Assembly: GCA_026002855.1 (NCBI GenBank)
Contig: BPGD01000001.1
Location: forward strand, 1,577,972-1,641,971
DNA: 64,000 nt
Direction: 5' to 3'
DNA from: Bryobacteraceae bacterium
GTDB lineage: Bacteria; Acidobacteriota; Terriglobia; Bryobacterales; Bryobacteraceae
This document shows positions 1-64,000 of this stretch, in pieces; position 1 is the first letter of the stretch, and every line of letters begins with the position of its first letter. The translations under genes were made by a program, and so were the position numbers. The notes under the pieces were generated by a model. The model saw nothing but the letters and a program-made list of their open reading frames with translations. It did not search any database and was not told where the DNA came from.

Positions 1-2
1 CG

Positions 3-1139
3 GCGCCGGTGGCGTTCGGCTCGATCGGCATCCCGGTGCTGACGCTGGGGGCGATCACCGGGCTGCCGGTGGAAAAGCTCAGCGCGGCGGTGGGACGGAT
101 CTGCGCGCCGGTGTCGTTGATCGTGCCGGCATACCTCGTGATGGTGATGGGCGGCTGGCGCGCGCTGTCCGGAGTCCTGCCGGCGGCGCTGGCCTGCGGC
201 GTGGCGTTTGCGGGCGCGCAGTTTTATGCGTCGAATTATATCGGCCCGGAGCTGACCGACATCCTCAGCTCGCTGGCCGCCATCGGCGCCTGCCTGGCGG
301 CGGCGCGGCTCTGGCGGCCGCGCAACGAATTCGTCTTCGACGGCGCCGCGGCCGGGCCGGTGCTGCGCCCGCGCCATGAGGCGCGGGCGGTGCTGAAGGC
401 GTGGTCGCCCTACCTGCTGCTGGTGGTGTGCGTGCTCGCCTGGGGACGGGCCGACATCAAGGCGGCGCTGAATTCGGCCACAGTGATCATCGACTGGCCA
501 TGGCTGCACGGCCGCGTGGTGCAGACGCCGCCGGTCGTGCCGGCGGCGGCGCCGTATGCGGCGCGCTATTCATTGCAGTGGCTGGCGGCGGCCGGCACGG
601 CCTGCATGCTGGCCTGTCTGCTGGCGGGCCTGCTGCTGCGCACGCCCGCCGCGCTGTTGGCGAAGGTGCTGAAGGACACGGCGGCGCAGATGGCCAAGCC
701 GGTGCTGACGGTGGCGAGCGTGCTGGCGCTCGCCTTCCTGATGAACTACTCGGGCGCCACGGCGACGCTCGGGCTGGCGATGGCGGCCACGGGCGCGGCC
801 TTCCCCTTCTTCAGCGCGATCCTCGGCTGGCTGGGCGTGTTTCTCACCGGGAGCGACACGAGCGCGAACGCGCTGTTCGGCAACCTGCAACGGGTGACGG
901 CGCAAAGCCTGGGGCTGAACCCGGTGCTGATGGCGGCGTCGAACTCGTCGGGCGGGGTGATGGGCAAGATGATCTCGCTGCAATCGATCGCGGTGGCGGC
1001 GGCGGCCACGGGCATGCCCGCGGCCGACGAGAGCCGGCTGTTCCGGTTCACGCTGCGGCACAGCCTGCTGCTGGCGGCGCTGATCGGGCTGCTGGTGACG
1101 GCCTACGCCTACCTGGCGCCGGGGTGGATGCCCGGCTGA
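3..1139 (+). CDS. lldP: L-lactate permease family transporter, 5' end outside window
   Basis: C-terminal two thirds of a lactate permease (LctP/LldP family), an inner-membrane carrier that takes up lactate or glycolate with protons. The reading frame is open to the window edge, where it reads APVAFGSIGIPV, a block found inside this family, so the true start lies upstream. Other family blocks are GSDTSANALFGNLQ and NSSGGVMGKMISLQSIAVA near the C terminus. Several hydrophobic spans are visible, including one at the very end (LLLAALIGLLVTAYAYL). The gene ends at a TGA about 45 bases before the tetR promoter and shows no link to the following efflux operon. Family assignment is firm; substrate is inferred from the family. 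Confidence 0.9.
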   Translation, partial: APVAFGSIGIPVLTLGAITGLPVEKLSAAVGRICAPVSLIVPAYLVMVMGGWRALSGVLPAALACGVAFAGAQFYASNYIGPELTDILSSLAAIGACLAAARLWRPRNEFVFDGAAAGPVLRPRHEARAVLKAWSPYLLLVVCVLAWGRADIKAALNSATVIIDWPWLHGRVVQTPPVVPAAAPYAARYSLQWLAAAGTACMLACLLAGLLLRTPAALLAKVLKDTAAQMAKPVLTVASVLALAFLMNYSGATATLGLAMAATGAAFPFFSAILGWLGVFLTGSDTSANALFGNLQRVTAQSLGLNPVLMAASNSSGGVMGKMISLQSIAVAAAATGMPAADESRLFRFTLRHSLLLAALIGLLVTAYAYLAPGWMPG

Positions 1140-1183
1140 GGGCGGGCGATTTGCTGTTCCGGCCGTTCCGACGCGGTTCTGTC

Positions 1184-1212
1184 TTGACGCAGACTTCAAG
1201 CGAACGTATGAT
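1184..1212 (+). promoter_or_regulatory. Promoter of the tetR efflux operon
   Basis: TTGACG (1184-1189), a 17-base spacer and TATGAT (1207-1212) make a near-consensus sigma-70 promoter. The expected start of transcription is about 1219, only about 6 bases before the tetR ATG at 1225, so the mRNA may be almost leaderless. Confidence 0.7.
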
Positions 1213-1242
1213 TGAAACAAACGAATGATTGAAACATCGTTT
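1195..1242. promoter_or_regulatory. Candidate TetR operator: repeats over the -10 box and start codon
   Basis: ATGATTGAAACA occurs twice in direct orientation, at 1208-1219 and 1225-1236, a 17-base period. An inverted repeat AAACGA (1219-1224) - 12 bases - TCGTTT (1237-1242) overlaps the second copy, and TTCAA (1195-1199) faces TTGAA (1212-1216). The repeats cover the -10 box, the expected transcription start and the first codons of tetR. This is where an autoregulating TetR protein would block transcription. Binding is inferred. Confidence 0.5.
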
Positions 1243-1974
1243 GAGATGCTGCCCGACCTGGAAACCGGCGCCGGGCCCCGGGCGCGCGCCGACACGACGC
1301 GCACGCGCATCCTCGACGCGGCCGAGCGGCTGTTTGCCGAGCGCGGCTTCGCCGGGGCCTCGCTGCGCGACATCACCGCGGAAGCGCACGTGAACCTGGC
1401 GGCGGTGAATTATCACTTCGGCTCGAAAGACGAGCTCTTCCTCCAGGTGGTGCTGCGGCGGCTGGAGCCGGTGAACCGGCGCCGGCTGGAGCTGCTGGAA
1501 GAGGCCGAGCAGCGGCCGGGCGGGGCGCGGCTGGAGGACGTGGCGCGGGCCTTTGTCAGGCCGGTGATCGAAGTGCGGCACGCGGAGGGCGAATCGGGCG
1601 CGCTGTCGAAGCTGATGGCGCGGGTGGTCGGCGAGCCGGGCGGCTGGGCGGAGAAGCTGCTGCCGGTGGCGTTTGCCGGCGTGGCGGCGCGGTTTCTGGC
1701 GGCGATCGAGAGGGCGATGCCGGGTGCGAGGCGGGAGGACCTGGTGTGGGGGCTTGTGTTCAGCGCGGGCGTGCTGTCGTATTACCTGCTGCTGACGGAT
1801 GTGATCCCGCAAGTAGTAGGCGGGCAGCCAGGCCTGAAGGAGACGGGCGAGACGGTGGAGCGGATGGTGGCATATATTGTGGCCGGCCTGCGGGGGCTCG
1901 CCGATCCGTCCAGGGGAGAAAAGCGGAAAAAGGCGGGCGGCGGGAAGCGGAAGAAGAAGGGGAAACAGGCATGA
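1225..1974 (+). CDS. TetR-family transcriptional regulator (CecR-like context)
   Basis: 249-residue TetR regulator, probably the repressor of the efflux operon it heads. The helix-turn-helix domain spans roughly residues 22-75, with the recognition-helix region NLAAVNYHFGSKDELF typical of the family. The C-terminal ligand domain ends in a hydrophobic helix (VLSYYLLLTDVIPQVV), and the tail is lysine-rich (about the last 20 residues). The stop overlaps the next ATG as ATGA (1971-1974), giving translational coupling. No Shine-Dalgarno precedes the ATG at 1225; an in-frame ATG at 1246 is an alternative start. The gene order (tetR, HlyD, ABC ATPases, two ABC-2 permeases) matches E. coli cecR-ybhGFSR, so a CecR-like role is inferred. 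The inducer is unknown. Confidence 0.85.
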   Translation: MIETSFEMLPDLETGAGPRARADTTRTRILDAAERLFAERGFAGASLRDITAEAHVNLAAVNYHFGSKDELFLQVVLRRLEPVNRRRLELLEEAEQRPGGARLEDVARAFVRPVIEVRHAEGESGALSKLMARVVGEPGGWAEKLLPVAFAGVAARFLAAIERAMPGARREDLVWGLVFSAGVLSYYLLLTDVIPQVVGGQPGLKETGETVERMVAYIVAGLRGLADPSRGEKRKKAGGGKRKKKGKQA

Positions 1975-3269
1975 GGCGGGGCATGGTGTGGCTGCTGGCA
2001 GTGGCAGCGGTAGCGCAGTCGGGCGAGCCGAGGCGTTTGGCGTTGAGCCTGCGGCAGGCGGTGGAGATGGCCGTGGCTCCAGGCGGCGCGGCGCGGGCGG
2101 AGCTGGCGCGGGAGGCGGCGCGCGCCGCGGAGGCGCGGCGGCGGCAGGCGCTCGGGCCGTTGCTGCCGAATCTCGACGGCGGTTATACGTTCCGCAGCTT
2201 CACGAACAACCTGGCTTCTTTTGGCATCCAGTTTCCGGCGCTGCCCGGGATTGCGTTTCCGGCCTTCGTCGGACCGATTGACGTGCAGGATGCGCGGGCC
2301 ACGGCCTCGCAGAGCATCTTTGATCTGGCGGCGATCCGGCGCTGGCAGGCGGCGCGGGAACGGGAAGAGGCGGTGCTGGCGACGAAGGCCACGGTGGCGC
2401 GGGCCTATCTGAATGCGCTCCGGGCAGAAGCAGCGCTCGAAGCGGCGCGGGCGAACGTCGAGCTGGCGGAGCGGATCCTGAAGCTGGCGGAGTCGCAGAA
2501 GGCGGCGGGCACGGGAACGGGCATCGAAGTGACGCGCGCGGCGGCAGTGCTCGAGCAGGAGCGGCAGCGGATGATCGCGGCCGCGGAACAACAGGCAGCG
2601 GCACGGCTGGAGCTGTTGCGGGCGATGAACGCGGATCTCGGCCTGGAGATCGAACTGACGGACCGGCTTGAGTACAGGCCGGCGGAGGTCCCCGAGGCGG
2701 CGCGGGCGCTGGAGGCCGCGCGCGAGCTGCGGCCGGAGCTGAAGGCGCAGGCCGCGCGGCAGCAGGCGGCCGAGCTGAATGCTTCAGCGGCGAAATGGGA
2801 GCGGCTGCCGGCGGCGCGCGCTTTTGGCGATTACGGCGTCATCGGCCGCACCGGCAGCGTGTATCTTCCCACCCGCACCGTGGGCGTGCAGGTGAGCGTG
2901 CCGCTGTGGGACGGCGGGCGGCGCGACGCGCGACGGGCCGAGGCCGCGTCCCTGCAACGCGCCGAAGAGATCCGCACGCGCGACCTGGCCAGACAGGTGG
3001 AGCTGGAGATCCGGCTGGCGATTGAGAGGCTGAAGTCCGCCGAAGCGCAGGTGGCAGCGGCGCGCGAGACGCTGGTGCAGGCCGAGCGCGAACTGGCGCA
3101 GGCGGAGCGCCGCGTGGCGGCGGGCGTGGCCACGCCGCTGGAGGTGACCGAGGCCCAGGCCCGCGTGGCGCGGGCGCGCGAAGCCGTGGTGGCGGCAACG
3201 TTCCAGCAGAGGGCGGCGCAGATCGGGCTGGGAGAGGCCGTGGGCAATCTGGATCTGATGCTCGACTGA
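1971..3269 (+). CDS. TolC-like outer-membrane efflux protein
   Basis: 432-residue outer-membrane factor that would provide the exit duct for the exporter encoded downstream. The N terminus (MRRGMVWLLAVAAVAQSG) looks like a signal peptide. The rest is alanine/glutamate-rich long helices in two repeated halves, each preceding a beta-strand stretch (GGYTFRSFTNNL near residue 65; TVGVQVSVPLWDGGRRDARR in the second half). SVPLWDGG is a common OEP-family motif. The start is fixed by the 4-base overlap with tetR; a longer open frame from 1746 runs inside tetR and is not supported. An 17-base gap separates it from the HlyD gene. E. coli cecR-ybhGFSR lacks its own TolC gene, so this operon is more self-contained. 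Confidence 0.88.
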   Translation: MRRGMVWLLAVAAVAQSGEPRRLALSLRQAVEMAVAPGGAARAELAREAARAAEARRRQALGPLLPNLDGGYTFRSFTNNLASFGIQFPALPGIAFPAFVGPIDVQDARATASQSIFDLAAIRRWQAAREREEAVLATKATVARAYLNALRAEAALEAARANVELAERILKLAESQKAAGTGTGIEVTRAAAVLEQERQRMIAAAEQQAAARLELLRAMNADLGLEIELTDRLEYRPAEVPEAARALEAARELRPELKAQAARQQAAELNASAAKWERLPAARAFGDYGVIGRTGSVYLPTRTVGVQVSVPLWDGGRRDARRAEAASLQRAEEIRTRDLARQVELEIRLAIERLKSAEAQVAAARETLVQAERELAQAERRVAAGVATPLEVTEAQARVARAREAVVAATFQQRAAQIGLGEAVGNLDLMLD

Positions 3270-3286
3270 CGGAAGAGGCACCGACG

Positions 3287-4462
3287 ATGCGAGGCAAAAG
3301 GAAATACGCGTGGATCGCCGTTGTGGCGGCAGCGGCCGCCGTGGTTGGCTGGCGGCTTGTGACAGGCAGCGGCGAGGCGGGCGAGCTGCGGCTGAGCGGC
3401 AACATTGAACTCACCGAAGTCGAGCTTTCGTTCAAGCTGCCCGGACGGCTTGAAGAATTGCTCGTGGACGAAGGGGACGCGGTGCGCGCCGGGCAGGTGA
3501 TCGCGCGTCAGGACACCGAAGAGCTGGAGCGGCAGCGTGAGCGGGAGGCGGCGGCAGTGGAGGCGGCCGAGCGGGCGCTGGAGCAGGCGCGGGCGGCCGT
3601 CGCCTATCAGCAGCGGGCGGTGGAGCAGGACACGGCGGCGCGGCGGGCGGAGCTCGAAGCGGCCGAGAAACGGCTCGAGGAGCTGCGCAATGGAAGCCGG
3701 CCGCAGGAAGTGCGGGCGGCGCAGGCGGCGCTGCGCGAGGCCGAGGCCGCGTTCGCTCTGGCCGAGCGCGACTGGGAGAGGGCGCAGACGCTGTACCGCA
3801 ACGAGGATATCTCGGCGGCGCAGCACGACCAGTTCCGGACGAAGTACGAGGCGGCGCGGGCAGCGCTCGAGCGGGCGCGCGAGCAGGCCTCGCTCGTCAG
3901 GGAAGGGCCGCGGCGGGAGCAGATCGAGCAGCAGCGCGCGGCAGTGGAGCGGGCCCGGGCGGCACTGCGGCTGGCCGAGGCCGGCGCGCTCGAGCTGGAA
4001 CGCCGGCGCAAGGAGCTGGCCATGCGCGAGGCGGAGGTCCAGCGGGCGCGCGCGCAGCTTGCGGTGGTGGAAGTGCAGCTCGGCGAGCGCGTGTTGAAGT
4101 CGCCCGTGGACGGAGTGGTGCTGAGCAAGAGCGCCGAGCGCGGCGAAGTGCTGGCCGGCGGCGCGGCGGTGGTGACGGTGGGCGACATGGCGCGGCCCTG
4201 GCTGCGGGGCTACATCGGCGAGCGCGACCTGGGCCGGGTGAAGCCCGGCATGGCGGCGGAGGTGACGACGGACTCGTATCCCGGCAGGAGATATGCAGGC
4301 CGGGTGACGTTCATTTCCTCGGAGGCGGAGTTCACGCCGAAGCAGATCCAGACGGAGGAAGAACGGCAGAAGCTCGTGTACCGGATCAAGATCGAGCTGG
4401 CCAACCCGCGCCTGGAGCTGAAGCTGAACATGCCCGCCGATGCGGTGCTGCGGCTCGAGTGA
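3287..4462 (+). CDS. HlyD-family periplasmic adaptor (YbhG-like)
   Basis: 391-residue membrane-fusion protein joining the inner-membrane ABC pump to the TolC-like duct. One N-terminal anchor helix spans about residues 6-24. A biotinyl-lipoyl half follows (SFKLPGRLEELLVDEGDAVRAGQ, about 45-70; key residues G, DEGD, AGQ), then a long alpha-helical hairpin rich in A, E and R (about 80-260), then the second lipoyl half (LKSPVDGVVLSKSAERGEV). A beta-barrel region near the C terminus contains VKPGMAAEVTTDSYPG. The coiled-coil region is long, as in YbhG. It lies 6 bases before the first ATPase gene. Family and role are well supported; cargo is unknown. Confidence 0.88.
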   Translation: MRGKRKYAWIAVVAAAAAVVGWRLVTGSGEAGELRLSGNIELTEVELSFKLPGRLEELLVDEGDAVRAGQVIARQDTEELERQREREAAAVEAAERALEQARAAVAYQQRAVEQDTAARRAELEAAEKRLEELRNGSRPQEVRAAQAALREAEAAFALAERDWERAQTLYRNEDISAAQHDQFRTKYEAARAALERAREQASLVREGPRREQIEQQRAAVERARAALRLAEAGALELERRRKELAMREAEVQRARAQLAVVEVQLGERVLKSPVDGVVLSKSAERGEVLAGGAAVVTVGDMARPWLRGYIGERDLGRVKPGMAAEVTTDSYPGRRYAGRVTFISSEAEFTPKQIQTEEERQKLVYRIKIELANPRLELKLNMPADAVLRLE

Positions 4463-4468
4463 GGGGCG

Positions 4469-5377
4469 ATGATCCGCGCGGAGAATCTGAGCCGCCGTTT
4501 TGGCGCGGTACAGGCCGTACAGGGGCTGACGCTTGAGGTGCGCGCCGGCGAGATCTTCGCGCTGGTCGGGCCCGACGGGGCGGGCAAGACGACCGCGCTC
4601 CGGCTGCTGGCCGGGCTGCTGGACGCCGACGAGGGGCGCGCCGAAATCTGCGGCCACGACGTCCAGCGCGACCCCGACGCGGTGAAAGACCGCCTGGGCT
4701 ACATGGCGCAGCGGTTCGGGCTCTATCAGGACCTGACCGTGGAGGAAAACATTGAATTCTTCGGCGAGCTGTTTGGCACGGACCCGGGAGAGCGCGAGCG
4801 GCTGGCGGCGCAACTGCTGGAGATGACGCGGATGGCCGAATTCCGGCGGCGGCGCGCGGGACAGTTGAGCGGAGGGATGAAGCAGAAGCTGGCGCTCATC
4901 TGCACGCTGCTGCACCGGCCGCAGGCGCTGCTGCTCGACGAGCCGACCTGCGGGGTGGACCCGCTGTCGCGCCGGGATTTCTGGCGGATCCTCGAGCGGC
5001 TGGCGGCCGGCGGCATGGCGGTGCTCGTCTCAACGGCCTACCTGGACGAGGCGGAGCGCTGCGCGCGAGCGGGCCTGATGCACGGCGGGCGGCTTGTGTG
5101 GAGCGGAGCGCCGGCAGAGGCCAAAAACAGAATCGCACCGTTCTGTTTTCGGGCGGCGGCGCCCGACCGGCGCCTGGCCCGGGCGCGGCTGTTGGCCGAG
5201 CCGGGCGTGCTGGCGGCTGAGCCGGCCGGCGCGGCGCTGCACGTGTATCTGGAGGAAGACGCGAGGGCGGAGGACGTGATGCGGGCGTCGGGCGTCGGGC
5301 TGGAGCCGCTGGAACCTTCGCTGGAAGACGCCTTCATCGTGCTCATCCGCAGGCAGGAGGCGCGCCGTGCCGCCTGA
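4469..5377 (+). CDS. ABC transporter ATPase 1 (YbhF N-half-like)
   Basis: 302-residue ABC ATPase corresponding to the N-terminal half of E. coli YbhF. Walker A is GPDGAGKT (about 34-41), signature LSGGMKQ (about 134-140), Walker B LLLDE (about 155-159). The H-loop position reads STAYLDEAE, so the usual histidine is alanine (about residue 191). This suggests that its own ATP site is catalytically weak while its canonical signature motif serves the partner ATPase. A C-terminal extension after about residue 215 ends in EPSLEDAFIVLIRR, typical of ABC-2 type drug exporters. It overlaps the next gene by 11 bases, and AGGAGG at 5355-5360 lies inside its end as ribosome site for that gene. Confidence 0.9.
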   Translation: MIRAENLSRRFGAVQAVQGLTLEVRAGEIFALVGPDGAGKTTALRLLAGLLDADEGRAEICGHDVQRDPDAVKDRLGYMAQRFGLYQDLTVEENIEFFGELFGTDPGERERLAAQLLEMTRMAEFRRRRAGQLSGGMKQKLALICTLLHRPQALLLDEPTCGVDPLSRRDFWRILERLAAGGMAVLVSTAYLDEAERCARAGLMHGGRLVWSGAPAEAKNRIAPFCFRAAAPDRRLARARLLAEPGVLAAEPAGAALHVYLEEDARAEDVMRASGVGLEPLEPSLEDAFIVLIRRQEARRAA

Positions 5378-6119
5378 AGCCCCGATGGTGGAAGTGCGCG
5401 GACTGGTGAAACGATTCGACGGGTTCACGGCGGTGGACCACGTGACGCTGGAGATCGCGCGCGGGGAGATTTTCGGGTTTCTGGGACCGAACGGCGCCGG
5501 CAAGACGACGACGATCCGGATCCTGTGCGGGCTGCTCGAGCCGAGCGAGGGCGTGGCGCGCGTCAATGGCTTCGATGTGGCTCGGGAGCCGGAGAGCGTG
5601 AAGCATTCGATCGGGTACATGTCGCAGAAGTTTTCGCTGTATGACGATTTGACCGTGGAGGAAAACCTGGACTTCTTCTGCGGCGTCTACGGCGTGGCAG
5701 GCGCGCGGCGCGATGAGCGGAAGGGGTACGCGCTGCGGATGGCGGGGCTCGAGGTGGAAAGGAAGCGGATGACGCGCGAGCTGGCCGGAGGCTGGAAACA
5801 GCGGCTGGCGCTGGGCTGCGCGGTGCTGCACGAGCCGCCGGTGCTGTTTCTGGACGAGCCGACTTCCGGAGTGGACCCGATCGCGCGGCGGCGCTTCTGG
5901 GACCTGATTTACGAGATGGCGGAGGCCGGATCGACGGTGATCGTCTCGACGCATTACATGGACGAGGCCGAATACTGCCAGCGGCTGGCGCTGATGCATC
6001 GCGGTCGCGTGGTGGCACTGGGGACGCCCGGGGAGCTGCGGGCGCAGTGTGGCGCGGGCGCCACGATGGACGATGTTTTCACAGCGTGCATCGAGCGCGA
6101 GGAGAGGCAACGTCCATGA
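5367..6119 (+). CDS. ABC transporter ATPase 2 (YbhF C-half-like)
   Basis: 250-residue ABC ATPase matching the C-terminal half of YbhF. Walker A is GPNGAGKT (about 40-47) and Walker B VLFLDEPTSGVDP (about 159-171). The signature is LAGGWKQ instead of LSGGQ. The H-loop histidine is present (STHYMDEAE, about residue 196). The chosen GTG start at 5367 sits 6 bases after a strong AGGAGG; an in-frame ATG at 5385 is a weaker choice. It ends in ATGA shared with the first permease gene. With ATPase 1 it should form a heterodimer having one canonical and one degenerate ATP site. Confidence 0.9.
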   Translation: MPPEAPMVEVRGLVKRFDGFTAVDHVTLEIARGEIFGFLGPNGAGKTTTIRILCGLLEPSEGVARVNGFDVAREPESVKHSIGYMSQKFSLYDDLTVEENLDFFCGVYGVAGARRDERKGYALRMAGLEVERKRMTRELAGGWKQRLALGCAVLHEPPVLFLDEPTSGVDPIARRRFWDLIYEMAEAGSTVIVSTHYMDEAEYCQRLALMHRGRVVALGTPGELRAQCGAGATMDDVFTACIEREERQRP

Positions 6120-7249
6120 GCCGGAGGCGGCTGAGGGCGGTGTTCCGCAAGGAACTGCTGCATATTGTGCGGGACTGGCGCAGCCTCGGGATGGCGCTGG
6201 CGGTGCCGATGGCGCTGCTGGTGCTGTTCGGCTACGCGCTGACGCTCGACGTGGACCGCATCCCGACGGTGCTGTACGACCAGGACGGCACGGCCGCGAG
6301 CCGCGAGCTGGCCGAGCGGCTGCGGGGCTCGCGATTCTTCGAGGTGCGGGGCGTGCGCGGCGGCTATCCGGATGTGGTGCGGGAGCTGGACGAGGGACGG
6401 GCGTTGATGGCGGTGGTGATCCCGCGGGGCCATGCGCGGCGCGTGGCGGCGGGAGAGAACGCGAAGGTGCAGGTGCTGCTCGACGGCAGCGACTCCAACA
6501 CGGCGTCGATCGCCGCGGGCTATGCGGACGCGGTCGTGATGGCGCACGCGATGGAGCTGCGCGGGCAGTGGGCGGAGCGGCGCGGGGCGGGGAAGCTGGA
6601 GCCGCCGGCGGATCTGCGGCCGCGGGTGCTGTACAACAACGCGCTGCAATCGAGAAACTTCATCGTGCCGGGGCTGATTGCGGTGATCCTGATGATCATT
6701 GCCAGCCTGCTGACGTCGCTGACGGTGGCGCGGGAGTGGGAGAACGGGACGATGGAGCAACTGCTGGCGACGCCGCTGCGGCCGGCCGAGCTGCTGCTGG
6801 GCAAGCTGGGAGCGTATTTCCTGCTGGGCGTGGCAGACACGGTGATCGCTCTGGTGCTTGGCGTGGGAATTTTCGGCGTGCCGATGCGGGGCAGCTACCT
6901 GCTGCTGGCGGTGACGAGCGGGCTTTTTCTGTTCGGGGCGCTGAGCTGGGGCATTTTCCTTTCGACGGTGACGCGGTCGCAACTGCTGGCCTACCAGGCG
7001 TCGCTGATCACGAGTTTCCTGCCGGCATTCCTGCTCAGCGGGTTTGTGTTCGCGCTGGAGAACATGCCGTTTGCGGTGCAGCAGATCTCGCGGATCGTGC
7101 CGGCGCGGTATTTCGTCACCATTCTGCACGGAATTTTTCTCAAAGGCGTTGGCGTGGAACTGCTGTGGGCGCCGATGCTTTTCCTGCTGATTTATGCGGG
7201 CATCGTGTTTACGGTGGCGCGGCGGAAGCTGCGCCAGAAGGTGGCCTGA
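6116..7249 (+). CDS. ABC-2 type permease (YbhS-like)
   Basis: 377-residue inner-membrane subunit of the exporter. The plan is that of ABC2_membrane_3 proteins: a first membrane helix near residues 22-42 (ALAVPMALLVLFGYALTLDV), a large extracytoplasmic domain of about 130 residues, then five hydrophobic helices in the C-terminal half. The conserved junction EWENGTMEQLLATPLRPAEL lies before the third helix. The start is set by the ATGA overlap with ATPase 2 and a GAGGAGAGG sequence just upstream. It forms a pair with the next gene, whose layout is the same (FGYA..LDV, EIGTMEQLMVTPLRP). Confidence 0.88.
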   Translation: MSRRRLRAVFRKELLHIVRDWRSLGMALAVPMALLVLFGYALTLDVDRIPTVLYDQDGTAASRELAERLRGSRFFEVRGVRGGYPDVVRELDEGRALMAVVIPRGHARRVAAGENAKVQVLLDGSDSNTASIAAGYADAVVMAHAMELRGQWAERRGAGKLEPPADLRPRVLYNNALQSRNFIVPGLIAVILMIIASLLTSLTVAREWENGTMEQLLATPLRPAELLLGKLGAYFLLGVADTVIALVLGVGIFGVPMRGSYLLLAVTSGLFLFGALSWGIFLSTVTRSQLLAYQASLITSFLPAFLLSGFVFALENMPFAVQQISRIVPARYFVTILHGIFLKGVGVELLWAPMLFLLIYAGIVFTVARRKLRQKVA

Positions 7250-7258
7250 GGAGGGGCG

Positions 7259-8410
7259 ATGTGGCCGAGGCTGCGTGAAATCGTGAGGAAGGAGTTCCGG
7301 CAGGCGTTCCGCGAGCCGCGGATGCGCGTGTTTCTCTTCCTGCCGCCGCTGTTGCAGACGATTCTTTTCGGCTATGCCGTAAACCTGGATGTCGAGCACG
7401 TGCGGCTCGGCTGGATGGACATGGACGGCGGCCCGGCGGCGCGCGAGCTGTTTTACGCCTTCGAGTCCAGCCATGAATTCGAGGTGGTGGCGCACGCGCA
7501 CAACGAGCGCGAGGCGCAGGCGCTGCTTGACCGCGGCGATGTGCAGGCGCTGGTGCGGGTGGCGCCGCGCTTCAGCCGGGAGGTGGCCGCGCACCGGCAG
7601 GGCCAGGTGCAGCTTCTGCTGGATGGAACCAATTCCAACACCGCCGCCATCATCCTGAGCCACGCCACCGGCGTGGTGGCCGGCTTCAACCGGCGGATGC
7701 TTCTCGATCAACAGAAGGAGCGGCTGGTGGACCGCACGCGCGGCGGAGCGGTGCTCGTGCGGATTCCGGGCGTCGAGACGGAACGGCGCGTGTGGTTCAA
7801 CCCGGAGCTGAAGAGCCGGAATTATTTCGTGCCGGGCGTCATTGTGAATGTGCTGACGCTGGTGACGCTGATGCTCACCGCGCTGAGCATCGTCCGGGAA
7901 AAGGAGATCGGGACGATGGAACAGCTCATGGTGACGCCGCTGCGGCCGATGGAACTGATGCTGGGCAAGACGATACCGTTCGCGCTGGTGGGGATGTTCG
8001 ACCTGATGCTGTTGACGGGCCTGGCGCTGCTGATCTTTCACGTTCCGTTGCGGGGCAGTGTGCTGCTGCTGGCGGGCGCGGGGGCGCTGTTCATCCTTTC
8101 CACGCTCGGGGCCGGTCTTTTCATGAGCACGGTGAGCCACACGCAGCAGCAGGCGATGATGGCGTCCTTCTTTTTCTTTCAGCCCGCTTTCATGTTAAGC
8201 GGCTTTGCGTTTCCGATCCGCAACATGCCGGAGCCGGTGCAGTGGCTCACGTATCTGAACCCGCTGCGGTATTTCATGGAAATCGTGCGCGGGGTGTTTC
8301 TGAAGGGTAGCGGCGCCGGCCAGCTCTGGCCGCAACTGGCGGCGCTGGCGGCGATGGGGGTCACAATTGTCGTCCTCAGCGCGCTGCGGTTCCACAAGCG
8401 GCTCGAATAG
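7259..8410 (+). CDS. ABC-2 type permease (YbhR-like)
   Basis: 383-residue second permease subunit, homologous in layout to the one before it: N-terminal membrane helix (FLFLPPLLQTILFGYAVNLD), extracytoplasmic domain, then five helices preceded by EKEIGTMEQLMVTPLRP. TGAGGAGGGG just before the ATG is a strong ribosome site. It is the last gene of the operon and ends 37 bases before the convergent manA stop, with no clear hairpin between. With its partner it should form the heterodimeric membrane channel. In E. coli the homologous pair has been linked to drug and cation export; that function is only inferred here. Confidence 0.88.
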   Translation: MWPRLREIVRKEFRQAFREPRMRVFLFLPPLLQTILFGYAVNLDVEHVRLGWMDMDGGPAARELFYAFESSHEFEVVAHAHNEREAQALLDRGDVQALVRVAPRFSREVAAHRQGQVQLLLDGTNSNTAAIILSHATGVVAGFNRRMLLDQQKERLVDRTRGGAVLVRIPGVETERRVWFNPELKSRNYFVPGVIVNVLTLVTLMLTALSIVREKEIGTMEQLMVTPLRPMELMLGKTIPFALVGMFDLMLLTGLALLIFHVPLRGSVLLLAGAGALFILSTLGAGLFMSTVSHTQQQAMMASFFFFQPAFMLSGFAFPIRNMPEPVQWLTYLNPLRYFMEIVRGVFLKGSGAGQLWPQLAALAAMGVTIVVLSALRFHKRLE

Positions 8411-8447
8411 CGGGCGCCGCGCGAGTGGTGAGAAAGCGGCAAGCCAA

Positions 8448-9705
8448 TCAGGAAGCGCGCGGAGCGAGGTTCGAGCGCGCGCGCCAGACCGTGGCCGCTG
8501 CGGAGCCGGAAGAAAGAGAAAATTCCGTGCCGGCAGCGAGAAAGGCTGCCTGGCCGGGGTTCAGCCCGGTGGTGATGTCCGCGCTGCGGAGCAGGACGTC
8601 GCCGTCGAGGGCGAGCAGAATCTCGGGGCCGCTGGAGGCGCGTTGCACAAGAGCGCCCGGGGCGAGCGCGATGCGGCTGAGCGCGAACTCCTCGACGGGC
8701 GCCGGGTAGAGCAGTTCGCTCTCGCCGCAGGGCACGCCTTCCAGGGGCGTGCAGGGGGCGTCTTCGAAGCGGACGATGCGCAGCAGTTCGCCGACGTCGA
8801 CGTGTTTTGGCGTCAGGCCGCCGCGCAGGACGTTGTCCGAGTTGGCCATCAGCTCGACGGTCGCGCCTTGGAGATAGGCGTGGAGGACGCCGGCGGGCTG
8901 GAACGTGCCCTGGCCGCGGCGGAGCCGCACGAGGTTGAGCAGGAAGATGGAGAAGATGCCGCGGTCGCGGCGGCCGCCCGGCAGGGGAAATTCGCGCGCG
9001 CCGCGGAGGGCCCAGTATTCGGGCGAGTCTTTCGGCGGCGCCGGGGCGCGCTCGAGTTTTTCGAGAAGAGAGTCGAGCAGCTCGTCGACGCGCTCCTGCG
9101 GCAGGTGCATGATGTGCGTGTAGAGTTCGCGCAGAAGGGCGGAGCGGGCCGTGCGGTCGCGTCCTGCGGCACGGGCGCGGGCCGCGAAATCCGGCGCAAT
9201 GGCGCGCGTGTCAGGGGAAGAATCCAGCCAGGCGGCGATTTCTTCCAGGGGGCGGAAGCCGTGCAGCATCCAGAAGTCGCCGAGCGCGGCGTGCACCTCG
9301 GGTTTGGCGTGGCGGTCCCGGTAGTTGCGGTGCGGGGCGTGGATGGGGATGCCCAGGGCGTTTTCGCGCTCGAAGCCTTCCCGCGCCTGCGCTTCGGCGG
9401 GGTGCACCTGAATGGAAAGCATCCTGCGCGCGTCGAGCACCTTGAGCAGGAACGGCAACACGGGGCCGAAGCGCGCGGCACAGGCCGGGCCGAGCCAGTG
9501 CTGCGGCGCGGAGGCAATGAGACGGTCGAGCGCGACGTCGCCTGCGGGCGTCAGGGCGATGGCAGGGGCCTTGGGATGCGCGCCATACCAGAGCTCGGCA
9601 AAGGGGCGGCGCTCCGGGTTGGGCATGCCGAGAAGCGCGGGCAGCAGCTCCGTGCCGCCCCAGTCGTAGTGCTGCACGGCGGGGCGGATGCGGAGGAGAC
9701 GCGGG

Positions 9706-9713
<8 letters not shown>
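8448..9713 (-). CDS. manA: Mannose-6-phosphate isomerase, type I
   Basis: 421-residue cupin enzyme that interconverts fructose-6-phosphate and mannose-6-phosphate in the cytoplasm. Type I PMI blocks are visible: PAVQHYDWGG near residue 15, FAELWYGAHPKAP (about 40), LSIQVHPAEAQAR, KPEVHAALGDFWMLHGFRP, and GTFQPAGVLHAYLQGATVELMANSDNVLRGGLTPKHVD region with its metal-binding histidines and glutamate. The start ATG at 9713 overlaps the end of the phosphohexomutase gene by 8 bases; a longer frame reaching 9908 is out-of-family sequence inside that gene. Together the two genes convert fructose-6-phosphate to mannose-1-phosphate, feeding GDP-mannose for surface sugars. Confidence 0.9.
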
Positions 9714-11343
<1,630 letters not shown>

Positions 11344-11404
11344 CGGTGGGACCTCCCGTGTGGCGTCCGACTCCCAGCATAGCCGAGGGTGGTTGGCGCG
11401 GCGC

Positions 11405-11809
11405 TCAGGCGCGCCGGCCGCCGCGGCGGGCGGGCATCAGGCAAAGGGCCGCGCCGCCGAGCACGGCCACCGGATAAAGAAGCAGCATGCCGCCGAGGTA
11501 CCAGACGGGGAGCTGGCCAAGGCTCGAGCCCGCCATGAGGATGCCCATGGTCTCGCCGAGCACGATGAGATAGAGCGCGTGCCGCCAGGGCCGCTCGGGA
11601 GCCAGCCGGGCGGCAAGCCATCCCCCCGCCATGGCAGCCAGAAAACTTGCGGCCAGCCGGAGGCCCAGCAGCCAGGCCGGAGACGGCAGCCCGTTGCCGT
11701 ACTGGCCCGGGAAGAGCCGCGTCAGAAGGGCGTCGGCGGCCAGGACGAGCGCCTGAATGAGAAACCACCCTCCGAGGACTGCCAGCAGCGTGCGCCCCAT
11801 CAGCCCCAC
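11405..11809 (-). CDS. Four-helix membrane protein of unknown function
   Basis: 134-residue protein with no recognised family. Four hydrophobic helices are visible: about residues 7-27 (TLLAVLGGWFLIQALVLAAD), 46-64 (LLGLRLAASFLAAMAGGWLA), 77-95 (HALYLIVLGETMGILMAG) and 101-122 (PVWYLGGMLLLYPVAVLGG). The tail is arginine-rich (RRGGRR), fitting a cytoplasmic C terminus. It lies between the M48 gene (upstream, 37-base gap) and the phosphohexomutase gene on the same strand. Codon use and lack of a better overlapping frame support coding. Confidence 0.65.
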   Translation of the reverse strand: MGLMGRTLLAVLGGWFLIQALVLAADALLTRLFPGQYGNGLPSPAWLLGLRLAASFLAAMAGGWLAARLAPERPWRHALYLIVLGETMGILMAGSSLGQLPVWYLGGMLLLYPVAVLGGAALCLMPARRGGRRA

Positions 11810-11846
11810 TGTAGCGCAGCGGCGCGGCCGCCGCCGTCCCTGCGCG

Positions 11847-12920
11847 TCATGCGGTGGTGACGCCCAGAACGGCGGGTTCGGCAGCCCGCAGCTCCTCCAC
11901 GCGGAGAGTGAGGCGCGGATGGGAAGAATAGATGTTGATGAGAAAGCCGAAGAAGCCGGCGGCGTCCCGTTCCTGGCTGACGAAAGACTCGATGTTCAGT
12001 TGCGGCGTGAGAGCCCGGCTGCCACAGGCTAGGGCGCCGAGGGCGCGGATTGCCGCGGCCTTGCTGCCCGACAGCCACAGGCCGGCGCGGTCCGCGCTGA
12101 ATTCGCAGGCGCGGGAATAGGCCGAGCCCAGAAACGGGACCAGCAACCCGGGAAACAGAAAGAGGTGCTTCAGCGGGCTTGTGTGACCCAGGGCGTGATG
12201 GCCCAGTTCGTGGCCCACGACAGCGCCGAGCTCGTCCAGCGAACCGGTGGACAGGAGCAGGTCCACGAGGTCGGACATCAGCAGGATGTACTTGTTGCGC
12301 AGGCGCCGGATGGCGAGCGCGTTGACCAGGCCGTTGCCGTTGACGATGAAGATATCCGGCGTTTTTGTCAGGCCGAGTCGCGTGGAAAAGTTCCTGGCCA
12401 TTTCGTGGATTTCCGGGAATTGCGTCTCGCTGACGCGGACGGAATTTCCCAATAATTGAGCCCGGAAAAACTTCTCGGCGAACCAGGCGATCAGGAGCAC
12501 CGGAAGCGCGATGGCCCAGCCGATCAGGAGGACAATCCAGATAAGGAACAGCCAGGCGATGACGCCGGCCACGGCGGCAAGGGCGAAGTACGTCGATTCC
12601 TTTGGATGACGCAGTTGGGGAGTCCAGCCGTTCGGGGCCATCCCGGGCGGCGCCATTGAGGCGGCCGGCTGCGGCACGCCCGGTTGCAACGGTGGAATGG
12701 CGACCGTCTGGGAGGCCTGAGGCGTAACGGGATCGGCTTGCCGGAGCACACCTGCCTGCGGAGGCGGCGCAGCCTCCGGGGCGGTTGCAGACGACGGAGA
12801 GGCGGCGGCAGAGGGAGACGAGGCGTGGACGGGCGCGGAGGAACGCATGATCGCGCCGCACCAGGGGCAGAAATGGTCCGCTCCTTCTACCGGATGTTTG
12901 CAACTTGGACAGGTCTGCAT
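11847..12920 (-). CDS. M48-family metalloprotease with N-terminal zinc ribbon
   Basis: 357-residue membrane-bound zinc protease related to HtpX. Cys4, Cys7, Cys18 and Cys21 form a zinc ribbon, followed by a proline/alanine-rich linker to about residue 105 and two adjacent membrane helices (about 111-148). The M48 catalytic motif HELGHH is at about 237-242, and the third zinc ligand is Glu in CEFSADRAG (about 273). HtpX-type enzymes degrade damaged membrane proteins on the cytoplasmic face; the added ribbon suggests partner or nucleic-acid contact, which is inference. No convincing Shine-Dalgarno precedes the ATG. It is divergent from bcp across a 235-base gap. Confidence 0.88.
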   Translation of the reverse strand: MQTCPSCKHPVEGADHFCPWCGAIMRSSAPVHASSPSAAASPSSATAPEAAPPPQAGVLRQADPVTPQASQTVAIPPLQPGVPQPAASMAPPGMAPNGWTPQLRHPKESTYFALAAVAGVIAWLFLIWIVLLIGWAIALPVLLIAWFAEKFFRAQLLGNSVRVSETQFPEIHEMARNFSTRLGLTKTPDIFIVNGNGLVNALAIRRLRNKYILLMSDLVDLLLSTGSLDELGAVVGHELGHHALGHTSPLKHLFLFPGLLVPFLGSAYSRACEFSADRAGLWLSGSKAAAIRALGALACGSRALTPQLNIESFVSQERDAAGFFGFLINIYSSHPRLTLRVEELRAAEPAVLGVTTA

Positions 12921-13155
12921 GGAGGTTTCTGTGAAAGGAAGTTAGCACAGATTTCGGAAAAGTGAGCAAAAATTTTTCGGTGATTTTTCTTTTTGCCTGT
13001 TGTTTTCCCCCACATGGGTCAACCGCGGGGGGGGTGGACCGGCCAGCCTCACCCATCCGGGAGCGGCCGGGCGGGAACAGCGCCGCGAAGCCGCCCGTCT
13101 CCGGTCCGCCGCGCAGCTCTGGAATCCGCCGCCGGGCTGGCGCATCATTTGAGTT

Positions 13156-13626
13156 ATGGCTGAACTGAAAGAAGGATCCAAGGCGCCGGACTTCACGCTG
13201 CCGAGCGATTCGGGCGAGAAGGTAAAGCTCAGTTCGTTTGCGGACCGGACGGTGGTTTTGTATTTCTACCCCCGCGCCGACACGCCGGGCTGCACGAAGG
13301 AAGCCTGCAGCTTCCGGGACCACCATGCGGAGATTCTCGGCCGCGGGGCGGTGGTGCTGGGCGTCTCGCCGGATGACGTGCCGGCGCTGGTGAAGTTCAA
13401 ACAAAAATACTCGCTTCCGTTTCCGCTGCTGGCCGACCCGGATCACAAGGTGGCGGAAAAATATGGCGTGTGGGTGGAAAAGAACATGTACGGCAAGAAG
13501 ACGATGGGCATTGAGCGGAGCACGTTCCTGATTCACCGGGGGAAGATCGCGAAGATTTTCCGCAAGGTAAAAGTGGACGGGCACACGGACGAGGTGCTGA
13601 AGGCGCTTGACGGGCTGCCGGCCTGA
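13156..13626 (+). CDS. bcp: Thioredoxin-dependent peroxiredoxin, Bcp/PrxQ type
   Basis: 156-residue cytoplasmic peroxiredoxin that reduces hydrogen peroxide and organic peroxides using thioredoxin. The peroxidatic cysteine is Cys46 in TPGCTKEACSFRD and the resolving cysteine is Cys51, the classic Bcp 4-residue spacing. Typical flanks are present: APDFTLPS near residue 11, VVLYFYPRADTPG before the cysteine, and VWVEKNMYGKKTMGIERST further on. Both active-site cysteines are encoded as Cys, not UGA, although the window has a tRNA-Sec gene. No Shine-Dalgarno is evident at the ATG. It converges on mutS2 with only 27 bases between stops. Confidence 0.93.
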   Translation: MAELKEGSKAPDFTLPSDSGEKVKLSSFADRTVVLYFYPRADTPGCTKEACSFRDHHAEILGRGAVVLGVSPDDVPALVKFKQKYSLPFPLLADPDHKVAEKYGVWVEKNMYGKKTMGIERSTFLIHRGKIAKIFRKVKVDGHTDEVLKALDGLPA

Positions 13627-13653
13627 GAGGATCAGGCGGGGGCGGCACGGGCA

Positions 13654-16062
13654 TCAGCTCTCTTTCAGCTCGATAATGGTGGCGCCGGCGCCGCCTTCAG
13701 AAGGCGAGGCCGGATAGAACTTTTCAACGTGCGGGTGGGCGCGGCAGAGGTCCTCGACGGCCCGTTTCAGCACTCCCATGCCGTGGCCGTGAATGACCCG
13801 CACGCGGGTGACGCCGGCCAGGAATGCGTCGTCAAGGAATTTATCCACTTCTTCGCGCGCCTCGTCGGCGGTTTTGCCGATGACGTTGATTTCTCGGGTG
13901 AGCGTGTCCCAGCGCGGGCCGGCGGTGAGCGTGACGCCGGCGGGGAGCCGGGCGCCGCCCGGGGCCGCAGGCAGCACTTCGAGCACGTCCTGCGCGCTGA
14001 CCTGCATGCGCAGGAATCCGACGTCCACTTCGAGCCGGCCATCGGGCAGCACCTTTCTGACCCGTGCGGGCTGGCTCACGTCGCGCAGGCGCACGCGCAC
14101 GCCTTCGCGGAGTTCCGGCGGTGCGGCGGCAGGAGCCGGGCCGGCGCCGGGCCGCAGCGAGCGGACCGATTCTTCAAACTCGCGGCGCACGCGGGCCGCC
14201 TGGCGGAGCGCCTTTTCGGCCTGGCGGCGCTGCTCCGGCGCGGCGAGAACGCTTGAGATCAGTTCCTGGGCCTGCTTTTCGAACTGGCGGCGGGCGGCCT
14301 CGGCCGCCTGCTCGATCTCGCGCAGGCGGGCCTGCTCGCGCCGCTCCATCTTTTCGAGCAGCGTGCGTTCGCGTTCTTCGAGCGCGGCGCGTTGCCGCTC
14401 GAGTTCCTCGAGGCGCGCGGTGACTTCCGCCAGGCGCCGTTCGAGCTGCGCGATCAGTTCGTTCATCTGGCGGTCGCGCTCGCTCATGGCGGCGCGAGCG
14501 CGCTGGATCAACCGTTCGGGCAGGCCGAGCCGGGCGGCGATGTCGAGACCGGCGGACTTGCCGGGCAGGCCGACGTGCATGCGATAGGTGGGCTCAAGCG
14601 TCTCCTCATTGAAGCCCATGGCGGCGTTGAGGACGCCCGGCGTGGCGGCGCCGAACAGCTTCAGGGCCGGCAGGTGGGTGGAGGCGAGCGTGAAGGCGCC
14701 GCGGCGGTGGAAGTCTTCGAGCACGGCGACGCCGAGCGCGCCGCCCTCGTCGGGATCGGTGGCGCGGCCGAGCTCATCGAGCAGCACGAGCGAGCCGGAC
14801 GTCGCCAGGGCGAGGATCTCGCGGATCCGTTCGATGTGCGCGCTGAAGCTGGACAGGCTCTGCTCGATGCTCTGGTTGTCGCCGATGTCGGCGAGCACGT
14901 CATCAAACCAGGGGAGCACGGCACGGGCGGCGGGCACGGGCACGCCGCTTTGCGCCATCAGCGCGGCGAGCGCGGCGCACTTCATGGCGACGGTCTTGCC
15001 GCCGGTGTTGGGGCCGCTGATGAGGAGGGTGCGGCGGTCCGCGTCGAGCTCGAAAGACAGCGGCACGACGCGGCGGCGCTGGCGGCGGAAGACGTCTTCG
15101 AGCAGCGGGTGCCGGGTCTCTTCCAGCAGGAAGCGCGGCGCCTCGTCGGGCGAAAACTCCGGGATGGTGCAGCCGAAGTCGAGCGCGAAGCGGGCGCAGG
15201 CGAAAGCGAAGTCGAGCGCGGCGAGGGCGTCGGCCGCTGCGCGCACCTGTTCGGCGTGGCGGCGGAGCGAGGCAGTGAGCCCGCGCAGAATGCGGTGGAT
15301 TTCGCGCTGTTCTTCTTCGGCGAGCCGGACGAGTTCGTTGTTCAGCTCGATGGTCTCCAGCGGCTCGAGAAACAGCGTATGGCCGCTGCCGCTGGCGGCG
15401 TGGACAACGCCCGGCAGGCGGCGGCGCGCGCCCGGAACGATGGGCACGACGAAACGATCGTTGCGGATGGTGATGAACTCTTCCTGAAGCAGCCCGTCCT
15501 CGTGGTGGGACTTGAGGAACCGCTCGAGCGATTCGTGGATAAGGCGGCGCTGGCGTTCCATGTCGCGGCGGATGCGCGCGAGTTCCGGGCTGGCGTCATC
15601 GGCAATCGAGCCGTCGGGGAGGATGCGGCCCGAGACCTCGCGCAGCGCGTCGCGGAAGTCGGCGATGGAGGCGGCGCGTGCAGCGAGGCGCGGGAACTCG
15701 GCCGCGCGGGGGGCGAGCGTCTGGCGGACCTCGGCGGCGCGCTCGAGCATGATGCAGAGAGCATGGATCTCGGAAGGTTCGAGCACCGCGCCCTCGATCC
15801 GCAGGCGCGCCTCGGCGGCGGCGACGTCCGGCAGCCCGGCAAAGCGGAGCGGGGCGAGGGCGGAGCGGCGAGCGGGCTTCTGCTGCTCGCGCAGCCACGC
15901 GATGGCTTCGGCAGCCTCTTCGAGCGCGGCCCGGGCGGCGGTGCGGTCCGGCAGCGGAGCCATGCGGTCGATCAGCCGGCGGCCGCCGGGCGATTCCACA
16001 TAGCGGGCCAGCAGGTCGCGGAGGCGATCGTATTCGAGCAGTTCGAGGCTGCGCGCGTTCAT
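13654..16062 (-). CDS. mutS2: Endonuclease MutS2
   Basis: 802-residue MutS2, a DNA-binding ATPase that in other bacteria suppresses homologous recombination or rescues collided ribosomes. The N-terminal lever/clamp region is followed by the MutS ATPase core: Walker A GPNTGGKT near residue 333, DELGRATDPDEGGALG as Walker B/D-loop and STHLPALK. A KOW-like segment (VRLRDVSQPARVRKV) and a C-terminal Smr domain follow, with HGHGMGVLKRAV as its catalytic-type motif. The long charged helix between ATPase and Smr (about 520-660) is a coiled coil. The ATG at 16062 shares ATGA with the Nudix stop. No mismatch-repair MutS N-terminal domain is present, as expected. Confidence 0.93.
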   Translation of the reverse strand: MNARSLELLEYDRLRDLLARYVESPGGRRLIDRMAPLPDRTAARAALEEAAEAIAWLREQQKPARRSALAPLRFAGLPDVAAAEARLRIEGAVLEPSEIHALCIMLERAAEVRQTLAPRAAEFPRLAARAASIADFRDALREVSGRILPDGSIADDASPELARIRRDMERQRRLIHESLERFLKSHHEDGLLQEEFITIRNDRFVVPIVPGARRRLPGVVHAASGSGHTLFLEPLETIELNNELVRLAEEEQREIHRILRGLTASLRRHAEQVRAAADALAALDFAFACARFALDFGCTIPEFSPDEAPRFLLEETRHPLLEDVFRRQRRRVVPLSFELDADRRTLLISGPNTGGKTVAMKCAALAALMAQSGVPVPAARAVLPWFDDVLADIGDNQSIEQSLSSFSAHIERIREILALATSGSLVLLDELGRATDPDEGGALGVAVLEDFHRRGAFTLASTHLPALKLFGAATPGVLNAAMGFNEETLEPTYRMHVGLPGKSAGLDIAARLGLPERLIQRARAAMSERDRQMNELIAQLERRLAEVTARLEELERQRAALEERERTLLEKMERREQARLREIEQAAEAARRQFEKQAQELISSVLAAPEQRRQAEKALRQAARVRREFEESVRSLRPGAGPAPAAAPPELREGVRVRLRDVSQPARVRKVLPDGRLEVDVGFLRMQVSAQDVLEVLPAAPGGARLPAGVTLTAGPRWDTLTREINVIGKTADEAREEVDKFLDDAFLAGVTRVRVIHGHGMGVLKRAVEDLCRAHPHVEKFYPASPSEGGAGATIIELKES

Positions 16063-16514
16063 TCGCTCCACTCCCGCCAGATGGCGAGCGCCTTTTCGAT
16101 GACGGGCGGCGTGCCCGGGGCCACCTGGAGGGCGGCGAGCTGGTCGAGCTCCACCCAGCGCGCATCGGCGACGTCGCTGCCCCACTGGAGGCGGCCGCCA
16201 CAGGAGCGGCAGAGGTAGTCGATGATGACGTAGTGGTATTCGGCGCGCCCGTGCTGATCCTTGATGATGCGCTCAAAGATGGCGGCGACGGTGAGCGGCT
16301 CCACTTCCAGGCCGGTCTCTTCGCGGACCTCGCGGCGCAGGGCCTGATCGAGCCGCTCGCCTGCCTCGACGAGTCCGCCGGGCAGGGTCCACCAGCCTTT
16401 CAACGGCTCCTGGCCGCGCTCGATGAGAAGGACGCGCGGGCCGTCAAAGAGCACCGCGCCCACGCCGACGAGCGGGCGCGGGGGGTAGCGGCGTGGGATG
16501 GATTCGCCGCTCAT
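16059..16514 (-). CDS. Nudix hydrolase
   Basis: 151-residue Nudix hydrolase, cleaving a nucleoside diphosphate linked to another group. The Nudix box is intact, from GGLVEAGERLDQAL to REVREETGLEVE (about residues 45-70), matching Gx5Ex7REUxEExGU. N-terminal PLVGVGAVLFDGPRVLLIER is the usual first strand region. The exact substrate cannot be told from sequence. It overlaps both neighbours by 4 bases (SMP-30 gene upstream, mutS2 downstream), and with MutS2 could suggest nucleotide-pool clean-up, but this is only context. Confidence 0.9.
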   Translation of the reverse strand: MSGESIPRRYPPRPLVGVGAVLFDGPRVLLIERGQEPLKGWWTLPGGLVEAGERLDQALRREVREETGLEVEPLTVAAIFERIIKDQHGRAEYHYVIIDYLCRSCGGRLQWGSDVADARWVELDQLAALQVAPGTPPVIEKALAIWREWSE

Positions 16515-17398
16515 GGCTCTTTGGCCGGCTCCGCTCTGCGGGCGAGGTGGTACACGGCGTCACGCGCCGAGACAAAGATGTCGCCGGTGGAGCGGTGCAC
16601 GAAGAGGTTCGCGGAGCGCTCCGGGACGCGGATCTTTTCGATGAGCCGCCCCCTGGGAGAGTAAATCTCGATGTGTTCGCCGGCGGCGATCAGAAGCTCG
16701 CCCTCGGCGGACGTGCGGAGGCCCAGGGGGATGCCGCCGGTGCGCGGAACGAGGACGCGCGGATTGGAGGCCGCGCCGGAGCGGGCGACGTCAAAGGCGC
16801 GGACGAGGCGCTCGTCGGTGAAGGTGACGTAGAGGGTGCGCTCGTCGGGCGAGAGTGCGATGCCGACGGGGCGCGAATCGCCACGCCAGATGACCTCCAA
16901 CGGGCCCTTAGGCGGCAGATGGAAGACGCCGTGGAAAGGCAACTGGCGGCGCTCGTCGGCCGAGCCGAAGGCGGGATCTGTGAAGTAGATGTGACCGCCG
17001 GAGCGGAGGGCGAGGTCGTTCGGCCCGTTGAGCCGCTTGCCGTCATAGGCGTCGACGAGCACGGTGAGGCGGCCGTCCGTTTCGATGCGTACCAGGCGGC
17101 GCGCTTCGGACTCGCAGATGAGCAGCCGGCCCCGGTCGTCGAAGGCGAGCCCGGCGGCGCCTCCCGCGGGCTGGCGTGCAACGGCGATGGGCCGGCCGGG
17201 CGCGAGGCGGAGGATGCGGTCGGCCGGCGGGTCGGCCACCAGCAGCGCGCCGTCGGCCTCCAGCGCCAGGCCATCGGCGTAGCGGAAGCCGGACGCCATG
17301 CGTTGCAGCAGATGCTGCTGGGGTTGCTGCGCCGGGCAGATCAGTGCGGCGGCAAGCGCCAGGCCAAGCCGACTCACGCCTCCATTGTAGGCGTTCAT
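16511..17398 (-). CDS. SMP-30/gluconolactonase-like secreted beta-propeller
   Basis: 295-residue protein with an N-terminal signal-like segment (residues 9-25, RLGLALAAALICPAQQ) followed by a beta-propeller of the SMP-30/NHL type. Repeated blade signatures are visible: GFRYADGLALEADGALLVAD, GAAGLAFDDRGRLLICE, GPNDLALRSGGHIYFTDPAFG and PVGIALSPDERTLYVT. GPNDL and DPAFG are typical calcium-binding lactonase positions. It probably hydrolyses a sugar lactone or similar ester outside the cytoplasm. The start at 17398 shares ATGA with the GNAT stop; a GTG at residue 8 is an alternative. Substrate is unknown. Confidence 0.82.
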   Translation of the reverse strand: MNAYNGGVSRLGLALAAALICPAQQPQQHLLQRMASGFRYADGLALEADGALLVADPPADRILRLAPGRPIAVARQPAGGAAGLAFDDRGRLLICESEARRLVRIETDGRLTVLVDAYDGKRLNGPNDLALRSGGHIYFTDPAFGSADERRQLPFHGVFHLPPKGPLEVIWRGDSRPVGIALSPDERTLYVTFTDERLVRAFDVARSGAASNPRVLVPRTGGIPLGLRTSAEGELLIAAGEHIEIYSPRGRLIEKIRVPERSANLFVHRSTGDIFVSARDAVYHLARRAEPAKEP

Positions 17399-18135
17399 CC
17401 GTACTCGAAGCCCGCCAGCGCGAAGACCCACTCCGGCCGCTCCTGCACCGGAGGCCCGAGACGCATGCGAACGAGGTGACGGACCGGCGCAAAGCCGAGG
17501 CTTACGGCGAGCTCCCGGGCCGCCGCGTTGGGCTCCGGGATGTCCCAGAAGGCGGGCCCGCGGATGCCGCAGCCGCGGATGATGGCGGCGGCCTCGGCCG
17601 CGGTGCGGGCGGTGATGGGGCCGAGATAGGCGGCGACGCGGCCCGGACGCGACCAACCCGTCTTGACGAGCAGACGGCGGCGGTCGGCGCCGAAGGCGAG
17701 GCGGTCCAGATCGAGGTCAAACTGCGGCGCGCGGCTCTCGGCGGCATGGAGTTGGCCCGACCAACGCGCGACGCCATATTCCGGGGCGAACCCCAGGCGC
17801 TCATAGACCGGGCGGCCCATTTCGGTCGCGTCCAGGCGGACGGTGGCGACGCCTCGTTGGGCGCAAAAGTCCAGGCACTGTTCAAGGAGCCGTGTGGCGT
17901 GGCCGCGGCCGCGATGTTCGGGCAGGGTGAGCACCATGCCGATCCAGGCCAGGGCTTCGCCGTAGGTGATCACCGTGGCCGAAGCGATGATGCGCCGGCC
18001 CTCCTCGATGCCGAAGCATCCTTCGGGCTCGAGCTCGAGAAGGCGCAGCCAGTCTTCTGGGGTCTGGTTCCAGCCGGCTGTCGTGGACAGATCCAGCAGG
18101 GCGGGCAGATCGGATGGATCAAGCCGGCGGAGCAT
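17395..18135 (-). CDS. GNAT-family N-acetyltransferase
   Basis: 246-residue acetyltransferase, first gene of the GNAT / SMP-30 / Nudix / mutS2 operon. The acetyl-CoA loop is PEHRGRGHATRLLE (about residues 71-84), with the following helix and the strand VATVRLDATEMGRPVYERLGF region typical of GNAT motif B. The C-terminal 110 residues resemble the second, degenerate half of two-domain GNATs. A GGGGG stretch lies shortly before the ATG. The acceptor substrate cannot be inferred. The gene is divergent from the first Oar-like receptor, and their promoters must overlap in the 18136-18297 gap. Confidence 0.85.
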   Translation of the reverse strand: MLRRLDPSDLPALLDLSTTAGWNQTPEDWLRLLELEPEGCFGIEEGRRIIASATVITYGEALAWIGMVLTLPEHRGRGHATRLLEQCLDFCAQRGVATVRLDATEMGRPVYERLGFAPEYGVARWSGQLHAAESRAPQFDLDLDRLAFGADRRRLLVKTGWSRPGRVAAYLGPITARTAAEAAAIIRGCGIRGPAFWDIPEPNAAARELAVSLGFAPVRHLVRMRLGPPVQERPEWVFALAGFEYG

Positions 18136-18162
18136 GCGCCCCCAGGCGAACTGACATTTCTA

Positions 18163-18191
18163 TTGACTCGATACCGGACCTCCAATATATT
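18163..18191 (+). promoter_or_regulatory. Promoter of the first Oar-like receptor gene
   Basis: TTGACT (18163-18168), 17-base spacer, TATATT (18186-18191) in an A/T-rich patch. The predicted transcript starts near 18198 and carries about 100 untranslated bases before the ATG at 18298. Confidence 0.75.
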
Positions 18192-18297
18192 ACATGTAGC
18201 CGGGGTGAGGGACGAAGCTGAGCTGGGAGTTGAGATGCAGGGGCTTCTCTCGCGCATTCCGGAATCACAATTTCCAACGGAAAAGGAACATCTTGCG

Positions 18298-21200
18298 ATG
18301 CAGCAGATGAGCACAAGGCTGAGATGGCGATGGGCGGCCGCCGCGTGGGTTGCGGCCGCGCTCATGCTTTTGTGGCAGACGCCCGCCGCGGCGCAGATCC
18401 TGTACGGCTCGCTCACCGGGAACGTGACCGACCCGAGCGGGGCCGCCGTGGTCGGAGCAACGGTAACGATCACGAACACGGAGACCAACCAGAGCCGGAC
18501 GACGACCACCAACGACGCAGGCATCTACAACTTTCCCACGATCCCTGGCGGCACCTACGAGCTCAAGGTGCAGGCCCAGGGCTTCCGGACGCTCGTTCGC
18601 AAGGACGTGACCATTTCGACCAACACGGTGACGCGCGTGGACGCCCAGCTTGAGCTGGGCGCGGTGACCGAATCCATCCAGGTTACGGGCGAGGCGGCGC
18701 TATTGCAGACCGACCGCGCCGAGGTGCGCCGAGAACTGCCCACGGTGACGCTGTTGAACACGCCGATCCCGCCGGGGCGGAACTACCAGCAGCTTTTCAA
18801 CCTGCTGCCCGGTTTCACGCCGCCGCGCAACGCGCACTCGGTGCCTTCGAACCCGTCGCGGGCGCTGCAATTCGAAGTGAACGGCACGGTGGCGGCGTCG
18901 AACAACATCCGCCTGGACGGCGCCACGCAGTACAACATCTGGCTGCCGCACATCACCGCCTATGTGCCGGCGCTCGAGTCGATCGAGGCGGTCAACGTGG
19001 TCACCAACGCGTTTGACGCCGAGCAGGGCCTGGCCGGCGGCGCGGCGATCAACGTGACCATCAAGAGCGGAACGAACGACCTGCATGGCAGCGCCTTCTG
19101 GTATCACGACAACAACAAGACCAAGGCGCGGCCCTTCTTCCTGCCCTTCGACCAGGACAAGCCGAAGCGCGTCTACAACCAGAACGGCGGCACGCTGGGC
19201 GGGCCGCTCAAGAAGGACAAGCTCTTTTACTTTGTCAGCTACGAAGGCACCTACGACCGGCAGTTCGCCGGCGGACTCTCCACGGTGCCGACGCCGCTGA
19301 TGAAGAAGGGCGACATGAGCGAGTCGCCGCGGCTGGTCTACGACCCCGACTCCGGCGACAGCCAGGGTCGGAACCGGATTCCATTCCCCAACCAGATCAT
19401 CCCCGAGTCCCGCTGGGATCCGATTGCGAAGAAGCTGATCCCGCTACTGCCCAATCCGACCGCGCCCGGGCAGTTCACTCAGAACTACTACTCGCAGGGC
19501 ACGTATCTGTTCGACCGGCAGACGGTGGACAGCAAGGTCAACTGGAACATCAATGACCGGATGACCTCCTATGTCCGCTTCAGCTTCCTGGATTACTCGC
19601 TGACGGCGCCGACGCGCTTTGGCAAGGAGCTGCTGGGCTCGGCGCTGGCGGGAGGCAATCCGGGGCAGGGCTACGGCAACACGTACAGTGTGACGGCGGC
19701 CTACACGTACACGGTCTCGCCGACCTTTGTCATCGACACCAACTTCGGCTACACGCTGATGGATACGAACGTCGAGCAGTACCGTATCGAGGAAAACATC
19801 GGCCAGAATCTGGGCATCCCCGGCACGAACGGCTCGCGCCGGATTGAGGGCGGCTGGCCGGGCTTCGGCATCAGCGGCTTTACGACCTTCGGCCTGGCGG
19901 ACAACTACATGCCCTACTTCCGGAATGACCCGCAGTTCCAGTGGGTTGGCAACGGCAACTGGACGAAAGGCCGGCACAACATCCGTTTCGGCGCCGAGCT
20001 CGGCTGGCAGCATCTGAACCATGTCCAGCCGGAGTTTTACGGCGGAAGCTGGGGCGCGCCCGGCGGGTTCAGCTTTGGCGGTGGCCCGACGACGCTCAAC
20101 GGCGGCCCGGCCTCGAACCAGTGGAACGGCATGGCGAGCTTCCTGCTCGGCCGCGCTACGCAGATCGGCAAGATCTACCAGTGGCCGGACGAGTACGGCA
20201 CGCGCACCTCGATGCAGAGCCTCTACATCCGCGACCAGTGGCAGGTGAACCGGCGGCTGACGGTGAACTTCGGCACCCGCTGGAACTACTTCCCGATGCC
20301 GACGCGGCCTGACCGCGGGCTGGAGCGCTACTTCTTCCCGGGCGACCCCAACTACGCGGACAAGGTCATGGTGTGCGGCATCGGCTCGCTGCCGAAGGAC
20401 TGCGGCGTGGAGGTGAGCAAGAAGCTGTTCGCGCCGAGCGTCGGCATCGCCTTCCGTCTGAACGACCAGACGGTGATCCGCACCGGTTACGGCATCAACA
20501 CGGACCCGTGGAACATCGCCCGCGCCATGCGCACGAATCACCCGCTGCTGACGGCGCAGACGGTGAACGCGCCGAACTCGTTCTGGTGGGCCGGGCTGCT
20601 GAAGGACGGCATCCCGGTGATCAACCCGCCGGATCTTGGCAATGGCATCGTCGACCTGCCGAAGAACGTGGTGTTCAACACGCTGGACAGCAAGTTCGTG
20701 CGCGGCTACATCCAGAGCTGGAACTTCACGATTCAGCGGCAGTTGCCGCTGAAGCTGGTGGCTTCGGCGGGCTATGTGGCGACGCGGATGACCGGCTTCC
20801 TCGGCTATGAGGAGCGCAACTACGGCCGCGTGGGCGGCGGCGCGGCCAGCCGCGTCTATTTCCCGCAGACCGGCCGCAACGTGTCGCTCGCGGTGGTGAA
20901 CCGGCTGGGCAACAGCGCCTATGACTCGCTCCAGATGACGCTGGACCGCCGCTTCAGCGAGGGGTTCATGATCAACACCGCCTACACCTGGTCGAAGTGC
21001 ATCTCGCTGGCCGGGTTCGGCAACAGCGGGGACCGCGTCGAGATCAAGATCCCCGAGTACTACCGGCTGAACCGCTCGCAGTGCAGCATTCACACGCCGC
21101 ACCGTTTCACGGCGAACGGCATCTGGCAACTGCCGTTCGGGCCGGGCAAGCGGTGGGCGCAGAGCGGGGCGGCGGCGGCCATCCTCAGCGGCTGGCAGAT

Positions 21201-21687
21201 CAACGGCGCGCTGATGCTGCAAAGCGGCAACCCGTTCACGGTGACGTCGTCCGGCGCTTCGCTGAACGCGCCGGAGAGCTCGCAGCGGGCCGACTGGATT
21301 GGCGGCAATGAGAAGCCGCGCAAGCTGGGCGGCGTGGGCCGTGGCATGCCGTTCTATGACTGGCGGCAGTGGGCGCCGGTGACCGAGCCGCGCTTCGGCA
21401 CCGCCGGCTACAACGTGCTGCTCGGGCCGGGGATCGTCAACCTCGACCTCGGACTGTTCCGGCAGTTCCGCATTACGGAGCGCGTAAACCTCCAGTTCCG
21501 CGCCGAGGCTTTCAACGCCACCAACACGCCGCACTTTTCCAACCCAAGCGGCAACATCTCGAGCCTCGTGCTGAACAGCGACGGCAGCTTCCGCACCGGT
21601 GTCTTCGAGGTGACGGGCGTGCGCAACACCGGCCGCGAGGGCATTGACGAGCGGGTGTTCCGTTTCGGACTCCGTCTCGGCTGGTAA
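18298..21687 (+). CDS. Oar-like TonB-dependent receptor with carboxypeptidase-regulatory-like domain (1)
   Basis: 1129-residue outer-membrane protein of the acidobacterial Oar/TonB-receptor type, probably for uptake of a large carbon compound or for attachment. A signal peptide covers about residues 1-33 (ending TPAAA-Q). Residues about 35-120 form an Ig-like carboxypeptidase-regulatory domain (GSLTGNVTDPSGAAVVGATV; IPGGTYELKVQAQGF). A plug region follows (about 125-250, with VNVTIKSGTNDLHGSAFWYH) and then a long beta-barrel with many aromatic-rich strands, ending FRFGLRLGW. AGGAA at 18284-18288 lies 9 bases before the ATG and decides the start; the open frame continues upstream to 17176 but there runs through the GNAT gene. 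No TonB, ExbB or ExbD genes are nearby. Confidence 0.9.
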   Translation: MQQMSTRLRWRWAAAAWVAAALMLLWQTPAAAQILYGSLTGNVTDPSGAAVVGATVTITNTETNQSRTTTTNDAGIYNFPTIPGGTYELKVQAQGFRTLVRKDVTISTNTVTRVDAQLELGAVTESIQVTGEAALLQTDRAEVRRELPTVTLLNTPIPPGRNYQQLFNLLPGFTPPRNAHSVPSNPSRALQFEVNGTVAASNNIRLDGATQYNIWLPHITAYVPALESIEAVNVVTNAFDAEQGLAGGAAINVTIKSGTNDLHGSAFWYHDNNKTKARPFFLPFDQDKPKRVYNQNGGTLGGPLKKDKLFYFVSYEGTYDRQFAGGLSTVPTPLMKKGDMSESPRLVYDPDSGDSQGRNRIPFPNQIIPESRWDPIAKKLIPLLPNPTAPGQFTQNYYSQGTYLFDRQTVDSKVNWNINDRMTSYVRFSFLDYSLTAPTRFGKELLGSALAGGNPGQGYGNTYSVTAAYTYTVSPTFVIDTNFGYTLMDTNVEQYRIEENIGQNLGIPGTNGSRRIEGGWPGFGISGFTTFGLADNYMPYFRNDPQFQWVGNGNWTKGRHNIRFGAELGWQHLNHVQPEFYGGSWGAPGGFSFGGGPTTLNGGPASNQWNGMASFLLGRATQIGKIYQWPDEYGTRTSMQSLYIRDQWQVNRRLTVNFGTRWNYFPMPTRPDRGLERYFFPGDPNYADKVMVCGIGSLPKDCGVEVSKKLFAPSVGIAFRLNDQTVIRTGYGINTDPWNIARAMRTNHPLLTAQTVNAPNSFWWAGLLKDGIPVINPPDLGNGIVDLPKNVVFNTLDSKFVRGYIQSWNFTIQRQLPLKLVASAGYVATRMTGFLGYEERNYGRVGGGAASRVYFPQTGRNVSLAVVNRLGNSAYDSLQMTLDRRFSEGFMINTAYTWSKCISLAGFGNSGDRVEIKIPEYYRLNRSQCSIHTPHRFTANGIWQLPFGPGKRWAQSGAAAAILSGWQINGALMLQSGNPFTVTSSGASLNAPESSQRADWIGGNEKPRKLGGVGRGMPFYDWRQWAPVTEPRFGTAGYNVLLGPGIVNLDLGLFRQFRITERVNLQFRAEAFNATNTPHFSNPSGNISSLVLNSDGSFRTGVFEVTGVRNTGREGIDERVFRFGLRLGW

Positions 21688-21710
21688 CGGAAACGCCAGG
21701 TCAGCAACGG

Positions 21711-21741
21711 GCAGGGGCGGCCCCGAACGGGCCGCCCCTGC
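21711..21741 (+). terminator. Intrinsic terminator after receptor gene 1
   Basis: Perfect 13-bp stem (21711-21723 with 21729-21741), 5-base loop, followed by TGTTTGTGT. It lies between the convergent receptor and kgd genes and could act in both directions, but the U-rich tail is on the + side. Confidence 0.8.
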
Positions 21742-21754
21742 TGTTTGTGTGGCG

Positions 21755-24700
21755 TCAAGCTTCCGGCTGGGCGCCTTCGATGGAGTGATTGCGGCGCTTC
21801 TCCACCACGCGATAGCGGCGCGGGCGGGCCGGGCTGCCGCCGCTGAAGGCGTCCTCAATGACGGCCGCCTGCTCCTGGGCGTGGCGCTTTGCCGAGCCGG
21901 TGCTGGGCGCGGCAGCCTCGGGCCGGCCCGCATAGCGCAGGGTGCGGCGCGACTGCGCCAGCAGCGGCTCCATCCGGTCCCGGACAAAGAGGAACGCGCC
22001 CTGGTTGCGCGGCTCCTCCTGCACCCAGACAATTTCCGCGGTGGACGGATATCGCCAGAGCGCCGCCTCCACCTCCTGCTCCGGCCACGGATAGAGCTGC
22101 TCGATGCGGACGATGGCCGTGTTCCAGGCCTCGCGCTTTTCGCGTTCCGCCAGCAGCTCGTAAAAGATCTTGCCCGAGCAGAACAGCACCTTGACCACGC
22201 GGTCCGGCTGCACCGGGCCTGGATCGGAGAGTACCGGCTCGAAGAAACCGCGCGACAGGTCATGCAGCGTGCTCACGCATCTCGGATGGCGCAGCAGGCT
22301 CTTGGGGGAGAAGATGACCAGCGGCTTGCGCATGCCGCGGCGGTCGCTGCCGCCGTACATCTGGCGGCGCAGCAGATGGAAGTACTGCGCCGGGGTGGTG
22401 GCGTTGCAGATCTGCATGTTGTTTTCGGCGGCCAGTTGCAGGAAGCGCTCGATGCGGGCGCTCGAGTGCTCCGGCCCCTGGCCCTCGAAGCCGTGCGGCA
22501 GCAGAAGCACGAGCCCGGAAGGCTGGCCCCACTTGGCCTCGCCGGCGGCGATGAACTGGTCGATCATGATCTGCGCGCCGTTGGCGAAGTCGCCGAACTG
22601 CGCCTCCCAGATGGTGAGCGTGAGCGGATCGCCGAGCGAATAGCCGTATTCGAACCCCATCACCGCGTACTCGCTCAGGGAGCTGTCATAGACCTCGAAG
22701 CGCGCCTGGCGCGGGTCCAGGTGCTGGAGCGGCGTGTAGGGCTCGCCGGTGTTGTAGTCGAAGTACTCGAGGTGGCGCTGGGAGAAGGTGCCCCGCCCGC
22801 TGTCCTGCCCGCTGAGCCGCACGGGCGTGCCTTCGAGCACGAGCGTGCCGAAGGCGAGCGTTTCTGCCGCGGCCCAGTCGACGGGACCACCGTTGAGGAT
22901 TTCGCGGCGGCGCTCGATGAAGCCCTTCAGTTTCGGATGCAGCGTGAAGCCCTCGGGGAAAGTGGTGATGCCCTCCACCACCTTTTCGAGCAGCGCTTCA
23001 TCGGCCGCCGTGCGCGGGCAGACGGCGGGCAGCGTGGACTCTTCGTATTCAGTGACTTCCTGAAGCTCCCATTTCTCGCCCTTGCGTACGGCCTCTTCGT
23101 GGGCGGCGTTGAGCGCCTCCTGGATCTGGCGCTTCAGCCGCTCGACCGCATCCTTCGTGACCACTCCCTCGCGGAGGAGGCGGTTCGAGTACAGCGTGGC
23201 CGGCGAGTCCTTGGCCTTGATGGTGCGGTACATCACCGGCTGCGTGAAGCTCGGGTCGTCGCCTTCGTTGTGGCCGTACTTGCGGTAGCAGACGAGGTCG
23301 ATGACGACGTCTTTCTTGAACTTCATGCGGTAGTCGAGCGCAATCTGCATGGCGCGGACGCAGGCCTCGGGGTCGTCGCCGTTGACGTGCAGAATGGGCG
23401 CCTGGACCATGCGCGCGACGTCGGTGCAGTAAGTCGAAGAGCGGCTTTCTTCCGCCGTGGCGGTGAAGCCGATCTGGTTGTTGATGACGAGATGGATGGT
23501 GCCGCCGGTGGTGTAGCCCTTGAGCTGCGACAGGTTCAGCGTCTCGGCCACGACGCCCTGGCCGGCGAAGGCGGCATCGCCGTGAACGAGCACCGGCAGG
23601 ACTTTCTCGCGCTTCTCGTCGCCCATGAAGGTCTGCTTGGCGCGGACAATGCCTTCGACCACCGGATCCACGGCTTCCAGGTGGCTCGGGTTGGGCGACA
23701 ACGAGACCTTGATTTCGCGGCCGGACGAGGTGCGCTGCACGCCGCTGGCGCCGAGATGGTACTTGACGTCGCCCGAGCCCTGGGCCATCTCAGGATCCAC
23801 GACGCCCTCGAATTCGCCGAACACCTGCGCCATGGACTTGCCAATCAGGTTGGCCAGCACGGTGAGGCGGCCGCGGTGAGCCATGCCGATGACGATCTCC
23901 TGGACGCCCGCTTCGGCGGCGCGTTCGAGACACTCGTCGAGGATCACCATCGCGCTCTCGCCGCCTTCGAGCGAGAAGCGCTTCTGGCCCACGAATCGCG
24001 TATGGAGAAAATTTTCGAAGCCTTCGGCCTGAAGCAGCCGCAGCAGGATGCGCCGTTTGGCGGTGTCGTCGAGCGGCCAGTTGTTGGCCTGCGGCTCCAT
24101 GCGCTCCTGGAGCCAGCGCTTCTCCTCAGGATGCTGGATGTGCATGTACTCGCAGCCCAGCCGGCCGCAGTAGGTCTGGCGGAGCTGCTCGATGATGTCG
24201 CGCAGGCGGGCGAGCTTCAGGTCGCCGGGAACGGCGAGGCTGCCGGTGAGAAACTGGCGGTCGAAGTCCCAGATGGTGAGGCCATAGTTGGCCGGATCGA
24301 GTTCGGGATGGTAGGCGGGCCGGGTGCCGAGCGGGTTGAGGTCGGCGATGAGGTGGCCGCGGACGCGGTAGGCGTTGATCAACTGAAGAACGGCCGCCTG
24401 TTTGGCGATTTCGTCCGTGCGGCCGGAGTCGCCGAGAGCGGCCGCGGCCGTCCCGCGGTCCACCTCCCAGCGGAAGGGATGGTAAGGCATCCGCGTCTGT
24501 TCGAAGATCTCCTCGTAGAAGCGGTCGCCGCCCTCGAGCAGCTCCTGGAGCTTGCCGAGGAACGTGCCGCTTTCGGCGCCCTGGATGATGCGGTGATCGT
24601 AGGTGCAGGTGATCGTCATCACCTTGCAGAGCCCGAGCCGCGCACGCAGCTCTTCGCTGACGCCCTGGAAGCCGGCGGGCCAGTCAATGGCGCCGGTGGC

Positions 24701-25474
24701 GATAATGGCGCCCTGGCCCGGCATCAGCCGCGGCACGCTGCCGACGGTGCCCACCGTACCGGGATTGGTGAGTGAAACCGTAGTGCCCTGGAAATCTTCA
24801 GGCGTCAGCCGGCCCTTGCGGGCGCGTTCGACGATGTCGTCGAAGGCGCGCAGAAACTCATAGAACGACATTTCGCCCGCGTTCCTGATGCAGGGCACCA
24901 GCAGCGAGCGGTGGCCGTCCTTGCCGGGCACGTCCACGGCGATGCCGATGTTGATCTGACGGCGGACAATGCGGTGGGGCTGGCCGTCGACCTCGGCATA
25001 GGCGTCGTTGATGACGGGCACGTGTTTGATCGCGCGGACCACGGCCCAGGCGATGAGGTGCGTGTAGCTGATCTTCGACTGCCCGTGCAGCGTGCGCCAG
25101 TGGTTCAGCAGGCGGCGGTTCTCGTCGATCACCTTGACCGGGATCACGCGTTGGCTGGTGGCCGTCGGCACCTGAAGGCTGGCCTTCATGTTTTCGGCGA
25201 TGCGCGCCGGCGCGCCTTTCAGCGGCACAAGCTGCTCGCTGGGGCTGAGCGTCAGGGCGGGCACCATGACCGGCGCGGCGGCCTTGGTCTCTTCCGGCGA
25301 TGGGAGCACGACGGTCTGGCTCACCGGCGGCGGCGTCACCTCCGGCGGCGGCTCGGGAGCGAACACCTGCCGCCAGCTTTCATCCACCTGGCCGGGACGG
25401 TTGACGAATTCCTGGAAAAGCTCTTCTTCGAGCCACGAATTCACTGTGGGTCGCTGCTTGGGTTCAATGGCCAT
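21755..25474 (-). CDS. kgd: Fused 2-oxoglutarate dehydrogenase E1/E2 (Kgd/OdhA type)
   Basis: 1239-residue multifunctional enzyme of the TCA cycle converting 2-oxoglutarate towards succinyl-CoA. It starts with an E1-type N-terminal segment (NSWLEEELFQEFVNRPGQVD, about 12-31), then a proline-rich linker. Next comes an E2 acyltransferase domain without a lipoyl domain (about 85-330, with TYDHRIIQGAESG carrying the catalytic His), and then the thiamine-diphosphate E1 domain (from about 370; HGDAAFAGQGVVAET, VINNQIGFT, GMAHRGRL). This is the architecture of Mycobacterium Kgd and Corynebacterium OdhA, 1,210-1,260 residues. It needs a lipoyl E2 and an E3 encoded elsewhere. It is transcribed alone. 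Confidence 0.93.
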   Translation of the reverse strand: MAIEPKQRPTVNSWLEEELFQEFVNRPGQVDESWRQVFAPEPPPEVTPPPVSQTVVLPSPEETKAAAPVMVPALTLSPSEQLVPLKGAPARIAENMKASLQVPTATSQRVIPVKVIDENRRLLNHWRTLHGQSKISYTHLIAWAVVRAIKHVPVINDAYAEVDGQPHRIVRRQINIGIAVDVPGKDGHRSLLVPCIRNAGEMSFYEFLRAFDDIVERARKGRLTPEDFQGTTVSLTNPGTVGTVGSVPRLMPGQGAIIATGAIDWPAGFQGVSEELRARLGLCKVMTITCTYDHRIIQGAESGTFLGKLQELLEGGDRFYEEIFEQTRMPYHPFRWEVDRGTAAAALGDSGRTDEIAKQAAVLQLINAYRVRGHLIADLNPLGTRPAYHPELDPANYGLTIWDFDRQFLTGSLAVPGDLKLARLRDIIEQLRQTYCGRLGCEYMHIQHPEEKRWLQERMEPQANNWPLDDTAKRRILLRLLQAEGFENFLHTRFVGQKRFSLEGGESAMVILDECLERAAEAGVQEIVIGMAHRGRLTVLANLIGKSMAQVFGEFEGVVDPEMAQGSGDVKYHLGASGVQRTSSGREIKVSLSPNPSHLEAVDPVVEGIVRAKQTFMGDEKREKVLPVLVHGDAAFAGQGVVAETLNLSQLKGYTTGGTIHLVINNQIGFTATAEESRSSTYCTDVARMVQAPILHVNGDDPEACVRAMQIALDYRMKFKKDVVIDLVCYRKYGHNEGDDPSFTQPVMYRTIKAKDSPATLYSNRLLREGVVTKDAVERLKRQIQEALNAAHEEAVRKGEKWELQEVTEYEESTLPAVCPRTAADEALLEKVVEGITTFPEGFTLHPKLKGFIERRREILNGGPVDWAAAETLAFGTLVLEGTPVRLSGQDSGRGTFSQRHLEYFDYNTGEPYTPLQHLDPRQARFEVYDSSLSEYAVMGFEYGYSLGDPLTLTIWEAQFGDFANGAQIMIDQFIAAGEAKWGQPSGLVLLLPHGFEGQGPEHSSARIERFLQLAAENNMQICNATTPAQYFHLLRRQMYGGSDRRGMRKPLVIFSPKSLLRHPRCVSTLHDLSRGFFEPVLSDPGPVQPDRVVKVLFCSGKIFYELLAEREKREAWNTAIVRIEQLYPWPEQEVEAALWRYPSTAEIVWVQEEPRNQGAFLFVRDRMEPLLAQSRRTLRYAGRPEAAAPSTGSAKRHAQEQAAVIEDAFSGGSPARPRRYRVVEKRRNHSIEGAQPEA

Positions 25475-25608
25475 GGCTGTAAACAGGATCGGGTGGGATG
25501 CGCCCCGCTATCCTCAGTGTATCAGCGGCTTGCGGAAGGCACCTCTGTTCTGTTGGACGCGGGCCCGCCCCGGTCCGATTCCTGCCCTCATTGTCATGCC
25601 TCGCCTTT

Positions 25609-25614
25609 TAGAAT
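25609..25614 (+). promoter_or_regulatory. -10 box (TAGAAT) close to the phosphoesterase start
   Basis: TAGAAT lies 10 bases before the ATG at 25625, with no good -35 box. Transcription would begin near 25621, giving a leader of only about 4 bases. Confidence 0.4.
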
Positions 25615-25624
25615 GGAAGGGGCC

Positions 25625-26248
25625 ATGCGGATCCTTGTCTTTTCCGACATCCACGGCGACCGGGCGGCGCTCGAGTCGCTGATGGCACAGGAGGCGGACG
25701 TCTATGTCGCCGCCGGCGACCTGGTGAGCTGGGGCCGCGGCCTGGACGCTCTGGCTCCGGTGCTGAAGAGCCGGGCGCCGAGGGTGTGGGTGCTGCCCGG
25801 CAACCACGAGCACGAGGCGGACATCGAAGCCTTCTGCGGCCGGCACGGCCTGCATGCGCTGCATGGAAGACACTTCGACGCCGACGGCTGGTGCATCGCC
25901 GGGCTCGGCCACTCCTCGCCCACGCCATTCAACACTCCGGGCGAATACACGGAAGAAGAGATCGCGGCGCGGCTGGAGCGGTTCGCCGGGCTGAAGCCGC
26001 TGGTTCTCATCTGCCACTGTCCGCCGCTCGGCACGCCGCTGGACCGGGCCGCCTTCGGCCGTCACATCGGCAGCCGCGCCGTGCGAGAGTTTCTGGAGCG
26101 CGAGCAGCCTGTCTGGTTTGCCTGCGGCCATGTGCATGAGGCGGCGGGCGTGGTGACGCAGATCGGCGCAACGCGCGCCGTCAATGCGGGCAAGGGCGGC
26201 TATGTGATCGAGCTGCCTCGGACGGGCGGAATGGAGGGGACAACCTGA
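25625..26248 (+). CDS. Calcineurin-like metallophosphoesterase
   Basis: 207-residue phosphoesterase. The metal motifs are complete: FSDIHGD (residues 6-12), GDLVSWGRG, LPGNHEHE, ICHCPP and CGHVHEA, the order D-x-H / GDxx / GNHE / H / GHxH. Such small enzymes act on phosphodiesters or phosphoproteins, and the substrate is open. The ATG at 25625 begins MRILVFSDIHGD, the usual form for the family; an ATG three or four codons upstream would add only a few residues. It is divergent from kgd across 150 bases and ends before a 156-base gap in which I see no gene. Confidence 0.87.
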   Translation: MRILVFSDIHGDRAALESLMAQEADVYVAAGDLVSWGRGLDALAPVLKSRAPRVWVLPGNHEHEADIEAFCGRHGLHALHGRHFDADGWCIAGLGHSSPTPFNTPGEYTEEEIAARLERFAGLKPLVLICHCPPLGTPLDRAAFGRHIGSRAVREFLEREQPVWFACGHVHEAAGVVTQIGATRAVNAGKGGYVIELPRTGGMEGTT

Positions 26249-26404
26249 TCAGGGCGGCCGTGCTGGATTCCTGCGCGAGGCGGCGCGCCGAGGCTGGCCG
26301 TTGTCGAAGTCCAGCGAGGCGTTCTGAGCCGCGAATGGAGCGGGCCTGAACGGGCAAGCGGAATCCGTGTTCGTGGGCTTCCGCCCCGGCCGCCGCTGTT
26401 CGGG

Positions 26405-27832
26405 TTATTGATTGAGGGCTTTCGGCGGTTCCGGCGGCGGGGGCGCCTGCGGCGGACGGCCCAGGAGCGCGGCCGCCTCGGCTGGAGTCAGCTTCCGGAC
26501 AATGACGCGGCCGCGGCGCGTCTCCAGCCGGACTTCCGGACCGCCGCCGAGATCGCCCTCGATGACGCCGCGGCGGTCGTCCTGATTCAGCTTGAGGCGA
26601 GGATCCAGGTCGTTGACCGCCTCCCCGCGCTCGGTAAGAGCATGCAGGCGGAGACGGGCCGCCGGCGGAAGGGCGAGCTCGAGGTCGCCGCTGCCGGTCT
26701 TGATCTCGATGCGTCCCAGCTCGGGCCGGGGCTGGCGGAGCTCGACGTCGCCCCGCTCCAGGTTCACGGTAATGGCATCGGTGATATCCGCCAACTGGAG
26801 GTCCTTGGTCTCGGCCCGGATCTCCACCGGGCCGCGCGCCTGCGTCAGCGAGAGCTGGCTGAGCGTCAGCCGCATTTCGCCGGGCAGCGCCCCGGCGCGG
26901 ATCTCCGTGCGGGAGCTTTCATAACGCAGGGCGCGCGCGATGCGCCGCATCACGAGCTCGCCGGACCAGGCGCCCTCCACCGCCACGCCGCCGCCGATGT
27001 CCTCGAGTTCCACATCGCGGCCGCGCCCTTTCAGCAGCACGTCGCCTTTCACCTTCATGGCGCGCACAATGTCGCTGCGGCGCAGCTCCGCCTTGACGCG
27101 GCCGCCGATGGACTCCAGCCGAAGCCCGGCGTTGTCGGAATCGACCACGACTTCGCCGCCGATGTCTTTTACCTCCAGGTCGCCGTAATTGCCCCGGAAC
27201 TCCACGCTCGAGCCGCGGGGCGCGGCGATTTCCAGATCCATGCTGACACGCGCTCCCTCGAACGAATCGTCGGCGTGCGTCACCTGGACGACGTCGCCAT
27301 TGCGCACGACTTTCAGCTTCACCGCCTCGTTGGCGCGGTCGGCCGTGGTGCGGTCCAGCGCGCGCACCGTCTTGCGGCCGAGCACCTTCACTTCGCTTGC
27401 GTCGACGCCGGTGATGCGCGTGTTGCCGCGCGCGTTGGCCACCACCAGGCGGCCCTGCGCCGCGGCCTGGAGCACGACCTCGGGCTCGGTGTAGTCGTAG
27501 GCCTCGCCGAACACCTCCACGCCGCCGATGCGGATCCTGCCCGGCAGTTCGCGCGTCCAGCGCTTCACGCCCCACACCGACATGGCGAAGATGGTGACCA
27601 GAATGATCACCGCCCATTCGCCCCCCGCCACGCCCGCGCGCGGCAGCGGACGGCCCCGGAACCAGGTGGCGAGGATCTCAAGGATCCGCAGCCCGCCCCA
27701 CACGATCAACACGACTGGCCACCAGGTGACGAACAGATCAAACAACGGCAGATCCGGCCGGATGTTCCGCAGCAGGAACACCACGCCGATCAGGATCAGC
27801 AGCAGCGGGCCAACCAGCGAGCCTCGTCTCAT
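26405..27832 (-). CDS. LiaF/DUF4097-like membrane-anchored beta-helix protein
   Basis: 475-residue protein, last gene of the sigma-factor operon. Two or three membrane helices lie in the first 100 residues (LVGPLLLILIGVVFLLRNI; PVVLIVWGGLRILEILATW; WAVIILVTIFAMSVWGVK). The remainder is a long run of short beta repeats of DUF4097/adhesin type (GGEVVVDSDNAGLRLESIGG; GDLEVKDIGGEVVV), likely a right-handed beta-helix outside the membrane. The extreme C terminus is proline-rich. The N-terminal segment resembles the DUF5668/LiaI helices of the two proteins encoded upstream, so the three may assemble together. In Firmicutes, LiaF-type proteins dampen envelope-stress signalling; a parallel role here is inference. 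Confidence 0.75.
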   Translation of the reverse strand: MRRGSLVGPLLLILIGVVFLLRNIRPDLPLFDLFVTWWPVVLIVWGGLRILEILATWFRGRPLPRAGVAGGEWAVIILVTIFAMSVWGVKRWTRELPGRIRIGGVEVFGEAYDYTEPEVVLQAAAQGRLVVANARGNTRITGVDASEVKVLGRKTVRALDRTTADRANEAVKLKVVRNGDVVQVTHADDSFEGARVSMDLEIAAPRGSSVEFRGNYGDLEVKDIGGEVVVDSDNAGLRLESIGGRVKAELRRSDIVRAMKVKGDVLLKGRGRDVELEDIGGGVAVEGAWSGELVMRRIARALRYESSRTEIRAGALPGEMRLTLSQLSLTQARGPVEIRAETKDLQLADITDAITVNLERGDVELRQPRPELGRIEIKTGSGDLELALPPAARLRLHALTERGEAVNDLDPRLKLNQDDRRGVIEGDLGGGPEVRLETRRGRVIVRKLTPAEAAALLGRPPQAPPPPEPPKALNQ

Positions 27833-27842
27833 GGCACTCTCC

Positions 27843-28055
27843 TCAGGGCTGCGTTCGGCTGCCCGTGCCCGGCGGCGCCGGCTCAGCCATCGCCGTGCGT
27901 TCGAAAAGCTTCATCAACCCGAGCACGATGAGCAGTACCGGCCAGGTTTTCGTGAAAGAGACGCCGGAAAAACGGTCCACCGTGAGCAGCACGCCCAGCG
28001 TGATCAGCAACACCGGGCCGCGCAGGGCCCGGAACAGTTCCATACTGCGGCTCAT
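27843..28055 (-). CDS. Small DUF5668/LiaI-like membrane protein
   Basis: 70-residue protein with two hydrophobic helices (residues about 13-26 GPVLLITLGVLLTV, and 37-48 TWPVLLIVLGLMKLF) in the pattern of DUF5668 (LiaI-LiaF-like transmembrane region). The ATG at 28055 shares ATGA with the stop of the preceding gene; a longer frame of 105 residues lacks this coupling. It is followed after 10 bases by the LiaF/DUF4097 gene. The same WPVLLIVLG motif recurs in both neighbours, so these look like related subunits. Confidence 0.7.
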   Translation of the reverse strand: MSRSMELFRALRGPVLLITLGVLLTVDRFSGVSFTKTWPVLLIVLGLMKLFERTAMAEPAPPGTGSRTQP

Positions 28056-28717
28056 TGTCCGTCTCCTTTCCCCAAGCCGGCGTCCTCGCCGGCCTTCCGG
28101 CGGCCGCCAAACTGCTCGACCAGCATCCAGACGCCGACCGCAATCAGCAGCACCGGCCACCAGCGCAACACTTCCCGCATGGGCAGCAGGCCGAGATTGT
28201 TCAGCAGGAAGATCGCGCCGAGAACGATCAGCAGGATCGGCGTCAGCGGCGAGCGCGCCCCGCTGCGCAGGTCCACGAGGGAGGAGAACTCATCGACGGG
28301 CTCGCCCAGCATGCGGCGTTTTGCCGTGTGGTAGGCCTCGAAGGCCATGTAAAACCAGAAGACAGCCGTCAGCAGCCCGAACAGCGGCTCGAGGCCGTCA
28401 ATCGATCCGCTGCTGGAGATGCTGAGCAGCAGGCCAAGGATCACCACGTGAATGATGCCCTTGGCATACTGGCCGTTGTAGATGGCGCCGACGCCCGGGA
28501 TCATCCCGAGGAAAAACGCCAGCCCCGGCGAGACACCCGGGTTCGGCACGAGCGGCGGGGCCGCCGGGGGCGCCGCTTCGGGTTCCGGCGCGGGCAGATG
28601 CGCCTGACAGTAGATGGTTCCGCGCGCCCAGCGGACTTCGTCTTCCGCGAGCGCCACTCCACAGACGCGGCAATAGGCGGCCACTGGTTTCTGTTGTTGC
28701 GTGTTTTCGGTCGTCAT
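28052..28717 (-). CDS. Zinc-finger, TM2-like and DUF5668 membrane protein
   Basis: 221-residue protein. The N terminus carries a B-box-like finger: Cys16, Cys19, Cys37 and His40 in AYCRVCGVAL...IYCQAHLPAP. After a proline-rich linker come helices typical of small TM2-like proteins (GLAFFLGMIPGVGAIYNGQY; IHVVILGLLLSISSS; LFGLLTAVFWFYMAFEAYH), then a DUF5668-like pair (PLTPILLIVLGAIFLLNNLG and WWPVLLIAVGVWMLVEQFG). It is coupled by ATGA overlaps both to the anti-sigma gene before it and to the 70-residue gene after it. I know no characterised protein with all three parts. Confidence 0.72.
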   Translation of the reverse strand: MTTENTQQQKPVAAYCRVCGVALAEDEVRWARGTIYCQAHLPAPEPEAAPPAAPPLVPNPGVSPGLAFFLGMIPGVGAIYNGQYAKGIIHVVILGLLLSISSSGSIDGLEPLFGLLTAVFWFYMAFEAYHTAKRRMLGEPVDEFSSLVDLRSGARSPLTPILLIVLGAIFLLNNLGLLPMREVLRWWPVLLIAVGVWMLVEQFGGRRKAGEDAGLGKGDGQ

Positions 28718-29364
28718 TTCTTCTTGCTCCCGTCCCCAGGCTGCTCGATCTGCGCGGGCAGGCTCCAGTCCACGGCCTCACCCGCGGCCGGCGCCTTCCC
28801 GGAGGCTCCCGGCGGCTTCTGCTTTGATGGAACCGCCGCGGCGGGCGCGGCAGGCTCCTCGGCCCATTCCTTGAGCGTCTGCTGGATCTCATAGACGAGC
28901 CGCAGACTCTCGTAATATTTTTTGGCCCGGTCCCAGGTGCGCCAGGCCCGGTCTTCCAGCGCCATCCAGACGCGCGCCGGCTCGAGGTCGGTGACGCGAA
29001 GCTGCCGCACCGGCACGCCGGCGAAGCGGGCCAACATGGCGAAGCTGAGAATCGTCATCGCCATGCCCATCGCGAATCGCGGGTGCAGCACCGGTTCAAA
29101 GAACCGCCGGAACCAGCCGTGGCGGTCCGCCACCGGGCGCGCCGCGCCCTGGCGGACCTCAAACAGCAGATGATTGACCAGAGCCGGAGGCGGCTCCACT
29201 TCGGCGGCGCGCTCGATGAAGGCCAGCGCCGTGCGCGAGTCCTCGACCAGCGCCCGGCACGAAGCGCACGAGGCCAGGTGCAGTTCGACGGTGGCCTTTT
29301 CAGCCGCCGACAGCGTGCCGTCGACGTAGTCGCAGATCAGGGCTTCCAGATCGCTGCACCTCAT
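28714..29364 (-). CDS. Anti-sigma factor with zinc-binding ZAS domain
   Basis: 216-residue membrane protein that should hold the co-encoded sigma factor inactive. The N-terminal ZAS motif is H-x3-C-x2-C (HLASCASC, about residues 29-36), with DYVDGTLSAAEKA before it. One membrane helix lies near residues 96-115 (FAMGMAMTILSFAMLARFAG). The outer part is a helical region (RAWRTWDRAKKYYESLRLVYEIQ) and a lysine-rich tail. The ATG at 29364 overlaps the sigma stop as ATGA, the usual sigma/anti-sigma layout. A longer upstream frame runs through the sigma gene and is not real. Confidence 0.88.
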   Translation of the reverse strand: MRCSDLEALICDYVDGTLSAAEKATVELHLASCASCRALVEDSRTALAFIERAAEVEPPPALVNHLLFEVRQGAARPVADRHGWFRRFFEPVLHPRFAMGMAMTILSFAMLARFAGVPVRQLRVTDLEPARVWMALEDRAWRTWDRAKKYYESLRLVYEIQQTLKEWAEEPAAPAAAVPSKQKPPGASGKAPAAGEAVDWSLPAQIEQPGDGSKKK

Positions 29365-30032
29365 GGCACGACCCTCATCTGGCGCAGCAGGCGCGCCAGC
29401 TCGCTGCGGCCGCGGTTCAGCCGCGACTTCACCGTGCCCTCCGGCACGCCCAGCACCTGCGCGATCTCGCGGTACTCCATCCCTTCGATGTCGCGCAGGA
29501 TCACCGTCTCGCGCAGTTCGGGCGAAAGCCGGCCCAGCGCCTTCTGCAACGCCTCGCTGGCCTCGCGGCCGGCCAGTGCTGCGTCCGTCCTTCCTTCCAG
29601 CGCCGTCCGCTCTTCGAGCACCGGCAGGTGCTCTTCGATCGACGCCGTCGCCCGCTCCATCTTCGAGCGGCGGTAATGGTCGATAAGCAGATTGCGCGTC
29701 AGCCGCGCCAGCCAGACGCCGAACGATCCCTCGCCGGCGCGGAAGCTGCGCACGTTGCGGAAGACCTTGAGAAAAACCTCCTGCGTCAGGTCCTGGGCCT
29801 CGCTGTCCCTGCCGGTGAAGCGGTAGCAGATGGAATAGACCCGCCGCGTGTAAGTGCGGACAAGATCTTCCCACGCGCTCTCGTCGCCGTTCAGGCAGCG
29901 CGCCACCAGTTCGGTTTCAGCATCCACGTCCAGCACCTGGCTGCCGCTCCCGCTCCGGTCGGCCGCCCGAAGCGGCGCCATTGCCGCAGCGCCTGCTGCC
30001 ATGCCGTCCCAGAGCTGCGTGCCCGCTGCCAT
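29361..30032 (-). CDS. ECF-type RNA polymerase sigma factor
   Basis: 223-residue extracytoplasmic-function sigma factor (group 4). Region 2 is at about residues 45-115 (YTRRVYSICYRFTGRDSEAQDLTQEVFLKVFRN, ARLTRNLLIDHYRRSK) and region 4 at about 165-215 (LSPELRETVILRDIEGMEYREIAQVLGVPEGTVKSRL). The start at 30032 has GAGGGA 8 bases upstream; a GTG at 30074 in the same frame lacks such a site. The first 40 residues are an unconserved extension. It heads the operon sigma / ZAS anti-sigma / three membrane proteins. The target promoters are unknown; autoregulation is likely but I found no clear ECF motif upstream. Confidence 0.9.
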   Translation of the reverse strand: MAAGTQLWDGMAAGAAAMAPLRAADRSGSGSQVLDVDAETELVARCLNGDESAWEDLVRTYTRRVYSICYRFTGRDSEAQDLTQEVFLKVFRNVRSFRAGEGSFGVWLARLTRNLLIDHYRRSKMERATASIEEHLPVLEERTALEGRTDAALAGREASEALQKALGRLSPELRETVILRDIEGMEYREIAQVLGVPEGTVKSRLNRGRSELARLLRQMRVVP

Positions 30033-30209
30033 GCCTATAAGTCCCTCGCCGGGGGGCGCCGGGCCGTCCCGCACCGGCTGCTCCGCGCGCCGGCTTCCAG
30101 TCTTTACAACGAGGGATTATCATGAAAAGTTCGATCCGTCCGCGGGCAGACGGAGCCGGCTTCCATTGTAGTTGAACGAACCGGTTCCGGCATCCAACGC
30201 GGACAAGCT

Positions 30210-31286
30210 GTGCAGGAGACGCTGCTGAAAGCCGCCCGTACCGACGCCCGGCCTGGCCGCCGTGGCCTTTGGATCGCCTCGCTCCTGCTGCTGGCGGCGA
30301 CCGCATTCCTCATCTACCGGGGCCGCCAGGCCGGCTTCGACCTTGAAGATTTCCTGCGCTCGGTGCGAAGCGTGCGCTGGGGCTGGATTGCGGCCGCGTG
30401 GGCCGCCGGGGTGCTCACCTACGTGGGCCGCACCGCCCGGTGGATGGTGATGCTGCGCCCGCTGGCCCCCACAGCCCGGTTCCGCGACGTGCTCTCGTCG
30501 ACGCTCATCGGTTTCACCGCAGTCTTCCTGTTTGGACGCCCCGGGGAACTGGTGCGGCCCTGGCTGATCGCCCGCGCGGCAGGCGTTTCATTCCCCTCGC
30601 AGCTGGCCGCCTGGCTGCTGGAACGCGTCTATGACACCCTGCTCGTGCTCGCTTTCTTCGGCTACGCCCTGGCGTCTTCCATCCAGGTTCACCGCTCGGC
30701 CGGGCCGGAGCTCCGCTGGGTCATCGCCCAGGGCGGCTGGATCATCGGGGGCCTGGCGCTTCTGTGCCTGGCGGCACTGGTCCTGCTCCAGTACTGGGCG
30801 CCCCGCTTTGAGCAGCGCATCGTCGATGCGCTCGGATTCCTTCAGGCTCATCACCACGAGCGGGCCTCGCGGCTGGTTCGGGCCGCCCTCGATGGCGTCC
30901 GCGCCGCCCGGTCCGGCCGCGCCATTGTCCAGCTCCTCTTCTGGAGCGCTCTTGAATGGGCGGTGATCTACGCCTGCTTCCACTTCGCCTTCCTGGCGTT
31001 TCCGGAAACCGCGGGCCTGACGCCCGCCCAGGTGCTTGCCTACATCGGATTCGTCGGCATCGGCAGCATCATCCAGATTCCGGGGCTCGGCGGAGGCTTC
31101 CAGGTCGCTTCCATCCTCATCACGACCGAGCTGTTCCAGGTCCCCATTGAAACCGCCACCAGCCTGGCCATGCTGAATTGGATCATCGCCCTGGCCGGGG
31201 CGGTTCCCTTCGGCCTGGCGCTCGCCGTCCGCGAGGGTCTCCGATGGGGGCAGCTGTCCGCCATAGAAAGCGAGGCATTGCCATGA
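30210..31286 (+). CDS. Lysylphosphatidylglycerol-synthase-like flippase-domain membrane protein
   Basis: 358-residue polytopic membrane protein of the UPF0104/AglD family, homologous to the membrane half of MprF-type synthases. About eight hydrophobic helices are visible, and the family motifs FGRPGELVRPWLIAR (about 109-123), AAWLLERVYDTLLVLAFF (about 132-149) and the helix IGSIIQIPGLGGGFQVAS are present. It probably flips or transports a lipid-linked polar molecule; no synthase half is fused. It starts with GTG at 30210 and no strong ribosome site is visible. The stop overlaps the nrdR ATG (ATGA), so nrdR may be translated from this transcript. Confidence 0.83.
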   Translation: MQETLLKAARTDARPGRRGLWIASLLLLAATAFLIYRGRQAGFDLEDFLRSVRSVRWGWIAAAWAAGVLTYVGRTARWMVMLRPLAPTARFRDVLSSTLIGFTAVFLFGRPGELVRPWLIARAAGVSFPSQLAAWLLERVYDTLLVLAFFGYALASSIQVHRSAGPELRWVIAQGGWIIGGLALLCLAALVLLQYWAPRFEQRIVDALGFLQAHHHERASRLVRAALDGVRAARSGRAIVQLLFWSALEWAVIYACFHFAFLAFPETAGLTPAQVLAYIGFVGIGSIIQIPGLGGGFQVASILITTELFQVPIETATSLAMLNWIIALAGAVPFGLALAVREGLRWGQLSAIESEALP

Positions 31287-31744
31287 ACTGTCCGTTTTGC
31301 GGCCACAATGAGGACCGCGTGATCGACTCCCGCGAGAGCAAGGAGGGGGATGTCATTCGCCGCCGTCGGGAGTGTCTCCAGTGCGGCCGCCGATTTACTA
31401 CATATGAGAGAATTGATGAAGTCCCCTACATGGTAGTGAAGAAGGACGGCCGCCGGGAGAAGTTTGACCGTCAGAAGGTATTGAACGGCCTGCTCAAAGC
31501 GTGCGAGAAACGGCCCGTTCCGATGTCGAAGCTGGCGGAAATTGTCGATGAGGTGGAAGGGGTCCTGGCGGACAAGCCGGATCGGGAGATTTCTACTTCA
31601 GAAATAGGAGAGCTGCTGATGCAGCGCCTGCTGGCGCTGGACAAGATCGCCTATGTGCGGTTCGCGTCCGTCTACCGCGACTTCCAGGACGTGGAGGCTT
31701 TCTTCAGCGAGCTCAAAGAGTTGATCAAAAAGAAGCGTGGCTGA
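31283..31744 (+). CDS. nrdR: Transcriptional repressor NrdR
   Basis: 153-residue repressor of ribonucleotide reductase genes. The N-terminal zinc ribbon uses Cys3, Cys6, Cys31 and Cys34 (MNCPFCGHNEDRVIDSRES; ECLQCGRRFTTYE), and the ATP-cone follows (VVKKDGRREKFDRQKVLNGL). Length and motif order are typical for the family. The start is fixed by the ATGA overlap with the flippase gene; a longer frame begins inside that gene. No NrdR box pair or reductase gene is visible in the window, so its targets are elsewhere. Confidence 0.95.
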   Translation: MNCPFCGHNEDRVIDSRESKEGDVIRRRRECLQCGRRFTTYERIDEVPYMVVKKDGRREKFDRQKVLNGLLKACEKRPVPMSKLAEIVDEVEGVLADKPDREISTSEIGELLMQRLLALDKIAYVRFASVYRDFQDVEAFFSELKELIKKKRG

Positions 31745-31828
31745 TAATACACACCGGGCGGCATCAGGGATACTGGGGACGGGATCCTGTAACGAATTCC
31801 CGTCTCGAACATCCATATCAGTGGGAGC

Positions 31829-31857
31829 TTAACAAGATCGCAATTTCGTGCTATGCT
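31829..31857 (+). promoter_or_regulatory. Promoter upstream of rpoD
   Basis: TTAACA (31829-31834), 17-base spacer, TATGCT (31852-31857). It lies after the nrdR stop and would start a transcript near 31864, about 240 bases before the rpoD ATG. Confidence 0.6.
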
Positions 31858-32104
31858 GATTCGGAGCGTCTTCTCATCCGCCGCCAATACGAGCATACCG
31901 GAAAGGGCGGGGGCGAGTGTGCGCCCCGCCGCAACACACAGAAGCGGAGCTGTGTAGACGCCCGAACCAGGAGTGGGCCGGTTCGCCAGGCAGGAGGCCG
32001 AAGGCCGCACGGACATCCGAATGGCGGCCTTCGCGAAGGATGGCCAGGCGAGCGGGCGTTTATCATCAACGAGATAGCTTTTTCGGATCCGGGCAGGGAA
32101 GCTC
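31858..32104 (+). other. Long structured leader of rpoD (possible regulatory RNA)
   Basis: The 360 bases between nrdR and rpoD contain no plausible gene. Downstream of the promoter three stem-loops follow each other: a G/C-rich hairpin 31906-31915 with 31922-31930 (one bulge); ACACAG (31936-31941) with CTGTGT (31950-31955); and a perfect 10-bp stem 31999-32008 with 32024-32033, whose 15-base loop contains a smaller CGGA/TCCG hairpin. AGGGA before the ATG is the ribosome site. This may be a cis-regulatory leader or a separate small RNA; I do not recognise a known riboswitch. Confidence 0.45.
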
Positions 32105-33673
<1,569 letters not shown>

Positions 33674-33694
33674 CCGGCGGGGCAACCTCCGTGC

Positions 33695-33726
33695 GGCCCG
33701 CTTCCGCCCGAGGGCGGAGGCGGGCC
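33695..33726 (+). terminator. Intrinsic terminator after rpoD
   Basis: A 15-bp G/C-rich stem with one G-U pair (33695-33709 with 33712-33726), then TTGCCTTTTTC. It lies between the convergent rpoD and bshA genes; the T-run is on the rpoD side. Confidence 0.82.
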
Positions 33727-33736
33727 GTTGCCTTTT

Positions 33737-34867
33737 TCAGGCTGCGTCGAGCACTTCCCGGTAATACGCCTCGTAGCGTGGAATGATGATCGACGTGCAG
33801 AAGCGTTCCTCGGCGGTGGTGCGCGCGGCCCAGCGCATCCGCATGTAGAGGTCGCGGTCGGCGAGCAGCTCCACCACGCGCGCCGCCTGGGCGTCGATGT
33901 CGCCGGGCGGCTCGAGGAACCCGTCTCTGCCGTGAGTGATGAGTTCCGGCACGCCGCCCACGCGAGTCGCCACCGGCACCACGCCGCAGGCCATCGCCTC
34001 CAGCGCCGCCAGGCCGAACGACTCCATCTCGGAAGGCAGCAGCAGAACGTCGCACTGGGGAATCAGCCGTTCGATGTGGTCCTGCTTGCCGAGGAAGCGC
34101 ACGTGCTCGTGGACGCCGAGTTCGAAGGCGAGCCGCTCGGCGGCGCCGCGGTCCGGCCCGTCGCCCGCCATCCAGAGTTCGCAATCCACGGTCCCGCGCA
34201 CCCGGGCGAGGATCCGCACGCAGTCCGGCGCGCGCTTCACCGGCCGGAAGTTGGAGATGTGCAGCAGCCGCGGCCGGCCCTCGTGCGGCGTGCGCGGCGG
34301 GCGGTAGAGATCGCAGTTCACGAAGTTGTAGATCACGCGGACGTCCCGCTCGACGCCGAGCGCCTGGCGCGTCTCGCGGCGCAGATATTCACTGATGGCG
34401 GTGACGCCGTCAGACTGCTCGATGGTGAAGCGCGTGATCGGAAGATACGAGCGGTCGCTGCCCACCAGCGTGATGTCGGTGCCGTGGAGGGTGGTGACAT
34501 AGGGCAGGCGGCGCCTGTCGGCCATCATCGCCCGCGCCAGATAGGCCGAGGCCGCGTGCGGGATGGCGTAGTGGACGTGCAGCAGGTCCAGGCGCTGCCA
34601 CTCGGCGATCTCCACCATGCGCGAAGCCAGCGCCAGGTCATACGGCGGGTACTGGAACAGCGGATAGGTGGCGACTTCCACCTCGTGATAGGAAATGCGG
34701 GGCAGGCCCGGATCGAGGCGGATCGGGTTGGCGTAGGTGATGAAGTGCACCTCGTAGCCGCGCGCGGCCAGCTCCATGCCCAGCTCGGTGGCAACAATGC
34801 CCGAGCCGCCGTAGGTGGGGTAGCAGGTGATGCCGATCCGAAGGGGGCGCGCCCCGGAAGGGCTCAT
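33737..34867 (-). CDS. bshA: N-acetyl-alpha-D-glucosaminyl L-malate synthase BshA
   Basis: 376-residue GT4 glycosyltransferase that joins UDP-GlcNAc to L-malate, the first step of bacillithiol synthesis. Family blocks: GITCYPTYGGSGIVATELGM (about 12-31), HVHYAIPHAASAYLA (about 97-111), TTLHGTDITLVGSD, NFVNCDLYRP, and the donor-site segment SEMESFGLAALEAMACGVVP (about 285-304) with the ExFGxxxxE motif. Length is usual for BshA. It shares ATGA with the DUF6807 gene before it and is the last gene of that cluster. BshB and BshC are not adjacent; the PIG-L protein at 60477-62990 is too large and looks exported, so it is probably not BshB. Confidence 0.92.
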   Translation of the reverse strand: MSPSGARPLRIGITCYPTYGGSGIVATELGMELAARGYEVHFITYANPIRLDPGLPRISYHEVEVATYPLFQYPPYDLALASRMVEIAEWQRLDLLHVHYAIPHAASAYLARAMMADRRRLPYVTTLHGTDITLVGSDRSYLPITRFTIEQSDGVTAISEYLRRETRQALGVERDVRVIYNFVNCDLYRPPRTPHEGRPRLLHISNFRPVKRAPDCVRILARVRGTVDCELWMAGDGPDRGAAERLAFELGVHEHVRFLGKQDHIERLIPQCDVLLLPSEMESFGLAALEAMACGVVPVATRVGGVPELITHGRDGFLEPPGDIDAQAARVVELLADRDLYMRMRWAARTTAEERFCTSIIIPRYEAYYREVLDAA

Positions 34868-35805
34868 CGCAATTTCTTCCTGGAAAACTCCTCGTACAGC
34901 TTGCCGACACCTGCCGACTCGGTGTCTCCCGGATGAATCACCACGCGGTAGATGAAGCGGATGCTCTTTCCGGGCTCGAGCGCGTAGCTGCCGTCCTTCG
35001 TTTTGTCGTTGAAGAAATCGTGGAGGCCGAAGACATTGGCCGCGAACAGCCCGTAATCACGGGCATGCCAGTAGGTGGGGTGGCGGAAGCTCTGCGGGTG
35101 GTCGAAGATGGCGACGCCCAGTTTTTCGCCCTCGAGAGTGCCGCTGTAGTCGACCCACGGCGAGGCCTTGCCCCAGACCTCGCGCATTCCGCTCTTGCCC
35201 TCGGCGTTGATCATGCGGCCCGTGCCGCCGCGCTCGCGCATCTCGTCGCGGAGCCGGATGGCGAAGAAGCCTTCCTTGGTGTCGCCGAAGACGGCCTTCT
35301 TCACCGCGGTCAGCTTCGCGTCGAAATCGAGGATGCGCATCGTGGGGTGGGAGAAAAACGTCATCGTCCGGTCTTCGCGCAGCACCGTCTCGCCCGTATC
35401 GTCCACCCAGAGGAACGTGGCGCGGAGGACGCCCTCCCGGTTGCCGCCCTTCGCCTCATGGATCTTTTCGACCCGGACGACTCCCTTGCGCCCCTTGCTG
35501 CCAGGCTCGTTCGCCCAGTAATCCACCTGATTCACGTCTCCATGTGTGAACCACAGTCCGCGGTGATGCGGATGGTCGCGCGTTTCGCCCTCCACTCTTT
35601 CCATCGGGAAGCGGCGTGTGACGATGATGCCCGAGGCGGTGCGCAGCGGCGCCAGATAGGGCTTTGGCGCCGTGGACTCGTAGTGCAGCGCGCCGAATGG
35701 TTTGCCGTCGATGGTGATCTCAATGCTGTCGGGGTTCTGCTGGAAGCGCACCTGTGCGGCCAGCGGCAGGCACGCGAGAAGAAGAACGGGAACTGCCGGT
35801 TTCAT
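34864..35805 (-). CDS. Secreted DUF6807 (PmoA-like) family protein
   Basis: 313-residue protein with a signal peptide (MKPAVPVLLLACLPLAAQ). The body has the motifs of the DUF6807/PmoA-like family often found in planctomycetes and acidobacteria: DHPHHRGLWFTHGDVNQVDYW (about 95-115; several His), HPQSFRHPTYWHARDYGLFAANVFG, and a C-terminal IRFIYRVVIHPGD. The many conserved histidines suggest metal or sugar binding, but no activity is established. The ATG at 35805 shares ATGA with the hydantoinase stop; a longer upstream frame lies inside that gene. Probably periplasmic or secreted. Confidence 0.8.
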   Translation of the reverse strand: MKPAVPVLLLACLPLAAQVRFQQNPDSIEITIDGKPFGALHYESTAPKPYLAPLRTASGIIVTRRFPMERVEGETRDHPHHRGLWFTHGDVNQVDYWANEPGSKGRKGVVRVEKIHEAKGGNREGVLRATFLWVDDTGETVLREDRTMTFFSHPTMRILDFDAKLTAVKKAVFGDTKEGFFAIRLRDEMRERGGTGRMINAEGKSGMREVWGKASPWVDYSGTLEGEKLGVAIFDHPQSFRHPTYWHARDYGLFAANVFGLHDFFNDKTKDGSYALEPGKSIRFIYRVVIHPGDTESAGVGKLYEEFSRKKLR

Positions 35806-37715
35806 CGCTTCCAGTGAATCACAACGGCTCCGGCCGGATCCAGCCGGAAGCGCCAGCCGGGTGGCACCAGCGTCGTGGAACCCGGGTCCAGAACCAGCGC
35901 CGGCCCGTCCGCCCAGCGCGGACTGACGCATTCGCGCGGCAACGCCGGCATGTCCATCCACTGGCCGGCGGCGTGCACGCGCCGTTTCTCCACGCGGCTC
36001 CGGCCGCGCCGGGCCGGGGCGCGCAGCTCGGGCGCAGGCACGGGCTCAATGGCGCGGACGCGGATCTGCACGACCTCGACGGGGCGCGACGGGTTCGCAT
36101 ATCCGTAGCGGCGCTGGTGCGCCTCATGAAACGGACGGGCTGGATCGCGCGGCTCCCAGGCCACCGTGAGCTCGTAGCTCTGGCCGCGGTAACGCATGTC
36201 GGCGCTGCGCGCGAGCTGAGCCTGCGGCGACTGGCGACGCGCGCGTTCTTCCAGTTCGCGGAAGCGCGCCTCGATGTCGCGCTCGCCGAGGACGCTGGCC
36301 GAGAGGTCGCGCAGGCGCGCGGCGGCCAGCATTCCCAGCGCGGACAGCGCGCCGGCATAGTCCGGAACGAGCACCGTCCGGATGCCGAGTTGTTCGGCCA
36401 GTTCGCAGGCGTGCAGGCCGCCGCAACCACCGAAGGCCACCAGGGCGAAGGCGCGCGGATCGACGCCGCGCTCGATGCTCACCACGCGGATGGCGCGCGC
36501 CATCGTGGCATTGGCCACGTGCAGGATGCCCGCCGCCGCCTCTTCCAGCGCGACGCCCAGCCGCCGTGCGATGGCGCCGACGGCCCGCTCCGAGCGTTCC
36601 GGATCCATGGGCACCGTGCCTCCGGCCAACTGGCCGGCGCGGATCCGCCCGAGCACGACGTGCGCGTCGGTCACCGTCGGCAGCATCGCGCGGCCGTAGC
36701 AGGCCGGGCCGGGATCGGCGCCCGCGCTCTCGGGCCCGACGCGCAGCAGGCCGCCGGCGTCGACGCGCGCAATCGAGCCGCCGCCCGCGCCCACGGTGTG
36801 GATTTCGAGCATCGGCACGCGGATCGGGAAGCCGTCCACGGTGCCTTCCACGGTTTCGCGCGGCTCGCCGTCGCACAGGCTGACGTCGGTGGACGTACCG
36901 CCCATGTCGAAGCCGATGATTTTCCATAAGCCGGAGGCGCGGGCCGCGGCCGCCGCGCCGCGCACGCCGCCCGCCGGGCCGGAAAGGATGGTGCGCACGG
37001 CGAAGCGGCCCGCTTCGGCGGCGGTCAGCAGGCCGCCATTGGACTGCATCACCCAGAGCCGGCCCGGCATCCGCTTTTCGAGCGCCAACAGATACCGGCT
37101 CATCAGCGGGCCGACATAGGCGTTCAGCGCCGTCGTGGAAGCCCGCTCATATTCGCGAAATTCGGGAGAAATTTCGCACGAAATCGAGAGAAAAAACCCG
37201 CGGCCCAGGGCGCGTGCGATCCTGCGCTCATGCACGGGATTGCGGTAGGCGTGGAGACAGCAGATGGCGACACTCTCCGCGCCTGCCTCCACGAGCCGGG
37301 CCCGCAGGGCGCGCAGCTCTTCGGGCGCGAGCCGCTGCTCGATGGTTCCGTCGGCCAGGATCCGCTCGTGCACGCCAAAGCACAGCCGGCGCGGGATGAG
37401 CAGCCGCTTCGGACCCGGCGCCAAGTCGTAGAGTTTTTCGCGGCACTGCCGGCCGATTTCGAGCAGGTCTTCGAAGCCGGCGGTGGTGACGAACGCCGTC
37501 CGCGCGCCCTTCCGTTCAAGGAAGGCATTCGTTGCCACGGTGGAGCCGTGGATCACCTCGCCGGCGCCTTCCGCGCCGATCCGGCGCAGCCCCTCGAGGA
37601 TCACCTCATGCGGCGCGGCCGGGCGAGAGCGCAGCTTGAACGATTCGAGCTCGCCGTCGGACCGCTGCACCACAAAATCGGTGAATGTTCCGCCCGTATC
37701 GATGCCGATGCGCAT
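35802..37715 (-). CDS. Hydantoinase/oxoprolinase A-type protein
   Basis: 637-residue HyuA/oxoprolinase-alpha family protein. The N-terminal ASKHA-type motif is DTGGTFTDFVV (residues 6-16). HGSTVATNAFLERKG (about 55-69), SNGGLLTAAEAGRFAVRTI, GFDMGGTSTDVSL (about 265-277) and GGCGGLHACELAEQLGI complete the ATPase-like fold. Family members open hydantoins, 5-oxoproline or acetone-related substrates with ATP, usually with a HyuB partner. No hyuB gene is adjacent, so it is an orphan subunit. Gap to the GDPD gene upstream is 16 bases. Substrate is unknown. Confidence 0.85.
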   Translation of the reverse strand: MRIGIDTGGTFTDFVVQRSDGELESFKLRSRPAAPHEVILEGLRRIGAEGAGEVIHGSTVATNAFLERKGARTAFVTTAGFEDLLEIGRQCREKLYDLAPGPKRLLIPRRLCFGVHERILADGTIEQRLAPEELRALRARLVEAGAESVAICCLHAYRNPVHERRIARALGRGFFLSISCEISPEFREYERASTTALNAYVGPLMSRYLLALEKRMPGRLWVMQSNGGLLTAAEAGRFAVRTILSGPAGGVRGAAAAARASGLWKIIGFDMGGTSTDVSLCDGEPRETVEGTVDGFPIRVPMLEIHTVGAGGGSIARVDAGGLLRVGPESAGADPGPACYGRAMLPTVTDAHVVLGRIRAGQLAGGTVPMDPERSERAVGAIARRLGVALEEAAAGILHVANATMARAIRVVSIERGVDPRAFALVAFGGCGGLHACELAEQLGIRTVLVPDYAGALSALGMLAAARLRDLSASVLGERDIEARFRELEERARRQSPQAQLARSADMRYRGQSYELTVAWEPRDPARPFHEAHQRRYGYANPSRPVEVVQIRVRAIEPVPAPELRAPARRGRSRVEKRRVHAAGQWMDMPALPRECVSPRWADGPALVLDPGSTTLVPPGWRFRLDPAGAVVIHWKR

Positions 37716-37731
37716 GGCGGCCCTGCGGTCC

Positions 37732-38580
37732 TCAGTGCAGCCCTTTCGCCTTGAGATATTCGATGAGCGCCGCGGGGTCGTCGGTGATGATGGCGTCGAC
37801 GTCCGCCTGGATGAGCCTGTCCCACACCTCGGGCGTGTTGGCGGTCCACGGGACCACCTGGAGGCCGGCGGCGTGCGCCGCCTTCACGCGCTCGGCCGTC
37901 ACCAGCGAATAGTGCGGACTCACGATGGGCGCCTCGCCCGCCTCGCGCGCCAGTTCGACGAAGTCCCGCGGCAGGCCCGCATAAAGCGCCGAGCGGCGCA
38001 GCTCCGGCGCCGCCTGCCGCACGGCGCGCAGCAGGCGGAAATCAAAAGACTGCACGATGACCCGCTGCTCCAGCCTGTGCCTTCGGATGGCCGCCACGAC
38101 GAGCTGCGCGTATTTTTCCGGCTCCGGCTGGAGCTCGGGCCGGGCGGGCTGGCTCTTCATTTCGACGTTGAACCAGAACGCGCCGCGCGGGGCGAGCGCG
38201 AAGACCTCATCGAGCGTTGGAATGCGCGCGCCGGGCGCGGGCTGCTGGCGTGGAAATTCGGGGTTCTTTTTCGAGCCGCAGTCCCACCGGCGCACCCCGT
38301 CGAGCGTCAGTTTCCGGATGGTGCGCTCGCCTTCTGGCCCGGTGCAGAGGGCCATGTTGATCAGCGGGTCGTGGCTCACCACCAGCACGTCGTCGGCGGT
38401 GGCCCACACGTCCAGTTCCAGCACGTCCGCTCCCACGCGGATGGCGTATTCGAACGCGGGCAGGGTGTTCTCCGGCCGAAGCGCGCGGGCACCGCGGTGG
38501 CCGTGCACCAGGATGCGAGGCGCCGCGCCGACAGCCGTCATGGTCAACCACAGTATCGCAAGCGTCCTTGCCGCGGCCAT
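37732..38580 (-). CDS. Glycerophosphodiester phosphodiesterase, exported
   Basis: 282-residue GDPD enzyme cleaving glycerophosphodiesters to glycerol-3-phosphate and an alcohol. A signal peptide covers about residues 1-20 (LAILWLTMTAVGA). The catalytic block is HGHRGARALRPENT (about 25-38), followed by ADVLELDVWATADDVLVVSHD with its metal-binding Glu and Asp and catalytic His. The C-terminal NTPEVWDRLIQADVDAIITDDP is typical. The ATG at 38580 was chosen; a GTG two codons earlier (38586) is equally possible. It is first in a same-strand cluster with hydantoinase, DUF6807 and bshA and is divergent from the Gfo/Idh gene. Confidence 0.88.
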   Translation of the reverse strand: MAAARTLAILWLTMTAVGAAPRILVHGHRGARALRPENTLPAFEYAIRVGADVLELDVWATADDVLVVSHDPLINMALCTGPEGERTIRKLTLDGVRRWDCGSKKNPEFPRQQPAPGARIPTLDEVFALAPRGAFWFNVEMKSQPARPELQPEPEKYAQLVVAAIRRHRLEQRVIVQSFDFRLLRAVRQAAPELRRSALYAGLPRDFVELAREAGEAPIVSPHYSLVTAERVKAAHAAGLQVVPWTANTPEVWDRLIQADVDAIITDDPAALIEYLKAKGLH

Positions 38581-38635
38581 GCCCACAAGATAGCATCAAA
38601 GCGTTCCAGACACGTTTCCAGGGAGTGAGCGAAGC

Positions 38636-39967
38636 ATGAAGGAAAACCGGCGGCAATTCACGCGCAGGGCGCTGGCAGCCACCGCGCTCAGCTACTCGCG
38701 GATTCGCGGGGCCAATGACCGCATAGGCATCGGCTACATCGGACTTGGCAACCGCGGCGACCAGGTGCATGAGGCGTTCCTCGAACACGGCGACCAGTTC
38801 ACGGCCGCCGTCTGCGATCTGAAGGAGGAATACATGGACCTGGCGGTGAAGAAGTCCCGTGGCGCGCCGCGAAAGTACAAAGACTACCGCCGGCTGCTGG
38901 AAGACCGGGACGTTGACGCGGTGGTCATCGCCACGCCGGACCACTGGCACGCCATCATGTTCATTGACGCCTGCCGCGCCGGCAAGGACGTCTACGTGGA
39001 GAAACCGCTCTCGCTCACCGTGCGCGAAGGCCGCCGCATGGTGGAGGTGGCCGCGGAGACGAAGCGCGTCACCCAGGTGGGCATCCAGCGCCGCAGCGTG
39101 GAGGCGCTGCGCGAGGCCGCCGAGTTCGTCCGCAGCGGCGGCATCGGCCAGGTGACCGTGGCGAAGGGCTATCACGTGCAGAACGAGTGGCCCAACGGGA
39201 TCGGCTCGCCGCCCGACGGGCCGCCGCCGAGCGAAGAAGAATGGGAGGCGTGGCTGGGACCGGCGCCGAAGCGGCCTTACAACCGGAACCGCATGTATTA
39301 CAACTTCCGCTGGTTCTACGATTACTCCGGCGGCCAGATCACCAACTTCGGCGTCCACTACATGGACATGATCCGCTGGTGCCTGGGCAAGGAGGCGCCG
39401 CTGGCGGTCACGGCGATGGGCGGCAAATACGCTGTGCGCGACAACCGCGAGATCCCGGACACCTGCGAAGTGCTGTGGGACATGGGCGGCACGCTCGTGG
39501 TCTTCACGCAGTACAACGCCAACGGCGCGCCCGGCAACGCCCGCGGCACGGAGCTGGAGCTGCGCGGCACGAAAGGAACCATGTACATTCAGAGCGGCCG
39601 CTGGGAAGTCGTTCCCGAAAAGGTCACCGAACTCGAGTTCGGCCAGCGCACGCCGGTGGACCGCAACATCGAGCGCGCCTGGGGCCCGTCCCGCAGGCCC
39701 GCCATGGAGCCCCGCGGCGGCGGCAGCGGCCAGGCCGAGACGTATCCGCACACGCGCAACTTCCTCGACTGCATCCGGAGCCGCAGGCGCACCCACTGCG
39801 ACGTGCTTGAAGGGCACCTTTCCACCGCCGCCTGCATCATCGGGCACATCGCGCTGCGTACGAAGAGCTGGCTCGAATGGGACGCCCGCGCCGAGCGCTT
39901 CACCAACAACGAGGAGGCCAACCGGTATCTGCACTACCAGTACCGCGCGCCGTACCGGCTGGGGTGA
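38636..39967 (+). CDS. Tat-exported Gfo/Idh/MocA-family oxidoreductase
   Basis: 443-residue NAD(P)-dependent sugar or inositol oxidoreductase. The N terminus [15 protein letters not shown] is a Tat-type signal. The Rossmann motif is GYIGLGNRG (about 36-44), and the strand [19 protein letters not shown] with [10 protein letters not shown] contains the EKP motif of the family. The C-terminal substrate half includes [26 protein letters not shown] lies about 10 bases before the ATG. It is followed 5 bases later by a TIM-barrel isomerase, a pair common in acidobacterial and planctomycete polysaccharide regions. Substrate is unknown. Confidence 0.9.
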
Positions 39968-39972
39968 GGGGG

Positions 39973-40845
39973 ATGGAGAGGCGAACATTTCTGGCTTGTT
40001 TTGTTTCGGCTGCGGCGGCCCCGGCCCCGCGCGCGAAGCCGATGCTCTGCATCTTCTCCAAGCACATGGCGCGGTACGGCTGGGACGCGCTCGGCGCCGA
40101 GGCGCGGCGGCTCGGCTTCGAGGGCGTGGATCTCACCGTGCGTCCCGGCGGCCATGTGCTGCCCGGGCGGGCCGCCGAGGACCTGCCTCGCGCGGTGGAG
40201 GCGATCCGCCGTCACGGACTCGAAGTGCCGATGATCACCACGGACCTGAAAGACGCCTCCGACCCGGCGGCCCGGCCCACGTTCGCCGCCATGCAGAAGC
40301 TGGGCATCCGGCTCTACAAGCCCGGCTACTGGCGCTATGAGCGGGGCGTGCCGTTGGAAAGGACCATCGCCGAATGCCGCCGCCGTCTCGAAGGACTGCT
40401 CGCGCTGGGCCGCGACTACGGCGTGACGGCGGGCCTGCACAATCATTCGGGCGCTTACGTCGGCTGCTCCGTCTGGGACTACCGCGAGATCCTCGCCGGC
40501 GTGGATCCGAAGGACGGCGGCTTTTATTTCGATCCAGGCCACGCCGTCATTGAAGGCGGGCTGCACGACTGGCGCGTCTCGCTGGAGGTGGCGCTGCCGC
40601 GGATGAAGATGTCGGCGATCAAGGACTTCGAATGGGAGAAGCGCAACGGGCGCTGGCAGGTGGCGTGGCGTCCGCTGGGCGAGGGCCTGGTGGCGTGGCC
40701 GGAGGTCTTCCGCGCCTACGCGCAGGCGGGCTTCGCCGGACCGCTCTCGTTGCATCTTGAATATCCTGGCGGCGAAGAGCTGGATGCAATCGCCCGCGAC
40801 CTCGCCTTCCTCCGCCGGCAGGTGGAAGCGGCCTACGGCGCCTGA
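39973..40845 (+). CDS. Sugar phosphate isomerase/epimerase (xylose isomerase-like TIM barrel)
   Basis: 290-residue AP-endonuclease-2/xylose-isomerase-like TIM-barrel protein. The first 20 residues (MERRTFLACFVSAAAAPAP) look like a Tat or Sec signal. Barrel landmarks: RLGFEGVDLTVRPGGH, VTAGLHNHSGAYVG (His-x-His), GGFYFDPGHAVIEGG (Asp-x-x-His metal site) and PLSLHLEYPGG with a terminal Glu. These metal-site positions match the epimerase family. The G-rich TGAGGGGG before the ATG may be a ribosome site. It is probably co-transcribed with the oxidoreductase gene. The sugar is unknown. Confidence 0.85.
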   Translation: MERRTFLACFVSAAAAPAPRAKPMLCIFSKHMARYGWDALGAEARRLGFEGVDLTVRPGGHVLPGRAAEDLPRAVEAIRRHGLEVPMITTDLKDASDPAARPTFAAMQKLGIRLYKPGYWRYERGVPLERTIAECRRRLEGLLALGRDYGVTAGLHNHSGAYVGCSVWDYREILAGVDPKDGGFYFDPGHAVIEGGLHDWRVSLEVALPRMKMSAIKDFEWEKRNGRWQVAWRPLGEGLVAWPEVFRAYAQAGFAGPLSLHLEYPGGEELDAIARDLAFLRRQVEAAYGA

Positions 40846-40893
40846 CGGGGGACCGTGGGGTCCGGTTGTGGGATCGTCCGCCAGTGCGGCTGC

Positions 40894-40899
40894 TAAGAT
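40894..40899 (+). promoter_or_regulatory. -10 box (TAAGAT) close to the ilvD start
   Basis: TAAGAT ends 12 bases before the ilvD ATG. There is no Shine-Dalgarno and no good -35 box at the right distance, so if used it gives a nearly leaderless mRNA. Confidence 0.4.
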
Positions 40900-40911
40900 A
40901 GACGTTTCACC

Positions 40912-42582
40912 ATGAGCCTGCGATCCTACACCATCACCCAGGGACGCGACCGCGCTCCTGCGCGTGCGCAACTGAAGGGCATGGGCTTCACCGACGAGGA
41001 CCTGAAGAAGCCCATCATCGGCATCGCCAACACCTGGATCGGCACCATGCCGTGCAACTTTCTGCTGCGCGATCTCGCCGTGGATGTGGCGCGCGGCATC
41101 CGCGAGGCCGGTGGCACGCCGATGGAGTTCAACACGATCGCCATCAGCGACGGCATCACGATGGGCACGCAGGGCATGAAGACGTCGCTGATCTCCCGCG
41201 AGATCATCGCCGACTCCATCGAACTGGTCGCGCGCGGCCACATGTTCGACGGGCTGGTCTGCCTGGTGGCCTGCGACAAGACGATCCCCGGCGCGGCGAT
41301 GGCGCTGCTGCGGCTGAACATTCCGGGGCTGGTGCTCTACGGCGGCTCCATTCTGCCGGGCAAATACAAGGGCCGGGACATCACCATTCAGGAGGTGTTT
41401 GAAGCGGTGGGCGCGTGCGCCTCGGGCAAGATCACCGAGGACGAGCTGCGCGAGATCGAGGAATGCGCCTCGCCCGGCTACGGCGCCTGTGGCGGCCAGT
41501 TCACCGCCAACACGATGGCCACGGTGATGGAGATGATCGGCCTGTCGCCGATGAACACGGCGATGGTGCCGCAGATGGATCCGCGCAAGCACGACGTGGC
41601 CGCCTACTGCGGCCAGGTGATCCTCGACGCCGTGCGCCAGAACCGCCTGCCGCGCGACATTTGCACCCGGAAGGCCTTTGAGAACGCCATAGCAGCGGTG
41701 GCCGCTTCCGGCGGCTCCACCAATGCGGTGCTGCACCTGCTGGCGATGGCGCGCGAGGCGGGGGTCGAGCTGGACATCACCGACTTCAACGCCATCAGCG
41801 AGCGCACGCCGTTGCTGATGAGCCTGAGGCCCGCAGGCATTCACGTCGCCGCCGACGTGGACCGCGCCGGCGGCATTGGCGTGCTGGCCAGGCGGTTGGT
41901 CGAAGGCGGTTATGCCCACGGCGAGGCGCTCACCGTCACGGGAAAGACGCTCGCCGAAGAAGCGGCCGAGGCGAAGGAGACGCCAGGCCAGGACGTGGTG
42001 CGCCCGCTGTCGAATCCGGTGAAGGCCACCGGGGGGCTGGTCATTCTCAAGGGCTCGCTTGCACCCGAGGGCTGCGTGATCAAGGTGACCGGACTCGAGC
42101 GCACGCTGCACCGCGGCCCGGCGCGCGTCTTCAACTGCGAGGAGGAGGCGATGGCCGCCGTCACGCAGGGCCGGATCCAGGCCGGGGACGTCGTGGTCAT
42201 CCGCTATGAGGGTCCGAAGGGCGGGCCGGGCATGCGGGAGATGCTTGGCGTGACCAGCGCAATCGTCGGGGCCGGGCTCGGCGAGAGCGTGGCGCTGATC
42301 ACCGACGGGCGTTTTTCCGGCGCGACCCGCGGCTACATGGTGGGCCACGTGGCGCCCGAGGCAGCCGATGGCGGTCCCATTGCGCTGGTCGAGGACGGCG
42401 ACACCATCACCATCGACATCGCGGATAAGTCGATTTCGCTCGACGTGGACCCGGTCGTGCTGGCCGAACGGCGCGCCCGCTGGAAGGCCCCGCCGCCGCC
42501 GTACACGACCGGAGTGATGGCGAAATACATCAAGCTGGTGCGTTCGGCCGCCGAAGGCGCGATCACGTCAAAGGTGTTCTGA
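40912..42582 (+). CDS. ilvD: Dihydroxy-acid dehydratase
   Basis: 556-residue IlvD of branched-chain amino-acid synthesis, dehydrating 2,3-dihydroxy-isovalerate and -methylvalerate; a cytoplasmic iron-sulfur enzyme. Cluster cysteines are present in [18 protein letters not shown] (about 121-138) and [20 protein letters not shown] (about 189-208), and a third in [10 protein letters not shown] region. The catalytic segment [22 protein letters not shown] is intact. Length is typical for the class. It is monocistronic, followed by a 294-base stretch with no gene. No leader peptide or attenuator is visible in the short upstream gap. Confidence 0.95.
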
Positions 42583-42876
42583 GCCGCGCCCAGAGTCCGC
42601 GCGCTAACTCCCTCTTTCGGGGCATGCGAGAGCGGCGCCGATGCGTGCGACCCGCGCTCAGTGTGCCAGAAACGTCCATGGAACTCGGGCCGCCTCGCCT
42701 TCTGGGTCTCAGTCGCTGCGGGTGCGGCAGCGGTCATGCCAGGGGTGTCGCCCGGATGCTCCATCCCGCAGCGCGCGCGTGCCGTATTGAAGAGACTGGC
42801 CGCCGCCTGTCTTCAGCCGGCGCAACCCGCCAGTCCCCGTCCGGCCCGGGACACGGGGGTCCAGCCGAATGGCCGG
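42583..42876. other. Stretch without a recognisable gene
   Basis: 294 bases between ilvD and the 48-residue membrane protein gene. Open frames here are short and lack ribosome sites; no strong hairpin or T-run is seen. Probably the 3' untranslated region of both neighbours. Confidence 0.5.
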
Positions 42877-43023
42877 CTACTCGAGCAACCGGACGCCCAT
42901 GTACAGGCCGCCAAACAACAGAACCGAGACGACACCCACCAGCACCCACTTCAGCCACCGCTCGCGGGGCGTGGTCGTTTCCATCTCGTCATGCTTCAAC
43001 TGGTCGTCGAGAGACTCGAACAT
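42877..43023 (-). CDS. 48-residue single-helix membrane protein
   Basis: Short gene with a strong ribosome site: GGGAGGT lies 5 bases before the ATG. The protein starts MFESLDDQLKHDEMETTTP, followed by a basic/aromatic stretch RERWLKW and one hydrophobic helix (WVLVGVVSVLLFGGLYMGVRLL) to the end. Charge layout puts the acidic N terminus in the cytoplasm. It is only found by reading frames below the usual length limit. Function is unknown; it could be a membrane-complex accessory peptide. Upstream, TAGAAT on the same strand (43086-43091) is a good -10 box. Confidence 0.65.
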   Translation of the reverse strand: MFESLDDQLKHDEMETTTPRERWLKWVLVGVVSVLLFGGLYMGVRLLE

Positions 43024-43085
43024 TGTGGACCTCCCGGATGGAAAAGGTTGGACGATGCCTGCTACCTATGAATCCGAGCGTCCTT

Positions 43086-43091
43086 ATTCTA
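43086..43091 (-). promoter_or_regulatory. -10 box (TAGAAT) for the 48-residue protein gene
   Basis: Reads TAGAAT on the minus strand; a weak TTCCCT lies 17 bases upstream. Transcription would start near 43079, giving a leader of about 55 bases. Confidence 0.4.
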
Positions 43092-43167
43092 GCTCCGGGA
43101 TTTGCCGGAGGGAAGCCCTTTTTCGCCATGGCCTGGATTTCCTGCCGCGCCATGGCAAGATGGCCAT

Positions 43168-43470
43168 ATGGGCTGGAGACGGGTTCTGCGGGAAGAGGAG
43201 CTGCCGGAGGGCGCCATGCGCGCGGTGGAGGCAGGGGCCAGGCGGCTGGTGCTCTGCCGCTGGCAAGGCCGGGTTCACGCCTTCGAGGACCGCTGCCCCC
43301 ATGCCAACGGGCCGCTTTCTGGAGGCAATTTTGTGGAGGGCCGCCTCGTCTGCCCGTGGCACGCCTGGGAGTTCCTCTGCGAGACAGGGGCGCTGGACTA
43401 CAATCCGGCCGTGGAGCTCACGCGACGGCCGGTGCGGTGCGAGGACAGCGTGATCTGGGTCGATGCCTGA
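43168..43470 (+). CDS. Rieske-type [2Fe-2S] ferredoxin (NirD-like)
   Basis: 100-residue soluble Rieske protein. The cluster ligands are Cys43 and His45 in RCPHANGPLSGG, and Cys62 and His65 in CPWHAWEF; both motifs match the family. The small size fits a stand-alone electron carrier of the NirD/ferredoxin type; no oxygenase is adjacent. The ATG at 43168 is chosen because it begins right at the fold; a frame open from 43102 would add a low-complexity head. It overlaps mutM by 8 bases, so the two are probably co-transcribed, which is an unusual pairing. Confidence 0.88.
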   Translation: MGWRRVLREEELPEGAMRAVEAGARRLVLCRWQGRVHAFEDRCPHANGPLSGGNFVEGRLVCPWHAWEFLCETGALDYNPAVELTRRPVRCEDSVIWVDA

Positions 43471-44260
43471 ACTGCCCGAGGTGGAGTGCATCGTCCGCTC
43501 GCTGCGGGCGCACGTCGAAGGGAGCAGTCTGCTCCGCGTGGAGCTGCGCTCGGCGCGGGTCGCCGAGGCGCCGTCGCGCCGGTGGCTGAGCCGGATGGAG
43601 CCGGGCCCGATCCAGCGCCTTGCTCGCCGGGGAAAATTCCTTCTCATGCAGCTTGAGGCAGGCGTCTGCGCCATTCACCTGCGGATGACCGGGCGTTTGG
43701 TCTGGAACGGGCCGGAGGGGCCCTACACGCGGGCCGTTTTCCATCTGGCGGGCGGGCGGCTGGTGTTGGACGATATTCGCCAGTTTGCGCGGATCGAAGC
43801 CGGGTCGGCCTGGCCGGCCGCGGTCGCCCGGCTGGGCCCGGAACCGTTCGAGTTGACGGCCGAGGAGTTCGCGCGCCGGCTGCGTTCGCGGCGTGCGCGG
43901 CTCAAGCCGCTGCTGCTCGACCAGCGCTTTCTGGCGGGGCTCGGCAACATCTACACCGACGAGGCCCTGCACCGGGCCCGGCTGCATCCGCTCCAGCTGG
44001 CCTGCCGGCTCAGCGGAAGGCAGGCCTGCGAACTGCACCAAGCGATCCTTGCCGTGCTCGAAGAGGCGGTCGCCGCCGGCGGCTCGTCGATTTCCGACTA
44101 TGTGGACGGTGCAGGCCGCAGCGGCGCCTATCAAGCTGCGCACCGGGTCTATGGCAGGGAAGGGCAGCCGTGCCCGGGCTGTGGAACGCCCATCCGCCGC
44201 ATCGTGGTGGCGCAGCGTGGGGCCTGGCTTTGCCCGCGCTGCCAGCGCGCCGAAGGGTGA
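43463..44260 (+). CDS. mutM: Formamidopyrimidine-DNA glycosylase
   Basis: 265-residue Fpg/MutM that removes 8-oxoguanine and ring-opened purines and nicks the strand. The N terminus MPELPEVE carries the catalytic Pro2 and Glu3. RRGKFLLMQL holds the conserved Lys, and the helix-two-turn-helix GLGNIYTDEALHRARLHP is intact. A C-terminal zinc finger is present: CPGCGTPI and CPRCQ, preceded by YGREGQP. Length is normal. It starts inside the Rieske gene's last codons. Ends 4 bases before the convergent CBS gene, with no hairpin between. Confidence 0.95.
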   Translation: MPELPEVECIVRSLRAHVEGSSLLRVELRSARVAEAPSRRWLSRMEPGPIQRLARRGKFLLMQLEAGVCAIHLRMTGRLVWNGPEGPYTRAVFHLAGGRLVLDDIRQFARIEAGSAWPAAVARLGPEPFELTAEEFARRLRSRRARLKPLLLDQRFLAGLGNIYTDEALHRARLHPLQLACRLSGRQACELHQAILAVLEEAVAAGGSSISDYVDGAGRSGAYQAAHRVYGREGQPCPGCGTPIRRIVVAQRGAWLCPRCQRAEG

Positions 44261-44264
44261 GGGA

Positions 44265-44708
44265 TCAATACCGGCCGGTGATGTAGTTGGTGAGGTGGGT
44301 GATCGTCTCTTCCTGTTCGGAGATGATCGCCTTCACCAGGTCTCCGATGGAGACCACGCCGACCACGCGGCCGCCGCTGACGATGGGCAGATGGCGGATC
44401 CGGTGATCGGTCATGAGCCGCATGCCATCGACCACGGTGATTTCCGGGGGCGCCGTGACCACGTCGCGGGTCATGATCTCCTCGACGAGCGCCTCGCGGG
44501 ACGAGCGGCCCTTGAGGATCACCTTGCGGGTGTAGTCGCGCTCGCTGACGATGCCGACAAGCTGATCGCCCTCCATGACGAGGAGGGCGCCGACGCCGCG
44601 GTCCGCCATCATCGCGATGGCGTCGTAGACGGTCGCCTTCGGACTGATGGCGTAAACGTTGCCGCCTTTGGCTGCGAGAATGGCGCGGATCGTGGTGGTA
44701 GGCTTCAT
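44265..44708 (-). CDS. CBS-pair domain protein
   Basis: 147-residue protein made of two CBS domains (about residues 10-65 and 77-135), a ligand-sensing module for adenine nucleotides. The first includes YAISPKATVYDAIAMMADRGVGALLVM region and the second VVTAPPEITVVDGMRLMTDHRIRHLPIV. No other domain is present. It is the last gene of the korA / korB cluster, 3 bases after korB, so it may adjust the enzyme or report energy charge; that link is inferred from position only. Confidence 0.9.
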   Translation of the reverse strand: MKPTTTIRAILAAKGGNVYAISPKATVYDAIAMMADRGVGALLVMEGDQLVGIVSERDYTRKVILKGRSSREALVEEIMTRDVVTAPPEITVVDGMRLMTDHRIRHLPIVSGGRVVGVVSIGDLVKAIISEQEETITHLTNYITGRY

Positions 44709-44711
44709 GGG

Positions 44712-45748
44712 TCAGCGGAACTCCTCGTTGATCTGCTCGAGCACTTCGCGCGAAGGCCGCACGCGCTCTTCGGGCAGCAGCGCCAACGGCTCGTCGCACA
44801 GGTTGAGAACTTCGGTGAAGGTGGGCCGGCTCGTGTCGAGATAGATGATCCCGGTGAGCACCTCGCCGCGGCGCGCGGCCTCGTGCAGCACTTCGAGCGC
44901 GTGGATGCGGTTGGAGGGATCATAGTCCTGCTCCAGCTTGTGCAGCAGGATCTTCGAGCCGTCGTGCAGCTCGACCAGGCGCGATTCGCCCTCTTCGTAT
45001 TCGACGTCGATGTCGGAGAAGTACGGAATGAAATCGACCTCGTGCAGCGGCTCGTCGTGGTCCTTCATGTAGGCGTAGGATTTGGTGGAGCCCTCGTGGT
45101 CGTTGAAGGTGACGCAGGGGCTGATGACGTCGATCACCGCCAGGCCGTTGTGGGAGATCGCCGCCTTCAGGATCGCCGAAAGCTGCCGCTTGTCGCCGGA
45201 AAACGACCGGGCGACGAACGTGGCGCCGAGCTCGATGCCCAGCAGGCACACGTCGATGGCATGCAGCGGATTTACGGCGCCGCTCTTGAGCTTCGCGCCC
45301 AGATCGGCAGTCGCTGAGAACTGCCCCTTGGTGAGCCCGTAGACGCCGTTGTTTTCGACGATGTAAACGAGCGGCACATTGCGGCGCAGCATGTGCACGA
45401 AGTGGCCGATGCCAATGGAAGCCGTGTCTCCATCGCCGCTGACGACCACCGCGCGCAGCCGGTGGTTGGCCAGCAGCGTGCCCGTGGCCGTGGTGGGCGC
45501 GCGCCCGTGGACGCCATTGAAGCCGTGCGCCTGGTTCAGGAAATACGCGGGCGTTTTTGACGAGCAGCCGATGCCGCTCAGCTTGGCCACGTTCCAGGGC
45601 TCGATGCCGAGCTCCCAGTAGGCCTCGATGAGCCGTTCAGTGATGGCGTTGTGGCCGCAGCCGGCGCACAGGGTGGTCTTGCCGCCGCGGTAGGGCAGCA
45701 GGTCCAGGCCGATGCGGTTGACTTTGGGCGGCGTGGCGGGGGTCGAAC

Positions 45749-45752
<4 letters not shown>
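44712..45752 (-). CDS. korB: 2-oxoglutarate:ferredoxin oxidoreductase, beta subunit
   Basis: 346-residue thiamine-diphosphate subunit of a 2-oxoacid:ferredoxin oxidoreductase. TLCAGCGHNAI (about 27-37), GIGCSSKTPAYF (about 60-71) and the ThDP motif GDGDTASIG (about 105-113) through VENNGVYGLTKGQFSAT are present; conserved cysteines of the 4Fe-4S cluster lie in the first two blocks and in ISPCVTFNDHEGS. It shares ATGA with korA. The enzyme would make succinyl-CoA and reduced ferredoxin from 2-oxoglutarate, or run in reverse. Family specificity for 2-oxoglutarate over other 2-oxoacids is likely but not proven from sequence. Confidence 0.9.
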
Positions 45753-47608
<1,856 letters not shown>

Positions 47609-47680
47609 CCCTTGGCAGCCTCCTGACAGGTTTTCGTTCATTCTATGGCGCGCGGACAGCGGGCGCAACCGGGGGGGCGA

Positions 47681-48457
47681 TCAGCGGGGCTGGCTGCGGC
47701 GGTAGATCTCGAGGGTAAAGGGCCCGGCCGCGCTGGCGCCGCCGTCGACACGGATGACCTGTCCGGTGATGTAGGCGGCATCGTCGCTCAACAGCCATTC
47801 CACTGCCGCCGCCACCTCCGTGGCGCGGGCCATGCGTTGGAGGGGAATCGTGCGTTCGCGCTCGCGCAATCGCTCAGCGCCGTACAGCCCCTCCAGCATT
47901 TCATTCCATACCGGTCCAGGGGCCACCGTGTTCACCGTGATGCCGTGAGCCGCCAGCTCCACGGCCATGACCCGCGCCAGCGCCTCCACGCCGGCCTTGA
48001 CCGGCGCGTAGGCGGCGAAACCAAACTGCCCGAACGCAGCGGCGATAGTCGAGATATGAATGATGCGCCCCCAGCCGCGCTTCACCATCTCGCGCGCCGC
48101 CGCCTGCCCACCGTAAAATGCGCCGCTCAGGTGGATGTCCACCAGGCGCTGCCACGTCTCCGGGGAAAACTCCAGAAACGGCTCCATCTTCACCAGGCCA
48201 GCATTGCTGATCCAGGCGTCCAGCCGGCCGGTCTTTTCGACGGCGAAGCGCGCCAGCGCCTCGTTGGTCTCCCGGCGGGCGATATCGCCCAGGAACGTGA
48301 GCGCGCCGCCGCCGCATTCGGCCTGCGTCTGGGCGGCGCGGGCTGCATCGGTGCCGTGGATCACCACGCGCCAGCCCGCGCGGGACAGCCGCAGGGCCAT
48401 TTCGCGGCCCAGGCCGCGGGTGGACCCGGTGATGACGGCGGTTCGCGTGTCTGTCAT
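47681..48457 (-). CDS. Short-chain dehydrogenase/reductase
   Basis: 258-residue classical SDR. The NAD(P) motif is TGSTRGLGREMA (about 10-21), with NAG in ISNAGLVKM, active-site Ser in HISTIAAAFGQFGF and the YxxxK pair YAPVK (about 153-157). The PG motif TVAPGPVWNEM and the C-terminal ITGQVIRVDGGAS are typical. This is a cytoplasmic oxidoreductase of unknown substrate. It lies upstream of korA on the same strand but 72 bases away, so co-transcription is possible, not certain. It is divergent from the second Oar-like receptor. Confidence 0.9.
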   Translation of the reverse strand: MTDTRTAVITGSTRGLGREMALRLSRAGWRVVIHGTDAARAAQTQAECGGGALTFLGDIARRETNEALARFAVEKTGRLDAWISNAGLVKMEPFLEFSPETWQRLVDIHLSGAFYGGQAAAREMVKRGWGRIIHISTIAAAFGQFGFAAYAPVKAGVEALARVMAVELAAHGITVNTVAPGPVWNEMLEGLYGAERLRERERTIPLQRMARATEVAAAVEWLLSDDAAYITGQVIRVDGGASAAGPFTLEIYRRSQPR

Positions 48458-48502
48458 GAATCTGCTTCCGGATTGTCACCACCCTGTAGGGGTGTCGTGT
48501 CT

Positions 48503-48530
48503 TATAATTGTGTTTATGCCACTTGAGGAG
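48503..48530 (+). promoter_or_regulatory. -10 box and ribosome site setting the TTG start of receptor 2
   Basis: TATAAT (48503-48508) is a perfect -10 box; TTGTCA is 24 bases upstream, too far for a normal -35. GAGGAG (48525-48530) lies 7 bases before a TTG at 48538, which supports TTG as the start codon. Confidence 0.6.
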
Positions 48531-48537
48531 TCTCCGC

Positions 48538-51500
48538 TTGCTGAAGAAAACAATCTACCTGATCTGTGGAGTGGTGTGCCTGCTGGCGGCCGCGACGGCG
48601 CATGCGCAATCGCTGGCCGGCCTGGGCGCGATCAACGGAACGGTTCGCGATGCAACGGGCGCCGTGGTTCCTGGCGCGGCGGTGGTGGTGAGCAACCCGT
48701 CGCTCGGCATCCGGCGTAACCTCGAAACAAATGAAGCTGGTCTGTTTGCGGCGCCTTCGTTGCCGCCCGCGACCGGCTATCAGGTCACCGTCAACAAATC
48801 CGGCTTTGCCCCGTGGGAGGCGAAAGAGATCCAGGTCCTGGTCGGCCAGAACGTGACGCTGGACATCACGCTGAACGTTCAGGCGCAGGTGCAGGAGATC
48901 ACGGTCACTGAGTCGACGCCCGTGGTCGATCAGCTCAAGACCGGCGTCTCGCAGGTGGTGGAAAGCCGCGACATCATGGATCTGCCGATCAACGGCCGCC
49001 GCGTGGACAGCTTTGTGTTGCTGACGCCAGGCGTCACCGAGGACGGCACCTTCGGCCTGGTCACCTTCCGCGGCGTGCCGGGCGGCAACGCATTCCTCAC
49101 CGACGGCAACGACACGACGCAGGGTTATTACAACGAAAATGCCGGCCGCACGCGCATCAGCTCCAATATGAGCCAGGACGCGGTGCAGGAGTTCCAGGTG
49201 CAGAGCTCTGGCTTTGCGGCCGAGTTCGGCCGCGCCGTCGGCGGCGTCATCAACACCGTCACCAAGAGCGGCACCAATGACATTCACGGCACCGGATTCT
49301 GGTTTTTCCGCAACCAGGACTTCAACGCGCGCGACCGCTACGCCACCTTCAACCCGCCCGAGCGGCGCAACCAGGCGGGCGGCTCCATCGGCGGCCCCAT
49401 CCAGCGAGACAAGCTATTCTACTTTTTCAACGGCGAAATCACCCGCCGGTATTTCCCGCTGGCGAGCTCGGTGACCAACCCGCAGCTTTTCACCGCCACC
49501 GGCCAGTTCATTGGCACCTGCGGCGCGCCCGCCACGCCGCAGCAGTGCCAGAATGCGATTGACTACTTCAAGCGTTTCTTCGGGCAGGTGGAGCGCAACG
49601 CCGACCAGAACGCTGTGTTCGGCAAGATCGACTGGCGCCCGAACGACCGCCATGCGCTCGCCCTCAGCGGCAACATCATGAACTGGTTCTCGCCGAACGG
49701 CATCCAGACGCAGGCGACGCTGAACACTGGCGCGGGCGTCGGCAACAACGGCGACTCGAGCGTCAGGACGCGCTTTGCGCGCCTGTCCCACACCTGGCTG
49801 CTGGCCCCGACGCTTGTCAACGAAGCGCGTTTCGGCTACATGAAGGACCGGCTCTACGACGCGGTGAACCCGAAGCTCGCCCCGCCCAACGGACTGCTCG
49901 GCCAGCTCATCGTGCAGGGCCAGTCGAATCTCGGCGTGGCCACCTTCCTGCCGCGCGTCCAGCCCACGGAGGACCGCTTCCAGTTTGTCAACAACCTGAC
50001 GTGGCTCAAGGGGCGGCACACGGCCAAGTTCGGCTTTGACTTCGCCCACACCCGGGACGTCGTCGATCTGCTGAACAACGGCCGCGGCACCTACACGTAT
50101 GCCACCTTCACCGCCTTCGCCCAGGACCTCACCAACCTCGACGGCGGCAAGCGCTGGCAGCGCTACACGCAGACCTTCGGCCGGCCGAAGATCGACTTCT
50201 TCGTGCGCGACTGGAACTTCTTTGCCCAGGATCAGTTCAAGATGACCCGCCGGCTGACGCTGAACTACGGCGTGCGCTATGAATACGCGCAGTTCTTCCA
50301 GCCGGACCGCATCAATCCGGACTACCCGCAGACCGGCCGCATCCGCCAGCCGAAGAAGAACTTCGCCCCGCGCGTCGGCTTCGCCCTCACGCTGGACAAC
50401 AGCGGCAAGACGGTGATGCGCGGCAGCTACGGCATCTTCTACGCGCGCATGCCCGGCGCGCTGCTCGGCAACCTCCTTCAGGGCAACGGCGTCGAGCAGC
50501 GGGCGGTCACGCTTCAGAACAACAACCCGGCGCAGTTGGCCGCCGGCCCGGTTTTCCCGGCCTATCTCACGGGCGACGGCTCGAACCTGCCCGCCGGAAC
50601 CTCCAGCCTTGGATTCGCGGCGCCCGACCTGGCCACGCCGTACACGCAGATGTGGGACTTCGGCATCGAGCGCGAGATCACGCGCACGATGGGCATCACC
50701 GTGTCCTACATCGCCAGCCGCGGCGTAAAATTCTTTACCGCGCGCGACCTCAACATCGGCCCCACGGCCCAGACGGTCACCTACACGATCCAGGACTCGA
50801 ACGGCCAGAACGTGGGGACGTACTCGACTCCCGTCTATCTGGCGGCCAACCGCGTCAACAGGAACTACCAGCGCATCAACCAGCTCGAAAACGGCGGCCG
50901 GCTCTGGTACGACGGTCTGGTAGTGCAGTTCCGCCGCCGCGCCGGCAAGTGGGCGCAGGGCAACGTGGCCTACACCTGGTCGCACGCGCGCGACCTGAAC
51001 CAGGGCGCGGCCAACAACAACCTGTTCATCGCCACCGACACGCTGCGCACCCTCTCCAACGGCAACTACGCCGAGCAGAAGGGCACCAGCCAGCTCGATC
51101 AGCGCCACCGGCTGGTGCTCAGCGGCGTCATCGCCCCGCCGCGCATCAAGACGGCCAGCCGCGCGGCCGACATGCTGGTCAACGGCTGGAACCTTTCGAT
51201 GATCGCCACCATCGCCAGCGCCCGGCGCGCGACGCCGACGCTCCGCGTGGTGAGCCTGCCCTTCAGCGGCGCGGCCTTCAACAACACCCTGAACGGCTTC
51301 GGCGGTGACAACCGCGTGCCGTTCTGGGCGCGCACGTCGTTGCCCATCGACTCCATTGCGCGTCTCGATGCGCGCCTGTCGAAGAACTTCCGCCTGAATG
51401 AACGCATGAGCGCCATGTTCCTGTTTGAGGCGTTCAACGTGTTCAACAACGTCTACAACACCAGCGTGTTCACGGAGGCCTTTCAGGCGCGCGGCGCCGT

Positions 51501-51600
51501 CATCACTCCGGTCCCGTATGGAGGCGGCTCCGCCAGCCAGGGCTTCCCGGACGGCACCAACGCACGGCGCGCGCAGATTGGCGCCCGCTTCACCTTCTGA
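48538..51600 (+). CDS. Oar-like TonB-dependent receptor with carboxypeptidase-regulatory-like domain (2)
   Basis: 1020-residue outer-membrane receptor. From the TTG start a signal peptide reads LLKKTIYLICGVVCLLAAA-like (about residues 1-24, ending TAHAQ). The regulatory-like Ig domain covers about 30-110 (AINGTVRDATGAVVPGAAVV). A plug follows with the block VESRDIMDLPINGRRVDSFV and VTKSGTNDIHGTGFWFFRNQ, and then the barrel to the C-terminal RRAQIGARFTF. It is about 110 residues shorter than receptor 1 and clearly related (KSGTND, GGAxNVTxK blocks). No nearby sugar-degrading or TonB genes identify its substrate. Confidence 0.9.
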   Translation: MLKKTIYLICGVVCLLAAATAHAQSLAGLGAINGTVRDATGAVVPGAAVVVSNPSLGIRRNLETNEAGLFAAPSLPPATGYQVTVNKSGFAPWEAKEIQVLVGQNVTLDITLNVQAQVQEITVTESTPVVDQLKTGVSQVVESRDIMDLPINGRRVDSFVLLTPGVTEDGTFGLVTFRGVPGGNAFLTDGNDTTQGYYNENAGRTRISSNMSQDAVQEFQVQSSGFAAEFGRAVGGVINTVTKSGTNDIHGTGFWFFRNQDFNARDRYATFNPPERRNQAGGSIGGPIQRDKLFYFFNGEITRRYFPLASSVTNPQLFTATGQFIGTCGAPATPQQCQNAIDYFKRFFGQVERNADQNAVFGKIDWRPNDRHALALSGNIMNWFSPNGIQTQATLNTGAGVGNNGDSSVRTRFARLSHTWLLAPTLVNEARFGYMKDRLYDAVNPKLAPPNGLLGQLIVQGQSNLGVATFLPRVQPTEDRFQFVNNLTWLKGRHTAKFGFDFAHTRDVVDLLNNGRGTYTYATFTAFAQDLTNLDGGKRWQRYTQTFGRPKIDFFVRDWNFFAQDQFKMTRRLTLNYGVRYEYAQFFQPDRINPDYPQTGRIRQPKKNFAPRVGFALTLDNSGKTVMRGSYGIFYARMPGALLGNLLQGNGVEQRAVTLQNNNPAQLAAGPVFPAYLTGDGSNLPAGTSSLGFAAPDLATPYTQMWDFGIEREITRTMGITVSYIASRGVKFFTARDLNIGPTAQTVTYTIQDSNGQNVGTYSTPVYLAANRVNRNYQRINQLENGGRLWYDGLVVQFRRRAGKWAQGNVAYTWSHARDLNQGAANNNLFIATDTLRTLSNGNYAEQKGTSQLDQRHRLVLSGVIAPPRIKTASRAADMLVNGWNLSMIATIASARRATPTLRVVSLPFSGAAFNNTLNGFGGDNRVPFWARTSLPIDSIARLDARLSKNFRLNERMSAMFLFEAFNVFNNVYNTSVFTEAFQARGAVITPVPYGGGSASQGFPDGTNARRAQIGARFTF

Positions 51601-51624
51601 GGCGGATCCAGGCGCCTCAAAGAC

Positions 51625-51654
51625 AAGGCCCGCGGCCGCCGCGCCGCGGGCCTT
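51625..51654 (+). terminator. Intrinsic terminator after receptor gene 2
   Basis: Perfect 12-bp stem (51625-51636 with 51643-51654), 6-base loop, then GCCGTTTTATA. It separates the receptor from secG. Confidence 0.82.
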
Positions 51655-51679
51655 GCCGTTTTATACAGGCGCTTCACGC

Positions 51680-51685
51680 TATACT
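51680..51685 (+). promoter_or_regulatory. -10 box (TATACT) for secG
   Basis: TATACT with a poor -35 region that overlaps the terminator T-run. The transcript would have about 50 untranslated bases before the ATG at 51742, with GGGAG near 51732 as ribosome site. Confidence 0.45.
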
Positions 51686-51741
51686 GAGTATTTGGGCGCG
51701 CTCGCGTTTCGAATGGGCCGCGCCGTCACCCGGGAGCTCCC

Positions 51742-52104
51742 ATGATCATTCTTATCACCGTCCTCCATGTGATCGTCTGTCTGTTTCTGATCATCGTCGT
51801 GCTGCTTCAGAGCGGCAAGGCGGCCGACCTGGCCGGCGCCTTCGGCGGCATGGGTTCCCAGACGGCGTTTGGCCCGCGCGGCTCGGCCACCATCCTCAGC
51901 AAGGCCACCACCATCAGCGCCGCCATTTTCATGCTGACGTCCCTGTCGCTGGCAATCCTGTACACGCGCGAAGGCCACACGGCGGGCTCCGTGCTCGACA
52001 GGGTCCCGGCCACGAAACAGGCGCCTGCGAAGCAGTCCACCACGACGCCCGCCATCCCGGGCCAGACGCCGGCTCCCGGCGGACAGACTCCCGCCAAAAA
52101 GTAA
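51742..52104 (+). CDS. secG: Protein translocase subunit SecG
   Basis: 120-residue SecG, accessory subunit of the SecYEG channel. Two helices are visible: residues 2-21 (IILITVLHVIVCLFLIIVVLL) and about 57-72 (TISAAIFMLTSLSLAILY), with the family motif LLQSGKAADLAGAFGG between them, followed by GSQTAFGPRGSATILSK. The C terminus after residue 80 is a proline/threonine-rich tail (GQTPAPGGQTPAKK), longer than in E. coli SecG (110 residues). The tRNA-Leu gene follows directly. Confidence 0.93.
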   Translation: MIILITVLHVIVCLFLIIVVLLQSGKAADLAGAFGGMGSQTAFGPRGSATILSKATTISAAIFMLTSLSLAILYTREGHTAGSVLDRVPATKQAPAKQSTTTPAIPGQTPAPGGQTPAKK

Positions 52105-52113
52105 AGAACGTCG

Positions 52114-52119
52114 TATAAT
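52114..52119 (+). promoter_or_regulatory. -10 box (TATAAT) before tRNA-Leu
   Basis: A perfect TATAAT, 13 bases before the tRNA 5' end; no matching -35 was found, so the tRNA could also be read through from secG. Confidence 0.5.
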
Positions 52120-52132
52120 GATCAGTGGAAGT

Positions 52133-52219
52133 GCGGTCGTGGCGGAATTGGCAGACGCACTAGCTTGAGGTGCTAGCGGGAGCAATCCCGTGGAGGTTCA
52201 AGTCCTCTCGACCGCACCA
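52133..52219 (+). tRNA. tRNA-Leu (GAG)
   Basis: 87-nt tRNA. The acceptor stem pairs GCGGTCG (52133-52139) with CGACCGC (52209-52215), the discriminator is A, and CCA is encoded. The anticodon loop CTTGAGG gives GAG, which reads CUC/CUU leucine codons. There is a long class II variable arm (GCGGGAGCAATCCCGT), and the T arm reads GGTTCAAGTCC. This is the expected leucine-type class II structure. Confidence 0.95.
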
Positions 52220-52541
52220 GAGTTTTCGCCCCGAGGGGGACGGCGCACCCCCCACCCACCTTTCCCCGCCCCGCCGTCCCCCGCCCTCCTTGTTACTCGT
52301 GCGCGTTGCCGCTGTGTCGGCGGCCTGTCCCGGTTTTTCCCTTCGCCAGAGGATTTCCCCGCGCGTGGGAGGCGGGAAGGCGCCGTTGCGAAAACGGCCT
52401 GTGTGGCTGGCTGGCTGATCCGGGACGCCCGCCCAAGCAGGCCACGGCGAAAGCCCAAGGCGCGTGGCGGTGCGGTCTTCGGCGTGTGCTTTGCTCCAGC
52501 GGACCTCTTGCGCGGCTGGCATCGAATTGCTAAGATGCAAT
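52220..52541 (+). other. Inter-tRNA region with a possible terminator hairpin
   Basis: 322 bases with no gene. GGGGGACGGCG (52235-52245) pairs perfectly with CGCCGTCCCCC (52272-52282), an 11-bp stem with a 26-base C-rich loop; no U-run follows, so it is a weak terminator candidate for tRNA-Leu. TTGCGC (52508-52513) - 17 - TAAGAT (52531-52536) precedes the initiator tRNA but ends only 5 bases before it. Frames on the opposite strand that read FEPPTFGL- or LNLHGI-like are antisense translations of the tRNA genes. Confidence 0.5.
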
Positions 52542-52618
<77 letters not shown>

Positions 52619-53019
52619 ACCCTCCGCCGAATCCCCCAGTTCTCCAGCATTGCCAAGTCCGCTCTGTTTCGAAAAGCACCCTCGTCAACACCGCCGGAGG
52701 GTGCGCGAATGTCCGCTCCTTGCGCTCGACCTGGCGGGCGAGCTTCAGTTGCGTCTCCGAACAGCGTGATCTTTCAGGGGATGATTTTCGGCTGGAACCA
52801 CGCCTCGGCCCGCCAGGATTCGATCCCTTGGTACTAGTCCCGCTGCGCCCCACAAGACGCACAAAACAAAGAGCATTCTAGCGGCCGCGCGCCTTTTTTG
52901 GGCCAGAAAGCGGCCGCCGAAAGGAAGCGTTCTAGAACGAAGTGGCATTGGTTTGCGCAGATGCGCAGCGCAAGCTTTAGGGGTGCGGAGCTTCGCATAG
53001 ACAACGAGGAGGAACACTT
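52619..53019. other. Intergenic region rich in palindromes before the PEP-CTERM gene
   Basis: 401 bases with no gene. An 8-bp stem GCACCCTC (52676-52683) with GAGGGTGC (52697-52704) might terminate the tRNA transcript. Two palindromes GCGGCCGC (52881-52888, 52910-52917), GTTCTAGAAC (52929-52938), two TGCGCA copies (52954-52959, 52962-52967) and TTGCGC-N9-GCGCAA (52953-52973) lie in the last 140 bases, just before the PEP-CTERM gene. They may be regulatory, but no binding protein is suggested. Confidence 0.45.
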
Positions 53020-53682
53020 ATGCAATTCAGATCGATGGCGGCCGCGGCGGTTGCGGCACTGGCGTTGGCGGCGGCGCCAGCGTGGGGAACACCTTTGACC
53101 TTGACCCTGACCGACGGGAGCAACACCGTCACTGTCCAGGATGGCGGGATGGGAGATATTAATGGTACCAATGGTGCGGTAACCTGGAGCGGGAGCTTGG
53201 GCGTCTGGATCGTAAACGTAACCACCGGCGTGGGCTATCCGGTTCTCGGAAGTCCTTCGTGGCCGATCCTGGATCTAAACAGTGTCAACGTATCCAGCGG
53301 AGCCGGAACCCTCACCCTTCTGCTGACTCAGGGCGGCTTCACGTCTCCCCCGCCTCCGGGTTTCCTGTTCAACATCGGCGGCACAACCAACGGCACCGTG
53401 ACGGCCTATGCCTGCGCCGGCGTGACGCTGGGCAACTGTGAAGACGTCCAGCTTGGCCCGTTTAACCCTGTTGGATCCACCGCTTTCAGCGGCTCCACCA
53501 GCTTTCCGTTCGCTGACCCTGACGAGGATTACCAGGTGGGTATCAAGGTGGTCATTCACCACGACGGCGCCACCAATAGCAGTTTTGACGCGGAGGTTCA
53601 GCCCGTTCCCGAACCGGGCACCTATGCTCTCATCGGCGCGGGGCTGCTCGGCCTCGGTCTGCTGCGCCGCCGCCTGAGCTGA
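53020..53682 (+). CDS. PEP-CTERM sorting-domain protein
   Basis: 220-residue exported protein. The signal peptide spans about residues 1-23 (MAAAAVAALALAAAPAWG). The C terminus has the PEP-CTERM module: VPEPGTYALIGAGLLGLGL followed by RRRLS, recognised by an exosortase that removes it and retains the protein. The middle is a beta-rich, G/S/T-rich region with two cysteines. GAGGAGG lies 7 bases before the ATG. It is a single gene with no exosortase or EPS genes in the window; other PEP-CTERM genes elsewhere in the genome are expected. Function is unknown, probably surface or biofilm-related. Confidence 0.88.
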   Translation: MQFRSMAAAAVAALALAAAPAWGTPLTLTLTDGSNTVTVQDGGMGDINGTNGAVTWSGSLGVWIVNVTTGVGYPVLGSPSWPILDLNSVNVSSGAGTLTLLLTQGGFTSPPPPGFLFNIGGTTNGTVTAYACAGVTLGNCEDVQLGPFNPVGSTAFSGSTSFPFADPDEDYQVGIKVVIHHDGATNSSFDAEVQPVPEPGTYALIGAGLLGLGLLRRRLS

Positions 53683-53717
53683 ACCTGAGCTGAAATCGAA
53701 TCAGGCTTCTGTGCCGG

Positions 53718-53751
53718 AAGAGGCCCGGGCGCTTGAGCGCCCGAGCCTCTT
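53718..53751. terminator. Terminator hairpin between PEP-CTERM and SMC-like genes
   Basis: AAGAGGC (53718-53724) to GCCTCTT (53745-53751), with a second stem CGGGCGCT/AGCGCCCG inside and one C-A mismatch, loop TG. It sits between two convergent genes and its ends are A/T on both sides, so it may act in both directions. Confidence 0.7.
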
Positions 53752-53771
53752 CGTGCGTCCACGGGCCCGAC

Positions 53772-56174
53772 TCAGGCGGCGGCACCCCGGTCCTCCAGCC
53801 AGATCCGGTGCGCCGCGGCCAGCGCCGCAAAACGCTCCGGGTGGCAGGTGAGAATCAACCACTGCACCCGCCCCTGAAGCTCCTCCATGCGGCGCAGGAT
53901 CCGCCCGAGCCTTTCGTCATCGGTGGCCAGCAGCGCGTCATCCAGCACCACCGGGAACGGCTCCATTTCCGTCAACATCTCCGCCAGCGCCAGCCGCACC
54001 GCCAGGTGCAATTGCTCGAGTTCCCCGCCGGAGATGCGCTCGGGCGCCACGTCGATCGCCGCCGTGGCAGGCCGGACTTGCGCCGGTGTCCATGTGTCCG
54101 GCGCGAGCGAGAGCCGTTCGGCGAAGCCGCCAGTGATCTGGCTCAGGATGGCCGCCGCGCGATCCTCCACCCGGGGCAGCACCCGCTGCTGGATCTCCGC
54201 CTGAACGGTCTCCAGCGTGTGCTTGAGGAGTTTCGAGGCATCGGCCTCCAGGCGCGCCCTGGCGAGCTCGCGCTCTTTTTGCTCGAGCAGTGCGCTCTTC
54301 CCGGCAATGGCCGTGTAGATCGCCTGGCCCTGGAGGCCGGCCAGATCGTAGCGGGCCTGTTCGAGCGCGGCACTGGCCTCCCGCAGGCGCCGGGCAGTCG
54401 CCTCCGCGGCCTGCCGTGCGCCTTCCAGCCGCGTCTCCAGCTCCGGCGGGAAGGCGGCGAGCCCGGCTTCAGCCTGCACCAGGGCCTGCCTGAGACCGTG
54501 GATCTCCAGTGACAGGCCATCCAGGGCTTTCTGGATCTCGGCATCCGTCCGCGTTTCTGCCGCCAACTGCCGCGCTCCTTCCTCCAGCCGTGCGAGTTCC
54601 CGGCGGCGCTCCTCGATCTGGCGGCCCACGTCCTCGCATCGGCGGCGCGCCGCCTCGCGAGCCACCGCCTCGGCGCTCCTGCCCTGTTCGTGGGTGCGCA
54701 GGGCCATGCGCCAGCCGTCCAGCCGCACCAGCAGGTCATTGGCCTGTTGGCGGCGCTGTCGCAACTCCTCCAGGCTGTCAGCGCTAAGCGGTTCTACGAT
54801 TCTCGCCCAGTCCGCCTCCAGTTGTTCCAGCTGGGTCCGCAACTGGGCGGCGGACTCGGCCGGCCCGGTCAGCCGCAGCCGGCCGAAGCCCGGGATGCGC
54901 AGCTCAATGCGCGGCGAGCCGCTGATCCGGGCCGTCTCATGGCTGCGCAGCACGACGACGCCCCGTGGCTCGCCCTCGAGCACCTCCACCTGGCCGCCGT
55001 CTTCGGGGACGATCTCGGCATGCAGCAGGGCGCTTTCCAGTCGCGCCGCCAGTTCGCGGCGGCGGCGATCCAGCGCCTCCAGACGATCGAGGGTTTCGGC
55101 CGAGGGCGCCTTGAGTTCGTAGAGTTCTTTCTCCGCGCCGGCGATCCTGAGGTGGAGATCGGTCTGAAGCCTGTGGTAGACCGCTTCCGCCTCCTCCAGC
55201 GCCTGGGCCGCTTTCCGGCTTTCCTCCTCCAGGGCCGCGAGGCGCTCCTGCGCCTCGGCGCGCTGTCGGCTCAGTGTCGTTCGTGCCTGAAGGATCTGCG
55301 TCAGACGGCCGAACTCGGCTCCCGCCTTATCGCGTTCAAGTGTCAGTCTCTCGACCTCTGCGGCCGCCTCGCGGCGTTTCTGGACTTCGACTTGCAGGCG
55401 CTTTGCTTCCTCTTCGAGGCGCGCCTGCTCGGACTCGAGTGCCGCGGATTCCTGCTCGAGGGCGCGGATGCGGTCCCGCAGCGCGTCCAGTTCGGCCAGC
55501 CGGGCGCGGAGTTGCGCCAACTCTTTGCTTAGCTCCTCAACCTCCTTCGACAGCACGGAGACCGGGGAGGCCTGCTTTGGCTGCCCGGTCGGTGTCCAGT
55601 CCCGCTCGTAAATCCTCCGGATATCCGCCTCGATGCGCTCGAGCGCCTGGCTGCGCGTCTGCGCCCCCAACGCTGCCCTCACTGCGTCCTGAACGCTGCC
55701 ATCCACCTCGGTGGCCGCAAGCCGGTTTTGCGGCACCCAGAGAACGCCCGCCAGCAGCCAGTGCCGCGTCCTGGGATCCACGCCGGACCTCTCCCGGCCG
55801 CCCAGAAACGCCGGCAGTCTTTGCTCCACCGCGTCGCCTTCGGCCACCAGAGCGAAGCCGTCCGCCCGTTCTTCCTCAAGCGTCGCGGCAGAGGCCTGTA
55901 GGAAGACCTTGGTCAGCCGGTAGCGCCGTCCGCCGCTTTCAAACTCCACGGTGACCCTGGGGGCCAGCTCCCGCCCCCAAGGCTGCCAGTTGCGAATATC
56001 CTCCCGGGTGGAGCGATACGGAATCACGAACGCCGCCGACAGCGCCGCCAGCAGGGTTGACTTTCCGCTCCCGTTCGGCCCGCTGATCAGGTTCGGGCGC
56101 TCCGCAGCGAAGCGGAACCGTGCCGGTTGGACAAACCGGCCGAATTTCTCCAACTCGACCGAGTGAACGATCAC
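53772..56174 (-). CDS. SMC/SbcC-like ATPase without zinc hook
   Basis: 800-residue AAA ATPase of the SbcC/YhaN type. Residues 1-95 form the N-terminal half of the ATPase (Walker A GPNGSGKST, about 32-40). Coiled-coil arms follow (about 205-380 and 440-690). The C-terminal half has the signature ISGGELEQ (about 714-721), Walker B PVVLDD (about 741-746; Asp instead of Glu), D-loop ATDDER, and TCHPE as H-loop. Between the coils, where Rad50/SbcC has a CxxC zinc hook, there is a beta-rich segment (about 382-440) with no CxxC. The GTG start at 56174 overlaps the SbcD stop (GTGA). It should act as a pair with the nuclease. Confidence 0.88.
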   Translation of the reverse strand: MIVHSVELEKFGRFVQPARFRFAAERPNLISGPNGSGKSTLLAALSAAFVIPYRSTREDIRNWQPWGRELAPRVTVEFESGGRRYRLTKVFLQASAATLEEERADGFALVAEGDAVEQRLPAFLGGRERSGVDPRTRHWLLAGVLWVPQNRLAATEVDGSVQDAVRAALGAQTRSQALERIEADIRRIYERDWTPTGQPKQASPVSVLSKEVEELSKELAQLRARLAELDALRDRIRALEQESAALESEQARLEEEAKRLQVEVQKRREAAAEVERLTLERDKAGAEFGRLTQILQARTTLSRQRAEAQERLAALEEESRKAAQALEEAEAVYHRLQTDLHLRIAGAEKELYELKAPSAETLDRLEALDRRRRELAARLESALLHAEIVPEDGGQVEVLEGEPRGVVVLRSHETARISGSPRIELRIPGFGRLRLTGPAESAAQLRTQLEQLEADWARIVEPLSADSLEELRQRRQQANDLLVRLDGWRMALRTHEQGRSAEAVAREAARRRCEDVGRQIEERRRELARLEEGARQLAAETRTDAEIQKALDGLSLEIHGLRQALVQAEAGLAAFPPELETRLEGARQAAEATARRLREASAALEQARYDLAGLQGQAIYTAIAGKSALLEQKERELARARLEADASKLLKHTLETVQAEIQQRVLPRVEDRAAAILSQITGGFAERLSLAPDTWTPAQVRPATAAIDVAPERISGGELEQLHLAVRLALAEMLTEMEPFPVVLDDALLATDDERLGRILRRMEELQGRVQWLILTCHPERFAALAAAHRIWLEDRGAAA

Positions 56175-57265
56175 GCCCCCGCTCCTCTTGCCAGCCGCAT
56201 CAGCATCCGCACGGCCAGCCGCGCGGCGCCAGCCTCCGGCTCTTCCTGCGCCTTCCGATTCAGCCGCTCGAGCGCTTCCCGCACGATGGGGTCCCGGATC
56301 TCGTCGACAACCAGCACCGGAACCAGCCCGCTGTCGTCCACGCGCAACAGCAGGAATTCCGTCTCCAGCCGCCGGATTGCCTCCAGCGTCTCCGCGTCTT
56401 CGGGCAGCAGCGTCCCGTCAAGGCGCAAATCGAGCAGCACATCCGGCCCCCGAAGGGCTTCGAGCTCTTTCAGGACCTCCGCCAACTGCCCCGGATGCGC
56501 GATTTCGCATTCGCGCTTCCTCCAGAGGAGCCGGCCCGTCTCCACGCTGCGCAGCCGGGGCAGGCCGCGTGGCCCGTCGATTTCCACGAACAACACCCGG
56601 CCGCTCGCATCCTCGCCGAAACGGGTAGGCTCGGGCGTGCCGCTGTAGGCCATGCGATGGCCCCGCTCCGCGTCCCCGTAGATGCGCTGCGAGTGCCAGT
56701 CGCCGAGGGCGAGATAGTCCAGCCGCCGCGCCCATGCGGCGTCGGCCGATATCGGATGCGCACGTTCGGCGCCGGGCACGGACTCAAGCGTTCCGTGCGC
56801 CACGCCCACGCGGATTCGATCCTCGTGCGTTCCGGCCGGGATCCACGCCGTCGGGTCGCTGCCGCCCCATCGCGCCGTCAGCGGGCAGGGGAACAGCACC
56901 GCTTCGCCCGCCTCGACCGGCTCGGAGCGGACGAGGATCCGAACATTTGGAAGCGTCCGCCACACCGGCCTCTCCCACACCGAGCCGGGCTCGAACGGAT
57001 CATGATTGCCCGGCAGCACGAACACCGGACAGGGAAACTGGCCCAGTACCCGCGCCGTCCGGTCGATCTCGTCCAACGACACCGCATTGCTTTCGAAGGT
57101 GTCGCCGGCAAGGATGGCAAAGTCCACGCGCTCGGCTCGGGCCAGCTCCGCCAGCCGCCCGGCCGTTTCCAGGCGCGCCTCCCGCACCCGTCCGGCGGCC
57201 GCGCCGGCGTGCGCCGCGTTCATTCCGATCTGCCAATCCGCCGTGTGCAGGAACCGCACTGCCAT
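56171..57265 (-). CDS. SbcD/Mre11-like metallophosphoesterase (YhaO-like)
   Basis: 364-residue DNA nuclease subunit. Metal motifs: FLHTADWQIG (Asp10; Gln stands where Mre11 has His), LAGDTFESN (Asp55), LPGNHDPFEP (Asn87, His88), GVAHGTLES, and GDWHS (His for the last ligand). Residues after about 260 are a partner-binding extension without recognised motifs. GGAAGGAG precedes the ATG by a normal distance. It is coupled to the SMC-like gene and, in the same direction, follows the WYL gene after 176 bases. The His-to-Gln change also occurs in some YhaO-type proteins, so activity need not be lost; this is inference. Confidence 0.88.
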   Translation of the reverse strand: MAVRFLHTADWQIGMNAAHAGAAAGRVREARLETAGRLAELARAERVDFAILAGDTFESNAVSLDEIDRTARVLGQFPCPVFVLPGNHDPFEPGSVWERPVWRTLPNVRILVRSEPVEAGEAVLFPCPLTARWGGSDPTAWIPAGTHEDRIRVGVAHGTLESVPGAERAHPISADAAWARRLDYLALGDWHSQRIYGDAERGHRMAYSGTPEPTRFGEDASGRVLFVEIDGPRGLPRLRSVETGRLLWRKRECEIAHPGQLAEVLKELEALRGPDVLLDLRLDGTLLPEDAETLEAIRRLETEFLLLRVDDSGLVPVLVVDEIRDPIVREALERLNRKAQEEPEAGAARLAVRMLMRLARGAGA

Positions 57266-57441
57266 GTTCTGGACTCCTTCCGCGCGAGAAAACCGCGGCG
57301 GGGCGGCGGCACGCCCTGGGACAGGGAGCCACCCCCGGCGCAGGCCGCCGGCCCCGGCCGCCGTCTCCTCCGATGTCCTCCCCCGTTGTTTCCATCATGC
57401 GGGAGGAGGTGGCTCACCCGGAGAGCCTGGGCCGGGAAAAA

Positions 57442-58482
57442 TCATCCTGTTGACATCTGCTGGGCGCTCGCCGCCGGCTTGCGCTGCTCGGCATGCTGGG
57501 CCGCCAGCCCTCCCTCCAGACACTCGATGACCTGCTCCCGGAGCGAGTCCGGCGCTTCCACCACCACGTCCGGCATGAAGCGCAGAATGTCCTGCACCAG
57601 TTCGCGGGAATCCGAATACGGCACCTCCAGCCGCACCTCGTTGCCGGCCAGCGGGGTCAGCCGCTGCTTCGGATGCCATTCTTCCCGCTCGATCCACCGC
57701 GACGCGGGCAGCCGGAACCGCAATACCGCCACCTTGTCCGGCTCGCCGGCGAAGATCCCGTAGCCCGCTCCCAGCCGGCGGTCCAGCAGATCCTGCGGAT
57801 ATTCCTCCGCCTTCTCCCTGAGCAGCGTCGCGCCGCGGATTGCGTCCAGGGCAAAGCTGCGGAAATCCTCGCGCAGATGGCACCAGGCGTCCAGATACCA
57901 GTTGGCGTTGTACCAGATGAGCCGCTGCGGACTCACGACCCGCTCCAGGATTTCACCCCGCGAGCGGCTGAAATAGAGCAGCCCGAGTTTTTTCTGCTGG
58001 AGCACCGCTGTGCTCACGATGCGAAAAATCTGGTCGTTCACAGGCCGGTGACGCGCCACCATCAGCCGGAAACGCCTCCGGATGTCCTTCTGCTTCACCT
58101 TGCCTGCATTCAGCAGGGACTCGATCTTTTTCAGCGCCGGCCCGAGCGCGTCGGCCAGCAGCCGCGAATCGAGCTGCTCGACAAAATCGCGCAGCAACAG
58201 CAGCGCGGTCATCTCTCCTGACGTGAGCCAGACGCCCGGCAACTGGTAGCGCTGCGGCGCGCCGCCGTCCGCCCTCTCCGGCGAACCATCCTCCACATAG
58301 CGGTAGCCGCGCAATTCCGGGTCATATTCAATGGGCGCCAGAAGCCGGTCCCGCATGAATTGCAGGTCCCGCTTTGCCGTCGCACGGCTGATTTCCAGTT
58401 CATCCATGATGCGGCTGAGCGGAACCGCCCGGTTTGTTTCCAGAAGCCGGTGGATCACATAAATCCGTTCCATCTGACTCAT
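57442..58482 (-). CDS. WYL-domain transcriptional regulator
   Basis: 346-residue helix-turn-helix regulator. The HTH_11 domain is at residues 1-60 (ERIYVIHRLLETNRAVPLSR; ISRATAKRDLQFMRD). The WYL domain spans about 150-220 and includes WYNANWYLDAWCHLREDFRS (about 198-217), followed by a WCX-type C-terminal region (about 240-320). WYL proteins sense nucleic acid or nucleotide signals and are often found beside DNA-damage and phage-defence genes. It is upstream of the SbcD-like gene on the same strand and is the likely regulator of the pair. GGGG before the ATG is the ribosome site; a weak TTTCTT-N17-TAAAAT lies near 58520-58548. Confidence 0.88.
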   Translation of the reverse strand: MSQMERIYVIHRLLETNRAVPLSRIMDELEISRATAKRDLQFMRDRLLAPIEYDPELRGYRYVEDGSPERADGGAPQRYQLPGVWLTSGEMTALLLLRDFVEQLDSRLLADALGPALKKIESLLNAGKVKQKDIRRRFRLMVARHRPVNDQIFRIVSTAVLQQKKLGLLYFSRSRGEILERVVSPQRLIWYNANWYLDAWCHLREDFRSFALDAIRGATLLREKAEEYPQDLLDRRLGAGYGIFAGEPDKVAVLRFRLPASRWIEREEWHPKQRLTPLAGNEVRLEVPYSDSRELVQDILRFMPDVVVEAPDSLREQVIECLEGGLAAQHAEQRKPAASAQQMSTG

Positions 58483-58528
58483 GGCGGCCCCTTTCTGTCC
58501 CTCGCCGGGAACCGCACATATTTTATCG

Positions 58529-58561
58529 GAAAAAAAACGGAGAAGAAAACGGATTGATCCG
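58529..58561 (-). terminator. Possible terminator of selC
   Basis: On the minus strand the palindrome CGGATCAATCCG (58550-58561) is followed by TTTTCTTCT and then a run of eight T (58530-58537). The short stem (4-5 bp) makes this a moderate candidate. It also overlaps the WYL promoter region. Confidence 0.45.
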
Positions 58562-58601
58562 GTGAAATTTCCGCAATAATTCCGGGCGGACGGGGAAAGG
58601 A

Positions 58602-58697
58602 TGGCGGAAGCTCGTGGGAGTCGAACCCACCAGCGGCGCGCAGGCGCCGCCCGCTGGTTTTGAAGACCAGGCCAGGCACCGGCCCAGTGGAGCTTCC
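58602..58697 (-). tRNA. selC: tRNA-Sec (TCA), selenocysteine tRNA
   Basis: 96-nt tRNA with CCA encoded. The acceptor stem is 8 bp (GGAAGCTC with GAGCTTCC), longer than the usual 7, as in bacterial tRNA-Sec. The anticodon loop CTTCAAA gives TCA, which reads UGA. There is a long G/C-rich variable arm (GGCGGCGCCTGCGCGCCGC) and a T arm GGTTCGACTCC. The combination of TCA anticodon, 8-bp acceptor and long variable arm is specific. No selA, selB or selD and no in-frame UGA selenoprotein is visible in the window, so the rest of the pathway must lie elsewhere. Confidence 0.94.
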
Positions 58698-58723
58698 AAT
58701 TCAGAATTGTAGCGCCGCCTTCT

Positions 58724-60358
58724 TCATTCCGGCCGGCGGCGCCGGCCGGCCGCCCACCCGAACAGCACCACGCACAGGCACCCCAGGACGTTCAGCCACA
58801 GGAAGGCGACATGAGTAAAATGCCATACGCCAAACACGACCGCCTCGCCGAACACCATCGCCCAGAACGCCGCCGTCCCGTGCGCCCGCGGCACGAAAAA
58901 TGCCAGCACAAAGACGCCGAGAAGCGTCCCATAAAACAGCGAACCCAGCCGGTTCACGGCCTCCACCAGCGATCCGAGGTTCTGCGCATAGAGCGCCGTG
59001 ACGATCGCATAGGCGCCCCAGAACACGGTGAGCCATTTCGACACCCGCAGGTAATGGCCGTCGTCGGCCTGGCGGCGAAAGAACCGCCGGTAGACGTCCA
59101 CCATGCTCACCGTGGCCAGCGAGTTGATCTCGGCGGAAATCGTCGACATCGCCGCGGCGAAGATCGCCGCCAGAATCAGCCCTACGACGCCCGCCGGAAT
59201 CTGATGAATGACGAACCACAGAAAAACATAGTTGGTGTCGTTGATCCGCCCTTGTCCAGTGGCCTCGCCGGCCATTTCGAGCGCCCGCCGCCGCACCTGG
59301 TCGAGCTCCTGCTGCGCGAGGCGGAAGGCGGAGATGTCCAGCCGCCGGGCCGCTTCCCGCCGCAGCGCGAACGCGCGGTCGTAGTCGGCGCGCACGGCCC
59401 CGGCCTCCGGCAGCCGCTCGAGCGCCGCCATTGCCTGCGGCTGGAAAATCAGCGGCGGCTGCGTGTAGACGTAAAACACGAACACCATCGCGCCGGTGAA
59501 CAGGATGAAAAACTGCATGGGGATTTTCGCCACGCCGTTGAACAGCAGTCCCAGCCGCGATTGCGCCACGCTGCGGCCGGTCAGATATCGCTGCACCTGG
59601 CTCTGGTCGCACCCGAAATAGGCCAGCGCGAGAAACATTCCGCCGATGAGGCCGCTCCAGATGTTGTACTGGTCATTCGGATCAAACCGCCACACCACCG
59701 CGTTCAGCTTCCCGGCCGCGCCCGCCACCGTAAGCGCGCTGGCAAAACTGACGTCGGCAGGGAGCAGGAGAATCACCGTCAGCAGCGCCGCAAACAGGCC
59801 GGCGGTCATCACCAGCATCTGCACGAATTCGGTCCACGTCACCGCCGCAATGCCGCCGCTGGCCGTGTAGGCCACTACGAGCACGCCCATCACCAGCGTC
59901 GTCCAGTGGCTGGGCCAGCCGAGCATCACCGTCAGCACCACCGCAGGCGCCGAAAGCGCCACGCCCACAGCCAGCCCGCGCGAAAGCAGGAAAATGGCGC
60001 TCGCCAGCGCGCGCGTCTTGCCGTCAAAACGTTTTTCGAGATACTCGTAAGCGGTGAAGACGCCCGCACGGTGGAAGCGTGGAACGGCGAAGGCCGAAAT
60101 CAGCACCATCGCCAGCGGCAGGCCGAAATACATCTGCACGAACCGCATCCCGTCCACGTAGCTCTGCCCCGTGGTCGAGATGAAGGTGATGGCGCTGGCC
60201 TGCGTCGCCATGATCGACAGCGCCATCGCGTACCACGGCATCGTGCGGTTGGCCAGGAGATATTCGGACGTAGTGCGGCTGCCGCGGCTGCGCCACACCC
60301 CGTAAAACACGATGCCCGCCAGCGACGCCGCGAGCACGGCCCAGTCGAGCGGCCTCAC
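58724..60358 (-). CDS. Sodium:solute symporter (SSS family)
   Basis: 544-residue sodium-coupled transporter of the SSS family (LeuT fold, about 13 helices). Family marks: SEYLLANRTMPWYAMALSIM (about 31-50), SAITFISTTGQSYVDGM, GLPLAMVLISAFAVPRFHRA, and the late segment AIFAAAMSTISAEINSLATV (about 393-412) with its conserved Ser/Thr. A charged cytoplasmic insert lies about residues 310-365 (VRADYDRAFALRREAARRLD). The GTG start at 60358 overlaps the 41-residue gene's stop as GTGA, giving translational coupling. Substrate is open; the neighbouring amidohydrolase-like deacetylase suggests an amino sugar or related compound. Confidence 0.9.
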   Translation of the reverse strand: MRPLDWAVLAASLAGIVFYGVWRSRGSRTTSEYLLANRTMPWYAMALSIMATQASAITFISTTGQSYVDGMRFVQMYFGLPLAMVLISAFAVPRFHRAGVFTAYEYLEKRFDGKTRALASAIFLLSRGLAVGVALSAPAVVLTVMLGWPSHWTTLVMGVLVVAYTASGGIAAVTWTEFVQMLVMTAGLFAALLTVILLLPADVSFASALTVAGAAGKLNAVVWRFDPNDQYNIWSGLIGGMFLALAYFGCDQSQVQRYLTGRSVAQSRLGLLFNGVAKIPMQFFILFTGAMVFVFYVYTQPPLIFQPQAMAALERLPEAGAVRADYDRAFALRREAARRLDISAFRLAQQELDQVRRRALEMAGEATGQGRINDTNYVFLWFVIHQIPAGVVGLILAAIFAAAMSTISAEINSLATVSMVDVYRRFFRRQADDGHYLRVSKWLTVFWGAYAIVTALYAQNLGSLVEAVNRLGSLFYGTLLGVFVLAFFVPRAHGTAAFWAMVFGEAVVFGVWHFTHVAFLWLNVLGCLCVVLFGWAAGRRRRPE

Positions 60359-60480
60359 CGGTTCCAGCTCCTCGCAAACCAGTCAAACAGGAAAATCAGC
60401 AGTGCGAGATACGCGATCACGCCCGCGTAAATCCGCCCCCAGCTTCCCCAGAATGGCGGCTTTTCTTCTTCCGGCATCAT
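60355..60480 (-). CDS. 41-residue single-helix membrane peptide
   Basis: Very short gene (MMPEEEKPPFWGSWGRIYAG, then one helix VIAYLALLIFLFDWFARSWN). It is coupled on both sides: its ATG overlaps the PIG-L stop (ATGA) and its stop overlaps the symporter GTG (GTGA). It resembles the small hydrophobic partners often encoded just before SSS transporters (DUF3311-like in position and size), but I cannot confirm the family. The tight coupling is the main evidence that it is expressed. Confidence 0.65.
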   Translation of the reverse strand: MMPEEEKPPFWGSWGRIYAGVIAYLALLIFLFDWFARSWNR

Positions 60481-62990
60481 CGGCCCGCGCTCACCAGATT
60501 GGCGAAAATTCTCCAGGCGCCGGCGACGCCGGCCGGCAACTGCCGCCACCAGGCGTAGGAGGTGTAAATGTAGGCGCCTTTGCCGACGCGCGCAAACAGC
60601 AGTCCCCCGCGCTGCGGTGGCTCGCCCGGATCGGCCGTTTCGAGCAGCGCCTCATAGCGCGGATCCCACTCGGCCGGAAAGTACAGCGCGCGTTCCTGGA
60701 TCCAGCCCTCAAAATCCGCCGCCGTGATGCGGTTGGGCCGCACGAGCAGCGGGTGTTCGGGCGCGAGCATCCGCACTGGCGCCTCCTCCACCGTCACCCG
60801 GCTGCGGCCGATGCGCAGCGGATACGGGCCCACGTTGCGAAGGACGGAATCCGACGCCTCCGGCCCGAAGCCTTCCAGCGTGTTGTACTGCACCAAAACG
60901 GCGCCCCCGCGCTCCATGTAGTCGCGCAGGCGCGCGTGCGCGGCCCGCAGACCGGCCCGCACGTTCCAGGCGCGGATGCCGGTGACGATGGTGTCGTAGA
61001 CGGAGAGATCGCCGTGCGCGAGCTCCGCGTCGTCCAGTATCGAGACCTCGCAGCCCAGCTCGCGCAGCGCCTCCGGAACCAGATCGCCCGCGCCCATCAC
61101 GTAGCCGATCCGGCGGACAGAGACCCGGATGTCCTCGCGCAGCAGCCTCGTTTCGGCCGCCTGCAACACGGTCTGCGGCGGGATGTGCTCGTATTCAATG
61201 TTCGTCACCAGATGACGCCACTGGCGCCCGTTCGCCTCCGCCGCGGCGCGCAGCCAGCCGCGCGCGCCGGCCTCGGGCGGCGTCAGGCGGAAGTCGAGCG
61301 TCGCTGCCTGTCCCGCGTCGGAAATATCGAAACGCTGCGGCCCGGGCTCGACGCGCCAGCCCTCGGGTGCCTCAAGGCGCAGGATTCCCGCCGCCGCGCC
61401 CGCCGTGGCGCGCACCTCCACTGGAACGGTGCGCGGCTCGCGTGTGCGAAACAGCAGCGGCATCGCCGAGAGGCGGATGGAGACCGGCGGCACAAGGACG
61501 AACGGCCGCGTCAGCTCGCCGCGCACGCGGTCCACGTAGCGGTGTTCCACCGGCCGCTTCAGCTCGATGGAGCCCGCGGCAATCGAGACGCGGAACACGG
61601 CCGCCAGCACCGGATCCGCCTCCGCCGGCCCGATTTCGGCCAGGCTGGAGATCCCATACAGGTTGCCCTTCGGCGGATGCCGCAATTGCAGCGGTTGCGT
61701 CAGCGGCGCGTCATCGGGCACGCGCAGCGCCGCCCTCTGTGTGTGCAGGCGGTTGTAACCCAGCTCGGCCTGGCCAAACTGTGGCGCGCCGGCCAGCCCC
61801 TTGAGCTCGACCCGCTCCAGCCGCGCCGGCAGCCTCGACCGGTTGAGCGCCGACAGGTTGAGCGTGACCGAACCGCCCGGTGCCGCCGCCGCGTGCGATG
61901 CGCTCACGTCCACCCACAGGCCAGCCGCCAGGGCCACCGTTTCGTCCAGTTCTTCGAGCTTCTGGCGGACGTCCGGATGGTCGATCCTCTCCATCAGCCG
62001 GCGCGCCTCCATGAGCGGCCCGATCACGCGCTCCGGCGCGTCCACGGAAAAGGCGGCCGCCGCCTCGTCGAGCTTTGCCGCCACGGCCGCGCCGCCGGGC
62101 ACGCGGTTCCAGCTCGTGTCGATTCCTTCAAAGGGATCCCCGTGCGCCGGGTCGCCGTCGTACAGAATCAGATAATTCGGCGCCGGGCCGCGCCGCTCCG
62201 GCGCGCCCATGCCCTGGCTGCGGTGCTGGCTGCGGCTCAGCCCGGCGATCTCGCCATAGCTCATCCCCAGCAGCGGATCGTATTCGCCCGTGTCGATCAT
62301 CAGCCGCTGCGGCATCTTTTCCGCTTCGGCCTCCTGCTGGCGGGTGAAGGAGAACGTGTTCCAGAACAGCCGCCGCGGCCGCCACGGCTGCGCATGCTTC
62401 AACTGGTCCGGGAAGGCTTTCTCGTCGCCAGCCAGCCGGAACGCTTCGCGGCCGAGGATCGCCGACGCCTGATGATGCCCGTGTCCGTCGCGCGGCGTGC
62501 CGGAAAAGCGCAGCACCACGACGTCCGGCCGGAACCGGCGGATCACCCAGACGACATCGGCCAGCACCTGCTCGCGGCCCCACTTGGCCAGCGCTTCGTC
62601 GGCCGTCTTTGAAAAGCCGAAGTCGATCGCCCGCGTGAAGAACTGTTCGGCTCCGTCGATGCGGCGCGCCGCCAGCAGCTCCTGCGTGCGGATCACCCCG
62701 AGCAATTCGCCCTGTTCGGTACCGATCAGGTTCTGCCCGCCTTCGCCGCGAGTCAGCGACAGATACCCGGTGCGCAGCTTCCGGCCCTGCGCGCACCAGG
62801 CCAGCAACGCCGTGTTTTCATCGTCGGGATGGGCGGCGATCATCAGCACGCTGCCTACCACGCGCAGCCGCTCCAGCCGCTGCTTCACTGCCAATGCGCC
62901 CGCCGGCGCCCGCCAGGAAGCGCGCGCGGGCCGCGCTACAGCCAGCGCCAGCCCTGCCGCATGGGACAGAAAGTGCCTTCGTGTCGTCAT
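60477..62990 (-). CDS. Large exported PIG-L/LmbE-family deacetylase
   Basis: 837-residue protein, three times the usual LmbE size. The N terminus TTRRHFLSHAAGLALAVARP is a Tat-type signal. The PIG-L domain (about 40-300) has AHPDDE (about 53-58) and the distal histidines in TPRDGHGHHQASAI. The middle (about 350-640) consists of beta-sandwich-like segments (GSVTLNLSALNRSRLPARLE; VEVRATAGAAAGILRLEAPE). The C-terminal 200 residues look like a GATase-type Rossmann fold (SVYDTIVTGIRAWNVRAGLR; GGAVLVQYNTLEGFG). Likely N-deacetylates an amino sugar derivative outside the cytoplasm. It is the first gene of a three-gene operon with the 41-residue peptide and the symporter. Confidence 0.83.
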   Translation of the reverse strand: MTTRRHFLSHAAGLALAVARPARASWRAPAGALAVKQRLERLRVVGSVLMIAAHPDDENTALLAWCAQGRKLRTGYLSLTRGEGGQNLIGTEQGELLGVIRTQELLAARRIDGAEQFFTRAIDFGFSKTADEALAKWGREQVLADVVWVIRRFRPDVVVLRFSGTPRDGHGHHQASAILGREAFRLAGDEKAFPDQLKHAQPWRPRRLFWNTFSFTRQQEAEAEKMPQRLMIDTGEYDPLLGMSYGEIAGLSRSQHRSQGMGAPERRGPAPNYLILYDGDPAHGDPFEGIDTSWNRVPGGAAVAAKLDEAAAAFSVDAPERVIGPLMEARRLMERIDHPDVRQKLEELDETVALAAGLWVDVSASHAAAAPGGSVTLNLSALNRSRLPARLERVELKGLAGAPQFGQAELGYNRLHTQRAALRVPDDAPLTQPLQLRHPPKGNLYGISSLAEIGPAEADPVLAAVFRVSIAAGSIELKRPVEHRYVDRVRGELTRPFVLVPPVSIRLSAMPLLFRTREPRTVPVEVRATAGAAAGILRLEAPEGWRVEPGPQRFDISDAGQAATLDFRLTPPEAGARGWLRAAAEANGRQWRHLVTNIEYEHIPPQTVLQAAETRLLREDIRVSVRRIGYVMGAGDLVPEALRELGCEVSILDDAELAHGDLSVYDTIVTGIRAWNVRAGLRAAHARLRDYMERGGAVLVQYNTLEGFGPEASDSVLRNVGPYPLRIGRSRVTVEEAPVRMLAPEHPLLVRPNRITAADFEGWIQERALYFPAEWDPRYEALLETADPGEPPQRGGLLFARVGKGAYIYTSYAWWRQLPAGVAGAWRIFANLVSAGR

Positions 62991-63007
62991 CGCAGTCCGG
63001 TTCTCCC

Positions 63008-63013
63008 ATTCTA
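63008..63013 (-). promoter_or_regulatory. -10 box (TAGAAT) for the PIG-L operon
   Basis: TAGAAT on the minus strand, 17 bases before the ATG at 62990, with GGGAG in between; no good -35. Transcription would begin about 10 bases before the ATG. Confidence 0.4.
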
Positions 63014-63043
63014 AAGAGCGCCAGGGCGGCGTGCGGCGCGGCA

Positions 63044-63090
63044 GAAAAAAGCCCGGCGCCTCCGGAACGCCGGTTCCGGAGGCGCCGGGC
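63044..63090 (-). terminator. Intrinsic terminator of bfr
   Basis: Perfect 18-bp stem (63051-63068 with 63073-63090), 4-base loop, followed on the minus strand by six T (63045-63050). It is the strongest hairpin in the window and lies just after the bacterioferritin stop. Confidence 0.92.
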
Positions 63091-63114
63091 GGTGATCGCC
63101 AGTGGTGTGGGAGC

Positions 63115-63591
63115 CTACTCGCCGTCCTTGATCTGTTCGGCCAGGTAGTTTTCGTAGCCCACTTCCTGAATCATGTGAAGCTGGGCTTCGAGGAAATCGA
63201 TGTGGTGCTCCTCGTCTTTCAGAATGGACTCGAACAGGTCGCGCGAACCATTGTCGCCGGCTTCCACGGCCGCCTGGATCGCCTTGTTCAGCCGCGGGAC
63301 CGCTTCGTATTCCAGCGCCAGGTCGTTTTCCAGCATTTGCTTCACGTTCTGCCCGATCCGCAGCGGGAACAGCTTCGCCATGTTCGGCGCGCCGTCCAGG
63401 TACAGCATCCGGTGCAGCAGCGCCTCGGCGTGCCGCATCTCCTCGATGGATTCCTTCTTTGTGATCTTGGCCAGCCGCTCATAGCCCCAGTTCTCCATCA
63501 TCTCGGCATGGAGAAAATACTGGTTGATTGCCGTCAGCTCGGCGGTGAGGACTTCCTGCAAGAACTCGAGAACCTTCGGGTCGCCCTTCAT
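63115..63591 (-). CDS. bfr: Bacterioferritin
   Basis: 158-residue haem-containing iron-storage protein forming 24-mers. Ferroxidase residues are in place: Glu18 (LTAELTAINQYFLHAEM), Glu51 and His54 (IEEMRHAE), Glu94 (NDLALEYEAV), Glu127 and His130 (DEEHHIDFLE). The haem ligand Met52 is conserved in EEMRHAE. Length and start MKGDPKVLEF match E. coli Bfr. The ATG at 63591 has AGGAGG at the ideal distance; an upstream frame to 63675 is not used. It is transcribed alone with its own promoter and terminator, divergent from gcvT. Iron control is likely, but no clear Fur box is seen. Confidence 0.96.
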   Translation of the reverse strand: MKGDPKVLEFLQEVLTAELTAINQYFLHAEMMENWGYERLAKITKKESIEEMRHAEALLHRMLYLDGAPNMAKLFPLRIGQNVKQMLENDLALEYEAVPRLNKAIQAAVEAGDNGSRDLFESILKDEEHHIDFLEAQLHMIQEVGYENYLAEQIKDGE

Positions 63592-63642
63592 CGTGCCTCC
63601 TTCTGTCAATGCCAACCGGAATGGCTGTTGTCGGACATCCGC

Positions 63643-63693
63643 ATTGTAACCGGAGCGCGGTTCGGACGACAACATCTTTAATTACAATCATTT
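63643..63693 (-). promoter_or_regulatory. bfr promoter with A/T-rich upstream element
   Basis: On the minus strand TTGTCG (63667-63672), 18-base spacer and TACAAT (63643-63648) make a good promoter, with transcription starting near 63636. Just upstream (63674-63693) lies an A/T-rich block, ATCTTTAATTACAATCATTT on the plus strand, standing out in this G+C-rich sequence. It could be an UP element or a metal-regulator site; its symmetry does not match a classical Fur box. Confidence 0.6.
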
Positions 63694-63782
63694 GCGAGCA
63701 ACTCGATTGCAGCTGCGCGCGCCATCCGACAGCCGCCCGGCCGACGCCTGCCTGCCCGCGGGTGTGGTAGGCTAAATTCGCC

Positions 63783-64000
63783 ATGCTAAAGCAGATCCCG
63801 CTGGCCGCCCTCCACCGCGCCGCGGGCGCGAAGATGGTCGATTTTGGCGGCTGGGAGATGCCGCTGCAATACACTGGCATTCTCGACGAGCACCGCGCCG
63901 TGCGCACCGCCGCCGGGCTGTTCGACGTCAGCCACATGGGCGAGATCGAGATCCGCGGGCCCGAAGCGCTTCAGCTCGTCCAGTGGGTGACGACCAACGA
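63783..64000 (+). CDS. gcvT: Aminomethyltransferase (glycine cleavage T protein), 3' end outside window
   Basis: First 72 codons of GcvT, which takes the methylene group from aminomethyl-lipoate to tetrahydrofolate in glycine cleavage. The start [20 protein letters not shown] and the family blocks [20 protein letters not shown] and [14 protein letters not shown] are diagnostic. No Shine-Dalgarno is visible; TAGGCT (63768-63773) lies 9 bases before the ATG and would give a leaderless or nearly leaderless mRNA. The rest of the gene lies beyond the window, so downstream partners (gcvH, gcvP) cannot be seen. Confidence 0.92.

What the first reader, a model, noticed from the sequence alone, without database searches (positions are those of the whole stretch)
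53772..58482. WYL regulator + SbcD-like nuclease + zinc-hook-less SMC-like ATPase: candidate DNA-repair or defence module
Three same-strand genes form a compact unit: WYL regulator, then an SbcD-like phosphoesterase coupled by GTGA to an 800-residue SMC-like ATPase. The ATPase lacks the CxxC hook of SbcC/Rad50; in its place is a beta-rich segment (about residues 382-440) without cysteine pairs. The nuclease has Gln in place of the usual His in its first metal motif. WYL proteins often accompany phage-defence and DNA-damage genes. The closest known relatives I can name are Bacillus YhaN/YhaO, which have no WYL partner that I know of. No integrase or transposase is nearby, so it may be a resident repair system rather than an island.
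Basis: partly seen in the sequence, partly recalled or inferred. Interest (0 to 1): 0.68.

Follow-up and report, generated by a model that had tools for sequence, protein, structure and literature searches.

The report
WYL-controlled stand-in for SbcCD nuclease
The three genes are a regulator plus an unusual two-part DNA-end-cutting machine that appears to replace the ordinary SbcCD repair nuclease, and the regulator's likely switch sequence also lies in front of CRISPR and other anti-virus genes in the same bacteria, which hints that DNA repair and immunity are switched on together.

Summary
In detail: WYL regulator, SbcD-like phosphoesterase and hook-less SMC-like ATPase lie at the stated coordinates. 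The nuclease/ATPase pair is a divergent Mre11-Rad50-type complex; Gln in metal motif I and a beta domain instead of the zinc hook are subfamily traits. In the host's family its broad type and canonical SbcD nearly exclude each other: 40 and 34 of 237 genomes, overlap 1. In one genus they occupy the same locus. So it is most likely an SbcCD substitute rather than a dedicated defence system. WYL is not a fixed partner (beside the nuclease in 12 of 40 genomes). But 17 of 19 loci of this WYL gene carry, at its stop codon, a palindrome GGCTC-N7-GAGCC with a -10-like hexamer exactly 11 nt on, like DriD promoters. The composite also precedes a nuclease gene not linked to WYL, HmaCBA-like and type I-G CRISPR-Cas operons in this genome, and csx1/csm6 or hmaC in sister species. 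I infer a WYL-controlled repair-plus-immunity regulon. Binding, direction of control and ligand are untested.

The parts
57442..58482 (-). WYL transcription factor (HTH_11 + WYL + WCX), 346 aa
   Evidence: Pfam; orthologues in 16 of 150 order genomes at E<=1e-25, one match in each
57411..57427 (-). palindrome GGCTC-N7-GAGCC, proposed WYL operator at the -35 region
   Evidence: present at or just after the WYL stop codon in 17 of 19 orthologue loci; with the -10 it is upstream of sbcD in 12 of 53 further loci scanned (ten beside WYL, G135, and G640 at a contig edge) and in none of the other 40, L284 beside WYL set apart
57394..57399 (-). -10-like hexamer CATGAT, 11 nt after the palindrome (NANNNT invariant)
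   Evidence: 17 of 17 palindrome-bearing WYL loci; 0-3 of 18 when the hexamer is shifted by -6 to +7 nt
57266..57393 (-). 128-nt stretch between the -10-like hexamer and sbcD, similar length in the genus, no Rfam match
56171..57265 (-). SbcD/Mre11-like metallophosphoesterase with Gln at motif I (364 aa)
   Evidence: Pfam, NCBIfam below cut-off, PDB match to SbcD
57230..57232 (-). codon of Gln12 (His in SbcD motif I)
   Evidence: alignments
53772..56174 (-). SMC/Rad50-like ATPase without zinc hook (800 aa)
54867..55025 (-). apex beta domain, residues 384-436, in place of the zinc hook
   Evidence: AlphaFold models; no Foldseek PDB match at E<=0.001
53937..53942 (-). Walker B Asp-Asp (D745 D746), invariant in 19 of 19 aligned proteins
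   Evidence: alignment
58602..58697 (-). tRNA-SeC gene, conserved neighbour of the module in three genera

Best explanation
The SbcD-like and SMC-like proteins form a divergent, hook-less Mre11-Rad50/SbcCD-type DNA-end-processing complex that does the job of canonical SbcCD in this lineage. It would use a beta-domain apex instead of a zinc hook and a Gln-containing metal site. Its transcription starts at a promoter with no evident -35 box and a weak -10 box, where the WYL protein binds a 17-bp palindrome over the -35 region and most likely activates, as DriD and PafB do. The same box lies before HmaCBA-like, CRISPR-Cas I-G, Csx1/Csm6, an SNF2 helicase and two orphan families, so the WYL protein would co-regulate DNA-end repair and immunity. 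Shown by computation: gene content, near-exclusion with SbcD, same-locus replacement in one genus, motif geometry and distribution. Inferred: nuclease activity, WYL binding, activation and the signal.
For: Near-exclusion with canonical SbcD: 40 and 34 of 237 family genomes, overlap 1 (a 10.7-Mb genome with 10% contamination), 5.7 expected, p 0.010; among good genomes 27 and 25 of 148, overlap 0, p 0.0039 (not corrected for kinship; the 40 include sister clades with His in motif I). Same neighbourhood beside the MBL gene and the 92/121/389-aa genes in genus g9. No other SbcD-type gene found in the closed window genome by TIGR00619 at E<=0.01. Repair neighbours: UvrD helicase, helicase/RNase-H-like protein, PolX; a WYL orthologue heads a canonical SbcD-SbcC operon with AddB- and AddA-like genes. 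Promoter geometry in 17 of 19 WYL loci with shift control. Element upstream of sbcD in 12 of 13 genomes with the WYL orthologue, once not linked to it, versus 0 of 10 without, p 1e-5; 0 of 40 other loci. Composite motif: 26 matches in five genomes versus 1 for the reversed control, before hmaC, cas3g and csx1/csm6. DriD sites overlap -35 at one distance from weak -10 boxes (preprint PMC12340889, passages).
Against: The paired WYL arginines that align with PafC/PafBC FR-[FL]D-R are Ala/Ser and Ala/Ser/Met in 16 of 16 orthologues, so ssDNA sensing as in SiwR may not apply. WYL adjoins the nuclease in only 12 of 40 genomes. Restricted to the 16 core-clade genomes of the order sample, the exclusion is weaker (0 overlap with 23 canonical of 150, p 0.06), and no test is corrected for kinship. 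Many family genomes have neither system. Two of five scanned downstream neighbours in the close clade are unrelated enzymes on the other strand (G055, G135). Distant relatives sit beside SIR2-like and OLD-like genes and on plasmids. G618 has WYL overlapping SbcD without the element, and G014 has the WYL gene and a canonical SbcD without it. The motif search covers one genus, and the two G000 Hma copies are near-duplicates. A repressor would fit the operator position too.
Confidence: 0.62

Rival explanations
1. Dedicated anti-phage module: the pair degrades or senses foreign DNA ends and WYL switches it on during infection, as BrxR or CapW switch defence operons.
For: The WYL box is shared with HmaCBA-like, CRISPR-Cas I-G and Csx1/Csm6 genes. 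130 plasmid records carry a relative at E<=1e-5, 4 of them over at least 80% of the query. Distant relatives neighbour SIR2-like and OLD-like genes.
Against: It fills the SbcCD slot and near-excludes SbcD. It is in 5 of 5 genomes of the genus. In the close clade 3 of 5 scanned downstream neighbours are repair-type enzymes. The nuclease matches no PADLOC family at E<=0.1.
Confidence: 0.2
2. Ordinary accessory SbcCD variant; the WYL gene is a chance neighbour fixed by the tRNA-SeC locus.
For: WYL is absent beside most homologues. tRNA-SeC to sbcD without WYL exists in G062. In genus g11, G059 and G104 have tRNA-SeC directly before the UvrD-like gene, without the module.
Against: The element upstream of sbcD tracks the WYL orthologue (12 of 13 versus 0 of 10; 0 of 40 other loci) and occurs in G135, where WYL is on another contig. 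An orthologous WYL gene heads a canonical SbcCD operon.
Confidence: 0.12
3. The palindrome belongs to another regulator or to an RNA hairpin, not to the WYL protein.
For: The spacer can fold (z -1.7) and the palindrome makes a stem in RNA; palindromes have many possible readers; other WYL-domain genes in these genomes were not surveyed.
Against: It occurs at the WYL stop codon whatever gene follows; it has fixed spacing to a -10-like hexamer; the consensus fold gains nothing from covariation (+0.22 kcal/mol). None of the downstream proteins read looked like RecA or LexA (by eye; ten were scanned).
Confidence: 0.12

Closest known systems
SbcCD / Mre11-Rad50
   Same: MPE nuclease gene overlapping an SMC-like ATPase gene; same chromosomal slot in one genus and near-exclusive distribution
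   Different: no zinc hook, beta apex, DxQ motif I, Asp-Asp Walker B, below TIGR00619 cut-off, separate clade
DriD, PafBC, SiwR (WYL activators of DNA-damage responses)
   Same: wHTH-WYL-WCX; palindrome over -35 at fixed distance from a weak -10 (DriD, preprint PMC12340889, passages) and a palindrome between regulator and target operon (SiwR, PMC10693628, passages)
   Different: arginine pair absent in 16 of 16 orthologues; predicted targets include CRISPR-Cas and Hma genes
BrxR / CapW (WYL repressors of defence systems)
   Same: WYL regulators of immune operons; BrxR binds inverted repeats (PMC9122601, passages)
   Different: predicted sites are spread over the genome, the linked target is an SbcCD-like pair, and the site lies over -35
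YhaO/YhaN
   Same: MPE-ATPase pairs; hook-less ATPase with Asp-Asp Walker B (recalled)
   Different: HAADLHLDSP-type clade is separate in the tree
Lamassu (LmuB)
   Same: Rad50-like ATPase, profile match E 6.4e-21; Lamassu chains among the structural matches
   Different: canonical SbcC of L205 matches LmuB better (1.1e-25); neither P0002 nor P0003 matches LmuA or LmuC

Membership tests
SbcCD / Mre11-Rad50 (canonical) | metallophosphoesterase with the metal motifs (list of motifs recalled) | tested here: met
   D10, D55, N87, H88, H157, H191 invariant in 21 rows; Gln at 12 in 18 of 21, His in 3; Asp or His at 189
SbcCD / Mre11-Rad50 (canonical) | zinc hook CxxC at the coiled-coil apex | tested here: not met
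   no CxxC in P0001 or any SMC relative listed; beta domain instead
SbcCD / Mre11-Rad50 (canonical) | score above the TIGR00619 (sbcd) cut-off | tested here: not met
   41.5 bits and 33.7 bits in the genome search against 77.65
SbcCD / Mre11-Rad50 (canonical) | ATP-dependent DNA-end nuclease activity | not testable with these tools
   needs biochemistry
DriD/PafBC/SiwR-type WYL activators | HTH-WYL-WCX architecture | tested here: met
DriD/PafBC/SiwR-type WYL activators | site overlapping -35 at a fixed distance from a weak -10 | tested here: met
   for the sequence geometry (no binding data), compared with passages
DriD/PafBC/SiwR-type WYL activators | paired arginines of the ssDNA site | tested here: not met
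   16 of 16 orthologues lack both; equating SiwR R204/R207 with this pair rests on the 3-residue spacing
DriD/PafBC/SiwR-type WYL activators | ssDNA-triggered activation | not testable with these tools
   no binding or expression data
Lamassu | operon with LmuA effector (and usually LmuC) | tested here: inconclusive
   only the three genes were scanned: P0002 matches no PADLOC family, P0003 only WYL, Cas3c and DRT-WYL models
YhaO/YhaN | HAADLHLDSP-type nuclease clade | tested here: inconclusive
   P0002 falls outside the clade of L053, L055, L056, but that this clade is YhaO rests on a recalled motif

The most novel reading that the evidence does not exclude
A single WYL transcription factor controls a regulon that unites a substitute SbcCD DNA-end nuclease with several unlinked immune systems (HmaCBA-like, type I-G CRISPR-Cas, Csx1/Csm6) and orphan gene families, through a new operator-promoter GGCTC-N7-GAGCC-N11-NANNNT. 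It would sense something other than ssDNA through a WYL pocket that lacks the usual arginines.
Probability: 0.5. Interest if true: 0.75.

Novelty: new variant of a known kind. Interest (0 to 1): 0.62.

Why it matters
The WYL regulators I met in the passages read act either on DNA-damage genes (DriD, PafBC, SiwR) or on linked defence operons (BrxR, CapW). A conserved WYL operator before both an SbcCD substitute and unlinked immune operons would make one regulator a link between repair and immunity, testable with one deletion and RNA-seq. The nuclease pair suggests that SbcCD can be displaced in place by a hook-less cousin, which bears on whether the zinc hook is essential for end processing.

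Tried and rejected
Conserved structured RNA in the WYL-sbcD spacer: no Rfam match other than the tRNA gene and sub-threshold chance hits in the window stretch and seven palindrome loci, weak fold z-score, no gain from covariation; the conservation is better explained as a promoter.

MBL-fold protein as an alternative partner: dropped, because the same gene lies near canonical SbcCD at the same locus (in G034 two further genes stand between).

tRNA-SeC as an integrase attachment site: no close repeat of the tRNA 3' end at the far side. Locus variation in genus g11 is real (G069 with module; G059 and G104 without; G026 with WYL but no SbcD), but the mechanism is unknown.

Lamassu membership: the LmuB match is generic, since canonical SbcC scores better. 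Apex fold: no convincing PDB match (best Foldseek E 0.063; best VIA Z 6.7 with rmsd 6.9 over 84 residues, below the noise level stated there). In the whole-model Foldseek search the 50 rows shown are nearly all SMC, MukB, Rad50, Wadjet or Lamassu chains. Phage-borne copies: two weak phage records and 30 IMG/VR loci, 2 of them matching at E below 1e-20; not pursued. The five plasmid regions read list no WYL gene beside the relative; that gene table is incomplete. No print search found this module or regulon; searches were made, over open-access papers only, judged by listings and the passages named.

Rows dropped: the 13-versus-10 operator table leaves out G544 and G554 (no element) and G640 (2 mismatches plus -10, contig ends 66 nt upstream), because their WYL status is unknown, and further family and phylum loci. 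A fuller scan of 53 loci (L099 unreadable) has the element in 12: ten beside WYL, G135 and G640; L284 beside WYL lacks it; 0 of the other 40. G127 and G138 carry SMC fragments only. L054, L111 and L157 were left out of the tree.
Full report
What is there. Three genes lie on the minus strand: WYL regulator 57442-58482, SbcD-like phosphoesterase 56171-57265 and SMC-like ATPase 53772-56174, the last two overlapping by GTGA. A tRNA-SeC gene lies just upstream of WYL (58602-58697). The closed 4.44-Mb genome holds one copy of the ATPase. Its only SbcD-type gene by TIGR00619 at E<=0.01 is this one, at 33.7 bits against a cut-off of 77.65.

The two oddities are family traits. In an alignment of 21 relatives D10, D55, N87, H88, H157 and H191 are invariant. 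Position 12 is Gln in 18 of 21 and position 189 is Asp or His. No SMC relative listed has CxxC. AlphaFold places a small beta domain at the coiled-coil apex (strands 384-436; separate model pLDDT 91.6), alignable across the family. It has no significant PDB match, which does not show that the fold is new. Walker B is Asp-Asp in 19 of 19 aligned proteins. A tree separates these nucleases from 21 canonical SbcD of the same order and from a HAADLHLDSP-type clade.

Function of the pair. Over the whole family (237 genomes) 40 have a nuclease of this broad type (profile A1, E<=1e-60; sister clades with His in motif I included) and 34 have canonical SbcD. One genome has both; it is 10.7 Mb with 10% contamination. 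Expected overlap is 5.7 (p 0.010). Among 148 good genomes it is 27, 25 and 0 (p 0.0039). For the 16 core-clade genomes of the order sample alone, overlap with 23 canonical of 150 is 0, p 0.06. Kinship is not corrected for in any of these. Of the 12 genomes of genus g9 in the order sample, 7 have canonical SbcD, 4 the pair and 1 an ATPase fragment; none has both. In the five canonical genomes and the pair genomes L039-L041 that I read, the two systems lie among the same flanking genes, in opposite orientation; in G034 two further genes stand between SbcC and the MBL gene. This is replacement in place and argues that the pair does SbcCD's work. Downstream neighbours in the close clade: a UvrD helicase with an exonuclease insert (scanned in G059 at the module-free locus; its homologue overlaps the ATPase stop by ATGA in G069), a helicase with an RNase-H-like domain in G032, PolX in G052; the other two scanned (G055, G135) are unrelated enzymes on the opposite strand. 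Results against: distant relatives stand beside SIR2-like or OLD-like genes, 130 plasmid records carry a relative, and many family genomes have neither system.

WYL is not a fixed partner. It adjoins the nuclease in 12 of the 40 family genomes (window genus 5, G069, G055, G032, G617, G618, G646, G095) and in 0 of 20 phylum-wide regions fetched; several of the other 28 lie on short contigs. Its orthologues (16 of 150 order genomes at E<=1e-25) also head a canonical SbcD-SbcC operon with PDDEXK (AddB-like) and UvrD (AddA-like) genes in G077 and a HEAT-repeat gene in three genomes. The MBL gene beside the pair in 7 genomes is no partner: it also lies beside canonical SbcCD.

The promoter element. 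At or just after the stop codon of the WYL gene, 17 of 19 loci carry GGCTC-N7-GAGCC (up to two mismatches) followed after exactly 11 nt by NANNNT. The exceptions are L284, where WYL and SbcD overlap, and L203 at a contig end. Shifting the hexamer by -6 to +7 nt gives 0-3 of 18 (the 18 include a spurious match in L203). The palindrome covers the -35 region and no -35 hexamer is evident. This is the geometry reported for DriD promoters (passages of preprint PMC12340889) and resembles the palindrome next to siwR (passages of PMC10693628). Upstream of sbcD the element occurs in 12 of 13 genomes that hold the WYL orthologue and in 0 of 10 that lack it (p 1e-5). In G135 the WYL gene is on another contig and the element is still exact. 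A scan of 53 loci finds it in 12: ten beside WYL, G135, and G640 at a contig edge; 0 of the 40 other loci have it. Against: G618 has WYL beside SbcD without the element, and G014 has the WYL gene and a canonical SbcD without it.

A regulon. The composite motif matches 26 times in the five genomes of the genus (21 places). The reversed pattern, also a palindrome, matches once; base composition predicts about one per genome. First genes downstream, read: sbcD in 4 places (G048 has one mismatch and is not counted), HmaC/DUF499 in 3 (PADLOC E 4e-95 for G000, with HmaB and helicase matches behind it; 4.5e-94 for G048), cas3g-cas8g-cas7g in 1, with an array of at least 27 repeats in the same stretch, Csx1/Csm6-type CARF-HEPN in 1, an SNF2 helicase in 1, an ADP-ribosylglycohydrolase/inositol-phosphatase protein in 1, a 93-97-aa orphan in 3, a 161-170-aa orphan in 4, and 3 places with unidentified or no good reading frames. 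The two G000 Hma loci are near-duplicates and count as one.

Mechanism proposed. WYL dimers sit on the palindrome, take the place of -35 recognition and raise transcription of the end-processing pair and of immune operons. Activation rather than repression is inferred from the weak -10 and the missing -35. The inducing signal is open: the two arginines that align with the PafC/PafBC pair are Ala/Ser and Ala/Ser/Met in 16 of 16 orthologues, and a double-arginine mutant of SiwR loses ssDNA binding. That this is the same pair is inferred from spacing.

Verdict. The pair works like SbcCD but is not a member of the canonical family by two tested features (hook, family cut-off). The WYL protein resembles DriD in promoter geometry but not in the arginine pair. 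Novelty lies in the replacement, the apex domain and above all the proposed repair-plus-immunity regulon, which rests on sequence alone.

Noticed in passing
window 58602-58697: tRNA-SeC adjoins the module in 5 of 5 genus genomes and in G069 and G062; in genus g11 G059 and G104 lack the module at this spot and G026 has other genes plus WYL there.
   Followed up: partly
L296 and L297 (G000:C1, about 205 and 451 kb): Two near-identical HmaCBA-like operons in one genome, each with the WYL-type promoter element and each near a resolvase-like gene (label by eye).
   Followed up: partly
L324 (G000:C1:3096000-3115900): Type I-G CRISPR-Cas genes with at least 27 copies of a 36-nt repeat; several neighbouring repeat-spacer units are identical; promoter element before cas3g.
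   Followed up: partly
L326 site at 8261 and L331:9147-9428; L327:6391-6903: Two orphan families (93-97 aa and 161-170 aa, the latter apparently exported) follow the promoter element in 3 and 4 of 5 genomes; the two proteins scanned have no Pfam or PADLOC match.
   Followed up: no
L250:4371-6896: UvrD-type helicase with an exonuclease (RNase_T) domain inside its C-terminal helicase part, directly after tRNA-SeC in G059; a homologue overlaps the ATPase stop in G069.
   Followed up: no
L031, L211, L095-L098: A sister clade with DWHLG nucleases has a long gene of about 980-1085 aa directly upstream of SbcD; the one scanned (L031) is an SNF2-type helicase.
   Followed up: no
L207: G095 has the WYL gene and an SbcD-like gene (DWRIG) without an ATPase gene behind it.
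   Followed up: no
L330:7257-9194: ADP-ribosylglycohydrolase fused to an inositol-phosphatase-like domain behind the WYL-type promoter element in G048.
   Followed up: no
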